Shown: positions 1 to 51,342 of the stretch, in pieces
Numbering within the stretch: position 1 is the stretch's first letter
How the letters are laid out: each line of letters opens with the position of its first letter
NCBI GenBank assembly: GCA_030057555.1
Contig: JASGUU010000005.1
Location: 1 to 51,342, forward strand
Direction of reading: 5' to 3'
Length of the DNA stretch: 51,342 bases
Source: Bacillota bacterium
GTDB taxonomy: Bacteria > Bacillota > Clostridia > Saccharofermentanales > Fastidiosipilaceae
Notes under the pieces: model-generated
Database searches by the model: none
What the model saw: the letters and a program-made list of their open reading frames with translations, nothing else
What the model was told of the DNA's origin: nothing
Translations under genes and position numbers: made by a program

Positions 1-330
1 CCGGCGCTGAACGGCTCGATCCTGCCCGGCATCACGCGGCGCTCGGTGCTGGAGCTGCTCGAGCACCAGGGCCGTCCTGCGCGTGAGGAACGGCTGGACG
101 TGGATGAGCTGATGGAGCTGGCGCGTGCGGGCCGCGTGACGGAGGTTTTCGGCACGGGCACGGCGGCCGTGATCTCGCCTGTCGGCCGTCTGGCCTACGG
201 TGAGGAGAGCGTCGACTTCCGTTATGATCCCGCCACCTCGCTGTGCTACCGTCTCTATGACGATCTGACCGGCATTCAGTACGGCCGCAAACCCGACGAG
301 CTAGGCTGGGTGCAGATCGTCACGCCCTGA
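1..330 (+). CDS. ilvE: Branched-chain amino acid aminotransferase, C-terminal fragment
   Basis: The window opens inside this gene, so only the last 109 codons are present and the start lies upstream. The translated end contains the segments GSILPGITR, EVFGTGTAAVISPVG and YDDLTGIQYG, which are characteristic of the C-terminal half of fold-type IV, PLP-dependent branched-chain aminotransferases (interconversion of Val, Leu and Ile with their 2-oxo acids). The gene is followed after 11 bases by a co-directional hydrolase gene. ilvN and ilvC lie some 8 kb away on the opposite strand, so the branched-chain pathway is split locally. The family call is firm; the fragment alone cannot say whether it is the sole IlvE of the organism. 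Confidence 0.9.
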   Translation, partial: PALNGSILPGITRRSVLELLEHQGRPAREERLDVDELMELARAGRVTEVFGTGTAAVISPVGRLAYGEESVDFRYDPATSLCYRLYDDLTGIQYGRKPDELGWVQIVTP

Positions 331-341
331 TCCGGGAACGG

Positions 342-1070
342 ATGAACGTCGAACTTGGCTTTCTCGCCCATTCGGGCTTCGTCTTCGACCATCCGTCGTT
401 CCGGCTGGTCTTTGACTGGTATGAGGATCCGGCCGCTGTGCTGGCGCAGAGGGACGGGCGGCCGCTGGTGTACTTTGCCTCGCACAGCCACCACGATCAC
501 TGGAATGACGGACTGCTCGTGCCTGTTCCCGGCCGCGTGGTCCACCGGGTTCTCGAGCGCGGCTGTGCGGAACGGGTTTCGGCCGCCGGGATGGCTGGGA
601 TCGAGAACCTGCATTATGTTGACGAGCATACTGTGCTTGATCTTCGGCTCGGTGAGGAGAGACTGCGGATAGAATGTTTTCCCTCAACGGATGAGGGCGT
701 GGCTTTCGTCGTGCACACTGCCCTGCTGACGCTCTACCATGCGGGCGACCTCAACTGCTGGGACTGGCAGGATGAGGAGGGACCGGAGATGCGCCGCCGC
801 TATCGGGAGATTCTGGCACGGATCCGCGGGCGTCTGGGGCCTGTATGCCTCGATCTCGCGATGGTTCCGCTCGACGCACGCCTCGGCGAGACAGCCCTCG
901 ACGGCTGTCTCGAGCTGGTCCGGGAACTGGAACCGCGCCTGCTGGTTCCCATGCATCTGAATGGCGGGAATGAACTGCCGGCTTTGCTTGAAAAAAGGCT
1001 CCCCGCCGCGGCTGCTACCAGAGTTCTGACGCTTACCAGACCGGGCCAAACTGCCCAAATTGAGATGTAG
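342..1070 (+). CDS. Metallo-beta-lactamase-fold hydrolase
   Basis: A 242-residue protein of the metallo-beta-lactamase superfamily. The metal-binding HxHxDH signature is seen as H48-S-H50-H-D52-H53. A later YHAGD segment supplies the usual His and Asp ligands, and VPMHLNGG near the C-terminus gives the last His. The short compact form without extra domains resembles the stand-alone cytosolic Zn-dependent hydrolases often annotated only by superfamily. The substrate cannot be predicted. It starts 11 bases after ilvE with GGGAACGG as a weak ribosome binding site, so co-transcription with ilvE is likely. No signal peptide is visible. Confidence 0.85.
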   Translation: MNVELGFLAHSGFVFDHPSFRLVFDWYEDPAAVLAQRDGRPLVYFASHSHHDHWNDGLLVPVPGRVVHRVLERGCAERVSAAGMAGIENLHYVDEHTVLDLRLGEERLRIECFPSTDEGVAFVVHTALLTLYHAGDLNCWDWQDEEGPEMRRRYREILARIRGRLGPVCLDLAMVPLDARLGETALDGCLELVRELEPRLLVPMHLNGGNELPALLEKRLPAAAATRVLTLTRPGQTAQIEM

Positions 1071-1114
1071 TCCGCCGACAGCCCGGTGCTGTCATGAGGG
1101 AAAGGAGAGCCTCC

Positions 1115-1489
1115 ATGACCTTCACCATCCGCCATGCCAATCTCAACGTTCAGGATCTCGACCGTGCCATCGCCTTCTATGAAGAGGCGCTGGGGCTCGC
1201 GGTTGTCCGCCGCCACGAAGCGGCCGATGGCAGCTTCATTCTGGCCTTTCTCGAGGCGCCCGAGGGGGATTTCCAGATCGAGCTGACCTGGCTGCGCGAT
1301 CATGCGGATACGCCCTACGATCTCGGAGAGAATGAGTCGCACATCTGCTTCGCGGCCTCCGACTACGAGGCGGCCTACGCAAAGCACAAGGAGATGGGTG
1401 TAGTTGTCTTCGAGAATGTGGCGATGGGTCTCTACTTTATCGCCGATCCCGATGGCTACTGGCACGAGGTTGTTCCGGCCACGCGCTGA
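1115..1489 (+). CDS. Glyoxalase I-like VOC family protein
   Basis: A 124-residue vicinal-oxygen-chelate protein. All four metal ligands of glyoxalase I can be placed: H7, E56 (QIELTW), H76 (ESHICF) and E118 (YWHEVV). Spacing and length match bacterial lactoylglutathione lyase, which isomerises the methylglyoxal-thiol hemithioacetal. Since many Bacillota use thiols other than glutathione, the thiol partner is uncertain. An upstream in-frame ATG at 1094 is rejected because the strong AAAGGAG site at 1101-1107 lies between it and the ATG at 1115, which it serves with a 7-base spacing. It is probably part of the same unit as the preceding hydrolase. Another VOC activity is possible. Confidence 0.87.
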   Translation: MTFTIRHANLNVQDLDRAIAFYEEALGLAVVRRHEAADGSFILAFLEAPEGDFQIELTWLRDHADTPYDLGENESHICFAASDYEAAYAKHKEMGVVVFENVAMGLYFIADPDGYWHEVVPATR

Positions 1490-1527
1490 GAGAAGAGCGC
1501 AAAGCGCGCGGGAGGACGGGAAGAGAA

Positions 1528-2043
1528 ATGGAGACATGGCCCGTGCGCCCGCTGCGGCGCAGTCGGCAGGGGCTGACGCCGGCGGAATGCCAGACTGTTC
1601 TCGAGCGCGGTACGAGCGGTGTTCTCGCCGTGCTGGGAGATGGCGGCTGCCCCTATGCCGTGCCACTCAATTATGCTCTGGATGGCGGGCGCATCCTCTT
1701 TCACTCGGCTCCCGAGGGTCATAAGCTCGATGCGCTCCGCCGCCATCCCGAGGCTTCCTTCTGTGTTGTTGATTGTGCCGAGGTGAGGCCGGAAACCCTT
1801 TCGACCCGCTATCGCAGCGTCATCGCCTTCGGTCGTGTACGGATCATCGAGGATGCCGACAGGTTCCGGGAGGCGCTGCGGCTTTTTGTCCTGCGCTTTG
1901 TGCCAGATACTGAGATGGCGCTGCGGGTGGCGATGGAGGAGAGCCCGGCGCGGCTGGTGATGCTTGAGTTCTTGATTGAGCGGATGAGCGGCAAGCAGGC
2001 GCGGGAGCTCTGCGACGGTACCCGGATGACAGACACAGGATAG
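1528..2043 (+). CDS. Nim-like pyridoxamine 5'-phosphate oxidase family flavoprotein
   Basis: A 171-residue protein with the split beta-barrel FMN-binding pattern of the PNPOx-like superfamily. Recognisable features are GVLAVLGDGGCPYAVPLNY (strands 1 and 2), ILFHSAPEGHKLDALRRHP, which carries the His-Lys-Leu motif of Nim-type proteins, and RSVIAFGRVRIIED. Relatives include 5-nitroimidazole reductases (NimA type), but most genomic homologues have no demonstrated drug activity, so resistance should not be assumed. The ATG lies 12 bases after a GGAGG at 1511-1515. It is the last gene before a hairpin array and a new promoter, and so probably ends the ilvE-led unit. Confidence 0.8.
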   Translation: METWPVRPLRRSRQGLTPAECQTVLERGTSGVLAVLGDGGCPYAVPLNYALDGGRILFHSAPEGHKLDALRRHPEASFCVVDCAEVRPETLSTRYRSVIAFGRVRIIEDADRFREALRLFVLRFVPDTEMALRVAMEESPARLVMLEFLIERMSGKQARELCDGTRMTDTG

Positions 2044-2116
2044 GATCAAAGCCGGGCTCTGCAGGGATGCAGGGATAGGATGATGTGGTCAACTTTCCGA
2101 GTTGTGTCAGATTTTT

Positions 2117-2392
2117 TGGACAAAACTTGGAATTCTGCCAATTGTGAGGCAAAGGAAATCTCGCCAAGCAGTGACAGGGGCAGGAACGGAAAAATTGTCC
2201 ATGCGTGGACAAAAAAGCCGCTGGTGCCCGTGTTTCGGGGCAGGAGCGGAAAAATTGTCCAGGCGTGGACAAAAAAGCCGCTGGTGCCCGTGTTTCGGGG
2301 CAGGAACGGAAAAATTGTCCAGGCGTGGACAAAAAAGCCGCTGGTGCCCATGTTTCGGGGCAGGAACGGAAAAAATGTCCAGGCGTGGACAA
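2117..2392 (+). repeat. Tandem array of 60-bp hairpin units
   Basis: The unit repeats with an exact period of 60 bases. TGGACAA begins at 2206, 2266, 2326 and 2386, and TTGTCCA ends at 2201, 2261 and 2321; the last copy is ATGTCCA, ending at 2381. Each unit starts with TGGACAA and closes with its inverse TTGTCCA, with a smaller TGCCC/GGGCA stem inside. Units are separated by GGCG, or TGCG in the first case. The same arms can pair across the junction as TTGTCCA-GGCG-TGGACAA. On the minus strand that junction hairpin is followed by TTTTT and resembles an intrinsic terminator. A diverged, longer first unit starts at 2117. Reading frames stay open through the array because 60 is a multiple of three, but no coding signal is seen. 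Confidence 0.9.
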
Positions 2393-2494
2393 AATCTGCC
2401 GCTGAGGATACTAGAGGGTGGTGTAGCGTCAAAGCGTAAACCTCTGGAAAGCATCTTGCTTCTCTGTAAATCGGGACACGAATGCTCACGGAGC
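2393..2494. other. Spacer between hairpin array and rplU promoter
   Basis: This short stretch follows the last TGGACAAAA of the array and precedes the rplU promoter. I see no gene, no further unit of the array and no convincing terminator in it. Together with 2044-2116 it makes up the non-repetitive part of the 618-base gap between the Nim-like gene and rplU. Confidence 0.5.
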
Positions 2495-2524
2495 TTGACG
2501 CTGCCTCCCGCTGCGTGGTACGAT
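2495..2524 (+). promoter_or_regulatory. Promoter for rplU-prp-rpmA
   Basis: A TTGACG box (2495-2500) and a TACGAT box (2519-2524) are separated by 18 bases. TGG directly before the second box gives an extended -10 element. Transcription would start near 2531 and leave a leader of about 130 bases before rplU. Confidence 0.65.
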
Positions 2525-2530
2525 TCCCGG

Positions 2531-2640
2531 GCAACCGCACGAGCGGGGCACAAAATGCCGTGCTGAAGCCGGGGATAACCCGGCACTTTCATGTTGAAAA
2601 CAGGAAAACAGACACGACTGCCTGCGTTTGGCGTGACTTC
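2531..2640 (+). ncRNA. Putative L21 autoregulatory leader
   Basis: The untranslated region before rplU contains a GGGGCACAAAATGCC segment and then a clear hairpin, GCCGGG-GATAA-CCCGGC at about 2569-2585. In Firmicutes, rplU often carries a conserved leader bound by its own product, and this position and hairpin style agree with that. I assign it from context and partial resemblance only. A covariance-model search with the Rfam L21 leader model would settle it. Confidence 0.5.
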
Positions 2641-2661
2641 AAATAAGGAGAGACAAGTGTC

Positions 2662-2967
2662 ATGTATGCAGTAATTCGTACGGGCGGCAAACAGTACAAG
2701 GTTGCCGTGGGTGACGAAATTTATGTGGAAAAACTCGAGGGCGAAGTCGGTGACGAGATCTGCTTCGACGAGGTTCTCGCTGTGTCGGATGAGGACGGCC
2801 TGCGTCTCCAGGATCAGCTCGAGGGCGTCACGGTCACCGGTGAAGTAGTGAAGCAGGGCCGTGGTAAGAAGATTATCGTCTTCAAGATGAAGAAGAGGAA
2901 GGGCTATCGCCGTACCCAGGGCCATCGCCAGCCCTATACCCGCGTCGCCATCCGCTCGATCGGCTAG
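2662..2967 (+). CDS. rplU: 50S ribosomal protein L21
   Basis: A 101-residue protein with the full L21 pattern. It starts MYAVIRTGGKQYKV, contains a KIIVFKMKKRKGYRR segment, and ends in the conserved GHRQPYTRVAIRSI block that contacts 23S rRNA. Length equals the family norm. TAAGGAG at 2643-2649 is the ribosome binding site. It is first in the rplU-prp-rpmA order typical of Bacillota, which couples L21 and L27 production to the L27-processing protease. It has its own promoter and a probable regulatory leader. Confidence 0.98.
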   Translation: MYAVIRTGGKQYKVAVGDEIYVEKLEGEVGDEICFDEVLAVSDEDGLRLQDQLEGVTVTGEVVKQGRGKKIIVFKMKKRKGYRRTQGHRQPYTRVAIRSIG

Positions 2968-3001
2968 ACATATCCGCGGAAAGCCCGGACGGAACGAACA
3001 C

Positions 3002-3367
3002 ATGATCCGTGTACAGGCTTCGCGGAGAGACGGAGACATCGTCCGCATCACGGCGAGCGGACATGCCGGCTATGACAAGGCCGGCCGAGACATCGTCTGC
3101 GCCGGCGTAACGGCGATCATGACGACCATTTATTCGGCCCTGACCGACCTGCTCGCGGTCAGACCTGAGGCCAGCTTCGCAGAAGGCTGGCTCGAGATCG
3201 ATCTCAGAGCTGTCCACGGGAAGCAGGAAGTCGCGAACAGAAATGAGATATCTGCCCGGACCTGGATCCAGGCGCAGCTCCTGATGGAGACCTGCCTGCT
3301 CGGGCTGAGGCAGCTGGCGGAAAGCTACGGTCACTGGATCGAGCTGGGCGCCGAAGAAACGCTATAA
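3002..3367 (+). CDS. prp: Ribosomal-processing cysteine protease Prp
   Basis: A 121-residue protein of the YsxB/Prp family. The catalytic dyad is visible as H21 in SGHAGYDKAGRDIVCAG and C33 in the same block. Prp removes the N-terminal extension of ribosomal protein L27, a step needed for a functional 50S subunit in Bacillota. Its substrate is encoded by the next gene and carries the expected extension and cleavage motif. The gene sits 34 bases after rplU and 27 bases before rpmA, so the three are almost certainly co-transcribed. The stop codon lies inside a chance TATAAT. Confidence 0.95.
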   Translation: MIRVQASRRDGDIVRITASGHAGYDKAGRDIVCAGVTAIMTTIYSALTDLLAVRPEASFAEGWLEIDLRAVHGKQEVANRNEISARTWIQAQLLMETCLLGLRQLAESYGHWIELGAEETL

Positions 3368-3394
3368 TGCTTTGAAGAGACGGAGGATAAGGTC

Positions 3395-3688
3395 ATGATT
3401 AAAGTAGATCTGCAGCTTCTGGCCCAGAAGAAGGGTGTTGGCAGCTCAAAGAACGGCCGCGATTCGCGGGCCAAGCGTCTTGGGACGAAGTGCGGCGACG
3501 GCCAGACCGTCACGGCCGGCAGTATTCTTGTGCGTCAGCGCGGGACGAAGATCCATCCGGGAACGAATGTCGGCCGCGGGAAGGACGATACGCTCTTTGC
3601 CCTGATTAACGGTCGGGTGAGTTTCGAGCGCATGGACAAAAAGCGCAAGCAGGTATCGATCCTGCCGCTGGAGAGCCAGACAGCCTGA
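3395..3688 (+). CDS. rpmA: 50S ribosomal protein L27 precursor
   Basis: A 97-residue L27. It begins with an extension ending in LQLLA followed by [14 protein letters not shown]. In Bacillota, Prp cleaves after the equivalent LQxxA, exposing the flexible tail that reaches the peptidyl transferase centre. Here the residue after the predicted cut is Gln, where staphylococcal L27 has Ser. Downstream blocks ([35 protein letters not shown]) are canonical. GGAGG at 3381-3385 serves the ATG. A clear terminator follows at 3723-3749. Confidence 0.97.
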
Positions 3689-3722
3689 ACGGCCCTGAGC
3701 TCCATGTTTGAGACCTGAAAGG

Positions 3723-3749
3723 GGCTCGGCTGCCGGCCGGGCCTTTTTT
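3723..3749 (+). terminator. Rho-independent terminator after rpmA
   Basis: GGCTCGGC (3723-3730) pairs with GCCGGGCC (3736-3743) through one G-U pair and a 5-base loop, followed by six T residues at 3744-3749. It separates rpmA from obgE. Some read-through is plausible because obgE starts only 32 bases later with no obvious new promoter. Confidence 0.85.
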
Positions 3750-3781
3750 GGGCCGGTACGGCAGGGAGGAGGTGCGAAACG

Positions 3782-5077
3782 ATGTTTATCGACCGGGCTA
3801 CGATCGAAGTGGCAGCCGGAAACGGCGGTGATGGAACCGTCAGCTTCCGCGCCGAGAAGTATGTGCCTTTCGGCGGACCCGACGGCGGCGATGGCGGGAA
3901 GGGCGGCGATGTCGTCCTGCTCGCGGATCAGCGCCTCGTGACGCTGCAGGATTTTCGCTACCGCCGCAGCTATCAGGCTGAGCATGGCGAGCGGGGCGGA
4001 CGAAAGAAGATGGCCGGGAAAGCCGGTGCCGATCTCGTCATCCGCGTGCCCGTCGGCTGCCTCGTCCGTGACGCCGCCGACGGCCGCCTGCTCGTCGATA
4101 TGACGGTCGACGGACAGAGCCAGATTGTTGCGCTGGGGGGCCGCGGGGGACGCGGCAACGTACATTTTGCGAATGCGGTGCGACAGGCGCCGAACTTTGC
4201 CCGTCCCGGCCGCCCGGGCGAGGAACTGACGCTCGAGCTGGAGCTCAAACTGCTGGCCGATGTTGGCCTCGTGGGCTTCCCCAATGTCGGGAAGTCGACC
4301 CTGCTTTCGGTCATTACCGAGGCGCGTCCGAAGATTGCGAACTATCCTTTCACCACGCTGGCGCCGGGGCTGGGCATCATTTCCTGTGGCGGCCGCGCCG
4401 GCCGCCCTCTCGACGAGCGGCAGATCGTGGTCGCCGATATCCCGGGCCTCATTGAGGGGGCGGCGGAAGGGGTCGGCCTCGGCCATGATTTTCTGCGCCA
4501 CATCGAGCGTACCCGCCTGCTGCTGCATGTCGTTGACGTCTCAGGCAGCGAGGGCCGCGATCCGGTTTCTGACTACGAGCAGATCCGCAGCGAACTCCAG
4601 AGCTACGACGCCGCCCTGGCCGCGCGGCCGGAGCTTATCGTGGCGAACAAGATCGATCTCGCGTCGCCGGAGCAGGTGGAGGCCTTTGCCGCGGCGATGC
4701 GCGAGCGGGGTCACGAGAAGATCTATCCCATCTCCGCCCCGATCCATGAGGGCGTACCGGAGCTCGTAGCCGCAGTCGTCCGTAAAGTGAACGAGCTGCC
4801 GCCGACCGTGCTGGCCGCCGCAGCGCCCGCGGAGCACCGCACCTATACCTACAGCATAGAGGCGGTTGAGGTGACGCTCGAGGGCGGGATCTATGTCGTC
4901 AGCGGCGGAGGGGTTGAAGAACTGATGGCCTCCATCAATCTGGACGACAGCGAGTCACTGCACTATTTCCAGCGCCAGCTGCGCCGCCGCGGCGTGATCG
5001 ATGCCCTCGAAGACGCCGGCATTGTCGAGGGTGAGACCGTGCGCATAGACGATGTCGAGTTCGACTACATTCCCTGA
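3782..5077 (+). CDS. obgE: GTPase Obg/CgtA
   Basis: A 431-residue protein with three Obg domains in order. The glycine-rich Obg fold covers about residues 1-158 (AAGNGGDGTVSFRAEKYVP and GGPDGGDGGKGGDV are diagnostic). The G domain follows, with the P-loop GFPNVGKST, DIPGLIEGA as G3 and NKID as G4. A C-terminal OCT domain covers about 350-431. Obg binds the 50S subunit and links GTP/ppGpp levels to ribosome assembly and growth. Length is that of the Gram-positive form. GGGAGGAGG at 3764-3772 precedes the ATG by nine bases. It is followed closely by the ribosome-associated yhbY gene. Confidence 0.98.
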   Translation: MFIDRATIEVAAGNGGDGTVSFRAEKYVPFGGPDGGDGGKGGDVVLLADQRLVTLQDFRYRRSYQAEHGERGGRKKMAGKAGADLVIRVPVGCLVRDAADGRLLVDMTVDGQSQIVALGGRGGRGNVHFANAVRQAPNFARPGRPGEELTLELELKLLADVGLVGFPNVGKSTLLSVITEARPKIANYPFTTLAPGLGIISCGGRAGRPLDERQIVVADIPGLIEGAAEGVGLGHDFLRHIERTRLLLHVVDVSGSEGRDPVSDYEQIRSELQSYDAALAARPELIVANKIDLASPEQVEAFAAAMRERGHEKIYPISAPIHEGVPELVAAVVRKVNELPPTVLAAAAPAEHRTYTYSIEAVEVTLEGGIYVVSGGGVEELMASINLDDSESLHYFQRQLRRRGVIDALEDAGIVEGETVRIDDVEFDYIP

Positions 5078-5093
5078 ATCCGGAGGAGGAAAA

Positions 5094-5399
5094 ATGCTGA
5101 CAGCCAGACAACGTGCCTTCCTGCGCTCTCTTTCGCAGAATCGCAGCCCTGCCCTGCAGATCGGGAAGGAGGGGCTTTCCGGCCCGCTCATCCGCCAGGC
5201 GGACGAATATCTGGCCGCCCATGAGCTTATGAAAGTGCAGGTGGGCCGTCCGCTTGCTGCCGATGTGCGTTTCCTGGCCGGGGAACTCGCCGGCGCCTGT
5301 GCTGCCGAGATCGTCCAGGTGATCGGTCATCGCTTCGTACTCTACCGCCGTTCGGAGGAGCTCCGCCGCGAAGGCGGCGGCATCATCCTGCCGCGCTGA
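5094..5399 (+). CDS. yhbY: CRM-domain RNA-binding protein YhbY
   Basis: A 101-residue single CRM (CRS1-YhbY) domain protein. The typical pattern is visible: LRSLSQNRSPALQIGKEGLS, then AHELMKVQV, and near the end EIVQVIGHRFVLYRRS. YhbY-type proteins associate with pre-50S particles. An in-frame ATG at 5052 inside obgE is rejected because GGAGGAGG at 5082-5089 sets the start at 5094. The gene lies 16 bases after obgE, a common pairing. A GC-rich inverted repeat just after the stop (about 5406-5426) lacks a T-tract and is at best a weak terminator. Confidence 0.93.
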   Translation: MLTARQRAFLRSLSQNRSPALQIGKEGLSGPLIRQADEYLAAHELMKVQVGRPLAADVRFLAGELAGACAAEIVQVIGHRFVLYRRSEELRREGGGIILPR

Positions 5400-5461
5400 G
5401 CGGCCCGCCGCCCGGTCCGGGTGGCGAATGCTGCTCGGGTGGCGGATGCTGCGTATAATGC

Positions 5462-5491
5462 TTGTGACGACGCTGCCGCTTATGGTATTGT
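5462..5491 (+). promoter_or_regulatory. Probable rubredoxin promoter
   Basis: TTGTGA (5462-5467) and TATTGT (5486-5491) are separated by 18 bases, with a 5' leader of about 57 bases before the rubredoxin ATG. A perfect TATAAT at 5454-5459 slightly upstream has no good -35 partner and may be an alternative. Confidence 0.4.
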
Positions 5492-5554
5492 CGTTCGCAT
5501 GCTGGCAGCACGGTCAGAATGCTGAAAGCGAAAAACAAAAGGAGGAAACGAATC

Positions 5555-5713
5555 ATGCAGCAGTACGTATGTGATCTTTGTGGCTATATCTACGACCCCG
5601 AGGTCGGCGATCCCGATAACGGTGTCGAGCCCGGCACAGCCTTTGCCGATCTTCCCGAGGACTGGGTCTGCCCGCTCTGCGGCGTTACGAAGGATCAGTT
5701 CAGCCCCGCCTGA
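5555..5713 (+). CDS. Rubredoxin
   Basis: A 52-residue rubredoxin. The iron is held by two CxxC loops, C6-D-L-C9 and C39-P-L-C42, and the family's aromatic and GxxxDPxxGDPxxG features are intact ([23 protein letters not shown]). It is a small cytosolic one-electron carrier. The start at 5555 is chosen over an upstream ATG at 5519 because AGGAGG at 5540-5545 serves it. Its immediate neighbour is a flavodiiron protein, the usual electron acceptor of rubredoxin in O2 or NO reduction. A terminator-like hairpin separates the two genes, so expression may be only partly coupled. Confidence 0.97.
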
Positions 5714-5738
5714 CGCGAATTCGGACAGTGAGCTGAAG

Positions 5739-5771
5739 CACCCGGTTCCGTGTCATCTGCGGGACCGGGTG
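5739..5771 (+). terminator. Terminator-like hairpin after rubredoxin
   Basis: CACCCGGTTCC (5739-5749) pairs with GGGACCGGGTG (5761-5771), giving an 11-bp stem with one G-U pair and an 11-base loop. The following TTCTCGT is only weakly T-rich, so termination may be partial. Confidence 0.6.
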
Positions 5772-5777
5772 TTCTCG

Positions 5778-5783
5778 TATAAT
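5778..5783 (+). promoter_or_regulatory. Candidate -10 box for the flavodiiron gene
   Basis: A perfect TATAAT lies just after the rubredoxin hairpin and 139 bases before the flavodiiron start. No recognisable -35 box sits at 16-19 bases upstream, so a promoter here is only a possibility. Confidence 0.3.
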
Positions 5784-5922
5784 ACGGATCGGGGCCTGCG
5801 GCGCACGGAAGATGAGGGGACCCCCAGTGCAGCCGCCCACGCCAGTGCAGCCGCCTCGCGCCTGTCGGCCAGGAGCGCCCCCGCCCTTATGGTCCCCTGG
5901 ATTATGGAGGAGATTCCCAGAC

Positions 5923-7134
5923 ATGGCAGTACAGACCATCGCTCCCGGAGTACTGGAAGTCGGCGCCAGCCACCCCGACCGCCGTCTCTTTGACGCCCTG
6001 ATGCCCACCGTGCATGGCACAAGCTACAACAGCTACGTGGTACAGGGAACAGAAACCACGGCCCTGCTCGACCCCGTCGACGAGGTGAAGGCCTCCGTGC
6101 TCTTTGCCAACCTCGCGGAGGCCGGCGTCAAGCGGCTCGACTACATCATCAATCTGCACACCGAGCAGGACCACTCCGGCAGCACCAGAATGCTGCTGGA
6201 GCGCTATCCCGAGGCTCAGCTCGTCGGCACCGCGAAGGTAGCCGGACTGATGGAGACGCATCTGCACCTGGCTGCCGGGCGTTTCCTGATCCTCAAGGCC
6301 GGCGACCGTCTGGAGCTCGGCGGGAAGACGCTGGTCTGCCATCCGATCCCCTTCGCCCACTGGCCGGACAACACCATGTACTGGCTCGAGGAGGACCGCA
6401 TCCTCTTCAGCAGCGACCTCTTCGGGGCTCACTACGCCCGCCCGGACAACGTCTTCGCCACCAACTCGACCGAGCTGCGCCAGGCTGCCCGCGCCTACTT
6501 CTCCGAGATCATGATGCCCTTCTCGACGCCGGTGGCCCGCTTTACCAAACAGGTCCGTGCCCTCAATCCCCTCATGATTGCCCCCTCCCATGGTCAGATC
6601 TGGTACGATCCCGACTTCATCCTGAGCCGCTATGAACGCTGGACCGGCTCCGCGAAGCGCCGTGCCGTCATCATCGGCTATGTCAGCATGCACGGCTCGA
6701 CCCATCGCATCGTCGAGAAGCTCGCCGTCGAACTCGCCCGCCGCGGCATCTCGGTCGTCTGCCGCAACCTTGTTGACGAGCCCGCCGACCTGATGCTTGA
6801 GTCCGGCCAGCTCATCGATGACATGGTTGACGCCGCCGCCGCCCTCATCGCGACGCCCACGGTTCTCGGCGGCCCGCATCCCGCCGCCGCCTATCTCGCC
6901 ATCCTGATGAACGCCCTGAAGCCGGGCCTGCGCTATTTTGGCGTGGTTGGCTCCTGGGCCTGGCAGACGAAGGCGGCCGAGACCCTCAATGCCCTTACGG
7001 CGAATCTGCGCGCCGAGTGCCTCTCGCCCCTCATGATCGAGGGCCTGCCGACGGCGGAGGACGAGGCGAAAATCGCCGACTATGCCGCCGCCCTCGCTGA
7101 GAAGCTCGAAGCCATGGAGGACGTCCTCGACTGA
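5923..7134 (+). CDS. Flavodiiron protein (FprA-type A-type flavoprotein)
   Basis: A 403-residue two-domain protein. The N-terminal metallo-beta-lactamase-like diiron domain (about 1-250) has the diagnostic H79-x-E81-x-D83-H84 motif in NLHTEQDHSG, with further ligands in SSDLFGAH and PSHGQIW. A flavodoxin domain begins at about 258 (IIGYVSMHGSTHRIVE, an FMN phosphate loop). Such proteins reduce O2 to water or NO to N2O with electrons from rubredoxin, encoded directly upstream. The long upstream reading frame from 5812 is rejected in favour of the ATG at 5923, which follows AGGAG at 5908-5912. The pair is best read as an oxygen or NO scavenging system of an anaerobe. Confidence 0.95.
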   Translation: MAVQTIAPGVLEVGASHPDRRLFDALMPTVHGTSYNSYVVQGTETTALLDPVDEVKASVLFANLAEAGVKRLDYIINLHTEQDHSGSTRMLLERYPEAQLVGTAKVAGLMETHLHLAAGRFLILKAGDRLELGGKTLVCHPIPFAHWPDNTMYWLEEDRILFSSDLFGAHYARPDNVFATNSTELRQAARAYFSEIMMPFSTPVARFTKQVRALNPLMIAPSHGQIWYDPDFILSRYERWTGSAKRRAVIIGYVSMHGSTHRIVEKLAVELARRGISVVCRNLVDEPADLMLESGQLIDDMVDAAAALIATPTVLGGPHPAAAYLAILMNALKPGLRYFGVVGSWAWQTKAAETLNALTANLRAECLSPLMIEGLPTAEDEAKIADYAAALAEKLEAMEDVLD

Positions 7135-7157
7135 TATTCCCATCGCGGGCAAAGCAA

Positions 7158-7188
7158 AAGCGCCGGGATCCCGCTGGACCCGGCGCTT
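7158..7188. terminator. Bidirectional terminator between convergent genes
   Basis: AAGCGCCGGG (7158-7167) and CCCGGCGCTT (7179-7188) form a perfect 10-bp stem with an 11-base loop. Downstream sequence is T-rich on the minus strand (TTTTGCTTT) and moderately so on the plus strand (GTTCTTT). It lies between the convergent flavodiiron and DUF4364 genes and can serve both. Confidence 0.8.
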
Positions 7189-7211
7189 CGTCCGCTGTTC
7201 TTTGGGGGGCC

Positions 7212-7820
7212 TTAGTCCGCCGCCGGTTCGTCTGCCTGTCTGTCGCGGTTTTCGCCGTAGATCAGCTCGCGCAGCAGCTGGGGGTAGATCTCGAGGTAAT
7301 GCTCACGCCAGTGCCGGATCGAGGTCCGCGCCATATGTTCGTCCGGTACGCGCAGCGAGATCTCAATCAGTGGGGCGACGTTTTCGTGCAGGGCGAGGGT
7401 GACCAGGAAACGGCCGTCCTCGTCCGGGCGATAGGCTGCGATGACCGATTCGCTGTCGCCGCGCTCAGCCTGCCTCAGGCGCAGCAGCCCGCCGAGATGA
7501 CGGCGTACCGGCAGCGGGAGTTTCGAGATCAGGGCTTCGTGGACGTCGAGACCACGCTCGGTGAGATCGCAACGCTCGACCGCCCGGCCGGCCGCGTCGG
7601 TCAGCGGCTCGTTTTTGCGTCGGGCAATATGCAGAAGACCGTCCTCGACCAGACGTGCGGTCAGGGTGCCAAAGGCGAAATAGTCCATGTAGAGCGTGCC
7701 GAGCACCAGCTGCATCAGCTCGTCGACCGTGATGCCCGGCAGCTGCTGGACAACATGGAGAATGATGATCTGGTTTAGTACCTGATCGCCCAGCTCCGCG
7801 TAGTCCGTTTCGCCCGTCAT
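7212..7820 (-). CDS. DUF4364 family winged-helix-like protein
   Basis: A 202-residue protein matching the DUF4364 family, found mainly in Clostridia. The N-terminal part (about 10-90) reads as a winged-helix domain: QIIILHVVQQLPGITVDELMQ, then a turn and a wing region near TARLVEDGLLHIARR, followed by a LTERG segment typical of MarR/PadR-like folds. The remainder is a family-specific domain. The function is unknown; transcriptional regulation is an inference from the fold. It lies 24 bases after ilvC on the same strand and is last in that unit. Confidence 0.75.
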   Translation of the reverse strand: MTGETDYAELGDQVLNQIIILHVVQQLPGITVDELMQLVLGTLYMDYFAFGTLTARLVEDGLLHIARRKNEPLTDAAGRAVERCDLTERGLDVHEALISKLPLPVRRHLGGLLRLRQAERGDSESVIAAYRPDEDGRFLVTLALHENVAPLIEISLRVPDEHMARTSIRHWREHYLEIYPQLLRELIYGENRDRQADEPAAD

Positions 7821-7844
7821 GCCTGCCCCTGCATCCCTGTCGGC

Positions 7845-8843
7845 TCAGTCCCCGCTGTTGTGCCAGGACATGAGGCTGCGAAGTTCGCTGCCGATGGTCT
7901 CCGCCGGGTGGCGCGCCTCGAGACGGCGGCGGGCCTTCAGCGAGAGCTGACCCGTGGCGCATTCCTGCATCCATTTGGAGGCAAAGGTGCCGTCCTGAAT
8001 CTCACGGAGAATCTGGCGCATCTCCTGCCGCGTGTCCTCGGTGATGATGCGGCGGCCGGTCTGGTAGTCGCCGTATTCGGCGGTGTTCGAGATGGAGTCG
8101 CGCATGCGCGCGAGGCCGCCCTCGTAGATCAGGTCGACGATCAGCTTCATCTCGTGGACGCACTCATAATAAGCGTTTTCGGGGTCGTAGCCGGCTTCGG
8201 TCAGGATCTCAAAACCTGCCTTCATCAGTTCGGTGACACCGCCGCAGAGAACTGCCTGTTCGCCGAAGAGGTCGGTTTCGGTCTCTTCGCGGAAGGTCGT
8301 CTCGAGCAGCCCCGCACGGGCGGAACCGATGCCTGCACCGTAGGCGAAGGCACGGCTCTGTGCCTGGCCGGTATAGTCCTGATAGACGGCGAAGAGGGCG
8401 GGCACGCCGCGGCCGGCGAGGAACTCGCTGCGTACGGTGTGACCGGGGCCCTTGGGCGCGATCATGAAAACGTCGACATCGGCCGGCGGGACGATGGCCT
8501 GATAGTGGATGTTGAAGCCGTGGGCAAAGGCGAGCGCCTGTCCCTCGCGCAGATGCGGGCGGATTTCGCTCTCATAGACCTCGCGCTGGCGCTCGTCCGG
8601 CAGCAGCACCATGACGACATCGGCGGCCTTGACGGCTTCGGCCGTCACGGTGGCCCTGAGGCCCGCGGCCCGGGCACGTTCCAGCGAGGAAGAGCCTTCA
8701 TAGAGACCCACAATGACATCGTAGCCCGATTCCTTCAGGTTCAGGGCATGGGCATGTCCCTGACTGCCGTAGCCCAGGATGGCGATGGTCAGCCCGTCGA
8801 GGGCGCCGGTGGCACAATCGGCTTCGCGGTAGATTCGTTTCAT
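7845..8843 (-). CDS. ilvC: Ketol-acid reductoisomerase
   Basis: A 332-residue class I enzyme converting acetolactate or acetohydroxybutyrate to the dihydroxy acid with NADPH and Mg2+, the second common step of Val, Leu and Ile synthesis. The Rossmann motif G24-Y-G26-S-Q-G29 is near the N-terminus. [10 protein letters not shown] carries the catalytic His, and [13 protein letters not shown] plus [17 protein letters not shown] hold the metal-binding acidic residues. Length is normal. It follows ilvN by 51 bases on the same strand. No ilvB (large synthase subunit) or ilvD is in the window. Confidence 0.98.
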
Positions 8844-8894
8844 GTATCATTCCTCCTTCGGGAACAGTCTGTCGGGGTTGCTGAGTCCCGTGCC

Positions 8895-9470
8895 TCAGGG
8901 CAGGGGATCGGAGATGGCCGGTACCTCATGCCAGGCCTCCTCCTCATCCTCGTCCGCCTCGCGCGGGCGGCTGAGCTCGTCGATGTTCATGCGCTCGAGA
9001 CCGCGCTCGATGGCTATCGTTCCGGTGCGCACAAGCTCGAGAATGCCGTAGGGGACGAGCAGGGCGGTCAGGGCGCTGATCTTGTCCGCGTTCCCGGACA
9101 GCTCAATGGTCAGACTCTCGGTAGCCACGTCGACGATGTGTGCACGGAAGATATCCGCAATCTGGATGACCTCGCCACGGCGGGAGGCGTTGCAGGCAAC
9201 CTTGATGAAAACCAGCTCGCGGGCGACATGCTCGCCGTCCTTCAACTGTCGGACCATGAGGACATCGGGCATTTTATAGAGCTGTTTGCGGATCTGGACC
9301 ATCTGCCAGGACTCCACATTGACGGTAATGGTGATGCGCGAAAGCTCGGGCAGGTTGGTCTCGCCGACTGCGAGACTCTTTATGTTGAAACCGCGGCGGG
9401 CAAAGAGGTTGCTGACCCGCGACAGGACACCGGCCTTATTTTCTACCAGCAGTGACAGGACATATAACAT
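8895..9470 (-). CDS. ilvN: Acetolactate synthase small (regulatory) subunit
   Basis: A 191-residue regulatory subunit. The N-terminal ACT domain begins LYVLSLLVENKAGVLSRVSNLFARRGFNIKSL-like (residues 2-75), the site at which valine feedback acts in known enzymes. The second ALS small-subunit domain follows, and an acidic tail is added at the end (about 170-191). The catalytic subunit is not beside it, which is unusual since ilvB and ilvN are normally paired. GGGAGG lies 12 bases before the ATG. The 47-base gap to mscL is too short for a T-box or similar leader. Confidence 0.95.
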   Translation of the reverse strand: MLYVLSLLVENKAGVLSRVSNLFARRGFNIKSLAVGETNLPELSRITITVNVESWQMVQIRKQLYKMPDVLMVRQLKDGEHVARELVFIKVACNASRRGEVIQIADIFRAHIVDVATESLTIELSGNADKISALTALLVPYGILELVRTGTIAIERGLERMNIDELSRPREADEDEEEAWHEVPAISDPLP

Positions 9471-9517
9471 CTCTTTATTCTACCTCCCGGGAGTTGAAGA
9501 CAGGACATGGTGACAGG

Positions 9518-9946
9518 CTAGCGCCCGGCTCTGAGTTCGTTCAGGATTTCCTGCAGCAGCTCGGCTTCCGTCGGGCCGGCGGGCTCATCTGCAGGGGTTT
9601 CGGCAGCCTCGACTGCCAGACGGCTGTCCAGCGTGGCACGCATGTGGTTGATGCCCTTGACGACCATGAAAATAACCAGGGCGATAATCAGGAAGTTGAT
9701 GACAACCATGATGAAGCTGCCCCAGAGTATTGCCACCTCCGGCGAGTCGGCGGTCGCCGGCTGCAGAACAGTACGGATGTGGGAGAAATCGACGCCCGCC
9801 AGCAGGTTGCCGAGAGGCGGCATGATGATGTCGGCAACCAGGCTGTCGACAATGCCCTTAAAGGCGGCTCCGACAACAACGCCGACTGCCATGTCGACGA
9901 CATTGCCGCGCATGATGAAATCCTTGAACTCCTTGACAATAGCCAT
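9518..9946 (-). CDS. mscL: Large-conductance mechanosensitive channel
   Basis: A 142-residue MscL. The N-terminal amphipathic helix and TM1 read MAIVKEFKDFIMRGNVVDMAVGVVVG, followed by the conserved IIMPPLG. TM2 lies at about 70-95 (FIMVVINFLIIALVIFMVV), and the charged C-terminal bundle ends in LLQEILNEL. It forms the pentameric emergency valve opened by membrane tension during hypo-osmotic shock. The start at 9946 is set by AAGGAGT just upstream on the minus strand; a longer frame to 10108 lacks a comparable site. Confidence 0.96.
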   Translation of the reverse strand: MAIVKEFKDFIMRGNVVDMAVGVVVGAAFKGIVDSLVADIIMPPLGNLLAGVDFSHIRTVLQPATADSPEVAILWGSFIMVVINFLIIALVIFMVVKGINHMRATLDSRLAVEAAETPADEPAGPTEAELLQEILNELRAGR

Positions 9947-10082
9947 GACAGGCACACTCCTTCTGGATCGCATGATCCAACCTTTATATGATGGCGCTGT
10001 TTGTGGACGGACGCCAGCGGCCGGGCACCTCTGGTGCCAAGCGGTGAACGCTTCTGAATGTTTTCGTGATGCCTGACCTGCG

Positions 10083-10505
10083 CTAGAGCTCGCCGTGCTC
10101 GTAGGCATGCAGCGCTTCGGGGATGTCCTCTTCGCGCATGCTGATGATCAGATGGACATCGACCTCGTGGGCTTGAGAGAAGACCTCGAGTTTTTCCAGA
10201 AAGAGGGCGGCTTCGTCGAGGTCGTCCGAGCCGGCGACTTTGAACAGACTGTCAATATAAATATCTGTCAGATCGTAATCCATCGCGCAGAGACCGCCGA
10301 TGAAGCCCAGCAGACTGTCATAGCCGTCTATCGGATACTCCGTTATCTCTACGAGGCGAATGCGGTGGCTGACGACGCGATCGAGTCTGCGACCGTGTTC
10401 GACTAAAACAACATTGGCCGCCTCATCACCTGCGTACTGGTTGACAGCATCGATGAGACGGCCGGTTTTGCCGCTGCCCTGGGGCCCGATGATCACCTTT
10501 ACCAT
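10083..10505 (-). CDS. Small P-loop NTPase-like protein of unknown function
   Basis: A 140-residue protein with a Walker A motif G7-P-Q-G-S-G-K13-T14 directly at the N-terminus and a possible Walker B region near DIYIDSLFKV. Similar short clostridial proteins are sometimes labelled PilT-like ATP-binding proteins, but it lacks the length and domains of the real PilT motor, so that name should not be used. Its role is unknown. The start at 10505 follows AAAGGAG; an upstream in-frame ATG at 10562 has no such site. It is the first gene of the minus-strand run, directly beside repeat element copy A. Confidence 0.6.
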   Translation of the reverse strand: MVKVIIGPQGSGKTGRLIDAVNQYAGDEAANVVLVEHGRRLDRVVSHRIRLVEITEYPIDGYDSLLGFIGGLCAMDYDLTDIYIDSLFKVAGSDDLDEAALFLEKLEVFSQAHEVDVHLIISMREEDIPEALHAYEHGEL

Positions 10506-10562
10506 TGGCAGATCTCCTTTATGCCTGTTGGTTGTTAAACGCGTGTTGGACGCTGGCTTCAT

Positions 10563-10682
10563 GATAACGGATTTTGTGCGGTGGTGCGACGAGGGCAGTA
10601 CACAGGCGCCGGCTGCAGAGTGAAGGGACTGAACTACATCATCTATTAGATTTTAACGGGATATCCTGACATGTTCTGATGG
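10563..10682. other. Spacer upstream of the P-loop gene
   Basis: This stretch between the P-loop gene and repeat element copy A must hold the minus-strand promoter of the P-loop-mscL-ilvN-ilvC run. I could not pick out a convincing box pair in it. No coding potential is seen. Confidence 0.4.
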
Positions 10683-11323
10683 TGGGGTGCACGTCAGGAG
10701 TGTAGGGAGGCGGATGAGCAGGCCAGGAGGACGGCTGGCAGGGGAGAAAGGCAGCCTGCGGAATTCTGGTGGTCAAAACGAATAGAAATCCAAAAAATGT
10801 TTTGGAAAAGTCGCCATCTTGACCACAAAGGGGTCGTTTCTGGTCAAAACGAAGAGAAATCCAAAAAGCGATTTGGAAAAGTCGCCATCTTGACCACAAA
10901 AGGGTCGTTTCTGGTCAAAACGAAGAGTAATCCAAAAAGCGATTTGGATTACTCGCTGTCTTGACCACAGAGGGAAGCGCACGCCGCGCAGCGGCGTGCA
11001 GGCCGCTGCGCGGCGTGCAGACCGCTGCGCGGCAGGCTGCTCGTCGGACTGCCTTAATCCTGCTGCATCAGAGCAACAGAACCTGGATCGCTTCACAATC
11101 CCCTTGAAAGTACCAGGTCGTGCCCGCTGTCTTCGTCGCTCGCTACCCTGGCGCATAGTATTCATATTTCGGCCTCTTGTGAGGCTGACCACTGCGCAGG
11201 CAATTTGAGAAGTGATCTTTCATATGCCTGCAGGCAGGTTATACATGACTTTGGTGTTTCAGGTGTTTGAGGAAGGCTCGGAAATGACTTTACCCGTCCC
11301 GGCAAATATGATGTGCACACCCG
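10683..11323 (+). mobile_element. Dispersed non-coding element, copy A (MITE-like)
   Basis: About 640 bases that recur in reverse complement at 26345-26946. Shared landmarks include CCAGGAGGACGGCTGGCA (10723-10740), CCTGGATCGCTTCACAATC (11082-11100), the palindrome TGCCTGCAGGCA (11225-11236) and GTGTTTGAGGAAGGCTC (11263-11279). The ends are inverted repeats: GGGTGCACGTCA at 10685-10696 on the left and TGATGTGCACACCC at 11309-11322 on the right. Inside are three 71-bp hairpin units (10770-10967) and a strong GC hairpin, GCACGCCGC-GCA-GCGGCGTGC, at about 10979-10999. No transposase or conserved ORF is present. It abuts the rimP promoter. A miniature inverted-repeat element is my inference; target-site duplications are not evident. 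Confidence 0.7.
10770..10967 (+). repeat. Three tandem 71-bp hairpin units in copy A
   Basis: TGGTCAA begins at 10770, 10841 and 10912, and the matching TTGACCA ends at 10825, 10896 and 10967, so the period is 71. Each unit also has an inner ATCCAAA/TTTGGA stem. In the third unit the two stems join into an almost continuous hairpin, with GAGTAATCCAAA paired to TTTGGATTACTC. Units are separated by a 15-base GGGTCGTTTC-containing spacer. Confidence 0.9.
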
Positions 11324-11332
11324 ACGTGACTC

Positions 11333-11362
11333 TTGTCGGGGTTGACTTTGCTGTGGTAAAAT
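11333..11362 (+). promoter_or_regulatory. Promoter of the rimP-nusA-infB operon
   Basis: TTGTCG (11333-11338) and TAAAAT (11357-11362) with an 18-base spacer lie just outside the right end of element copy A. A start near 11369 would give a leader of about 90 bases that includes the hairpin at 11393-11411. Confidence 0.5.
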
Positions 11363-11392
11363 ACCAAAAGAATACTTGGTTGACAGTCTTGA

Positions 11393-11417
11393 GTGGGTCC
11401 GTTGGGCCCGCTTTTTT
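11393..11417 (+). terminator. Attenuator-like hairpin in the rimP leader
   Basis: GTGGGTCC (11393-11400) pairs with GGGCCCGC (11404-11411) through two G-U pairs and a 3-base loop, followed directly by TTTTTT (11412-11417). The structure is a terminator in form but sits between the promoter and rimP. A hairpin of this kind before rimP is familiar in Bacillota and suggests attenuation of the operon. Confidence 0.65.
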
Positions 11418-11460
11418 GTCTGCCGGCTTTACCCGCTCTGCCGGGGGAGAGGAGGAGTCC

Positions 11461-11928
11461 ATGGCCAGAGGAGGCCGCTATGCCGCCGAGGCACGGGCCA
11501 TCGCCGAAGCTGCGATCACGGGAATCGACGTCGAGCTCATCGACGTGCGCTTCGTGTTCGAGAACGGAAACCATGTCCTGCAGCTGATTATCGACCGCCG
11601 CGGCGGTGTCGGCATGGACCACTGCGTAGCCGTCTCCGAAGCCGTTGATCCTCGACTCGACGAGGAGTTCTCCTGGACCAGGCCCTATCAGCTGGTGGTG
11701 CAGTCGCCCGGCATCGACCGCCCGCTGACGACGGCGGCGGACTTTGCCCGTCATCAGGGCGAGCGTGTCGAGATTGCCTTCTACCGTGCCCGGGAGGGGC
11801 GGAAGCGCATCGAGGGCGAACTGCTCGCAGGTGATGAGACGGCCGTCAGGCTGGGTCTGGATGACGGCTCTGAAGTGACATATCCGCGCGACGAAATTTC
11901 CGTCGTACGCCGCGTGGTGGTGTTTTAG
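11461..11928 (+). CDS. rimP: Ribosome maturation factor RimP
   Basis: A 155-residue RimP. The N-terminal domain contains the typical ELIDVRFVFENGNHVLQLIIDRRGGVGMDHC run and then SEAVDPRLDE. The YQLVVQSPGIDRPLTT segment is the most diagnostic. A C-terminal SH3-like domain follows (VEIAFYRAREGRKRIEGELL). RimP assists 30S subunit maturation. The start at 11461 follows GAGGAGGAG; the longer frame beginning at 11212 would run through the promoter and leader and is rejected. It opens a run of twelve co-directional genes. Confidence 0.96.
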   Translation: MARGGRYAAEARAIAEAAITGIDVELIDVRFVFENGNHVLQLIIDRRGGVGMDHCVAVSEAVDPRLDEEFSWTRPYQLVVQSPGIDRPLTTAADFARHQGERVEIAFYRAREGRKRIEGELLAGDETAVRLGLDDGSEVTYPRDEISVVRRVVVF

Positions 11929-11963
11929 CGTGCGCGTTGCGGCGCACCGGGAGGTCGAAAAGG

Positions 11964-13115
11964 ATGAACCCTGAACTCATTGAAGCCATTCGCCTGCTGG
12001 AGAAGGAGCGCGGCCTGGATGCCGAGACGCTCTTTGCAGCGATCGAGGACGGCCTCGTAGCCGCCTGCAAGCGCGAGTTTGACGCCCGCTCGACGGATAA
12101 CATCCGCGCCGAGATCAACCGCGTGACCGGGGAGATGCGTGTGTTCACGCAGAAGGAAGTCGTCGAGGAGGTTGACGACCCGAACGCCCAGCTCAGCCTC
12201 GCCGATGCCCAGGCGCTCAGCGAGGACTTCGAAGTCGGCGACATGCTCGAATTCGAGCTCGCCCCGCAGGATTTCGGACGCCTCGCCGCCCAGACGGCCA
12301 AGTCAACCATCGTCCAGAAGCTCTCAGAGGCCGAGCACCAGCGCATTCAGGACGAGTTTTCGAGCCGCATCGGCGAGCTCGCGACGGGTGTCATCCAGCG
12401 CCGTGACCGCTCGGAGGTCATTGTCGACATCGGCCGTGCCGAGGCCGTCATGCCCCGCAGCGAGCAGGTCCGCGGCGAATCCTACAACTTCAACCAGCGT
12501 ATGCGCTTTTATGTGTTGAAGGTCTCGGATCGCAGCGGCCGTCCGGTCGTCTATGTCTCGCGCAGCCATCCCAATCTGGTGCGCAAGCTCTTCGAGCAGG
12601 AGGTGCCGGAGGTTGCCGACGGCATTGTCGAGATCGTCTCTGTCGCCCGCGAAGCCGGTTTCCGCTCCAAAATCGCCGTTGCCTCCCGCGATCCCAACGT
12701 CGATGCCCTGGGCGCCTGCGTCGGCACCCACGGCATGCGCGTCCAGGCCGTGATCAGCGAGCTGGGCGGCGAAAAGATCGACATCATCGAGTGGGATCCG
12801 GCCCTCGAGCGATTCATCTCGAATGCCCTGAGTCCCGCCCGCGTGCTGATGGTCATGATCAACGAGCCGGAGCGCGAGGCCATGGTCGTTGTGCCGAACC
12901 AGCAGCTTTCGCTGGCCATCGGCCGTGAGGGGCAGAACGTGCGGCTGGCCGCCCACCTGACCGGCTGGAAAATCGATATCAAGGACGAGTCCCAGTACGC
13001 CGCCATCCTCGCCGAGGGCTTCACGCAGGCTGTGGAGGAAGCGGCCGAACAATACGACGAGGAATCGCTGCTTCCGGAAACGGACTACGAGGATCCGGAG
13101 GCTGTTGAGGACTAG
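11964..13115 (+). CDS. nusA: Transcription termination/antitermination factor NusA
   Basis: A 383-residue NusA in the short Gram-positive form, without the acidic repeats of Proteobacteria. The N-terminal RNA polymerase-binding domain covers about 1-130 (MNPELIEAIRLLEKERGLDAETLFAAIEDGL). An S1 domain follows at about 135-200 (GVIQRRDRSEVIVDIGRAEAVMP), and two KH domains come after it, marked by PNVDALGACVGTHGMRVQAV and VVPNQQLSLAIGREGQNVRLA. It modulates pausing and termination. GGGAGG at 11949-11954 sets the ATG at 11964. It lies 35 bases after rimP, the usual order. Confidence 0.97.
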   Translation: MNPELIEAIRLLEKERGLDAETLFAAIEDGLVAACKREFDARSTDNIRAEINRVTGEMRVFTQKEVVEEVDDPNAQLSLADAQALSEDFEVGDMLEFELAPQDFGRLAAQTAKSTIVQKLSEAEHQRIQDEFSSRIGELATGVIQRRDRSEVIVDIGRAEAVMPRSEQVRGESYNFNQRMRFYVLKVSDRSGRPVVYVSRSHPNLVRKLFEQEVPEVADGIVEIVSVAREAGFRSKIAVASRDPNVDALGACVGTHGMRVQAVISELGGEKIDIIEWDPALERFISNALSPARVLMVMINEPEREAMVVVPNQQLSLAIGREGQNVRLAAHLTGWKIDIKDESQYAAILAEGFTQAVEEAAEQYDEESLLPETDYEDPEAVED

Positions 13116-13120
13116 ACGCC

Positions 13121-13537
13121 ATGGCGCGGACGGGAAAACGGAAGAAACAGCCGGAAAGGCTCTGCCTGATCTGCCGGCAGCTGAAGGAGCGCGATGGGCT
13201 TCTGCGCATTGTGCGGGCAAAGGACGGCAGCGTGCGACTCGATCCCGCCTACCGTCTGCCCGGCCGCGGCTACTATGTCTGCGTTGAGCGGGCCTGTCTC
13301 GAGCCTCTGCTGAGCGGTCCGCAGCTCGCCCGGCGCCTGCAGCTCGGCGGTGACAGCGAAAGCCTGGAGGAGCTGCGCTGCGGGCTGCGTGAGCGTCTCG
13401 AGGCGGCGGAAGCCCGCCGTGCCCGGGAGGCAGAAGAGGCGGCCCGTCTCGCCCGGGCCCCGCTCGAAGTACAGGATGCCAGAGGCCGTACCGTCCGGCG
13501 TATCGTGAAACCGGGGAAGGGGACCGGCTCTGGCTGA
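13121..13537 (+). CDS. rnpM: YlxR family RNA-binding protein (RnpM)
   Basis: A 138-residue DUF448/YlxR protein. The conserved core reads RLCLICRQLKERDGLLRIVR, then GSVRLDPAYRLPGRGYYVC with a further Cys after it. The C-terminal part (about 85-138) is an Arg/Glu/Ala-rich extension, probably helical, longer than in the roughly 90-residue Bacillus protein. The Bacillus homologue binds the RNase P RNA and modulates its activity. It starts five bases after the nusA stop and overlaps ylxQ by eight bases. Confidence 0.88.
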   Translation: MARTGKRKKQPERLCLICRQLKERDGLLRIVRAKDGSVRLDPAYRLPGRGYYVCVERACLEPLLSGPQLARRLQLGGDSESLEELRCGLRERLEAAEARRAREAEEAARLARAPLEVQDARGRTVRRIVKPGKGTGSG

Positions 13538-13832
13538 CCGCGAGAGGGCACTGCGTCTCGCGGGACTTGCGAAACGGGCCGGGCGCCTCATTCACGGGAC
13601 CACGGCCGTCCGCCAGAGCCTCGCGACAAAGGCCCGCCTGCTGCTGCTGGCCAGCGATGCCGCCTGCCGCACACAGCGTGACCTCAGCGCCGCCGCCGGG
13701 CGCCGCGGCGTGCCGGTTTACATGCCCGGAAACCGCCATGAGCTGGGTCGCTGCTGCGGCACCGAAGAGACGGTCGCCCTCGCGATCGAAGACGAGGGCT
13801 TCGCGGCGGCCATCCGCGAAGCGCTGGAATAG
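13530..13832 (+). CDS. ylxQ: YlxQ, L7Ae-family RNA-binding protein, apparent CTG start
   Basis: A 100-residue L7Ae/L30e-like protein at the position where ylxQ always lies between ylxR and infB. The product reads ALRLAGLAKRAGRLIHGTTAV, then KARLLLLASDAACRTQRDL and GVPVYMPGNRHELGRCCGTEETVALAI, which is the family pattern for kink-turn binding. The frame is open from 13509, but between the preceding in-frame TGA (13506-13508) and the conserved core there is no ATG, GTG or TTG. CTG at 13530 follows GGGGAAGGGG (13513-13522) with a 7-base spacing and is the best start. It overlaps the rnpM stop by eight bases. A sequencing error that removed a normal start is the main alternative. Confidence 0.85.
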   Translation: MADRERALRLAGLAKRAGRLIHGTTAVRQSLATKARLLLLASDAACRTQRDLSAAAGRRGVPVYMPGNRHELGRCCGTEETVALAIEDEGFAAAIREALE

Positions 13833-13877
13833 GCCTGGCGCTACCCTGCCGGGAGGCCTGCAAACCGCTGTTTCAGC

Positions 13878-13906
13878 TTGCAGATGCGGGTTGAAGCATG
13901 TAAGAT
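13878..13906 (+). promoter_or_regulatory. Internal promoter ahead of infB
   Basis: TTGCAG (13878-13883) and TAAGAT (13901-13906) are separated by exactly 17 bases in the 146-base gap between ylxQ and infB, which is the longest gap in an otherwise overlapping run. Extra transcription of infB and downstream genes is likely. Confidence 0.55.
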
Positions 13907-13978
13907 ACATAACTTGTAGCAGACTGTGCGTGGCATTTGCCCAGCGACAGTCTCTTTGGGGAGGAAGAAGCAATCGTC

Positions 13979-16900
13979 ATGTCACATAACGATGGTTCAG
14001 GTCTGAAGGCGGGCTATAGCACACAGAGCCACGAAGAACGGGAGGCCGAGCTGCGCCGCGGGACGGATGCGGGCAGTGCGGTCGAGTCCGCTCGTGCCCA
14101 AACCGCCAGCGAGCCATCGACGTCAGAAACTGCCTCCGGTACCGATGCCGATGACGCCCCTGTCATCGCCATGCAGGGTGTGTCCGGGAAGATGATTACC
14201 TCGACCGTAAAGGTTGTGAAGGTCAACAAAAAGGCGAAGGCAAACGAGGCCCGTTCCGCCGCGAAGCCGGCACCGGCAGCCGCGCCGCCCGCAGCCGCCG
14301 CGCCGGCCGCGGCCGCCCAGCCGCAGCCTGCTCCTTCGCCCCCGGCGGAAGAACCGCGCCCGGCGACACAGCGCCCGGCACCGCGCCGTGAGCGCCCGAA
14401 GCCCCAGCGCCCGTCGCCCGGCGGCGCCCCGCTGAGCGGCGCCGGCACGCTGCCGACCGGTCCCACGCCGCGGAAAGTCGGCCGTATGGAGGTGCTGCCC
14501 GTCACACAGCCCGGAGAACGCCGCCGTCCGCAGCGCGCCTATCGCGCCGAGGACCGCCGCGGCGGCCGCCGCTCCCGGCAGCTGGACAGCAACCGTGTCA
14601 GCGGCATGCGCGGCTCCTATACCGTGGATCCCGGCACCAGCGGACCGCTCGCCACCACACCGGACGGACGGCCGATCGATCCTCGTGCGATAGCGGAAGC
14701 GCGCCGTGCCGAGGAGGCCCGGGAGCGCCGGCGCAGGGCGACGGCTGCACGCGAGCGCGAGCGCCAGGAGGCCGAGGCCCGTACGCCTAAGGAAGCGGAC
14801 GCGGTTCCTGCCGAGACGCCTGCAGCCCCGACAGCCCCTGCAGTCCCTGCAGCCCCTGCAGCCCCTGCGGCGCCTGCCGCGGCGTCCGTTCAGGAAGCTC
14901 CTCCCGCTCCCGTGGTCACGGCAGCAGCCGGAACAGCCGCGCCGCCCGCGCCCAAGCCTGCGCCCGCAGCCCGGCCGCAGCCCGTGACAGTCACGCCCGA
15001 AGCAGCGAAGACCCGGCCCGAACAGCCTGCCGCCCGTGCACCGGAACGCAGCGAACAGCCGGTTACCATCGGTCCCGACGCACCCAACCGCGGACAGGGC
15101 CCGACACGGGAGGCCCGTCCTCTGGGCACTCTCGGCCAGCCGGTTGCGATCGGCAAGGTCGGCAATATCTTTGACCGCAGTGCCGCCCGGACCGATCTGG
15201 CGGCCACGGCCCAGGCCATTGCCCGCCGCCGCCAGACGCAGTCAGCGCCCGCCCGCAGCCGTCAGGCGCCCGCCACGGGTGGTGCACCGCGCCGCGCCCC
15301 GGGTCGCACACCGGGCCGCAGTTCGGGTCCCGCTCCCGGCGCCGGCCTTCAGGACAAGGATCGCGAGAATGATCAGCAGCGCACGGCGCCGCCGCGCGGA
15401 CGCCGTTCCGCCCGCCGCCGCGGAGCTCCGGTCATGGATCTGCCCCCCGTCAGGTCGGGGGACGGCCGTGGAGGCTCGGGCTTTGCCCAGCGTGATGCGA
15501 TCGATCGCAGTCGCCGCAGCCGTTCGTCCCAGAGTCGTCGCGACGAGCAGGCGAGAGGACTGCGCGATCTGCGCAGCCGCCGTGAAAGCGGCGGCAGGCG
15601 CCAGCCCGTGGCCGTGTTGAGCAATGTCTCCCTGCCCGAGCAGCTGACGGTGAAGGAGCTCGCCGAGGCACTCAAAAAGACATCGGCCGAGGTCATTACG
15701 AAACTGATGGGCTTCGGCATCATGGCCACCATGAATGAGATGGTCGACTATGACACAGCCGCCATCGTCGCGAACGAGTTCGGCATCCAGAGCGAAAAGC
15801 TTGTCGAGGTCACCGAGGAGGATGTTCTTTTCGACGACAGCGAGGATGCTCCCGAGGATCTCAAGCCCCGTCCGCCTGTCGTGGTGGTCATGGGCCATGT
15901 CGACCATGGCAAAACCAGCCTGCTCGACTATATCCGCTCGTCGCGCGTCGCGTCCGGTGAGGCCGGCGGCATCACCCAGCACATCGGCGCCTATGTCGCC
16001 CGCGTTGGCGACCGCCGCATCACCTTTATCGATACCCCGGGCCATGAGGCCTTCACCACCATGCGCGCCCGCGGTGCGCAGGCGACCGATATCGCCATTC
16101 TCGTCGTCGCAGCCGATGACGGCGTCATGCCGCAGACGGTGGAGGCGATCAACCACGCCCGCGCCGCCAATACGGAAATCATCGTCGCAATCAATAAAAT
16201 TGACCGCCCGACCGCCAATGTCGAGCGTGTGCGTCAGGAGCTCGCTGCCAACAATCTCGTTCCCGAGGACTGGGGCGGGTCGACGGTCATGGTGCCGGTA
16301 TCAGCGCTGACCGGCGAAGGCATCGACGAGCTGCTGGAAATGGTTCTGCTGACGGCGGACATGCTTGAGCTGAGGGCGAATCCCGATGCCCAGGCGAAGG
16401 GCATCGTGATCGAGGCCGAGCTTGACCGCAGCCGCGGTGCCGTGGCCACGCTGCTGGTTCAGCGCGGCACGCTGCATGTCGGCGACACGCTGGTTACCGG
16501 CGCCATTGTCGGCAATGTACGCGCGATGTTCGACGCGAACGGAAAGACGGTCAAAAAGGCCACCCCCTCCATCCCCGTCGAGGTGCTCGGTCTGCCCGAA
16601 GTGCCGGACGGCGGTGAGCTTTTCTATGCCGTCGAGGATGAACGCATCGCCCGTCAGCTCGCCGACCGCCGCCGTGCCGAGCAGCGGGAGGCCACCATCG
16701 GCCGCAGTGCCGTCATGACCCTCGACAATCTCTTTGCCCGCGTCGAAGCCGGCGAGGTGCAGCAGCTCGATCTGATTGTCAAGGGCGATGTGGTGGGCTC
16801 CGTCGAAGCGGTGAACCAGTCGCTGACCAAGCTCAGCAACGACGAGGTCCGTGTCAACATCATCCATTCAGCTGTTGGCGCCATTACCGAGACCGATGTG

Positions 16901-17368
16901 CGTCTCGCCGAAGTGTCGTCCGCCGTCATCATCGGCTTCAACGTCCGGCCCCCGAAGCAGGTCGCCGACCTCGCCGAGGAACTCGGCGTCGACATCCGTC
17001 TCTACCGCGTGATCTACAACGCCATCGAGGATGTGGAGAATGCCATGAAGGGCATGCTCGCCCCGACCATCGTCGAGCAGGTCACAGGCCATGTTGAAAT
17101 CCGTGAGACCTTCCATGTCTCGTCGGTGGGCACGATCGGCGGCGGCTATGTCACCGACGGGCGCATCCAGCGCAACAGCCGGATCCGCCTGCTGCGTGAC
17201 GGCGTGATCATTCATGAGGGCCGGCTCGCGAGCCTGCGCCGCTTCAAGGACGACGTCCGCGAGGTCGCCCAGGGCTACGAATGCGGGCTCTCGATCGACC
17301 GTTACAACGATATCAAGATCGGCGACGTCATCGAAGCCTTCACCATGCAGGAAGTCGAGCGGACATGA
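13979..17368 (+). CDS. infB: Translation initiation factor IF-2 with very long N-terminal region
   Basis: An IF-2 of about 1,129 residues. The GTPase core starts near residue 635 with [15 protein letters not shown] and continues through DTPGHEAF and NKIDRP. Domains II, III and IV end in the fMet-tRNA binding part. The preceding ~630 residues are rich in Ala, Pro and Arg, with runs of PA repeats near 14820-14885, long Arg-rich stretches, and an IF2N-like helical domain just before the G domain ([21 protein letters not shown]). IF-2 places initiator tRNA on the ribosome. The start at 13979 is a choice; GGGGAGG at 13958-13964 is 14 bases away, so a slightly different start is possible. rbfA overlaps its end by four bases. 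Confidence 0.96.
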
Positions 17369-17745
17369 GCCGCAGAACCCGCTCCCTGCGTGTCGGCGAC
17401 GAGATGCGCCGCCAGCTCTCGGAGCTGATCAGCCGCGAGCTGAAGGATCCCCGTATCCCGATGATGACCACGGTGACCCAGGTCGAGGTCTCCGGCGATC
17501 TGGGTGTTGCCACCTGCTATATCAGCGTGCTGGGTTCCGCCGCGGAGGCGGAGGAGGCGCTCGCGGCACTGGAGAACGCGAGCGGCTTCCTGCGTCGCGA
17601 GCTCGGCGCCCGCATGCGCCTGCGCGTCAGTCCGGAGCTGCGCTTTCGCCCCGACCATTCGATTGAGCACGGCTTCGAGGTCATGCGCCGTATCGACGAA
17701 GCCATGGGCCGCCACGCTGCCGGCGGCGACGATACGGCGGATTAG
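17365..17745 (+). CDS. rbfA: Ribosome-binding factor A
   Basis: A 126-residue RbfA with the KH-like fold pattern: [23 protein letters not shown] at the N-terminus, [21 protein letters not shown], and the terminal [20 protein letters not shown]. It acts late in 30S maturation near helix 1 of 16S rRNA. It starts in an ATGA overlap with the infB stop, so translation is coupled, and is followed after three bases by nrnA. The infB-rbfA-nrnA-truB-ribF order is widespread in Bacillota. Confidence 0.96.
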
Positions 17746-17748
17746 GCG

Positions 17749-18834
17749 ATGGATCTGCCCCGGGCCTATATTCCCGGTTTCGCGGCCCTCGCCGATGCCT
17801 GTCTGGAGCTCGCGGGCCGGCCGGAGCGGCGTGTAGTCCTCTATCCCCATGTCAATGCCGACGGTGACGCCCTGGGCTCCTCGCTCGGCCTCGCACTGCT
17901 GCTGGAACGCCTCGGTGTCGCCGTCGACATCATCGTCGGCGAAGCGGTTCCCGGAAAGCTGGGCTTTCTGCCCGCTGCCTCGCGCATCCTCGTCCATGAC
18001 GGGGATGCCGCTCTCGAACGGCGCCTCACGGAGCGCCAGGCCCTCGCGATCGGGATTGACTGTCCGGCGGGAGAGCGTCTCGGCGCCAGGCGGGCGCTCT
18101 ACGAGGCGGCGCCGAAGCAGGCCATCATCGACCACCATATCTCCGACCTCGCTCCTGCGCCGCTGATCATTGTCAACAGCCGGGCCGCGGCCGTCTGCGA
18201 GATGATCACCTGGTTCCAGCTCTACCTCGAGCGCCGTCTCGGCCTCGATCTTTCGCACATTGATATCTCGACCTGCCTGATGGCCGGCCTGATGACCGAC
18301 ACCGGCCGCTTCAGTTTTACCAACACGAGCTCCAGGACCTTTGCCGCCGCCTCGCTGCTCATGCGCCAGCCGGTGCCCACGCAGCAGCTCGCCTCGCGCC
18401 TTTTTGACGCGGTGACGCCGGCCAAGCTGCGCTTCATCGGCGAGACGGCCAGCGCTGCCGAGCTGCGCCACGACGGGCGTTTCATACTGTCCACGCTGGA
18501 AGCCGATGTCATGACCAGCGTCGGCGGCGTGGAGACCGATCTCGAAGGCCTCGTCGCTCTGCTGCGCGATGTCGAGGGTGTCGACCTCGCCGTTCTGCTG
18601 CGCGAGATGCCGGACGGCGACATTCGCGGCAATGTGCGCTCGAGCGAACGCATCGACGCCCAGGCCTTTGCCCGTGCCTTTGGCGGCGGCGGCCACCTGC
18701 GTGCGGCCGGCTTTACGGTTCACGGACACCAGCTTGGCACTTTGCAGGCAGAAATCTTCGCCGCTGCCGACCGTGTCTTCGCCCAGCTCGACGCCGATGT
18801 GGCCGCTGAGCCCGCGTCGGGGCCGGAATTCTGA
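17749..18834 (+). CDS. nrnA: Bifunctional oligoribonuclease/pAp phosphatase NrnA
   Basis: A 361-residue DHH/DHHA1 phosphoesterase. Metal-binding motifs are HVNADGDALGSSL near residue 35, GIDCPAGE, IDHHISD (the DHH motif) and LMTDTGRFSF. The DHHA1 domain ends in the GGGGHLRAAGF substrate-binding loop. The family degrades very short RNAs (nanoRNA) and hydrolyses 3'-phosphoadenosine 5'-phosphate. The first motif has Asn-Ala where many family members have xPD, but both Asp residues of DGD are kept. Gene spacing of three bases after rbfA suggests tight coupling. Confidence 0.93.
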   Translation: MDLPRAYIPGFAALADACLELAGRPERRVVLYPHVNADGDALGSSLGLALLLERLGVAVDIIVGEAVPGKLGFLPAASRILVHDGDAALERRLTERQALAIGIDCPAGERLGARRALYEAAPKQAIIDHHISDLAPAPLIIVNSRAAAVCEMITWFQLYLERRLGLDLSHIDISTCLMAGLMTDTGRFSFTNTSSRTFAAASLLMRQPVPTQQLASRLFDAVTPAKLRFIGETASAAELRHDGRFILSTLEADVMTSVGGVETDLEGLVALLRDVEGVDLAVLLREMPDGDIRGNVRSSERIDAQAFARAFGGGGHLRAAGFTVHGHQLGTLQAEIFAAADRVFAQLDADVAAEPASGPEF

Positions 18835-18844
18835 TCGGCTCGCC

Positions 18845-19813
18845 TTGGCTGATGGGATTTTGCTGCTCCGGAAGGACAGGGGCCCGACCTCCTTCGACCT
18901 CGTGGCTCTGGTCCGCCGTCTCTATCAGACCCGTCGGGTGGGCCATGCCGGCAGCCTGGATCCCTTTGCCACGGGTCTGCTGGTCGTCTGTCTCGGGCGT
19001 GCGACAGCGGTCATCCGCTACATGGAGGACTACGACAAGCGCTATCTGGCCACACTGCGTCTGGGCCGTACGACTACGAGCCAGGATCTTACGGGCGAGA
19101 CGACGGGCGGGAGGCCTCCGGATGCGGCCGAACTCGCTGCCCTGCTCGCGGACGGGGGCCGGGCTCTGCGTGCGGCCATAGACGCCCAGCAGGGTACGGT
19201 GAGCCAGCTGCCGCCTTTGCATTCGGCGATCAAGCTCGACGGACGTCCCCTCTACAGCTATGCGCATCGGGGCGAGGAACCGGATCGCGAACGCTATGAG
19301 GCAAAGCGCCGCCTGGTGACCGTTCACGGGGCGCAGCTCGTCGGCTGGCGCCTGACCGGCATCGCTGCGGAACCCCTGGAAATTGCTGTCGCCTATCACG
19401 TGTCAAAGGGCACCTATGTGCGTACCCTCGTCCATGATCTGGGGCTGTCTCTGGGCTTTGGCGCCTACTGTCTGGCACTCGAGCGCACGACTGTCGGCCC
19501 CTACAGCGGCGGCATTTCGCAGGCCGGGCTCGAGGCGGAGATCGCCGCCGGCCGCGGAGCCGGCCTGCTGCTTGACCCCGCGAGCGCCCTCGGTCATCTG
19601 CCTGTGATAGAATTGTCCACTGAACAAGGCAGACGCATCGCTCACGGCCAGACCATTCCCGTCAGCCGGCCGCTGCCGGACACGGCGGGCGGTCAGCCGG
19701 AGCGTGTGCAGATGACAGACCCCCGGGGTCTGCTTGGAGTCGGAATACTGACCCGCGGCGCGGGTGAAACGCCGATTCTGCGGGCAGAAAGGATCCTGAC
19801 AGCGCGTGGGTGA
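18845..19813 (+). CDS. truB: tRNA pseudouridine(55) synthase TruB
   Basis: A protein of 322 residues with the TruB core: DGILLLRKDRGPTSFDLV at the start, RVGHAGSLDPFATGLLV with catalytic Asp at about D39, and SAIKLDGRPLYSYAHRGEE. KGTYVRTLVHDLG marks the second conserved block. It makes Psi55 in the T-loop of tRNAs. No ATG is available after the nrnA stop; TTG at 18845 is the most reasonable start, but its ribosome binding site is weak. The gene overlaps the following fusion gene by eight bases. Confidence 0.92.
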   Translation: MADGILLLRKDRGPTSFDLVALVRRLYQTRRVGHAGSLDPFATGLLVVCLGRATAVIRYMEDYDKRYLATLRLGRTTTSQDLTGETTGGRPPDAAELAALLADGGRALRAAIDAQQGTVSQLPPLHSAIKLDGRPLYSYAHRGEEPDRERYEAKRRLVTVHGAQLVGWRLTGIAAEPLEIAVAYHVSKGTYVRTLVHDLGLSLGFGAYCLALERTTVGPYSGGISQAGLEAEIAAGRGAGLLLDPASALGHLPVIELSTEQGRRIAHGQTIPVSRPLPDTAGGQPERVQMTDPRGLLGVGILTRGAGETPILRAERILTARG

Positions 19814-22049
19814 GCGAGCTGACTTTCTCGAGGCTGTGGACAGCGGCATCACGCCGCGGCCGAGCGCTGTGGCGCTGGGCTACTTTGACGGTGTCCACCG
19901 TGGCCATCAGAGCCTGATCCGCCGCCTCGTGGCCGCGGCCGCCGCCAGAGGACTCGAAACGGTGGTCTTTTCCTTCGACCGCCTGCCGCAGAAGGAGGCC
20001 TTCGACGGCCCGGAGCGCAGCTACAGCGGCCTGATTCAGCCGCTCGAAGAACGTGTCCTGCGTCTCCGTGACTTCGGTGTCGACCATGTCTGCCTGCAGA
20101 CCTATAACGACCGCTTCCGCCGCCTTGAGGCGCGGGACTTTCTGGATCTGATCCTCGGCCGGCTGCTGGCCGCCCGCGTCCTCGTCGTGGGTCCGGATTT
20201 TCGCTTCGGTTATGAACGCCGCGGCGATGTGGAGACCCTGCGCGACTGGTGCGGACGCAACAACTGCGAGCTCATCGTCTGTCCCGATGTCAGGCTCGAC
20301 GGTGAACCTGTCTCCTCGCAACGCATTCGTCAGGCCCTGATCGCCGGCGACGCCGAACTCGCCCGGGAGCTGATCGGCTCTCCCATGAGCATTCGAGGCA
20401 GGGTCGTGCGCGGACAGGCGCTCGGGCGCACCGTCGGCATGCCGACGGCGAACGTCACGATGCCGGAGTCACAGCTGTGTCCGCGCTACGGTGTCTACCA
20501 CAGCATCACGCGGGTGGGCGCCGCCGCCTATGCCTCGGTGACCAACATCGGCATCCGGCCAACCGTGAACCATACGAGCTTTGTCCCTCTGCTGGAGACG
20601 AGCCTGCTTGATGTCGAGATAGATCTCTATGGTGAGGACATCTCGGTCGAACTGTTGAGCTGGCTGCGTCCGGAGATCGAATTCCCCTCCTTTCTCACCA
20701 TGACGGCGAGAATCCACGAGGATATCAACACGGCCCGCGACTGGTCCATGTCGCATGAGACGCCGCTCTGCCTGCTGCGCGAGCCCGGGCTGACACATAT
20801 CCATCTGCCCTCGCGGCGTTTCAGTGTGGCCAAGCTGGAGCTGGACTTCCGTCTGCCGCCTGATCTCATATCCCCCGCCAGTCTCTCGCTGCTGGCGCGC
20901 ATCCTCTCAAGCACCTCGGCCCGCTATCCGACTTCCGCCGCCTTCGCTCTGGCGACGGATGATCTCTACGGGGCGACCGTGGGCGGCCAGCTGCTGCGCG
21001 AGGGTGATGTGCTCGACCTCTGCTTTTACGCCGATGCGGTGCGGCGCGGGGTTGACGGCAGCCGCCCCTTCCACGATCTGACCGAACTCGTGCACGGCAT
21101 GATTCACGAGCCGGCGCTCGACGGGGACGGCCTGCTCTCCGCCGCCATCTTCCGCACCGAACAGCGCAACCTGATGGCCGAACTGGGCGCCCGCCGCCAG
21201 GAGCGCTCGCGCTATGCCCTCGAGCGCTGTCTCTCCGTCGCCCTGCCTGGTGTGCGCGGCCGCCTCGCGGCCGGTCCCCCGCCGAATGAAGTCGCCGCCC
21301 TGACCCGCGCGCAGGTGACAGCTGACTGGCAGACCCTGCTTGAGCGTGCCGAACTGACCCTGTACACCGCCGGCGAACTGGGTGCGGACCTGCTTAACTG
21401 GATTCACGCCCGCCTGCTCGCGCTGCCCACGGCGAACCGCGTGCGCCTCGTGCCCGGCCGCCTGCCCTCGCAGCGCCTTCCCGAGCTGCGGCGGCGGGAG
21501 ACGGTTGAAACGCTGCCCGGGGGTCAGACGCGCATCCTGCTCGGCTATCGCCCGCAGGGCCGTGAGTGGTTCCCCGAGGACGGTGCCCTGCTGCAGCTGC
21601 TCGACAATCTCCTCGGCGACTCGGCGCATTCCCTGCTCTTTCACAGTTTCCGCGAGGAGCACGCCTGGTCCTATGAGGTAGATTCCTTCCTGCTGCAGGC
21701 GGACCAGCTGCTGCTGCTGCGCGCCACAGTGCCGCCTTCGGCCGAGCGCGAAGCCCGGGCCGAGATGGAGCGCACCGTCGCCCGCCTCGCAGCCGAACCT
21801 GACAGCGACCTGCTCGAGCGTTTCGAAATGAGCCGCCTCGCCGTGATTGACGATCTCATGGCCAGCCGTGATGACATCGGCGCCCTGCTGGATGACGCCC
21901 GGCGCATGGAATCAAGCCGCCTGCGCCGCAGCATCGCGGAGCGCATCCGTGAGACGGAACGTCTGCGTTTCGCGGATCTGCAGGTCCTCGCCCGCGGGCT
22001 CGAGGCCTGCTGTGTCTATATTCTGCGGGCAGGGGAGGATGAAACATGA
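19806..22049 (+). CDS. RibF (riboflavin kinase/FAD synthetase) fused to an M16-family (YfmF-like) domain
   Basis: One uninterrupted 747-residue frame joins two normally separate genes. Residues 1 to about 315 are RibF: an FMN adenylyltransferase domain with ALGYFDGVHRGHQ (residues 23-35) and a riboflavin kinase domain with GRTVGMPTANV, NIGIRPT and a terminal RPEIEFPSFLTMTARIHED. From about 325 onward the sequence matches the non-catalytic M16 partner YfmF (LYGATVGGQLLREGD, RTEQRNLMAEL, FHSFREEHAWSY) and has no HxxEH zinc motif. There is no stop and no plausible ribosome binding site at the junction near 20750. The start is GTG in an 8-base overlap with truB. The following gene encodes the zinc-bearing M16 partner. 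An assembly error at the junction cannot be excluded. Confidence 0.85.
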   Translation: MGERADFLEAVDSGITPRPSAVALGYFDGVHRGHQSLIRRLVAAAAARGLETVVFSFDRLPQKEAFDGPERSYSGLIQPLEERVLRLRDFGVDHVCLQTYNDRFRRLEARDFLDLILGRLLAARVLVVGPDFRFGYERRGDVETLRDWCGRNNCELIVCPDVRLDGEPVSSQRIRQALIAGDAELARELIGSPMSIRGRVVRGQALGRTVGMPTANVTMPESQLCPRYGVYHSITRVGAAAYASVTNIGIRPTVNHTSFVPLLETSLLDVEIDLYGEDISVELLSWLRPEIEFPSFLTMTARIHEDINTARDWSMSHETPLCLLREPGLTHIHLPSRRFSVAKLELDFRLPPDLISPASLSLLARILSSTSARYPTSAAFALATDDLYGATVGGQLLREGDVLDLCFYADAVRRGVDGSRPFHDLTELVHGMIHEPALDGDGLLSAAIFRTEQRNLMAELGARRQERSRYALERCLSVALPGVRGRLAAGPPPNEVAALTRAQVTADWQTLLERAELTLYTAGELGADLLNWIHARLLALPTANRVRLVPGRLPSQRLPELRRRETVETLPGGQTRILLGYRPQGREWFPEDGALLQLLDNLLGDSAHSLLFHSFREEHAWSYEVDSFLLQADQLLLLRATVPPSAEREARAEMERTVARLAAEPDSDLLERFEMSRLAVIDDLMASRDDIGALLDDARRMESSRLRRSIAERIRETERLRFADLQVLARGLEACCVYILRAGEDET

Positions 22050-23422
22050 GTTTCTGGCACGGCTTCGTCCGCCAGGACAAAAAGGACTCGCTGTCGCAGA
22101 ACATGATGCACAGCTACCGTCACAGCTCCGGATTCACGGTAGCCGTCTTCCCGAAACCGAGCTTCCGCCGCCGTTACGTCTCTTTCATCATTCCGGCAGG
22201 AGCCCTCATGACGCGTTTCCAGCCCGGTTATGACAGTGCCGCCGACGCCCCGGAGCCGCCTGTTGTCGAGGTCCCGGCGGGCACCGCACATCTCGTGGAG
22301 CATCTGGTCTTCGCCCGTGAGAGCGGGGGTGGCCTCTTCCGCCGCCTCGCTGCCCTGGGTGCCGAGGCGGACGCCTGGACCGGCCTTAACGAGACGGTCT
22401 TTTCCTTTGTCATGAGCGAGGAGGCAAATTTCCTGCCTGCCCTCGATCTCGTCTGGCAGGCGATCCTGAATCTCGACGGCAGCGCCGTCGATCTGGAGCG
22501 TGAGCTGCAGGTCATACATGCGGAGATTGATCTTTACGGGGAGGTGCCCGATACCGTGGCCTGGCGCGAACTGTCACGCAGCCTCTTTCTGCGCCCCGGC
22601 CTGCGCGAAGACATCCTGGGCAGTCACCGGGAACTGGCCCGTGTAGGTCCGCAGGAAATTGATGCCTGGTACCGTTCCGTATATCATCCGGCCTGGATGT
22701 CGCTGGTTCTGGTCGGCGACTTCAATGAACCCGAGCTGGGCTCCCTGCTGCGCCGTCTGGGCGCCTCGGTCACCGCCGCCCGCCCCTGGTGGGCGCCGCG
22801 CAATCTGGCCGCAGACGAGCCGGAGGATGTTCTCAGGGCCCAGAGTGACCTCGAGCTCGATGTCGAAAACCCCTTCTTTGTCATCGGCTTCAAGGATCCC
22901 GGCGTCAACGCCTGCCACCCTCTCTGTGGCGCCGACTGGCTGCTGCGTCAGATGATGGGTTCCCTGTACCTCGAAACCGTGCTCGGCGAATCGAGTCCGC
23001 TGCATCAGGAGCTGTCCGACGGGGATGTCATCAACGACAGCTTCGGCGCGCAGTATGTCTGTTCCCGCGATCACGCCTATGTGATCCTGAGCGGCGAGGC
23101 CGCCGATCCCGGCCAGGCGGCCGAGACGGTGACCTGTCGTCTGCGCGAACGCATCCGGACGGATGGCATAGACGTTCACCGCTTTTCTGTTCAGACGAAG
23201 GCGGCCGCAGGCGATTTCCTGCGCAGTCTCGACACGGTCGAGAGTTTTGGCTCCATGGCCACAATGGCCCGCCTCAGCCACATGGATCTTTTCGATTATG
23301 CATCTGTCTTCAACCGTGTATCACCGCAGCAGGCGGAGAGCGCCATGGCCTTCCTGCTTGACGAGGCCAAGCGCTCCACCGTCCGAGTCACACGCCGCAG
23401 CAAGCGAGGTGCCTGTTCATGA
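22046..23422 (+). CDS. M16 family zinc peptidase (YfmH-like)
   Basis: A 458-residue M16 peptidase. The inverted zinc motif HxxEH is present as H82-L-V-E85-H86 (TAHLVEHLVF), and the third ligand Glu lies in the later ELQVIHAEIDLYGE block. YHPAWMSLVLVGDF is the typical end of the first M16 repeat. It starts in an ATGA overlap with the ribF-M16 fusion. In Bacillota, YfmF and YfmH homologues form adjacent pairs, one with and one without the zinc site, and this pair fits: a heteromeric cytosolic peptidase is likely. The specific substrate is unknown. Confidence 0.88.
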   Translation: MSFWHGFVRQDKKDSLSQNMMHSYRHSSGFTVAVFPKPSFRRRYVSFIIPAGALMTRFQPGYDSAADAPEPPVVEVPAGTAHLVEHLVFARESGGGLFRRLAALGAEADAWTGLNETVFSFVMSEEANFLPALDLVWQAILNLDGSAVDLERELQVIHAEIDLYGEVPDTVAWRELSRSLFLRPGLREDILGSHRELARVGPQEIDAWYRSVYHPAWMSLVLVGDFNEPELGSLLRRLGASVTAARPWWAPRNLAADEPEDVLRAQSDLELDVENPFFVIGFKDPGVNACHPLCGADWLLRQMMGSLYLETVLGESSPLHQELSDGDVINDSFGAQYVCSRDHAYVILSGEAADPGQAAETVTCRLRERIRTDGIDVHRFSVQTKAAAGDFLRSLDTVESFGSMATMARLSHMDLFDYASVFNRVSPQQAESAMAFLLDEAKRSTVRVTRRSKRGACS

Positions 23423-24678
23423 ACACGCCTGACTTTACCGTCAGCTTTCCCGGTCTCGGAATCCAGAATCTCGAGATCAACCGCGAGATTTTCAGCATCG
23501 GCCAGGTCAGTATCTACTGGTATGGTGCCCTGATCGCTGCCGCCGTGCTGCTCGCGATGTTCCTCTCGCTGCGCCACTGCCAGCGCTTCGGGATCTCACA
23601 GGATGATGTTCTCGACTTCTATCTGGCCGCCATCCCGGTCGGCCTCGTCGGTGCCCGCATCTACTACGTGATCTTTCAGTGGGAGCGCTTCGCCCCGGAT
23701 CCCAGACGCATCTTCAGCATGCGCGAGGGCGGTCTGGCCTTTTACGGCGGTGTCATAGCCGGTGTCATCGCGGTGGCCGTGCTGGGACGGATCAAGCGCT
23801 ACCGCTTCCATAAGCTGGCGGATTTCTTCATTCCCTATGTCGCCCTCGGGCAGGCGATCGGCCGCTGGGGCAATTTCTTCAACCAGGAAGCCTTTGGCGT
23901 CAACACCTCTCTGCCGTGGGGCATGTATTCGAACGGCACGCGCGACTATCTGAATGCGATTCAGCTGCCCGGTGTCGATCCGAACGCTCCGGTGCACCCG
24001 ACCTTTCTCTACGAATCGCTCGCCAATTTTCTGATCTATTTCATCCTGCTGCGCATCCGCCGGCAGTCAAAGGCCCGCTATGAGGTCTTCGCCTGGTACC
24101 TTCTGCTCTACGGCGCCGTGCGCTTTTTCACGGAATCTCTGCGTACCGATTCGCTCTATATCGGAGGTACGGGCCTGCGCGTCTCGATGCTCGTCTCGGC
24201 TGTCATGGTGCTGTCCGGGATCATCTGGCTCTCCGTGGTCTGGGTGCAGGACAACCGCCGCATCCGCCGTGAGGACATGGCGGTTCTGCTGGGTCGGACG
24301 GCCGACGGCGCCCAGCTGGACGAGACCGTCAGGGCACTCGACGCAGACGACGAGGCACTGTTCGAGCAGCATGTCTCGGTGCGCCAGCACGGTGAAGTCA
24401 GCGACGCGGACACGAAGGTTCATGACTTCTCCGACTCCGAGGCCTTTGCCCAGGCTGCCGCCGACCATCAGGCCCGCGAGGAGGAGCTCGACCGTCTCGA
24501 GGCGCTGGGAGCCTCGCCGCCTGTCGAACGCGAACTGAGCCTCGATGAGCTGCGCGAGGAGGCACGTCGGGCGGCGGAACGGGCCCTGCATGCCGATGAC
24601 AGCAGGCGGACGGAGGCGGCGGAGGACAGCTCTGCCGGCGAGACCGTGGAGACGGACGAGGTCCGTGACCAGCCCTGA
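23419..24678 (+). CDS. lgt: Prolipoprotein diacylglyceryl transferase with acidic tail
   Basis: A 419-residue Lgt. The membrane core (about 1-285) shows the family's seven-helix pattern, the REGGLAFYGG motif, the Lgt signature GQAIGRWGNFFNQEAFG with its essential Arg, and HPTFLYES. It transfers diacylglycerol from phosphatidylglycerol to the lipobox Cys of prolipoproteins. Residues of about 285-419 form a highly acidic, Glu/Ala/Asp-rich cytosolic extension not found in typical Lgt of about 260-280 residues. It overlaps the preceding peptidase gene by ATGA and the following rodA gene by one base (TGATG). Confidence 0.95.
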   Translation: MNTPDFTVSFPGLGIQNLEINREIFSIGQVSIYWYGALIAAAVLLAMFLSLRHCQRFGISQDDVLDFYLAAIPVGLVGARIYYVIFQWERFAPDPRRIFSMREGGLAFYGGVIAGVIAVAVLGRIKRYRFHKLADFFIPYVALGQAIGRWGNFFNQEAFGVNTSLPWGMYSNGTRDYLNAIQLPGVDPNAPVHPTFLYESLANFLIYFILLRIRRQSKARYEVFAWYLLLYGAVRFFTESLRTDSLYIGGTGLRVSMLVSAVMVLSGIIWLSVVWVQDNRRIRREDMAVLLGRTADGAQLDETVRALDADDEALFEQHVSVRQHGEVSDADTKVHDFSDSEAFAQAAADHQAREEELDRLEALGASPPVERELSLDELREEARRAAERALHADDSRRTEAAEDSSAGETVETDEVRDQP

Positions 24679-25811
24679 TGGAACGCCTGGGACTTGAGGC
24701 ACGGCGCCGCGATGTGCTGTTTCAGGCACTCGACTACTGGCTGCTGGTACCGGTTCTGGCCATCGGAGTCATCGGCCTTTATGTGCTGAATTTTGTCCTC
24801 GAGAACCAGTTCGCCCGCTCCTATCCCCGCAACATTCTGGTGCAGCTGCTGGCTTTCGGCCTCGGTCTCATCGTTCTCGTCGTGCTGACTCTCTTCGAAG
24901 CACAGCTGCTGCGTCCCTTTGGCTGGGGGCTGTATCTGCTGGCCCTCGGCCTGCAGGCCCTGCTGCCGGTCTTCGGCTCGGCCAACATCGCGGCGGCCAC
25001 CGGATCCAACGCCTGGCTCGTGCTGCCCGGCATCGGCACCTTTCAGCCCTCCGAGCTCGCGAAAGTCGCCCTCTGCATCGTGATCGGCCACCTGCTGGCC
25101 GATATCCGCACCGGCCGCCTCGCTCTGCTGCCGGGAATCCTGCTCTTCGGCCTCATTGTGGCGCCGCATCTGGGCCTCATCATCGTTTATCAGCGCGATG
25201 CCGGAACCGGCCTCGTGATTCTCTTCATGCTGGCCGTCATGGTCTTTGTCCAGGGCATCCGCCTGCGCTGGATCCTGCTCGCCTTTTCCCTCGGCATCAT
25301 CTCGCTGCCCCTGATCTGGACGAAGCTGCTGCGGCCCTATCAGCAGGGTCGTATTCTGGCCTTCCTCTTTCCCCACTATGATGCGGCATCCACCTACAAC
25401 GTCGATCAGGCCAAGCTCGCCATCGCCTCCGGCGGCCTGACCGGCAACAAAACCGGCCCCTGGGTCCATGTCCCCGTACAGGAGTCGGACTTCATCTTTT
25501 CGGCTGTCGGCGAGTACATGGGCCTGATCGGAACCGGCCTCCTCATAGTCCTGGCCTTCTTTTTTCTGCTGCGCTGCGTTGTTGTTTCGGCCCGCATGGA
25601 GACCCCGGCTGCCCGCTACATGGCGAGCGGTGTCACCGCCATCTTCGCCATCCACTACATCGAGAACATCGGCATGAACATCGGCCTCCTGCCGGTGACC
25701 GGCATCCCGCTGCCCTTTGTCAGCCAGGGCGGCTCGGCCATGGTGGTGAACTTCATGGCTCTCGGTGTCCTGATGAATTTCTCCTTCGGCTACCGCATGG
25801 AGCGCGTGTAG
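24678..25811 (+). CDS. rodA: SEDS-family peptidoglycan polymerase, RodA type
   Basis: A 377-residue protein with about ten hydrophobic segments. SEDS landmarks are GTFQPSELAKVALCI, the extracellular loop ending VPVQESDFIFSAVGEYMG, whose Asp corresponds to the catalytic residue of RodA/FtsW, and GIPLPFVSQGGSAMVVNF near the C-terminus. These enzymes polymerise lipid II with a partner class B PBP. A second SEDS gene in the dcw cluster is the better FtsW candidate, so I call this one RodA, an inference from genome context. It is the last gene of the rimP run. Only a weak hairpin follows the stop. Confidence 0.88.
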   Translation: MERLGLEARRRDVLFQALDYWLLVPVLAIGVIGLYVLNFVLENQFARSYPRNILVQLLAFGLGLIVLVVLTLFEAQLLRPFGWGLYLLALGLQALLPVFGSANIAAATGSNAWLVLPGIGTFQPSELAKVALCIVIGHLLADIRTGRLALLPGILLFGLIVAPHLGLIIVYQRDAGTGLVILFMLAVMVFVQGIRLRWILLAFSLGIISLPLIWTKLLRPYQQGRILAFLFPHYDAASTYNVDQAKLAIASGGLTGNKTGPWVHVPVQESDFIFSAVGEYMGLIGTGLLIVLAFFFLLRCVVVSARMETPAARYMASGVTAIFAIHYIENIGMNIGLLPVTGIPLPFVSQGGSAMVVNFMALGVLMNFSFGYRMERV

Positions 25812-26344
25812 CCTGTCCCGGCGCATGCCTGCAGCGCCGCAGTGGCCCGCTTGATGGGCACCGGCCTGTAGAACGTAGAATCCCGACCGCTTCCCGGATC
25901 CTGAAAACGGACCTGCACAGGCAGGGGTGAAGCCGATTCGCTGCCATCAGTGCATCCCGCGTTGACAGGCAGAGCGGACACCTGCTGATCGGGTGTTTTC
26001 CGGGCGTTCTGTGGTGCGTTGGCTGTGCATGGAGAGCTGTGAGCAAACATTAGACTTCTCACGGAGACCCGTGCACCATTCGGATTTTCGAGCATGAAAC
26101 CATCCTTCACAGCAAAAGTCATGCAGCAAAGCAACTTCTCCACGACGAAACGTGTACAACCCCGTTTTTGGTACACGGGCATACCACACCCAGGCCGCAG
26201 CGCGCTGCCGCTCTGGCCGGCGGGTTCCCGGAGCGCTTCCGCAGGCCACGTCGCAGTGCCTCGGCTGTACTTCAGGCTCAATATGCCCGTCTGCATACCT
26301 GGTAATACACGTCCGGTACCCTGTAGTTCATTTAAGTCCCATCT
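25812..26344. other. Gene-free region after rodA
   Basis: No supported gene. The composition is less GC-rich than the flanking genes. One hairpin is visible, CGTGTAC paired to GTACACG near 26141-26174, and a weak GGCGC/GCGCC stem lies just after the rodA stop. The short open frames here have no family resemblance and no ribosome binding sites. Confidence 0.5.
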
Positions 26345-26946
26345 GGTGGGTGCACGTCATATCTGTCGGGACAGTTAAAACTTTTGAGCCTTCCTCAAAC
26401 ACTTGAAACACCGGAGCTTTAGCGCAGCCTGCCTGCAGGCATAGGAAAGATCCCTTCTCCCAATGCCTGTGTGGCGATCAGCCTCACAAACTGCCGGAAT
26501 GTGATGTGAATGGGATTAGGAATAGGATAGCAGGCAGCGAGGCTGACAGGCACGACCTGGCACGTTCCAGGAGATTGTGAAGCGATCCAGGTTTTGTTTC
26601 CTGATGCCGAGTAAGGCGATTCTGATAAGCAGCGCGCCGCGCTACGGCGCGCCCGTCTTCGTGGTCAGGATGGCGAGTAATCCAAATGTTTTTTTGGATT
26701 ACTCTTCGTTTTGACCAGAAACGGCCCCTTTGTGGTCAAGATGGGGACTTTTCCAAATGATTTTTTGGATAACTCTTCGTTTTGACCAGAAACCGCCCCT
26801 TTGTGGTCAAGATGGCGAGTAATCCAAATGATTTTTTGGATTTCTCTTCGTTTTGACCACCAGAAGTCTGCAGGCTGCTTTTTCCCCCTGCCAGCCGTCC
26901 TCCTGGCACACTCACCCGCTTTCCGACACGCTTGACATGCACCCCC
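26345..26946 (-). mobile_element. Dispersed non-coding element, copy B (MITE-like)
   Basis: This is the reverse-complement counterpart of copy A. Matching landmarks on the plus strand are GAGCCTTCCTCAAACAC (26386-26402), TGCCTGCAGGCA (26430-26441), GATTGTGAAGCGATCCAGG (26573-26591) and TGCCAGCCGTCCTCCTGG (26889-26906). The ends are inverted repeats, GGGTGCACGTCA at 26348-26359 and TGACATGCACCC at 26933-26944, which match at 11 of 12 positions. The GC hairpin of copy A is kept as GCGCGCCG-TAGCG-CGGCGCGC, with one A-T pair changed to G-C. No ORF is conserved between the copies. The element lies directly after the rodA operon and points towards copy A. Confidence 0.7.
26662..26859 (-). repeat. 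Three tandem 71-bp hairpin units in copy B
   Basis: On the plus strand TGGTCAG or TGGTCAA begins at 26662, 26733 and 26804, and TTGACCA ends at 26717, 26788 and 26859, giving a period of 71 as in copy A. Inner AATCCAAA/TTTGGATT stems are present, and arms vary between units while the pairing is largely kept. The array has the same number of units as in copy A. Confidence 0.9.
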
Positions 26947-27059
26947 ATTTTGTCGAAGGAACATGCATCCGCTGGGGTCGGCGGCGAACTTTCGTTTTCC
27001 TGTCCGTGAATGGCTGCATGAGCTTGTCTGCCTGCGGATGCAGTCAGTCACGCACGCTT
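26947..27059. other. Gene-free spacer after copy B
   Basis: Nothing recognisable is seen here apart from open frames without family resemblance. Confidence 0.4.
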
Positions 27060-27600
27060 TTGGGCGCAGCTTTGCTTCATTTCATCGCTGTCGTCTAAAA
27101 AGCGCAGACGGCTCCCTGGTAGCAACACCATGCATGGCCCACAGACGCTCCGTGAGCTTGACATAGTCGGGTTTGAGGAGAGCGCTTTCCTGTCATCAGG
27201 ATCATCCATGCCATGGATGTCATAGCTCTCGTATCCCGTCTTCTCCAGATAGATGCCTTTGCTTTTGTCGCAGAACTGGTGACAGACAGGATTTGTATGA
27301 GCCTGGCTGCCCCGGCCGGCCATCCGTTTCCCGCCTGGGTGCGCCACCTGCCGTTCTCTGTCGTGGTCGAGGAAATCAGCGCATGGGCTAAAACGCCCGG
27401 GCTGGTATTCCACTGCCAGGAATCCCAGTGAATATGTCCATCCACCAGTCTGGCAAAGGCGATTTCGTCCCCAATCCAGTTCGTAACCGGTATCGGGAGG
27501 GGAAGCTTTTTCGGTCTGCGGCGGGTGGCTTGAAATGTTGTGTACACAGCACGCTTCGAAACGTGTTTCATCCATTTTCCGGTGTGCGGTTCATGTCGTG
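27060..27600 (-). pseudogene. Possible decayed gene, family not recognised
   Basis: On the minus strand, protein-like text continues only if the frame is changed at least twice. One frame gives TNWIGDEIAFARLVDGHIHW and later RLIQILSVTSSATKAK. A second continues with KGIYLEKTGYESYDIHGMDD. The third continues with LLKPDYVKLTERLWAMHG. I do not recognise a family, and the two overlapping open frames of 158 and 175 codons are each only partly convincing. A frameshifted remnant is my reading; chance open frames in a GC-rich region are the alternative. Confidence 0.25.
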
Positions 27601-27831
27601 GTTTCAGACAGCTTGTCTAATTCCTGCAGTCTCGTCTCAGGGGTGCCGGACGTTTGTGGTAAACCGCCTGGAGTCTCCTGAATGACCGGCAGCGCCATCG
27701 TTCCTTGCACAGTCAGTTGCTGTCTGTTTTTGCGGGCAGAGCCGGAACTGCCCATCCTGCCATCCGCGCTTGTTCACTGAGGACCGCCACCGTTTCACAC
27801 GGCGGCAGACATTTCCTGCAGTGAAAGGCGC
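27601..27831. other. Gene-free region upstream of the mraZ promoter
   Basis: No gene, tRNA or clear terminator is visible. It closes the roughly 2.1-kb gap between rodA and mraZ. Confidence 0.45.
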
Positions 27832-27860
27832 TTGTCAGATCTCAGCTGCATCGGTATGAT
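27832..27860 (+). promoter_or_regulatory. dcw cluster promoter upstream of mraZ
   Basis: TTGTCA (27832-27837) and TATGAT (27855-27860) are separated by the ideal 17 bases. Transcription should start near 27867, directly in front of the direct repeats that MraZ is expected to bind. Confidence 0.75.
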
Positions 27861-27868
27861 AGGCGTAG

Positions 27869-27914
27869 TGGTGATTTGTGCCACATTATGGGTTGTCTGA
27901 CGCATATTGTGGGG
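27869..27914 (+). promoter_or_regulatory. Putative MraZ-binding repeats
   Basis: TGGTG (27869-27873), TGCCA (27879-27883) and TGGGT (27889-27893) recur with an exact 10-base period, and TGGGG (27910-27914) follows further on. MraZ proteins bind arrays of TGGGN-like boxes spaced by five bases near their own promoter. Position and period fit that model, although only some boxes are close to the enterobacterial consensus. Confidence 0.5.
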
Positions 27915-27955
27915 GATTGCCGGAAACCAGGGACGAAGAAGCTGAAGGATACGAG

Positions 27956-28393
27956 ATGGCACGCTACACACACAACAGTGACCAGAAAGGTCGCATTGTG
28001 ATACCTGCCCGCCTGCGCGAGCGGATGGGTCCGACGGTGTATGTGACGCTTTCGCTCGATGAGGGCTATCTGGCGGTCTATACGGAGGAACGCTTCGAAA
28101 GCGTGCGGCGTCAGCTCGACGTACAGTCCGGCACCAATCCGCTGGTGCGTCGCCTCCGCCGCGCCATCATCGGTGAGGCGCTGCCCTGCAATCTCGATGC
28201 CCAGGGACGTATCGGCATCAGCGACGAGCTCTGGTCCGAGATCGGCGTACAGCCCGGCGATGCTGTCTATCTGACTGATATGGGAGATACCATCCTGATC
28301 TGTGGCCGCGACTTCTTCGAGATGCGCCGGACGGTGGAGACGCCGATCAGCGCGCTGGATCTGAGTGAACTCGATGTCAGCCAGATCATCTGA
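27956..28393 (+). CDS. mraZ: Transcriptional regulator MraZ
   Basis: A 145-residue MraZ with two SpoVT-AbrB-like halves, marked by NSDQKGRIVIPARLRERMG (residues 7-25) and CNLDAQGRIGISDELW. It forms an octameric ring and regulates the division and cell wall cluster. The start at 27956 follows GAAGGAT and matches the family N-terminus; the longer frame from 27878 would begin within the presumed operator. It is the first gene of the dcw cluster and overlaps rsmH by about 20 bases. Confidence 0.95.
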   Translation: MARYTHNSDQKGRIVIPARLRERMGPTVYVTLSLDEGYLAVYTEERFESVRRQLDVQSGTNPLVRRLRRAIIGEALPCNLDAQGRIGISDELWSEIGVQPGDAVYLTDMGDTILICGRDFFEMRRTVETPISALDLSELDVSQII

Positions 28394-29396
28394 GGCCGGA
28401 CCTTGGCCCTTCGATCACGAGCCGGTTCTTCTCGACGCAGTGATCACGGAGCTGAAGCTCCGCCCCGATGGTTCCTACGTGGACGCGACTGTCGGCGGGG
28501 CGGGCCATGCAGCAGCTATCTATGAGCGGCTTGGCAAAGGTGGACGCCTGTTGGGCATTGACCGTGATCCGGCCGCAGTTGCCGTCTCAGAAACGCGTCT
28601 GGGCTCACTCGCGGCACAGAGGGACAGCTCCCATGACGCACCCGAATGGACGGTGCAACAGGCCCGCTTCGGAGACCTCGACGAGGTCATGGATGCGTGC
28701 TGGGGTGACGGGAGCCTGGCTGACGGCATCCTCGCGGATCTGGGCGTCTCGAGTCCGCAGCTGGACAGTCCCGGGCGCGGATTCAGCTATCACAGCGACG
28801 GACCTCTCGACATGCGCATGAATCCGGGTGAGGGCGAGACGGCCCTTGACCTGATCCGGCGGGTCGGGCACAGGGAACTCAGCCGTATTCTGGCGGAATA
28901 CGGCGAGGAGCGCTATGCGGGCCGCATCGCCCGGCGACTGCAGGAAGTCGCACAGGAGTGTGCGCAGGAGGGCCGGGAGCTGACGACGGCTGCGGCCGCT
29001 GCGGCTATCGCCGCTGTGATGCCGGCCAGCTCCCGCCGTGAAGCACAGCATCCCGCGCGCCGCAGTTTTCAGGCTCTGCGCATCGCCGTCAATGATGAGC
29101 TGGGAGAGCTCGAGCGGCTGCTGACAGCGGCACTTGAGCGCCTGGAGAATGGTGGACGCCTGCTGGTCATCAGCTTCCACAGCCTCGAGGACCGCATCGT
29201 CAAGCACCGCATGCGGCACTGGCAGAATCCCTGTGAATGTCCGGCCGAGCTGCCCTGCAGCTGTGGAAAGAAAAGCAGAGGGCGGGTCATTGTTAACCGA
29301 GGCCTGGTGGCTGACGAGGATGAAACGAGGCGAAATCCGCGTGCCCGCAGCGCGCGACTGAGAATATTCGAACGACAGGATGATTTATCATCCTAA
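28374..29396 (+). CDS. rsmH: 16S rRNA (cytosine(1402)-N(4))-methyltransferase
   Basis: An RsmH (MraW) of about 340 residues. It starts with the typical FDHEPVLLDAVI segment, then VDATVGGAGHAAAI (SAM-binding glycine motif), LGIDRDPAAV, GILADLGVSSPQLDSPGRGFSY, and C-terminal HPARRSFQALRIAVNDEL plus ISFHSLEDRIVK. It methylates C1402 in the ribosomal P site. The ATG at 28374 is preferred; a GTG nine bases upstream is possible, and neither has a strong ribosome binding site. Overlap with mraZ suggests coupled translation. Confidence 0.96.
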   Translation: MSARSSEAGPWPFDHEPVLLDAVITELKLRPDGSYVDATVGGAGHAAAIYERLGKGGRLLGIDRDPAAVAVSETRLGSLAAQRDSSHDAPEWTVQQARFGDLDEVMDACWGDGSLADGILADLGVSSPQLDSPGRGFSYHSDGPLDMRMNPGEGETALDLIRRVGHRELSRILAEYGEERYAGRIARRLQEVAQECAQEGRELTTAAAAAAIAAVMPASSRREAQHPARRSFQALRIAVNDELGELERLLTAALERLENGGRLLVISFHSLEDRIVKHRMRHWQNPCECPAELPCSCGKKSRGRVIVNRGLVADEDETRRNPRARSARLRIFERQDDLSS

Positions 29397-29505
29397 CTTA
29401 AACGAGGTCCTATTTTTTCCCCAAAAAGATCACAAGCTCATAACGATATGACGATCTATCAAATAGGAAAAATAGTCGACAGAAGCTTGGAAGGTAGATC
29501 AGGAT
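29397..29505. other. AT-rich spacer with an inverted repeat before ftsL
   Basis: This stretch is strikingly AT-rich for this genome. CTATTTTTTCC at 29410-29420 is mirrored by GGAAAAATAG at 29466-29475, the inverse with one T fewer. No standard promoter pair is obvious. It could be an operator or curvature element ahead of ftsL. Confidence 0.4.
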
Positions 29506-30057
29506 ATGGCCGATGCACTGCGAGTCAATGACAGCATCTGGGGTGAGGAAATCCCGGCGATCCCGCGAAAGGGAACTCAGATACATCCGGAGATCTATGC
29601 CGTAGAGCCTGCGGAGAAGCGGCTCGGCGCACGCTATTCGCGCTCCCTGCGGCGTGAGCAGGTCGAACGGGCGCATGGATTTCTTCTGCTTGTGGCAGCG
29701 GTTGTTTTCATCGCTGCGATCGCGGGCATTCTGCTTGCCACCCAGGCCGGGCTGCTGATTCTGAGCCGCTCCAATACCGCCATGGAGCAGGAAATCCAGC
29801 GCCTCGATACAGTGACCCGCCAGAAGCAGGTCGAGCTTGTGGAGCGGATTGATGTGGAGGCGATAGAGGCCAGAGCAATCGAGCTGGGCTTCGTGTATCC
29901 GCGCCAGGCACAGCAGATTCATATCCAGATTCCCGGAGCTGACGGACTGGTTCTGCGGGACGCCGAGATGTCGGCCCAGACAGCGAGAGCCGGCTCCGAG
30001 GTGCCCGGGTCTCAGAGCGCCGAGGGTGTCCCCGCTCCGCTGACAGACGGCCGCTGA
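29506..30057 (+). CDS. ftsL: Septum formation initiator FtsL-like protein
   Basis: A 183-residue single-pass membrane protein. A cytosolic Arg-rich N-terminus (1-56) is followed by one hydrophobic segment at about 58-85 (FLLLVAAVVFIAAIAGILL). A short coiled coil with heptad-like spacing (AMEQEIQRLDTVTRQKQVELVERI) comes next, and then the AIELGFVYPRQAQQIHIQI motif typical of FtsL/DivIC. It would form the FtsQLB-like regulator of the divisome. The last 40 residues are a low-complexity extension. Position between rsmH and the class B PBP gene supports the call. Confidence 0.85.
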   Translation: MADALRVNDSIWGEEIPAIPRKGTQIHPEIYAVEPAEKRLGARYSRSLRREQVERAHGFLLLVAAVVFIAAIAGILLATQAGLLILSRSNTAMEQEIQRLDTVTRQKQVELVERIDVEAIEARAIELGFVYPRQAQQIHIQIPGADGLVLRDAEMSAQTARAGSEVPGSQSAEGVPAPLTDGR

Positions 30058-30065
30058 GTACGGCG

Positions 30066-32312
30066 ATGAACACAGAACGCAACCGCACGACCGGCTCGGC
30101 CGGATCAGGGTCCCGGGAGCGCATGAGCTTCGCGGGACCGCTTCTGCTGATGCTGTGCTTCGGCACGGCGAGTGTGCTGATCCTGATTTCCCTCTACCGC
30201 ATACAGATCCAGGAGCACGAAGTCTACGCCCTGGTCGCGGATCGGCAGCATTTTCGCAGCGTCGAGGAGGTGTCCGAGCGTGGGCCCATCTATGCGGCGG
30301 GCGGTGAGCCCCTCGCCCTGACGCGCCATGTCTACACCATAGGCATCACGCCCCGGGACCTGAAATCACAGGGGGCGAAGCGCCTCGCGAGGGAGACCGT
30401 CATCGCGGACCTCGCCGCCATTCTGTCGCTCACGGAGGATGAGGTCCGGCAGGCCGCAGCGCGCCAGGAGGACAACTGGGTCTGCCTGAAACGTGATGTT
30501 GACCGCGAAACCTACGACCGCCTCGTCGCCTGGCGGCGTGAATACCGCGTCGGCGGAATCGCCATCGACCCGACCATGCTGCGTCACTATCCCCAGAATG
30601 AGACGGCTTCGGCCGTGATCGGCTTTGTTTCGCAGGCCGACGGCATGACGGGCGTGAGCGGCATCGAGGCCAGCTACAACGAACGCCTCAGCGGACGTCC
30701 CGGCTACCGGTATGCCGAGCTCGACAATTTTGGCGGCGGTCAGCTGCCCTACAGCCGCAGTACGGCCGGCAGCGGCCGTGATGGTTCGGGGCTGGTTCTG
30801 AATCTCCATCTCGGCATCCAGAAGGCGGCACAGGACGCCGTTGACCTCGCGGTTGAACGCTATCAGGCGAGCGGAGGGGGACTCGCGATTGTTCTCAATC
30901 CCCATACCGGTGCGATCCTGGGGATGGCCCAGAGTGGCGCCTACAATCTGAACGATCCCTACGCGCGCCCGGCAGGCTGGACCGGAGAGGACTGGGAACC
31001 CGAGCACGATAAGGAGGCGCTGGACTACCTCTACAGCCATGTCTGGAACAGCCGCGCCATCACCGACGGCTATGAGCCCGGTTCCACGTACAAAGCCCTG
31101 ACGGCCGCCATCGCCCTGGACCTCGGCCTCGTCGGCGAGAACGAGGTCTTCTCCGACGATCCCGTCTGGGTGGAGGGCTGGACGGAGTACCCGATCTCCT
31201 GTTCCGTCGAGGGCGGCCACGGTCGGCGCACACTGGCCGAAGGCCTGGAGACCTCCTGTAACCCGGTTTTTGTGCAGCTCGCCCTGCGCATCGGCTGTGA
31301 GCGCTTCTATGACTATGTACGAGGCTTCGGCCACCGGGCTCCTACGGGCATCGATCTGCCCGGCGAAGCTTCGGGCCTCATCCACAGCAGCCCCATCCCC
31401 ATCGACCTCGCGGTCTGGTCCTTCGGCGAGCAGGCGACCGTGACGCCGCTGCAGCTGCTGACGGCTTTCGCCGCCTTCGCCAACGACGGCGTGCTGATGC
31501 GCCCGCAGATTGTGGCGCGCTTCCTGAGTCCGGACGGCGAGACCGAGGAGGCCGTCGCCCCGGAGGCCGTGCGTCAGGTGATCTCCGCCGAGACGGCCGC
31601 CAGCATGCTGACGCTGCTGCGCGGTGTGGTTGCCCGGGGCACCGGTGAGGTCGCTGAGGTGCCGGGCTATCGTGTGGCGGGGAAGACCTCGACTTCCACT
31701 CATGGCGAGAACGACGAGTACGAGGTGATCTCCTTTGCCGGCCTGGCTCCGGCCGCGGATCCCGAGATCGCCGTGCTGACGGTTCTCTACGAACCGCAGG
31801 CCTCGAGCGCCTCCTGGCCCGCCCAGATCGCCTGCCGCACGATCATCGATCAGAGTCTCGGGCTGCTGGGTGTCCGCAAATCCTGGACGGACGCGGAGCT
31901 CGCCCGCCTCTTCAGCCCCCAGCCCATCCGCGACGTGGTCGGTCAGACGGTTGGCGAGGCCGTCCGCCGCTCCCCCATCGTAAACTGGGAGGCCAGCACG
32001 GCAGCCGGCGTTGACCTCGACAGCGACCAGAGGGTCCTCGCCCAGTATCCGCCGCCCGGTACGCTGACCTCGGGCAGCGGAAGCTTCTATGTTTCTGTCG
32101 ACGGTACGATCCCGGAGGATCCGGTGCCGGTGCCGGACTTTGCCGGACTGGGCCTTGAGGAAGCCCTGCGCCTGGCCCGGCGCAGCGATCTCAACCTGCG
32201 CCTCGAGGGCACGAATCCGCGGGGTGTGGTGACGGGTCAGTCACCGCAGCCCAGCAGTCAGAATACGGGCAGCGTGAGACGCTTTGATGTCATTACGCTG
32301 CATTTTGGGTGA
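30066..32312 (+). CDS. ftsI: Class B penicillin-binding protein with two PASTA domains
   Basis: A 748-residue FtsI/SpoVD-type transpeptidase. An N-terminal membrane anchor lies at about 23-44, followed by a PBP dimerisation domain (RGPIYAAGGEPLALTRHVY). The transpeptidase domain has S340-T-Y-K343 and S397-C-N399. The third motif is K540-T-S542, where nearly all PBPs have KTG or KSG. Two PASTA repeats occupy about 620-748 (RDVVGQTVGEAVRR and VPVPDFAGLGLEEALR). It cross-links septal peptidoglycan with FtsW. It lies eight bases after ftsL. PASTA domains are typical for Gram-positive members. A SpoVD role in sporulation cannot be excluded. Confidence 0.93.
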   Translation: MNTERNRTTGSAGSGSRERMSFAGPLLLMLCFGTASVLILISLYRIQIQEHEVYALVADRQHFRSVEEVSERGPIYAAGGEPLALTRHVYTIGITPRDLKSQGAKRLARETVIADLAAILSLTEDEVRQAAARQEDNWVCLKRDVDRETYDRLVAWRREYRVGGIAIDPTMLRHYPQNETASAVIGFVSQADGMTGVSGIEASYNERLSGRPGYRYAELDNFGGGQLPYSRSTAGSGRDGSGLVLNLHLGIQKAAQDAVDLAVERYQASGGGLAIVLNPHTGAILGMAQSGAYNLNDPYARPAGWTGEDWEPEHDKEALDYLYSHVWNSRAITDGYEPGSTYKALTAAIALDLGLVGENEVFSDDPVWVEGWTEYPISCSVEGGHGRRTLAEGLETSCNPVFVQLALRIGCERFYDYVRGFGHRAPTGIDLPGEASGLIHSSPIPIDLAVWSFGEQATVTPLQLLTAFAAFANDGVLMRPQIVARFLSPDGETEEAVAPEAVRQVISAETAASMLTLLRGVVARGTGEVAEVPGYRVAGKTSTSTHGENDEYEVISFAGLAPAADPEIAVLTVLYEPQASSASWPAQIACRTIIDQSLGLLGVRKSWTDAELARLFSPQPIRDVVGQTVGEAVRRSPIVNWEASTAAGVDLDSDQRVLAQYPPPGTLTSGSGSFYVSVDGTIPEDPVPVPDFAGLGLEEALRLARRSDLNLRLEGTNPRGVVTGQSPQPSSQNTGSVRRFDVITLHFG

Positions 32313-32316
32313 CACC

Positions 32317-33804
32317 ATGCAAAGCCAGAACAGCGACCACCGTGACCTCGCCCGGCTGCTGGCGGGACTGGAAACCCTCCATGTGGAGGGACCCGCCGCC
32401 GGTGCCGTGCGGCGTCTGGCCTACGACAGCCGCCAGATCCTCGCCGCGAGCCTCTTCGTCGCGATTCCCGGAGAACGTCTGGACGGTCGCCGTTTCGTAC
32501 CCGAGGCCATCCGCGAAGGTGCCGTTGCCGTCGTCTATCAGGCGGCGGACCGGGAGATTGCCCGCAGCCTCGCCGCCGGCTGGCGCGAGGCTGCCGCAGC
32601 CGGAGCCGACAGGCTGACCTTCGTCGCCGTGAAGGATGCCCGCCGGGCACTCGCCCATCTTGCCGTACGCTTTTTTGACCGTCCGCCTGACGAGCCGCAG
32701 CTCTGGGTTGTCTCCGGGCCTGCCGGCACACGGACGCTGGCGGCGATGCTCCACGCTGCACTTGGCCAGCTGGGCATCCGGGCAGGCCTCGTGGACGGCA
32801 TGCGCCTCATGATCGGCGGCGAAACACGGTATGCGACGCGCAACCACCCTGAAGCTCCCGAGATCGAGGCCATTCTCTCGAGCTTTCGCGATGCCGGCGC
32901 CCGGCGTGCCGTGCTCAGCTTCGCGCCCGGGGATCTCGCGCATGCCCGGGCCGCCGGACTCGTTCCCGAGGCGACCCTGCTGACCGGGCCCGTGGCGGCA
33001 GCAGCTGAGCTGGCAGCGGCCGGCGACTGGGTGCAGACGGCCGTGAGTCATACACACGTGACGGCGGCGGGACGCGTGGCCGCCGAACTGCGGGCAGCGG
33101 ATCTCGAACTGCTGCGGGTGGACGGCCGTCCCGGGACGGGCTTTGCCTGTACAATTGATGGGTGCAGCCAGAGACTGGAACTGGGCCTGCCGACACGCTT
33201 CATGGTGGCTAACTGCCTGCAGCTGCTGCTGGTGTTCCGGCTCGCGGGACTGCCCACGAGGCCGCTCCTGCCCTGGCTGCGGACGCTCACGCTGCCCGGC
33301 CACCTCGAGATGGTGCCCAACGATCTCGGCTGTGATCTCTATATCGATCACGCCTGGACGGCCGCGGAGCTGGAGACACTGCTCGTTGAGCTCCGGCCGC
33401 ACTGCCGCGGCCGCCTGGTCGTCGTGGCCGGCGCCGGCGGCGATCGCAGTGCCCGCCCGCGGCGCCTGCTGGGCCGGACGGCCGCCCGTCTCGCGGATGT
33501 GGCCGTGCTGACGAGCAGTAATCCCCGCTCGGAGGGAGCGGATGCCATCGTGCGCGACCTGCTGGCTCAGACCGGCGGCGGCCGGGCGACGGTCCTCGGC
33601 ATCGCCGATCGGGTGGAGGCCATCCGGTGCGCCGTCGGGCTGCTCGAGCCCGGCGACCTGCTGCTGCTGGCAGGGAAGGGAGACGAGAGCTTTCGCATGC
33701 ACGCCACCGCCACCGAAGCCTATTCCGACCGCGCGGTGCTGGAGACGGCGCTGGCGCGACGCTCTGCCGGAGCGCAGGCGGACGGAGAAAGGGGATGTCG
33801 ATGA
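32317..33804 (+). CDS. Degenerate MurE-like Mur ligase homologue (probable pseudoenzyme)
   Basis: A 495-residue protein in the normal murE position. Fold landmarks of MurE remain: LAYDSRQILAASLFVAIPG in the UDP-binding domain, HPEAPEIEAIL, and the C-terminal run with RLADVAVLTSSNPRSEGAD. Catalytic features are missing. The P-loop G-T-x-G-K-T-T is G134-P-A-G-T138-R-T140, so the lysine is lost. The EVSSHAL block is replaced by VLSFAPG (199-205), and the central HxD region is absent. The Asp of DNPR is Ser (S401-N-P-R), and GKGHE reads GKGDE. It is intact, well placed, and coupled to murF by an ATGA overlap, so it is probably expressed. An ATP-dependent ligase activity is unlikely; a structural or regulatory role is my inference. 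Confidence 0.8.
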   Translation: MQSQNSDHRDLARLLAGLETLHVEGPAAGAVRRLAYDSRQILAASLFVAIPGERLDGRRFVPEAIREGAVAVVYQAADREIARSLAAGWREAAAAGADRLTFVAVKDARRALAHLAVRFFDRPPDEPQLWVVSGPAGTRTLAAMLHAALGQLGIRAGLVDGMRLMIGGETRYATRNHPEAPEIEAILSSFRDAGARRAVLSFAPGDLAHARAAGLVPEATLLTGPVAAAAELAAAGDWVQTAVSHTHVTAAGRVAAELRAADLELLRVDGRPGTGFACTIDGCSQRLELGLPTRFMVANCLQLLLVFRLAGLPTRPLLPWLRTLTLPGHLEMVPNDLGCDLYIDHAWTAAELETLLVELRPHCRGRLVVVAGAGGDRSARPRRLLGRTAARLADVAVLTSSNPRSEGADAIVRDLLAQTGGGRATVLGIADRVEAIRCAVGLLEPGDLLLLAGKGDESFRMHATATEAYSDRAVLETALARRSAGAQADGERGCR

Positions 33805-35288
33805 CACAGAGCTATCTGATTGACGAAATCCGGGAGGATCTCGCCTGCCCGCTCTACTGTGGCGGTGTTCGGCTGGATGCCGCCGGTCCGGAGCACAGCT
33901 TCTGCGGCGTCTCGACGGACAGCCGCAGCCTCGTACCCGGCAATCTCTTCATCGCTCTGCGCGGCGAACGCTTCGACGCCCACGACTTTCTGGATCAGGT
34001 GGCGGGACGTGCGGCCGCCGTCATCATCGACCGCACCGCCGCCCTCGATAAACTGCCGGCAGATCTGCCGGCTCTGCTGGTGCCGGATACGATGACGGCG
34101 CTGGACCGGGTCGCGTCCTGGTACCGCCGCCGCCTCGGGGCCCTCGGAGCCCGGGTGGTTGCCGTTTCCGGCAGTGTGGGGAAGACGACGACGCGTGAGA
34201 TGGTGATCGCCGCTCTCGGACGCCGCTACCGGGTGCATGGCACGGCCCAGAATTTCAACAACCATATCGGCCTCGCGCAGACCCTCTTCGCGGCACCGGA
34301 GACGGCGGAGGTGCTGGTGCTGGAGCTCGGTATCGACCAGCCCGGAGACATGGATGTGCTGGGTGCCGTGGCGGCTCCGGACATCGCGGTCCTGACCTCG
34401 CTCGGCCTCTCCCATGTCGCCCACTTCGACGGCCGTGAGGGCATCGCCCGCGAGAAACTGCGGCTGCTGGCGCATGTCGCTCCAGGCGGCGCCTGGATTC
34501 TCAACGCCGACGAGCCGCTGCTTCTGCAGGCGGCCCGGGAAGCGGGTGACATCAGCGTGACACTCGTCTCGGATGCCGCCGGCGTACCCGCCGGTCTGCC
34601 TCCGGCGGCGGCGCTGCTGCGGGCCTTTGACATCGAACTGCAGACTGCGGGCACGCGCTTTGCCGTCGCACTGGAAAACGTGGAGCCGGCCCGCACCTGT
34701 GCGCTGCCCGCCGTCGCACTCCAAGTCGCCGGCCGCCATCAGGTGCGCAACGCCCTCTTCGGCCTCGCCGCGGCCCGGCTTCTCGGCGTCACGCCGGAGG
34801 ATGCGGTGCCGGGCCTCGGCGACTTCGTCGTGACCGGTGATCGCCTGCGTCTGGTTGAAATTCCGCCCGTCACGGTGATCAACGACGCCTATAACGCGAG
34901 TCTGGAATCGATACGGGCAGCCCTGGACTTTATCGACACCGTAGCCGCCGGCAGAAGGCGGGTTGTCGCCATCGGCGGCATCGCCGAACTCGGGGCGCAC
35001 AGCGACCGGGTGCACGAGCAGGTCGGGCGGGCGATCGCCCGGACGGCTCCCGACTGGGTTCTGCTCTCCGGACCCGACGCGGCGGCCATGGAGCGGGGGC
35101 TGAGAGCGGTTCCGGGCGGAGAGGCGCTCCGCTGCCGGAGCTTCGCCTCGCGCGCTGAACTCGAAACGGCCCTGACCGCGGGCGTGCGCCCCGGCGATGT
35201 TATCCTGCTGAAGGCTTCGCGCACCTACGCCTTCGACCGCCTGCTGGAGCCGCTCAGACGCCGCACGGAGGAGCTTTCGCATGTCTGA
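33801..35288 (+). CDS. murF: UDP-MurNAc-tripeptide-D-alanyl-D-alanine ligase
   Basis: A 495-residue MurF. The N-terminal domain has GVSTDSRSLVPGNLFIALRGERFDAHDF. The ATP loop is intact as GSVGKTTT with the lysine at K128, in contrast to the upstream murE-like gene. NFNNHIGLAQTL, LELGIDQPGDM, and C-terminal VINDAYNASLESI and GGIAELGAHS are MurF hallmarks. It adds D-Ala-D-Ala to the UDP-MurNAc tripeptide; the dipeptide is made by the Ddl encoded near the window end. The start at 33801 follows AAAGGGG and forms an ATGA overlap with the previous stop. It overlaps mraY by eight bases. Confidence 0.97.
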   Translation: MTQSYLIDEIREDLACPLYCGGVRLDAAGPEHSFCGVSTDSRSLVPGNLFIALRGERFDAHDFLDQVAGRAAAVIIDRTAALDKLPADLPALLVPDTMTALDRVASWYRRRLGALGARVVAVSGSVGKTTTREMVIAALGRRYRVHGTAQNFNNHIGLAQTLFAAPETAEVLVLELGIDQPGDMDVLGAVAAPDIAVLTSLGLSHVAHFDGREGIAREKLRLLAHVAPGGAWILNADEPLLLQAAREAGDISVTLVSDAAGVPAGLPPAAALLRAFDIELQTAGTRFAVALENVEPARTCALPAVALQVAGRHQVRNALFGLAAARLLGVTPEDAVPGLGDFVVTGDRLRLVEIPPVTVINDAYNASLESIRAALDFIDTVAAGRRRVVAIGGIAELGAHSDRVHEQVGRAIARTAPDWVLLSGPDAAAMERGLRAVPGGEALRCRSFASRAELETALTAGVRPGDVILLKASRTYAFDRLLEPLRRRTEELSHV

Positions 35289-36294
35289 TCTGCGTGACTG
35301 CTTCTGTACCTTTCTCTTCGGCCTCACCGGCCTGACGGCAGCCGCTCTGCTCGGCCGTCCGCTGCTCGCCTGGCTCGGCCGCCATGGGGTCGGCCAGCAG
35401 GTGCGCGAGCTCGGGCCGAAGTCGCACTATAAAAAGAGCGGTACGCCGACCTTCGGAGGCTTCATCTTCATGCTGCCGATCACGGTCGGTACGCTGCTCG
35501 TGGCCCTCCGCCGGCCCGGCGCCCGGGCCCTGCTGCCCCTGCTGCTCTACGCTCTGGCCCTGCTCGCCACGGGCTTTGCCGACGATTATGTCAAGGTGCG
35601 CGTCAATAAAAAGGGCCTCTCGGCGCTCGCCAAATCCATTCCGATGTTTATCGCGACGGCTGTCTTCGTCGTCTGGTATCTCAGCGGCCACATGACCGAA
35701 CCCGTCCTCGTCATCCCCTTCACGACCTGCCGCCTCGCGATCACGGGCTGGTGGCGCCTGCCGTATGCGGTCTTTGCCTTCCTCTATCTCTACTTCATCG
35801 CGAATTCCGTCAATATTACCGACGGCGTCGACGGCCTGCTCGCCACGGTTTCCATCCCCGTGGCCCTGCTGCTGGGACTCGGGGGCGGCCTGCTCGGCCT
35901 CGCGGGCACAGCCGGCTATGCCAGAGTCGGCAGCCTGGTGGCCGGCTCGCTCCTGGGTTTTCTCATCTACAACCGCCATCCGGCCCGTGTCTTCATGGGC
36001 GACACCGGATCGCTCGCCCTCGGCGGCCTGCTCGCGGGCATGGGCCTCGTGACCGGCAGCCCCTGGATCTTCCTGCTGGCGGGCTTCATCTACTGTGCCG
36101 AGAGCCTCTCGGTGATCATCCAGCGCTTCTACTACCGCCGTACCGGCGGCCGGCGGATCTTCCGCATGTCGCCGATCCATCATCACTTCGAGCTCGGCGG
36201 CTGGACCGAGCCGGTCATCGTGCGCCGCTTCGCGCTGGTGACCGTGCTGGGTTCGCTGCTCGGCCTCGCGGCCTGGTGGCTGCAGTTCCGATGA
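35281..36294 (+). CDS. mraY: Phospho-N-acetylmuramoyl-pentapeptide-transferase
   Basis: A 337-residue polytopic enzyme that transfers phospho-MurNAc-pentapeptide to undecaprenyl phosphate, giving lipid I. Hallmarks are KSGTPTFGGFIF, the Mg2+ site GFADDYVKV (D101, D102), NSVNITDGVDGL, FMGDTGSLALGG and the PIHHHFELGGW signature. Length is normal. It overlaps murF by eight bases and ftsW by an ATGA. The usual next gene, murD, is absent. Confidence 0.98.
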   Translation: MSDLRDCFCTFLFGLTGLTAAALLGRPLLAWLGRHGVGQQVRELGPKSHYKKSGTPTFGGFIFMLPITVGTLLVALRRPGARALLPLLLYALALLATGFADDYVKVRVNKKGLSALAKSIPMFIATAVFVVWYLSGHMTEPVLVIPFTTCRLAITGWWRLPYAVFAFLYLYFIANSVNITDGVDGLLATVSIPVALLLGLGGGLLGLAGTAGYARVGSLVAGSLLGFLIYNRHPARVFMGDTGSLALGGLLAGMGLVTGSPWIFLLAGFIYCAESLSVIIQRFYYRRTGGRRIFRMSPIHHHFELGGWTEPVIVRRFALVTVLGSLLGLAAWWLQFR

Positions 36295-37637
36295 AGCGGG
36301 ACGAGGTCAGGAACGAGGAGGGCCGCTCCGTTCATTTCGGCCTGCTGACACTGGTGCTGATTCTGCTCCTGTTCGGTCTCGTCATGCTTTTTTCGGCCTC
36401 GATGGCCAGAGGGCTCGTGCGCGAAGACGATACGACGCACTATATCGCGCGCCAGATCGTCTTCTCGGCCGCCGGTCTCTTCGCCATCGCCGTCCTGACG
36501 CGTTTCCCGGCGCGGCGCCTGAACCGTTCCTCTCTCGCCGCCGGCAGCTACCTCTTTGTGACGCTGCTGCTCGTACTGGTCCTGAGCCCCCTGGGCATCA
36601 CCGCCAATCAGCATCGCCGCTGGCTGCCGCTGCTGCCGGGCATGACCTTTCAGCCCTCCGAGCTCGCCAAGATCGTTCTCGTCTTTGCCGCTTCCGTCTA
36701 CTACGAACGCCTCGACAGCTGGCGCCGGACAGAGGACTACGGCAGCCGCCGGGTGCGCCGCTTCGAGCGCGACGACAGCGGCCGTGAACGTGTGCGCCGG
36801 GTCCGGGTCCCTCTCGGCCCGGGCGGCCGGCTGTGGCGGGACTTTGCCTGGGACTTCCTCGTGCCCGGCTGCGCGCTCTCCGTCTGGCTTGTCCTCATCG
36901 GCCTGCAGTCGCATGTCTCGGCGATGCTGATTCTCTGCCTGCTGCTGCTGGCGGTGATGCTCGGAGCCGACATCCGGCCGCGCTCCTGGCTGCTGGCCGG
37001 AGCCGTGGCCCTGCTTCTGGGTCTGCTTCTCGCGCTCACGGTCTGGCTGAACCGCGAGCGGCTGCTGCTGCTCGCCGAGAACAGCAGCCTGGTCGGGAAA
37101 ATCGTGCAGCGTTTCGGCATCCTGCTGGGCCTGCCCGGGGTGAGCGGCGACGATGTCTACCAGTCCGAACAGGCGCTCATCGCGATCGGCTCGGGCGGCT
37201 TCTGGGGCATCGGTCTGGGCCGCAGCGCGCAGAAGGCGAACTACCTCCCGGAGGCCCACAACGACTACATCTATTCGATTATCTGCGAAGAACTGGGCTT
37301 TTTCGGCGGCGCGGCGATCGTGCTGCTCTTTGCCGCCTTCATGCTGCTGGGCTTCCTGATTGCAGGACGGCAGCGCCGGCGCTTCGAGCGGGTGCTGGTC
37401 ACCGGCTACACCGCCCTCATCAGCATCCAGGCAACCCTGAGCATCGCGGTGAACCTGCGCCTCGTCGCGCCGACGGGCGTCTCGCTGCCCTTCTTCAGCT
37501 ACGGAGGCACGGCAAACTTCTTCTTCCTCACTGCCGTCGCCATGATTCTGAACGTCTCGAAATACGGCGCCCCCGCACCCGCCCGCAGGACAGGGGCGGC
37601 GGCGCGGCGGCTGAGCGGGAAGAAACGCGCAGCGTGA
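36291..37637 (+). CDS. ftsW: SEDS-family division protein FtsW
   Basis: A 448-residue SEDS protein with about ten membrane segments. Landmarks are VMLFSASMA, NQHRRWLPLLPGMTFQPSELAK, the loop NYLPEAHNDYIYSIICEELG with the catalytic Asp, and PTGVSLPFFSYGGTANFF. An insertion of about 60 charged residues, very rich in Arg (around 144-195), lies between predicted helices where most FtsW have a short cytosolic loop. It polymerises septal glycan with the PASTA PBP of the cluster. The start lies in an ATGA overlap with mraY; the much longer open frame upstream is only a shadow of mraY. Confidence 0.93.
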   Translation: MKRDEVRNEEGRSVHFGLLTLVLILLLFGLVMLFSASMARGLVREDDTTHYIARQIVFSAAGLFAIAVLTRFPARRLNRSSLAAGSYLFVTLLLVLVLSPLGITANQHRRWLPLLPGMTFQPSELAKIVLVFAASVYYERLDSWRRTEDYGSRRVRRFERDDSGRERVRRVRVPLGPGGRLWRDFAWDFLVPGCALSVWLVLIGLQSHVSAMLILCLLLLAVMLGADIRPRSWLLAGAVALLLGLLLALTVWLNRERLLLLAENSSLVGKIVQRFGILLGLPGVSGDDVYQSEQALIAIGSGGFWGIGLGRSAQKANYLPEAHNDYIYSIICEELGFFGGAAIVLLFAAFMLLGFLIAGRQRRRFERVLVTGYTALISIQATLSIAVNLRLVAPTGVSLPFFSYGGTANFFFLTAVAMILNVSKYGAPAPARRTGAAARRLSGKKRAA

Positions 37638-37675
37638 ACCAGGAGCGCTGCCGGCAGGAGAGAGGAGGCAGTTTC

Positions 37676-38827
37676 ATGACAGATCCAGCCGGAGGACCTC
37701 TCGTCCTCTTTACCGGCGGCGGCACCTCCGGGCACATCACGCCGGCTCTGGCGATCGCCGAAGAACTCGTTGCCCGTGTTCCCGGTGTGAGGGTGAACTT
37801 TGTCGGCTCGGCTGCGGGGCTGGAGGCCGACCTCGTACCGCGGGCCGGCTATCCCTTTCATGCCATCAGCGCCCGGCCCTTCCGCCGCCGGCTCTCGCGC
37901 GCCCTGCTGCTGGCCGTGCGAGATTTTTTCGCCGGCCGCCGCCAGTGCCTCGCCCTGCTCGACCGGCTTAGGCCCGCCGCCGTGGTCGCCACCGGTGGCT
38001 ATGTCTCGGCACCCCTGCTGGCCGCGGCCCGGCGCCGGGGCGTGCCCTATCTGATTCACGAACAGAATGCCCTGCCCGGCCGCGCCAATCTCGTGATGGC
38101 GCGGCGGGCCGCGGCCCTCTGCCTGGGCTATGAAGCCGCCCGTGAACACTTTCCCGCAGGAGTGCCGGTCACCGTGACCGGCAACCCCGTTCCGGCTCTG
38201 TACCGCGAACTGACACGGGAGGCGGCCCGCCGCCGTCTCGGCTATCGGCCCGGGGAGCGGATTATCCTCGTGACCGGCGGTTCGCTTGGCGCGAGAACGC
38301 TGAACCGCGTCGCCCTCGACTGGCTGGAATCAGCCGCTCCGGCGCGGGATGTGCGCCTGGTTCTGGTCTCAGGCCGCAGTCTGGCCGCGGAGACGCGCGA
38401 GCGGGCGGAGCGGATCGCCGACCCCCGTCTCGAACTCCACGACTTCCTCTACGACATGCCCTGGTATCAGGCGGCGGCGGACCTCATCGTCTGCCGCGCG
38501 GGAGCGCTGACCTGTGCCGAGATCGCCGCGCTCGGCCGCGTCGCCCTCTTCGTCCCCTATCCCCATGCGACCGGCGACCATCAGGCGCACAACGCCCGCG
38601 TCGCCGCCACGGCGGGGGCGGCCTTCTTCGCCCGTGATGACGAGGCGTCCGCCGCCGGGCTCGAGGCGGCTCTGGAGAGTCTCGAAAAGCCCGGCGTCAA
38701 GGCGGCGATGGAGGCGTGCTCGCGTACCCTCGCACGGCCCGGGGCCCGCCGCGACATCGTTGACCGCCTCCTCGCCGTCTGGAAGGGGCCCGAGCTGTCC
38801 GGGAATACCCGCGATGCGGAACACTGA
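37676..38827 (+). CDS. murG: UDP-GlcNAc:lipid I GlcNAc transferase
   Basis: A 383-residue GT28 enzyme making lipid II on the cytosolic membrane face. Hallmarks: FTGGGTSGHITPALA with H20, VVATGGYVSAPLL, HEQNALPGRANL, VTGGSLGARTLN, and CRAGALTCAEIAALGRVALFVPYPHATGDHQ-type C-terminal donor site. The first residue of that block is Cys, where Ser is usual. AGGAGG at 37663-37668 sets the start; the preceding 38-base gap is one of the few in this cluster. It overlaps ftsQ by 14 bases. Confidence 0.96.
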   Translation: MTDPAGGPLVLFTGGGTSGHITPALAIAEELVARVPGVRVNFVGSAAGLEADLVPRAGYPFHAISARPFRRRLSRALLLAVRDFFAGRRQCLALLDRLRPAAVVATGGYVSAPLLAAARRRGVPYLIHEQNALPGRANLVMARRAAALCLGYEAAREHFPAGVPVTVTGNPVPALYRELTREAARRRLGYRPGERIILVTGGSLGARTLNRVALDWLESAAPARDVRLVLVSGRSLAAETRERAERIADPRLELHDFLYDMPWYQAAADLIVCRAGALTCAEIAALGRVALFVPYPHATGDHQAHNARVAATAGAAFFARDDEASAAGLEAALESLEKPGVKAAMEACSRTLARPGARRDIVDRLLAVWKGPELSGNTRDAEH

Positions 38828-39731
38828 GCCTGACCGCGGGACCCGTCCCGCCCCGGCGCGGATCCTCTCCTACAAGGAGGGCCGGAGGCGTCTGGAACGC
38901 GAGCAGAGGGAACCCGCCCGCCGCACCCGGCGCCTCGCCATGGGTGCTGCTGCCGGGCTCCTCGTCGCTGCCGCTCTCGTGTTCTGGCGCCTGCCCGCTT
39001 TCAGGCTCGCCCAGGTCTATGTCAGCGGCAATGTCCAGCTCGCCCGCGAGCGCATCGTGGCGGTGAGCGGACTGGATTACCGACAGCATCTGCTCACCGG
39101 CCTGGACGGCTTCGACCGCTCGATCTTTGGCAGCCGCGAGCTGCGCTACCGAGACGCTGAAAGGCGCATCCTGGCCGGACTGCCGCTGGTGGAAGCGGTC
39201 CGCGTCACCCCGAAGCTTCCTTCCGGTGTCGCCATCGAAATCCGCGAACGTCGCCCGGTCGCCCGTCTGGCCGGCGGTGATGCCAGCGCTCTGCTCGCAG
39301 CCGATGCCGTCGTGCTGGGTTTTCTCCCGGCAGATGCCAGGGCGCAGCCGGCACTGCCCCTGCTCGAGGGTGTGTCGGCCAGCACCACGGTTCCGGGCGA
39401 GCCGGTGACCGGTCCGGACGACGCCCGTGTCCGGCGCTCGCTCGCGGTGCTCGATGAGATCGGCCGGGCCGACCGCGCCGACGAGGCCGACTGGTCTCTG
39501 CTCGCGGCCGTGACGAGCATCCGCTCCATTTCCGAGGACATGAGCTATCTCCTCATCCAGCTCGGCGGCGGCGAGCTGGCCGTCCGCATCGGCGGGCCGC
39601 AGCTGCTCGAAGAGCAGGTGGTCTGGCTGCGTCATGCCGTCCGCAGCGGCCGTCTCGAAGATCTCGGTCCGGGGCTGCTCGACCTCGCCGCCGAACGCTA
39701 TGTGTATATTCAGGAAGAGGAGGGACCCTAG
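38814..39731 (+). CDS. ftsQ: Cell division protein FtsQ/DivIB
   Basis: A 305-residue bitopic protein. A basic cytosolic N-terminus with Arg clusters is followed by one membrane segment at about 43-60 (GAAAGLLVAAALVFW). A POTRA-like domain comes next at about 65-140 (FRLAQVYVSGNVQLARERIVAVSGL and LPLVEAVRVTPKLPSGVAIEIRERRPVA), and then the FtsQ beta domain. It connects divisome parts with FtsL-type proteins. It starts within the end of murG. The call rests on POTRA pattern, topology and cluster position. Confidence 0.87.
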   Translation: MRNTEPDRGTRPAPARILSYKEGRRRLEREQREPARRTRRLAMGAAAGLLVAAALVFWRLPAFRLAQVYVSGNVQLARERIVAVSGLDYRQHLLTGLDGFDRSIFGSRELRYRDAERRILAGLPLVEAVRVTPKLPSGVAIEIRERRPVARLAGGDASALLAADAVVLGFLPADARAQPALPLLEGVSASTTVPGEPVTGPDDARVRRSLAVLDEIGRADRADEADWSLLAAVTSIRSISEDMSYLLIQLGGGELAVRIGGPQLLEEQVVWLRHAVRSGRLEDLGPGLLDLAAERYVYIQEEEGP

Positions 39732-39732
39732 C

Positions 39733-40257
39733 ATGCGTCCCCTGCTTGGTATCATCATCGGACTTCTGATCGGCCTCTTTATGAATGTCGAGATTCCCCG
39801 GGCCTACTCCGCCTACGTGGCGATCTTCATCGTCGCCGCGGTTGACTCGCTGGTCGGTGCCATCCGCGCCAATCTCGAGGACCGTTTCAGTCTGCGCCTC
39901 CTGCTGACCGGTCTGCTGGGCAACTCTCTGATCGCCCTCTTTCTGACAGCGCTCGGTGAACGGCTGAAGCTGGACCTGAATCTGGCGGCGGTTTTCGCCT
40001 TTGTCATCCGCATCATCAACAACTTCGCCTTCATTCGCCGCCTCCTGCTGGCACAGTTCGATGAACGTGTCCTGCGCCGCCGACGGGTGGTGGGACAGCC
40101 GACCGCTCCGGCCGGGCAGACGGTCGGAGACGGCGAACCCTCATCGCTCGGCCGCGGCATGCGCGGTGCCCGTGAGCAGCGGGAGAGCGGGGAAGAACCC
40201 GGGTCTCCGGCCGAAGAGACGAAAGCGAAGGATCGGACAGACGTCGACAGGAGCTGA
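39733..40257 (+). CDS. sbp: Small basic membrane protein Sbp (DUF1290)
   Basis: A 174-residue protein. Its first 110 residues match DUF1290/Sbp, known from the Bacillus ftsA-ftsZ region: MRPLLGIIIGLLIGLFM, IPRAYSAYVAIFIVAAVDSLVGAIRA, GLLGNSLIALFLTALGERL and RIINNFAFIRRLLL. Three membrane segments are predicted. The remaining 60 residues are a hydrophilic, charged tail not present in the Bacillus protein. The function is unknown; conservation beside ftsZ suggests a division role. GGAGGG at 39719-39724 serves the start. Confidence 0.85.
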   Translation: MRPLLGIIIGLLIGLFMNVEIPRAYSAYVAIFIVAAVDSLVGAIRANLEDRFSLRLLLTGLLGNSLIALFLTALGERLKLDLNLAAVFAFVIRIINNFAFIRRLLLAQFDERVLRRRRVVGQPTAPAGQTVGDGEPSSLGRGMRGAREQRESGEEPGSPAEETKAKDRTDVDRS

Positions 40258-40442
40258 GCGCCTCGCCGCCGGATGCGCAGCCGGGAGCTTCCCACAGCGC
40301 CGGCGGCGCTGTACCGGAAAATTTGTCAGCATGACGGAAATCTGGACAAAAGCTTTGCAAGGACGTTATGATCTCCGGACTCAAAGCCTAAGTTACAGGA
40401 ATATTTCATTTTGGTTACACGCTATCGTTTGACCCATGAGTA
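40258..40442. other. Spacer between sbp and the ftsZ control region
   Basis: Nothing coding is seen. GC-rich near sbp, it becomes AT-rich towards 40340-40440. ftsA, commonly found here, is missing. Confidence 0.5.
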
Positions 40443-40454
40443 TATGACGTCATA
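40443..40454. promoter_or_regulatory. Perfect 12-bp palindrome upstream of ftsZ
   Basis: TATGACGTCATA is an exact palindrome in the AT-rich part of the ftsZ control region, 40 bases before the -35 box. The symmetry suggests a dimeric regulator, which I cannot identify. A weak box pair (TTGACC at 40429-40434 and TAACAA at 40453-40458) overlaps it. Confidence 0.4.
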
Positions 40455-40493
40455 ACAAATATTTCTGATATCCTGCCATTTTGAGAAGAACTC

Positions 40494-40522
40494 TTGCAGG
40501 CACGGCGGGCTTCGCGTACAAT
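40494..40522 (+). promoter_or_regulatory. ftsZ promoter
   Basis: TTGCAG (40494-40499) and TACAAT (40517-40522) are separated by exactly 17 bases. This gives ftsZ its own transcription start near 40529. Confidence 0.7.
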
Positions 40523-40655
40523 AGGCGGGACTCGTTGAGGCTGAATTCTGTCGTTCTGACAATCTGAGCACAGCATCCACTCAAGTGGCGATTGCATGGG
40601 GACCGCAGACGCATATGGAGGATCCGGCCATACCGGAGGAATGGAAGGGCATAAG

Positions 40656-42125
40656 GTGGATAAGTATTCGAGCAGGCCTTTGAACTACACGGCCGCGGAT
40701 CATGACGGCTACGCCTCGATTCGCGTGATTGGCGTCGGCGGCGGCGGCTGCAACGCCGTCGACCGTATGATTGAGAGCGATGTGCAGGGCATCGAGTTCA
40801 TTACGATCAACACCGACTATCAGGCGCTGGAGCGCTCGCAGGCGACGCACCGCATCCAGATCGGCGAGAAGCTGACCCGCGGACTCGGTGCCGGAGCCGA
40901 CCCCGAGATCGGGGAAAAGGCCGCGACGGAGTCGAAGGATGAGATCGCCTCGCTGATTCGCGGCACCGACCTGCTCTTCATCACCGCCGGCATGGGCGGC
41001 GGTACCGGCACGGGTGCCGCGCCGGTGGTTGCCGCCATCGCCCGCGACATGGGGGTCCTGACCATTGGTGTCGTGACCCGCCCCTTCCGCTTTGAGGGGG
41101 CCATGCGCATGCAGAACGCCGAGGCCGGCATCCGCAACCTGGAACAGTATGTTGACAGCCTGATCGTTGTTCCGAACGACAAGCTGCTGGAAATCGCCGA
41201 CGAGGACACGACCTTTGACGAGGCTTTCGCCATCGCCGACCAGGTGCTGAAGTACGGCGTGGCCGGCATCTCCGACCTCGTTGCCGTCCCCGGTCTGATC
41301 AACCTCGACCTCGCCGATGTCCGCCGCGTCATGGTTGGCGCCGGCATCTGCCACATGGGCATCGGCCGGGCGAAGGGTCAGGACCGCATGGAGATCGCGA
41401 TCGACGAGGCCCTGCACAGCCCGCTGCTGGATACCAGTATCGACGGCGCGCACCGCCTGATCGTCAACTTCACCGGCAGCAACCTGCGCCTGCAGGAGAT
41501 CAATGTGGCGACGAGCCTGGTGCGCGACTCCGCCGCCCCGGACGCCGACATCATCCTCGGTGCCGTTATCGACAACACGATGGAAGACGAGATCATGATC
41601 ACCGTGATCGCCTCCGGCTTCGATCCGGCGGCCGAGGCGCAGCCACGCCAGTCCCTGAACGAACGTCTGGCCCGTGGGGCGAGCGACCGCGGGCGCCAGG
41701 CGACTCCGCAGGCGGGCCGTCTCGACGGCGGCTGGCGTCGTGCCAACTACGGCTCTTCCTATCAGACGGGTGCCTATTCGCGCGACCCCGAGCCGCGTCA
41801 GAGCGAGCCTGCGCCCGAACCCGAGCGCCCGCGCCGTGACGAGGCTGTCGAGACCGAGCGCAGCCATCACTCGAACTGGCGTACCAACCGCCCGGAGCCC
41901 GCAGAGGCGGGAGAGGATGTGCCGGCCTTTCTCTCGAATCCCGGCCGTGTCCAGGCCGCGGTGGATTATGCGGAAGTCCCTTCGACGCGCGCCACGTCTC
42001 CGCGCCTGGATACCCGCCGGCCCGAGAGCGAAGAGCGCCGCCGTCCCGACAGTGACAGGCGGAAGACCGGCCGCATCCTGCCCTGGTTCTTCAGCGACAA
42101 CGACGAGGAGCACACGGAATCCTGA
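40656..42125 (+). CDS. ftsZ: Cell division GTPase FtsZ
   Basis: The tubulin homologue that forms the Z-ring. It contains [17 protein letters not shown], the tubulin signature [14 protein letters not shown], and the synergy loop [11 protein letters not shown] with its catalytic Asp residues. After the globular domain a long, Arg/Pro/Glu-rich linker of about 150 residues leads to a C-terminal ILPWFFSDN-like peptide. GTG at 40656 is preferred because GGAAGGG (40643-40649) lies at the right distance and the N-terminus then approaches family length. An ATG at 40596, adding 20 residues, is the alternative. Confidence 0.96.
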
Positions 42126-42186
42126 CAGCTTGTGTTCCGGGGGCAGGCGTTGGCCGGCCGCCCGGATCTGACAGCCGGCGCGAGCG

Positions 42187-42217
42187 GGCGGCGTGGCCGG
42201 AGGAGGCCCACGCCGCC
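42187..42217 (+). terminator. Strong hairpin after ftsZ without a T-tract
   Basis: GGCGGCGTGG (42187-42196) pairs perfectly with CCACGCCGCC (42208-42217). No T-run follows, so it may be an RNA-stability or factor-dependent termination element between ftsZ and nrdR. Confidence 0.4.
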
Positions 42218-42243
42218 CGTTCCGGATGGAGGGGAAAGCGCCC

Positions 42244-42726
42244 ATGAAGTGTCCGAATTGTGGACGGGATGACGACCGCGTGATTGACAGCCGCCCCGCA
42301 GAAGACGGGACGGCGACGCGCCGGCGCCGGGAATGCAACGCCTGCCGCTATCGCTATACCACGTTCGAGAAAGTGGAGACGCTGCCGGTCTACGTGGTCA
42401 AGAAGGATGGCGGGCGCGAGCTCTTTGACCGCGAGAAGCTGATCGGCAGCATCATGAAGGCCTGCAACAAGCTGCCCGTTTCCACTGCCGCCATTGAGGC
42501 TCTGGTCTCCGAGATCGAGGCCAATGCCCTCGGCCGCCTGAACCGGGAGATCACCAGCCGGGCCATCGGCGAGGCGGTCATGGACGGGCTCAGCGAGATC
42601 AACGAGGTCGCCTATGTGCGCTTCGCTTCGGTCTATCGGCGCTTTACCGACCGTACGGCCTTTGTCGAGGAGCTGGCCCGGCTCGACGAGCGCCGCGAGG
42701 CGGAGCCGGCGAAGAATGCCGATTAG
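42244..42726 (+). CDS. nrdR: Transcriptional repressor NrdR
   Basis: A 160-residue NrdR. The N-terminal zinc ribbon has Cys at 3, 6, 31 and 34 (MKCPNCG and ECNACRYRYTTFE), and an ATP-cone domain follows (VVKKDGGRELFDREKLIGSIMKAC). It senses ATP/dATP and represses ribonucleotide reductase genes. GGAGGGG about nine bases upstream sets the ATG at 42244. No NrdR box was noticed in this window. Confidence 0.97.
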   Translation: MKCPNCGRDDDRVIDSRPAEDGTATRRRRECNACRYRYTTFEKVETLPVYVVKKDGGRELFDREKLIGSIMKACNKLPVSTAAIEALVSEIEANALGRLNREITSRAIGEAVMDGLSEINEVAYVRFASVYRRFTDRTAFVEELARLDERREAEPAKNAD

Positions 42727-42747
42727 AGCGGCAGATGGGACCTGAGC

Positions 42748-43455
42748 ATGAATGCAAAAACCGTACTCGTTGTCGATGACGATCCCCATATCGTCGAACT
42801 GCTGACTCTGTATTTCGAAAAGGAGGGCTACTGCGTCCGCTCCAGCGGCGACGGCATCAGTGCCCTGGAGTCCTTTGCGGAGGAGGAGCCGGATGTTGTC
42901 ATCCTCGATCTGATGCTGCCCGGCAAGGACGGCTATGATGTCTGCCGCGAGATGCGGCGCGTCTCCGATGTCCCGATCCTGATGCTCACCGCCCGCGGCG
43001 AAACACTGGACAAGATCGTCGGGCTCGAACTGGGCGCCGATGACTATGTCCAGAAGCCCTTTGAGCCAAAGGAGCTGCTCGCGCGTGTGAAGGCTGTCCT
43101 GCGCCGTGTCGAAGCCGGCGGCGCCGCCCGCGAGAGAGAACCCGAGCGGGAACGGGTCAGCTGGCCCGGCCTCGAGATTGACAAGTCACGCTACCTCGTG
43201 CGCATTGACGGCCGGACGGTTGAAATGCCGCCGAAGGAACTGGAACTTTTCTATTTTCTCGCCTCGCATCCGAACCGTGTCTATACCCGTGAACAGCTGC
43301 TGGGCTCGGTCTGGGGCTATGACTTCTTCGGCGAATCGCGGACTGTGGATGTCCATGTCAAGCGCATCCGCGAGAAGATCGAGGAAAACGGCGGCGGGCA
43401 GGGCTGGCAGATCCAGACCGTCTGGGGTGTCGGCTACAAGTTCGAAGTGGAGTAG
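42748..43455 (+). CDS. OmpR-family response regulator
   Basis: A 235-residue regulator. The receiver domain (about 4-117) has the acidic pocket D10-D11-D12, phospho-acceptor D54 in VVILDLMLPG, the LTAR switch Thr region and the YVQKPF lysine. A trans_reg_C winged helix occupies about 140-235 (LELFYFLASHPNRVYTREQLLGSVWGYDF and RTVDVHVKRIREKI). The histidine kinase follows after 11 bases. The pair resembles the PhoPR/ResDE group in layout, but the signal is unknown. Confidence 0.95.
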   Translation: MNAKTVLVVDDDPHIVELLTLYFEKEGYCVRSSGDGISALESFAEEEPDVVILDLMLPGKDGYDVCREMRRVSDVPILMLTARGETLDKIVGLELGADDYVQKPFEPKELLARVKAVLRRVEAGGAAREREPERERVSWPGLEIDKSRYLVRIDGRTVEMPPKELELFYFLASHPNRVYTREQLLGSVWGYDFFGESRTVDVHVKRIREKIEENGGGQGWQIQTVWGVGYKFEVE

Positions 43456-43466
43456 CGGACGAAGCC

Positions 43467-45017
43467 ATGGCGCGCCTCGGAAGGCGTCAGCGACGCCGCC
43501 GCACCGTGACCTACCGCGGCCGTCTCGTCCGCTCCTTTATCGCGATCATCCTGCTGAGCTTCTTCATCCTCGCCGTCATCTTTTACACCACAGTCACGAC
43601 GACGCTGGGACGCAGCCGTGCACGCCAGCTCAACGCGGCGGTGACGGAGCTCGTCAGCATCGTTTCCGAGCGCCTGGCCAGCGGTTCCAACCTCGAGTCG
43701 GACCCGGCCGTCTCCTATTACCTGTCTTTTATGCGCCGCTCCCTGGGATCCTATGTCTGGCTTGTCGCGCCTGACGGCCAGCTGCTCGCCGCCACCGGCC
43801 TCCCGCCCGAGGCCGTCGGCCACCTCGAAGCCGGAAAAAGCGCCGAACTGCCCCGTCTGCCCGAGTACTATGTCGGGGCGGATACGGCGGACTCGAGCTG
43901 CACCTTTATCGGCGGCAACTACTTCGGCCTCTTCGATCCGCCGGGCAACAACCACTGGATCTCGGTCATCCGTCCCATCCATGACGAGACGGGCGGGCTG
44001 CGGCTGGTCGTTCAGGTCCATGACCGCTTCGACATGTCTGCCGATACGCGCCGCTACATGGTCAACGGGGTGGGCTTTGCCACTCTCATCGCCCTGCTCG
44101 CCGCCCTGGTCACCGTCCTGTTTTTTTCGAACGCCGTCTCCCGCCCGATCCGCGAGCTCTCCGATGCCGCCCGTGCGGTCATGCAGGGCGACTATACGGT
44201 GCGTGTTCCCGACCCCGCTCTCCCGGGGCCGGCGCCCGAGGGCGAAGAAGAACGCATGGAGTCAGCGGATGAGATCGCCTTTCTGGTGCACAGCTTCAAC
44301 CGTATGGTCGAGTCGCTCGAGCTTCAGAACGCCGACCGCCGCGACTTTATTTCGGCGATATCGCACGATCTCAGGACGCCTCTGACCTCGATCCGCGGCT
44401 TCATCGAGGGCATGCTCGACGGCACCATTCCGCCCGAACGCTTTCCCCGCTATCTGGGCATCGTGCGCGATGAGACGGAGCGGCTGACGAAGCTTGTCAA
44501 CGCCATGAACGAGGTCAACGAGCTGGACGGCGGTGCGCTGCACTTCCAGTTTGCGAATTTTGACATCACCGCACTGATCCGTCAGGTTCTGCGCTCCCTC
44601 GAGAGCCTGCTCGATGCGCGCTGCCTGACCGTCCAGACTTCCCAGACTCCGGGGGCCGAGCCGCTCCAGGTGGTCGGCGACGAGGAGCAGATCGGACGCG
44701 TCCTCCACAATCTGCTGTCCAACGCCATTCGCCATGCACCCGAGGGCGGCATTATCTCGGTGACCTGGCAGCGTGCCGCGGGGGGGCACTGCCTCGAGGT
44801 GATTGTCGAGGACAACGGCCCCGGCATCAAGGACGAGGATCTGCCCCATGTCTTCGAACGCTTCTATAAGGCGGATCGTTCGCGCACGGGTCATTCGGGC
44901 AGCGGTCTCGGGCTGTTCATCTCGCGCGGCATTCTGACGGCCCACGGACAGAAGATCACGGCCGGGCGCAGCCGGATGGGCGGGGCGCGCTTTGCCTTCA
45001 CTCTGCAGCTTGCCTAG
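43467..45017 (+). CDS. Sensor histidine kinase
   Basis: A 516-residue membrane kinase. TM1 lies at about 21-45 and is followed by an extracytoplasmic sensor region (about 46-200). TM2 is at about 202-227, and a HAMP domain with an unusual acidic insertion (PGPAPEGEEERMESADE) follows. HisKA carries H300 in the ISHDLRTPLTSI block. HATPase_c has N (LLSNAIRHAP), G1 (EDNGPGI), F (FERFYKADRSR) and G2 (GSGLGLFIS) boxes. It presumably phosphorylates the upstream response regulator. Sensor-domain family was not recognised. Confidence 0.94.
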   Translation: MARLGRRQRRRRTVTYRGRLVRSFIAIILLSFFILAVIFYTTVTTTLGRSRARQLNAAVTELVSIVSERLASGSNLESDPAVSYYLSFMRRSLGSYVWLVAPDGQLLAATGLPPEAVGHLEAGKSAELPRLPEYYVGADTADSSCTFIGGNYFGLFDPPGNNHWISVIRPIHDETGGLRLVVQVHDRFDMSADTRRYMVNGVGFATLIALLAALVTVLFFSNAVSRPIRELSDAARAVMQGDYTVRVPDPALPGPAPEGEEERMESADEIAFLVHSFNRMVESLELQNADRRDFISAISHDLRTPLTSIRGFIEGMLDGTIPPERFPRYLGIVRDETERLTKLVNAMNEVNELDGGALHFQFANFDITALIRQVLRSLESLLDARCLTVQTSQTPGAEPLQVVGDEEQIGRVLHNLLSNAIRHAPEGGIISVTWQRAAGGHCLEVIVEDNGPGIKDEDLPHVFERFYKADRSRTGHSGSGLGLFISRGILTAHGQKITAGRSRMGGARFAFTLQLA

Positions 45018-45041
45018 AATGACAGTCCAGGAGGAATGCTG

Positions 45042-45704
45042 ATGACTGCCATTGACGCCCGTTCCCGGCCGGACACCGCCGCCCGCGCCCGTCGCCTCCT
45101 CGCGACACTGGAGGAGATCTATCCCGAAGCGGTCTGTACGCTCGACTATGACGCCGATCCCTGGCGCCTGCTGGTGGGCGGCATTCTGGCCGCCCAGTGT
45201 ACCGACGCGCGGGTGAATCTGATCACGCCGGCTCTGTATGAGAGCTATCCGGACGTGGCGGCCTTTGCCGCCGCCTCCGAGGGCGATCTCGAGCCCCTGA
45301 TCCGCTCCTGCGGCATGTACCGAACGAAGTCGCGCCATCTCGTCGCGGCGGCCCGCCACCTGCTCCGCGAACACGGGGGCGAGGTTCCGCGGACGCTTGA
45401 GGAGCTGATCGCCGTTCCCGGCGTCGGGCGGAAGATCGCGAACCTCATCCTCGGAGACGCCTTCGGACAGCAGGCGGTTGTCGTCGACACCCACTGCGCC
45501 CGTGTCTCGAGGCGCATGGGCCTGACCGATTCCGAGCAGCCGGCCCGCATCGAGCGCGACCTGATGGTCGTTCTGCCCGCGGACAGCTGGACCCGCTGGG
45601 GCCACCTCGCCGTTGCCCATGGGCGGGAGCTGTGTACGGCGCGGCGTGCCTTCTGCGAAGACTGTCCCTGCCGCCCCGACTGCCTCCACGGTTCCGGGCC
45701 GTGA
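45042..45704 (+). CDS. nth: Endonuclease III
   Basis: A 220-residue DNA glycosylase/AP lyase for oxidised pyrimidines. The helix-hairpin-helix reads LIAVPGVGRKIANLIL with the catalytic Lys, and the catalytic Asp lies in VVVDTHCARVSRR. The 4Fe-4S cluster motif C-x6-C-x2-C-x5-C is complete at the C-terminus (ELCTARRAFCEDCPCRPDC). AGGAGG at 45029-45034 is one base from an ATG at 45036 but seven from the ATG at 45042, so the latter is taken. Its stop overlaps the recG start (GTGA). Confidence 0.96.
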   Translation: MTAIDARSRPDTAARARRLLATLEEIYPEAVCTLDYDADPWRLLVGGILAAQCTDARVNLITPALYESYPDVAAFAAASEGDLEPLIRSCGMYRTKSRHLVAAARHLLREHGGEVPRTLEELIAVPGVGRKIANLILGDAFGQQAVVVDTHCARVSRRMGLTDSEQPARIERDLMVVLPADSWTRWGHLAVAHGRELCTARRAFCEDCPCRPDCLHGSGP

Positions 45705-47851
45705 AAATCGCAGAGCCGGGAGTGCCCGAACCTGTCGACCGGCCGGACTATGAGGCCGAATACGAGCCCTTTCAGGTGCCGCTGCGCCTGAGCCTGGGTC
45801 TCACCGCCCGCCAGGCCGGTCTGCTCGCGAAGCTGGAGATTCAAACCCCGCTCGATCTGATCCGCCACGTGCCCTTCCGCTACGAAGACTGGACGGAGCT
45901 CGCCCCGATTGCCTCCCTGCGCGACGGTGAGACGAGCGTCTTCCGCGCCCTGATCGCCGGGACTCCGACCATCCGCCGCCGCGGCCGCTGTTCGACGGTC
46001 AGGGCCACGCTGGCGGACGAAACGGCGACGCTGGGAGCGGTCTGGTTTAACCAGCCCTGGCTCGCCGAGAAGCTTGAGCCCGGTGCCCATGCCGTCTTCC
46101 GCGGCCGCATCCGCCGTTCCGGCGGTCGTTTTGAGGTCCTCAATCCCGCCATCGAGTCTCTCGGTGATGGCAATGTTGCCGAGACCGCCTATCTGCACCC
46201 TGTCTATCCGCTGACGGCAGGCCTGACCCGCCAGCAGCTCGAACGGTATATCGGCGCTGCTCTGACCCGCTACGGCGAGCGCATTCCCGAAGCCCTGCCC
46301 GCCGAACTGCGGCGCCGCCACCACCTCGCCGATGTTGCCTATGCCTACCGCATCATCCATCAGCCGCCGGACTGGGAGCAGCTCGCCGCGGCGCGCCGCC
46401 GCCTCGCGTTCGAGGAGCTGTTCATGGTGCAGACGGGCCTCACCCTGCTGCGGCGGAACAATGAACGCCAGGCGGCGGCCCTCCCGCTCGCTCTCGACGG
46501 CAGCGGTCTCGAGCGCTACCGTGCCGTGGCTGCGGCTCTGCCCTTTACGCCGACGCGGGCGCAGCAGCGGGTGGCGAACGAAATCTACCGTGACCTGACG
46601 CTGACACGGCCGATGGCCCGCCTCGTTCAGGGCGATGTCGGCTCCGGGAAAACACTGGTTGCCGCTCTCGCGATGCTGCAGGCTGTCATCTGCGGCCATC
46701 AGGCGGTGCTGATGGCGCCGACCGCTGTGCTCGCCAGTCAGCACGAGCGAACTCTCCGGGAACTGCTGGGGCAGGAAGCCAGGATACGCCTGCTGACGGG
46801 CGCCACTCCGGCCGGCGAGCGGCGCGGCATCCTGCGCGAGATTCGCACGGGCGACTGCGACATCGTGGTCGGCACCCATGCCGTGATCGAGGACCGCGTG
46901 GTCTTTCGTTCCCTCGCGCTCGCCGTGACCGATGAACAGCACCGCTTCGGCGTGCGCCAGCGGCTGCGCCTCGCCGGTGCTGAGGAGGATCAGGAAACGG
47001 AGGCGCCCGCCCCCCATGTCCTCGTGATGTCCGCGACCCCGATCCCGCGCACGCTGGGCCTGATACTCTACGGCGATCTGGACATCTCGCGCATAGATGA
47101 AATGCCGGCAGGACGACAGCCTGTCAGGACATATACGGTGGCTGACAAAAGCCTGCCCCGCGCCTGGGCGCTGCTGCAGCGCGAGCTGGAGAGCGGAGCC
47201 CAGGGCTTCGTTGTCTGTCCGACCATCCGGGCGGGGGAGGAGGAGGGGCGGCGCACTGTCGAGGCCACCTGGGAGGAGCTCAGCACGGGTCCCTTCGCCG
47301 GCTGGCGGGTTGGCCTGCTCCACGGCGATCTGCCCGCAAAGGAGAAGAAAGCCGTCATGGACGGCTTCATGGCGGGCGAGGTGCAGCTCCTCGTTGCCAC
47401 CACCGTGATCGAGGTCGGCATCGACCAGCCCAACGCCACCGTCATGCTGATCATGGATGCGGACCGTTTCGGCCTCGCCCAGCTGCATCAGCTGCGCGGG
47501 CGCATAGGCCGCGGCGGGCGGGCCTCCTTTTGCCTGCTGCATTCCGAACGCGAGGATCAGACGGCGCGTGCCCGGCTCGCTGCGCTCTGCACGACGACGG
47601 ACGGCTTCGCGATCGCAGAAGCAGATCTCGAGATGCGGGGGCCGGGTGACTTCTTCGGCACCAGACAGCACGGCCTGCCCCGGCTGCGGGTTGCCAATCT
47701 CTATGAGGATGCCGATCTGCTCCAGGAGGCCCAGCAGGCCTCGGCGGAGCTGCTTGAACTCGATCCCGGACTCGAGGATCCGGCGAACCGCCGCATCCGT
47801 CCTGCCCTGCGCCGTCTCTTCGGCCTCGAGCAGGCGCAGATGGGACTCTAG
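45701..47851 (+). CDS. recG: ATP-dependent DNA helicase RecG
   Basis: A 716-residue RecG. The N-terminal wedge/OB region is followed by helicase motifs: FTPTRAQQRV, Walker A in QGDVGSGKTLVA (G311 onward), DEQHRFGVRQR (D411), MSATPIPRTL, and later DADRFGLAQLHQLRGRIGRG with the terminal GPGDFFGTRQHG block. It remodels stalled replication forks and branched DNA. The start is GTG at 45701 in a 4-base overlap with nth; the ribosome binding site is weak, so the start is inferred from coupling. An ATG at 45632 inside nth is rejected. Confidence 0.96.
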   Translation: MKIAEPGVPEPVDRPDYEAEYEPFQVPLRLSLGLTARQAGLLAKLEIQTPLDLIRHVPFRYEDWTELAPIASLRDGETSVFRALIAGTPTIRRRGRCSTVRATLADETATLGAVWFNQPWLAEKLEPGAHAVFRGRIRRSGGRFEVLNPAIESLGDGNVAETAYLHPVYPLTAGLTRQQLERYIGAALTRYGERIPEALPAELRRRHHLADVAYAYRIIHQPPDWEQLAAARRRLAFEELFMVQTGLTLLRRNNERQAAALPLALDGSGLERYRAVAAALPFTPTRAQQRVANEIYRDLTLTRPMARLVQGDVGSGKTLVAALAMLQAVICGHQAVLMAPTAVLASQHERTLRELLGQEARIRLLTGATPAGERRGILREIRTGDCDIVVGTHAVIEDRVVFRSLALAVTDEQHRFGVRQRLRLAGAEEDQETEAPAPHVLVMSATPIPRTLGLILYGDLDISRIDEMPAGRQPVRTYTVADKSLPRAWALLQRELESGAQGFVVCPTIRAGEEEGRRTVEATWEELSTGPFAGWRVGLLHGDLPAKEKKAVMDGFMAGEVQLLVATTVIEVGIDQPNATVMLIMDADRFGLAQLHQLRGRIGRGGRASFCLLHSEREDQTARARLAALCTTTDGFAIAEADLEMRGPGDFFGTRQHGLPRLRVANLYEDADLLQEAQQASAELLELDPGLEDPANRRIRPALRRLFGLEQAQMGL

Positions 47852-47863
47852 GAGGCGGGCTGC

Positions 47864-48457
47864 ATGCGGGTGATTGCGGGAGAGGCGGGAGGGCTCGGGC
47901 TGGAGGCGCCACGCGGTCTCGCGACGCGGCCGACGAGTGCACGGCTGAAGGAGTCGCTCTTTGCCATGCTTGAGAGCCGCGGGCTCGTTCAGGAGGCCCG
48001 TGTTCTCGATGTTTTCGCCGGCAGCGGCCAGCTCGCGATCGAGGCCCTGAGCCGCGGCGCCCGTGCCGCTGTCCTCGTCGAGTCGGCGCGGCCGGCTCTG
48101 GCCGTCATCCGCCGCAATCTCGCGCACTGCCGTCTGGAGACACGCGCGAAGGTGCTCGCGAGGCCCGCCGCCCGCGCGCTGGGGGAGCTCGCGGCCGCGG
48201 GCTGTGTCTTCGATCTCATCTTCATGGATCCGCCCTACGAAACGGCGGCGGCCGAGCTCGCGAAGCTCGCCGGGCTGCCATCGCGGCTGCTCGCCGACGG
48301 CGGGCTTCTCATTGTCGAGAGCGCGCGCGGTACGGAGCTTCCCGGACTCCCCGGCCTGCTGCCCGTCCGTGATTGTCAGCAGGGGGGGCAAATGCTATCA
48401 TTTTACGAACGTGCAGGAGTCTTTGGAGCGTCCATGGCGGATGCTTCAGACGGCTGA
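47864..48457 (+). CDS. rsmD: 16S rRNA (guanine(966)-N(2))-methyltransferase
   Basis: A 197-residue RsmD. Hallmarks are MRVIAGEAGGLGLEAP at the start, RPTSARLKESLFAML, VLDVFAGSGQLAIEALSRGA (SAM site) and the catalytic FMDPPYE. It lies 12 bases after recG and is directly followed by coaD, a pairing found across Bacillota. Confidence 0.95.
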   Translation: MRVIAGEAGGLGLEAPRGLATRPTSARLKESLFAMLESRGLVQEARVLDVFAGSGQLAIEALSRGARAAVLVESARPALAVIRRNLAHCRLETRAKVLARPAARALGELAAAGCVFDLIFMDPPYETAAAELAKLAGLPSRLLADGGLLIVESARGTELPGLPGLLPVRDCQQGGQMLSFYERAGVFGASMADASDG

Positions 48458-48488
48458 TATGTTAAGTGAACGAGAACGCGGAGGCGAG

Positions 48489-49001
48489 ATGCGAACCCTG
48501 ATTTATCCGGGAACATTCGATCCCCTGACCAGAGGTCATGTCGATATCGCGCGGCGTGCCCGCCGTCTTTGCGACCGTCTCTATGTGGTGGTCCTGCGTA
48601 ACGCCAATAAGCGCCCGGCCTTTGATGTAGCCGAGCGCCGTGACATGGCGGCGCGCTGTCTCGCCGATCTGGACGGTTGTTTCGTCGAGGATTATGACGG
48701 TCTCCTCGTTGACTACATGGTGGAGCGCGGGGCCGTTGCCGTGGTGCGCGGTCTGCGCAGCGAGTCGGATTTTCGCTATGAACTCGAGATGGTGGCGGCC
48801 AATCGCCTCCTCTACGAATCCTTTGAGTCCATTTTGCTGCCCAGCAGCTCCGCTCTCGCCCTGACCAGTTCCGCCATCGTGCGTGAGGTGGCTGCCTACG
48901 GCGGCGACATCTCGGCGATGGTGCCGGATGAGATTCAGGATGAGGTGGCCCGCCGTCTGGTCCGGCCGGAGTATCGACACCGCCTGGAGGTACGAACATG
49001 A
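48489..49001 (+). CDS. coaD: Phosphopantetheine adenylyltransferase
   Basis: A 170-residue nucleotidyltransferase of CoA synthesis. It has YPGTFDPLTRGHVDIA with the TxGH site, RGLRSESDFRYE, and SSSALALTSSAIVREVAAYGGDIS near the end. The ATG at 48489 gives the family's usual start four bases after GGAGG (48480-48484). An in-frame ATG at 48459, two bases after the rsmD stop, would add ten residues and cannot be excluded. Confidence 0.96.
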   Translation: MRTLIYPGTFDPLTRGHVDIARRARRLCDRLYVVVLRNANKRPAFDVAERRDMAARCLADLDGCFVEDYDGLLVDYMVERGAVAVVRGLRSESDFRYELEMVAANRLLYESFESILLPSSSALALTSSAIVREVAAYGGDISAMVPDEIQDEVARRLVRPEYRHRLEVRT

Positions 49002-49474
49002 AAGAGAATGAGCGACAGGAACAGCCCGGAGGCGGCAATGGCTTGTATGAGCTGATCGACCGCCTCGAGAATACGCTGCTGCAGGCGCGCTCGGTGCCCT
49101 TTACCACGAACTGCATGGTGGATAAGGAAGAGATGCTGATTCTGATCGGCATGCTGCGCGACAATCTGCCGGTGGAGATCAAGCAGGCGAACTGGCTTCT
49201 GGATCAGAACCGTCAGGTGGTCGCCGAGGCGCGGAAGGATGCCGAGAATATCACGCGCCAGGCCGAGAAGCGTGTTGCCGCCATGATAGATGAACATGAG
49301 ATCACGATGCAGGCCCGCCAGCTCGCAGCCCAGACCATAGAGGCCGCAAATAAAACCGGACTGCAGATTCGCCATGGCGCTCTCGACTACGCCACGAAGC
49401 GCCTGACCGAACTCGAGGATCAGCTGACGTCGATGCTCGTGACCCTGCAGAAGAACAAGAAAGAGCTGCGTTAA
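48998..49474 (+). CDS. Coiled-coil protein of unknown function
   Basis: A 158-residue, highly charged protein predicted to be mostly helical, with long heptad-like stretches (for example AEARKDAENITRQAEKRVAA and TKRLTELEDQLTSMLVTLQK). It has no membrane segment or signal peptide. Similar proteins next to coaD in Clostridia are often labelled ATPase or ATP synthase B-like because of the coiled coil, but no nucleotide-binding motif exists here. A DivIVA-like scaffold function is conceivable only by shape. It overlaps coaD by ATGA. Confidence 0.6.
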   Translation: MKENERQEQPGGGNGLYELIDRLENTLLQARSVPFTTNCMVDKEEMLILIGMLRDNLPVEIKQANWLLDQNRQVVAEARKDAENITRQAEKRVAAMIDEHEITMQARQLAAQTIEAANKTGLQIRHGALDYATKRLTELEDQLTSMLVTLQKNKKELR

Positions 49475-49497
49475 TCCCGAAGCGGAGGTTTCCCGCT

Positions 49498-50622
49498 ATG
49501 AAAGTACTGGTACTCTTTGGCGGTGTGTCCACGGAGCATCTGGTTTCGTGTCGTTCCGCCCGAAATATTATCGCCGGCCTGCGTGAGGCGGGCCATGAGC
49601 CGCTGGCGGTCGGCATTACCGAGGGCGGCGAGTGGCTGCGCTTTCTCGCGCCCGATGAGGATATCGACGCTCCGGACTGGGAGGCGAGAGCCCGTGCCGC
49701 TCTGGCTGTGGCGGCGCCTCAGCCCGCTCCGCCCGTGAGCGGCAATTCCGTACGCGACTTCATCGTGCAGCTGGCCGGTTCCGAGCCCGATCTCGTCTTC
49801 CCGATCGTCCATGGCATCAACGGTGAGGATGGCTCGCTGCAGGGCCTTCTGCAGCTGGCTGACCTGCCCTTTGTCGGCAGCGGTGTTCTGGCCTCCGCCG
49901 CCGCGATGGACAAGGTCACGACGAAACGTCTGGCCGAGGCAGCCGGGATCCGGACCGCCCGCTACACCGTCGTGCAGCGCGATGAGCTCGAGGCGGAGGG
50001 GGCCGGACAGGTGGCCCGGCGCCTCGCGGCCGGGTTTGGCCTGCCGCTGTTCGTCAAGCCCTCAAACGGCGGCTCCTCCGTCGGCACCATGGGCGCCGCC
50101 ACGGAGGCGGAGCTCGCGGAGGCCCTTGCTTTTGCCGCCGGCTATGATCGCACCATTCTGGTCGAGGAGCATGTCAACGCCCGTGAGATCGAGGTCGCCG
50201 TTCTCGGCAACGGCCCCTGGGAAGCCGCCCGCGCCGGCGAGATCCTCCTCAACGAGGAGGTGGCCTACTATGACTATGAGGCGAAGTACTTCTCAACCAG
50301 TGCCGTCGCCGAGGCTGTTGTGCCCACAGACCTCGCCCCGGAAACGGAGGCGGAAATACGCCGCCTCGCCGTCGAGACCTGCCGCACGCTCGGCATCGCC
50401 GGCCTCTCGCGCGTTGACTTCTTTCTCGAACATGGTACCGGCCGCATCCTGCTGAACGAGGTCAACAACCTGCCCGGCTTTACGGCCATCAGCCTCTATC
50501 CGATGGCTTTCGCCGCAGCCGGCCTCCCGCTCGCCGCGCTCTGCAACCGGCTCTGCGAGCTCGCTCTGGCGGACTATCAGGGCCGCCGGCGTCGCAGCAG
50601 CCACCAAAGGAGGGGAGAATGA
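49498..50622 (+). CDS. ddl: D-alanine-D-alanine ligase
   Basis: A 374-residue ATP-grasp enzyme. Motifs are LFGGVSTEHLVSCRSA (N-terminal binding loop), VHGINGEDGSLQGLLQL, LFVKPSNGGSSVG (ATP), EEVAYYDYEAKYFS (omega loop, whose Tyr and Lys are those of D-Ala-D-Ala rather than D-Ala-D-Lac ligases) and LLNEVNNLPGFT. It supplies the dipeptide for MurF. GCGGAGG lies about ten bases before the ATG. It overlaps the following DUF1934 gene by four bases. Confidence 0.95.
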   Translation: MKVLVLFGGVSTEHLVSCRSARNIIAGLREAGHEPLAVGITEGGEWLRFLAPDEDIDAPDWEARARAALAVAAPQPAPPVSGNSVRDFIVQLAGSEPDLVFPIVHGINGEDGSLQGLLQLADLPFVGSGVLASAAAMDKVTTKRLAEAAGIRTARYTVVQRDELEAEGAGQVARRLAAGFGLPLFVKPSNGGSSVGTMGAATEAELAEALAFAAGYDRTILVEEHVNAREIEVAVLGNGPWEAARAGEILLNEEVAYYDYEAKYFSTSAVAEAVVPTDLAPETEAEIRRLAVETCRTLGIAGLSRVDFFLEHGTGRILLNEVNNLPGFTAISLYPMAFAAAGLPLAALCNRLCELALADYQGRRRRSSHQRRGE

Positions 50623-51104
50623 ACCGAGCCGTGACGCCGGATGCCCATGAGCCCGGCCCCGACAACTGCGGTCCGCCGGCCAGCCGCCCCGTCCTGATCA
50701 CGATTATCGGACGGCAGTGGCTGCAGGACGATCCGCCTTCGCAGGTCAAGGTCGTGACCGAGGGGATCTGGGCCTGCGAAAACGGCGAAACCGTGCTGAC
50801 CTATCAGGAGAGCGAGGCCAGTGGACTTGGCCAGACCCAGACGAAGCTGACCCTGCATGACGATGAATCGGTATCGATGCTGCGCGAGGGCGACCATGCC
50901 ATGCGCATGGACTTCCGTCCCGGCGCCCGCCATATCACCAACATGAGCACGCCCTACGGCAGTCTCAGCATGGGCCTGTTTACCAGTGCTGTTTCCAGCA
51001 CCCGCGACGAGAACGGCGGCCGGGTCCGCATTACGTATGCGATGGATGCGCACATGGCAAAGGCCCTCAACACCAAACTGGATATCAGCTACCGTTATGT
51101 CTGA
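50619..51104 (+). CDS. DUF1934 (YwiB-like) beta-barrel protein
   Basis: A 161-residue protein of the DUF1934 family. The core (about 24-161) shows the lipocalin-like pattern with VLITIIGRQWLQDDP, VTEGIWACENGETVLTYQESEASGLGQTQTKLTL, and a final VRITYAMDAHMAKALNTKLDISY. Function is unknown. The first 23 residues are a variable extension. It overlaps ddl by ATGA and the last gene by eight bases. Confidence 0.82.
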   Translation: MNRAVTPDAHEPGPDNCGPPASRPVLITIIGRQWLQDDPPSQVKVVTEGIWACENGETVLTYQESEASGLGQTQTKLTLHDDESVSMLREGDHAMRMDFRPGARHITNMSTPYGSLSMGLFTSAVSSTRDENGGRVRITYAMDAHMAKALNTKLDISYRYV

Positions 51105-51342
51105 CTCCGGGCGGGAGCCCAAGGCGCCGGCTGCAGCCGCCCCAGACGCCGCAGAGCTGCTCCTCCCGGAACACGACGCCTTTGTTGACGACGATGACAC
51201 GATAGATGCCGAAGAAGAGGATGCCCTGCGGCGTTTCCTCTCTTTCCTGCGCTTTGTCGAGAAGGAATCAGGCTCCCTCGATGTCGATCTCAGTCAGCCC
51301 AGCCACTTTCATGTTGAAGCCGAATTCTATGCCGATGTCCAT
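51097..51342 (+). CDS. Unidentified acidic protein, 3' truncated by the window end
   Basis: The frame opens with ATG at 51097, overlapping the DUF1934 stop by eight bases, and runs open for 82 codons to the window edge. The visible part is strongly acidic (DAFVDDDDTIDAEEEDALRR), followed by FLSFLRFVEKESGSLDVDL. I do not recognise a family from this fragment. Tight overlap with the preceding gene argues that it is real. Confidence 0.55.
   Translation, partial: MSDSGREPKAPAAAAPDAAELLLPEHDAFVDDDDTIDAEEEDALRRFLSFLRFVEKESGSLDVDLSQPSHFHVEAEFYADVH

Follow-up and report, generated by a model that had tools for sequence, protein, structure and literature searches.

What does a protein do that stands at the place of MurE in the dcw cluster and has lost the residues by which a MurE works? 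MurE is essential in peptidoglycan bacteria and is a drug target, and a place in the dcw cluster guides annotation. The question is raised by a gene, here called MurE-d, in a stretch of 51,342 nucleotides from a Bacillota bacterium of the family Fastidiosipilaceae (contig JASGUU010000005.1 of assembly GCA_030057555.1), the whole of which was analysed and is referred to as the window. A sequence-only reading of this DNA had described an intact gene with the MurE fold and operon place kept and the catalytic residues changed, next to a murF with a normal P-loop, and had taken it for a conserved, translationally coupled pseudo-ligase that might serve precursor synthesis as a scaffold or regulator.

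The gene is intact as described: its frame runs from the ATG at 32317 to a TGA at 33802-33804 without any internal stop. The order of the cluster is mraZ-rsmH-ftsL-PBP2x-MurE-d-murF-mraY-ftsW-murG-ftsQ-...-ftsZ (most names given by eye), which places MurE-d between a PBP gene and murF, and the P-loop of murF is indeed normal (Table 1). The proposed coupling stood in part, given that the ATGA overlap between MurE-d and murF is present in four of the five genomes carrying MurE-d (the window, L016, L017 and L018) and absent in the fifth, G043. Pfam matched the N- and C-terminal Mur ligase domains of MurE-d and left the middle domain unmatched. With the murE model TIGR01085, MurE-d scored 221.1 bits, below the cut-off of 257.3, and the G043 protein 257.7 bits, which is 0.4 over it. 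Elsewhere in the window, a 60-bp tandem repeat (2177-2394; 3.6 copies, 96% matches) and two arrays in which a 71-bp unit is repeated about three times in tandem (10770-10974 and 26657-26859) were observed; a further 71-bp array lies on another contig of the same genome (G000:C44, about 111-444; L190). The 71-bp arrays, seen in these three places, are about 85% related to each other and their units are partly self-complementary.

Table 1. Features of the MurE-d locus (positions in the window; residue numbers of E. coli MurE or MurE-d as indicated by context)
Feature	Position	Strand	Basis or remark
PBP2x/FtsI-like gene, upstream	30066..32312	+	Named by eye; stop 4 nt before MurE-d start
MurE-d (murE-position pseudo-ligase), 495 aa	32317..33804	+	ORF; NCBIfam/Pfam; fold; dN/dS
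Former P-loop GPAGTRT (canonical GTNGKTT); Thr138 replaces Lys119	32716..32736	+	Alignment
MurE-d-specific invariant Gly161-Met162-Arg163 (canonical T-V-x)	32797..32805	+	5/5 MurE-d
MurE-d-specific RNHPEAPE; Asn176-His177 replace T157/T158	32839..32862	+	RNHP, PE in 5/5 MurE-d; TT in 25/25 canonical
Former EVSSHAL block LSFAPGDLAHAR; Glu182 lost, Arg192 (Arg211 in MurE-d) kept	32914..32949	+	Alignment
Trp347 replaces canonical His359	33355..33357	+	W in 5/5 MurE-d, H in 25/25 canonical
SNPRSE, former DNPRxE (D413->S); Arg404 (E. coli Arg416) and Glu406 kept in 5/5	33517..33534	+	Alignment
GKGDE, former GKGHE, His lost; Gly-Lys-Gly in 5/5, Glu468 in 4/5 MurE-d	33673..33687	+	Alignment
murF, P-loop intact (GSVGKTT)	33801..35288	+	murF start and MurE-d stop overlap (ATGA)

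The P-loop, the carbamylated lysine and the DNPR motif of MurE are described in the portion of PMC3829189 that was available. Residues were mapped onto E. coli MurE (NC_000913), and in this alignment the P-loop Lys, the EVSSHAL block, the His-Asp region, the DNPR Asp and the GKGHE His, all of which had been named as changed, proved to be altered. In the window protein EVSSHG has become SFAPGD (E182 to S), and DHLDYHG is deleted together with carbamyl-Lys224. Glu182 is a residue that we take to belong to the Mg site, and the roles ascribed below to Ser28, Thr157/158, Arg192 and His359 are likewise assumed. Glu182, Lys224, Asp209/His210 and His359 are missing in all five MurE-d proteins, and the P-loop Lys in four of them; G043 retains the latter (GTSGKRT) with Glu182, Lys224, His210 and His359 gone, and by these motifs its MurE-d looks like an intermediate. 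As controls, we used the full-length best matches to MurE-d among 138 genomes, which belong to two related families (f3 and f4); 25 of the 26 proteins fetched were counted, a fragment from G168 being dropped, and each of Lys119, TT, Glu182, Lys224, His359 and DNPR was found in 25/25. In a third family, f2, Lys119, TT, Glu182 and Lys224 were each present in 20/20 MurEs (from 20 of the 38 f2 genomes). The best 29 class-level matches besides the window likewise retain the P-loop Lys, 28 of them by pattern and one by eye. A sequencing error is unlikely, since similar losses recur in four relatives. Judged by its sequence, MurE-d is catalytically dead.

Of the 12 family genomes, five carry MurE-d between PBP and murF (G000, which is the window genome, G047, G041, G042 and G043); these carriers span three genera and all frames are intact, in agreement with the conservation that had been proposed. 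When 63 MurE proteins were placed in one tree, all five MurE-d grouped in a single clade (support 100/99), which is sister to the 25 canonical f3/f4 MurEs (98/95); the program gave a warning of long branches, that of the G043 MurE-d among them. At the f3/f4 loci murF adjoins murE in 24/25 cases and a PBP end in 16/25 (short stretches), and MurE-d is therefore best read as the old MurE of the cluster. Putting descent and predicted fold together, MurE-d is a MurE by both, and not by catalytic criteria. The carriers themselves form one clade (100/100) in a tree of dcw proteins from 11 family genomes. Where MurE-d is missing (seven family genomes), murF comes directly after PBP in six; the dcw cluster of the seventh, G048, was not located. 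A profile of the MurE-d middle domain, run on a set of 391 class genomes drawn evenly, gave 257 bits for the window, with no score above 97 elsewhere among the matches listed; the family genomes among these matches were G000, G040 and G049, and the other four MurE-d copies came from separate searches of the family. Among viral contigs, the MurE-d alignment found no relative, and each of two canonical alignments found two loci (three scans).

Pairwise dN/dS (Nei-Gojobori) was calculated for two genome pairs. The values for MurE-d, murF and the second MurE described below, MurE-c, were 0.224, 0.212 and 0.230 in G000/G047 and 0.120, 0.116 and 0.105 in G041/G042, and the three domains of MurE-d gave 0.214/0.215/0.244 and 0.086/0.146/0.113, respectively. 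As judged from these ratios, all three domains are under purifying selection, with no decay.

Which residues were kept differs from which were lost. Across the five MurE-d proteins 94 columns are invariant, of which 77 match the canonical majority and 17 differ. Ser28, Arg192, Asp356, Arg389, Arg416, Glu418 and the GKG loop (Lys465) are retained in 5/5, S184 is lost in 4/5, and the new invariants include Gly161-Met162-Arg163, Asn176-His177, Pro181, Glu182, Asp206 and Trp347 (MurE-d numbering). MurE-d thus has in common with canonical MurE (E. coli 1E8C, M. tuberculosis 2WTZ) the three-domain fold, the N-domain motif DSR/LF-A/G-DG, Arg192, Arg389, Arg416, the GKGxE region and the PBP-murF position, whereas its ATP/Mg site is gone and TT157/158 has turned into NH. 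We also counted retention over columns that are canonical in at least 23 of the 25 relatives and in E. coli. MurE-d keeps 41/45 such cells in the N-domain, 73/220 in the middle domain and 133/230 in the C-domain, and the type-A group of MurE-c (see below) 50/54, 217/264 and 136/276. The two proteins consequently differ strongly in the middle domain (33% vs 82%) and little in the C-domain as a whole (58% vs 49%), where the contrast lies in named DAP-site residues: Arg416 is present in 5/5 MurE-d vs 0/6 type-A MurE-c, Lys465 in 5/5 vs 0/6, and Glu468 in 4/5 vs 1/6. On this residue pattern, the predicted UDP- and DAP-recognition residues are selectively retained in MurE-d, a point that the sequence-only reading had missed, as it had the alternative of a heteromeric enzyme discussed below.

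A first structural model of MurE-d, built with four MurE-d sequences, was poor (pLDDT 50.3) and was discarded. The second, for which four MurFs and two MurE-related viral-contig sequences were added to the same four sequences, had a mean pLDDT of 76.8 and the three-domain fold of MurE, which bears out the fold landmarks read from the sequence. It matched solved MurEs over nearly the full length (4c13, Z 31.0; 2xja, Z 29.1; 1e8c_A, Z 27.8 over 436 residues), the lowest lone MurE among the matches listed being 7d27 with Z 23.2, and PAP11-like chains of the plant plastid polymerase were matched as well (9epc_Q, Z 32.6 across 365 residues; 8r6s_Q, Z 28.4). Foldseek ranked the same two families first. 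No pocket geometry is claimed from this model, because pLDDT falls below 50 over residues 174-181, where RNHP lies, and over 225-255.

The sequence-only reading had also suggested looking for a second, canonical murE elsewhere in the genome. A search of the window genome with two Mur ligase domain models returned MurF, MurC, MurD, MurT, FolC (by eye), MurE-d and one further MurE-like gene, MurE-c (P0003 on contig C28); PF02875 gave one additional weak match under the cut-off (C85, E 0.07). A second MurE thus exists, but with an amino-acid site that departs from the canonical one: KDTGNE stands in place of DNPRTE and GLVGRD in place of GKGHED. Its ATP-site motifs GTNGKTT, TTPD, ETSSHAL and EHLDYHG and the carbamyl-Lys are present, and a MurE-c with intact ATP-site motifs was found in 5/5 carriers. 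Given this intact site, MurE activity is probably supplied by MurE-c. The MurE-c genes are not monophyletic: a type A (G000, G047, G044, G049, G041 and G042) groups at 99/98, and those of G043, G040, G045/G046 and G039/G048 are placed elsewhere in the MurE tree, so that MurE-d is accompanied by type A in four carriers and by another clade in G043. The genes beside MurE-c (a MoxR-like ATPase and a DUF58-like gene in G000, others elsewhere; by eye) did not indicate which amino acid it adds, and nothing on the third stem residue of family members was found in the accessible parts of the literature covered. Within the order, DNPR is replaced variously in the MurEs of families f1 and f2 (DTGNE, QHSRYE, VVGHYD, DCPYDE and others), which suggests that the third stem residue may have changed repeatedly there. 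One clade of MurEs (G010, G012, G039, G048, G006, G007, G020, G023 and G024) reads DDHF or DDHIS at the position of DYAH, and its GKGHE region is longer, with QGMDAGAR as one example.

The genes for DAP synthesis were surveyed in the 12 family genomes. DapF (TIGR00652) was found in none of them, PF01678 gave nothing over the cut-off (weak matches in G040, E 0.2, and G043, E 0.36), and Ddh was found in 0/12. DapB was strong in eight and weak in G040, and is present in all five carriers; DapL was over the cut-off in six, namely the five carriers and G046. Each of these six DapL genomes has one MurE-family protein bearing Arg416, which is MurE-d in the carriers and the single MurE, a MurE-c, in G046. 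Arg416 is also present in G045, a genome 75% complete in which DapL was not found above the cut-off. Among the 20 f2 genomes, Arg416 is present in three MurEs and missing in 17/20, and dapB does not track it. Divergent neighbours dapL and murT were seen in all four carriers that were examined (G000, G047, G041 and G043), and murT was not found beside the dapL of G046. In G000 (C38; L187, 5349-8110) dapL is divergent to murT and to an SDR gene. In G041 (L188) the gene after murT is gatD-like, and no match to it was seen in the stretches from G000, G047 and G043. DapB and DapL without a match for DapF or Ddh point towards LL-DAP as an end product, and the gene content suggests that the carriers make LL-DAP and that MurE-d would be the DAP-recognising member. 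As the carriers are a single clade, their co-occurrence with DapL amounts to about one event, or with G046 to about two independent observations; an independent-pairs test of correlation comprised one pair only (11 of the 12 genomes) and gives no support.

The explanation that we favour, tentatively and at somewhat less than an even chance, is that MurE-d is a pseudoenzyme retained as a non-catalytic partner in precursor synthesis, which would bind UDP-MurNAc-peptide and DAP and be coupled to MurF. In this scheme the vertically inherited MurE of the cluster would have become unable to catalyse its ATP-dependent reaction in the common ancestor of the five-genome clade, at a time when MurE-c was present elsewhere (an order that we infer), and would have been kept for binding UDP-MurNAc-peptide through its N-domain, together with Arg192. 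The DAP-type side chain would probably be bound at the positions of Arg416, Lys465 and Glu468, the tripeptide precursor might be held or passed on to the co-translated MurF, and MurE-c might possibly be tuned as well, the putative partner being MurF, MurE-c or both. We favour this explanation because of the substrate-side residue pattern, the ATGA overlap and the existence of MurE-MurF fusions, which imply a possible benefit from keeping the two proteins close together. Such fusions (8F5D; G072, G074 and G102) join MurE to MurF and their MurE keeps the P-loop, whereas MurE-d is separate and, by its motifs, dead. In G072, G074 and G102, from one other genus of the order, murE-murF is a single frame of 993 aa with both P-loops intact (L030, L029 and L031, respectively), and open frames of about 990-1030 aa are seen at murE in several other f3 genomes. 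Against a binding partner count the retained DAP-site residues, which would equally suit a split enzyme, and G043, which lacks the ATGA and has the P-loop Lys. Loss of S184 in 4/5 and of TT in 5/5 indicates that binding of UDP-MurNAc-peptide would be at least altered, and the direct succession of PBP and murF in 6/7 non-carriers implies that those genomes do without the function or have replaced it.

The alternative that accounts jointly for the DAP-site residue contrast and the DAP gene context is a split MurE, in which MurE-d (DAP site) and MurE-c (ATP site) would add LL-DAP as a heteromer, each being weak or inactive alone. We regard it as rather doubtful, and as unlikely in the wording that a dead dcw paralogue with a DAP-recognition C-domain and a relocated paralogue with the ATP/acyl-phosphate site jointly add LL-DAP as a two-gene MurE. 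It draws on the complementary motif losses of MurE-d and MurE-c in all five carriers, on MurE-d being the only Arg416-bearing MurE-family protein found in them, on their DapB and DapL without a match for DapF or Ddh, on dapL beside murT in 4/4 examined, and on Arg416 in the single MurE of the other DapL genome, G046. There is also a known mode for it in the prozymes of trypanosomes, where AdoMetDC or deoxyhypusine synthase is activated by a dead paralogue in a heteromer according to the accessible text of PMC5201418 and PMC3663545. These resemble our case in that a dead paralogue is kept beside a live one; they are unrelated enzymes. A split is weakened by the type-A MurE-c of G044 and G049, which lacks DNPR and the GKG Lys (G049 keeps Glu468) though neither MurE-d nor DapL was found there, by the 17/20 f2 MurEs that also lack Arg416, and by the strong constraint on the C-domain of MurE-c itself (dN/dS 0.155 and 0.078). 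The similar share of canonical C-domain cells in MurE-d (133/230) and type-A MurE-c (136/276), the pairing of MurE-d with two separate MurE-c clades, and the single-clade origin of the DapL co-occurrence argue in the same direction.

A purely structural, ligand-free role, for instance as a scaffold of the divisome or of a precursor complex like PAP11, seems to us quite unlikely. PAP11-kind chains are among the best structural matches, MurE-d sits between PBP2x and murF, and many ATP-site residues are changed, but a plain scaffold would have no need of the invariant former substrate-side motifs (NHP, Arg192, Arg416 and GKG). PAP11 itself, the angiosperm MurE-like protein of plastid-encoded RNA polymerase (8R6S, 8W9Z, 8XZV), ranks by Z among the best matches of the MurE-d model, a similarity of fold only; it is a plant protein bound to RNA polymerase, whereas MurE-d is encoded in a dcw cluster. 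We consider it very unlikely that new conserved residues have given MurE-d an ATP-independent activity of a new kind towards UDP-MurNAc-peptides or DAP: Arg163, Asn176, His177, Glu182 and Asp206 are invariant and specific to MurE-d, some of them aligning with former substrate-site motifs, and DapF was not found in any of the 12 family genomes, but DapF is equally missing in the seven genomes without MurE-d and, to our knowledge, no such chemistry exists in Mur ligases. It is highly improbable that MurE-d remains an active MurE whose ATP site is unusual; the P-loop Lys of G043 (GTSGKRT), its passing of TIGR01085 by 0.4 bits and the kept fold would fit, and they are set against Glu182, Lys224, Asp209/His210 and His359 gone in 5/5, the P-loop Lys gone in 4/5, and an ATP-competent MurE elsewhere in the genome. 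We give scarcely any credence to a relic gene in slow decay, to which the lack of MurE-d in the cluster of at least 6/7 other family genomes might point. Decay, the counter-possibility raised with the original description, is contradicted by intact frames in five genomes of three genera, dN/dS of 0.22 and 0.12, near those of murF, and 94 invariant residues.

No report of a bacterial MurE pseudoenzyme was found in a search of the open-access literature, within the text that it made available. MurT of MurT/GatD is a Mur-ligase-family protein that acts within a complex, in amidation and not in peptide addition, and unlike MurE-d it keeps its P-loop. In plants MurE has been exapted outside cell-wall synthesis, and DNPR is common in most seed-plant homologues, as stated in the accessible part of PMC9434261. 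With a dcw copy that is dead by its motifs and an ATP-competent MurE elsewhere, annotation by position would be misleading in the MurE-d clade. A bacterial MurE pseudoenzyme kept by selection would be a clean case for Mur proteins acting as a complex as opposed to separate enzymes, and a split MurE, if true, would be a new architecture of an essential ligase.
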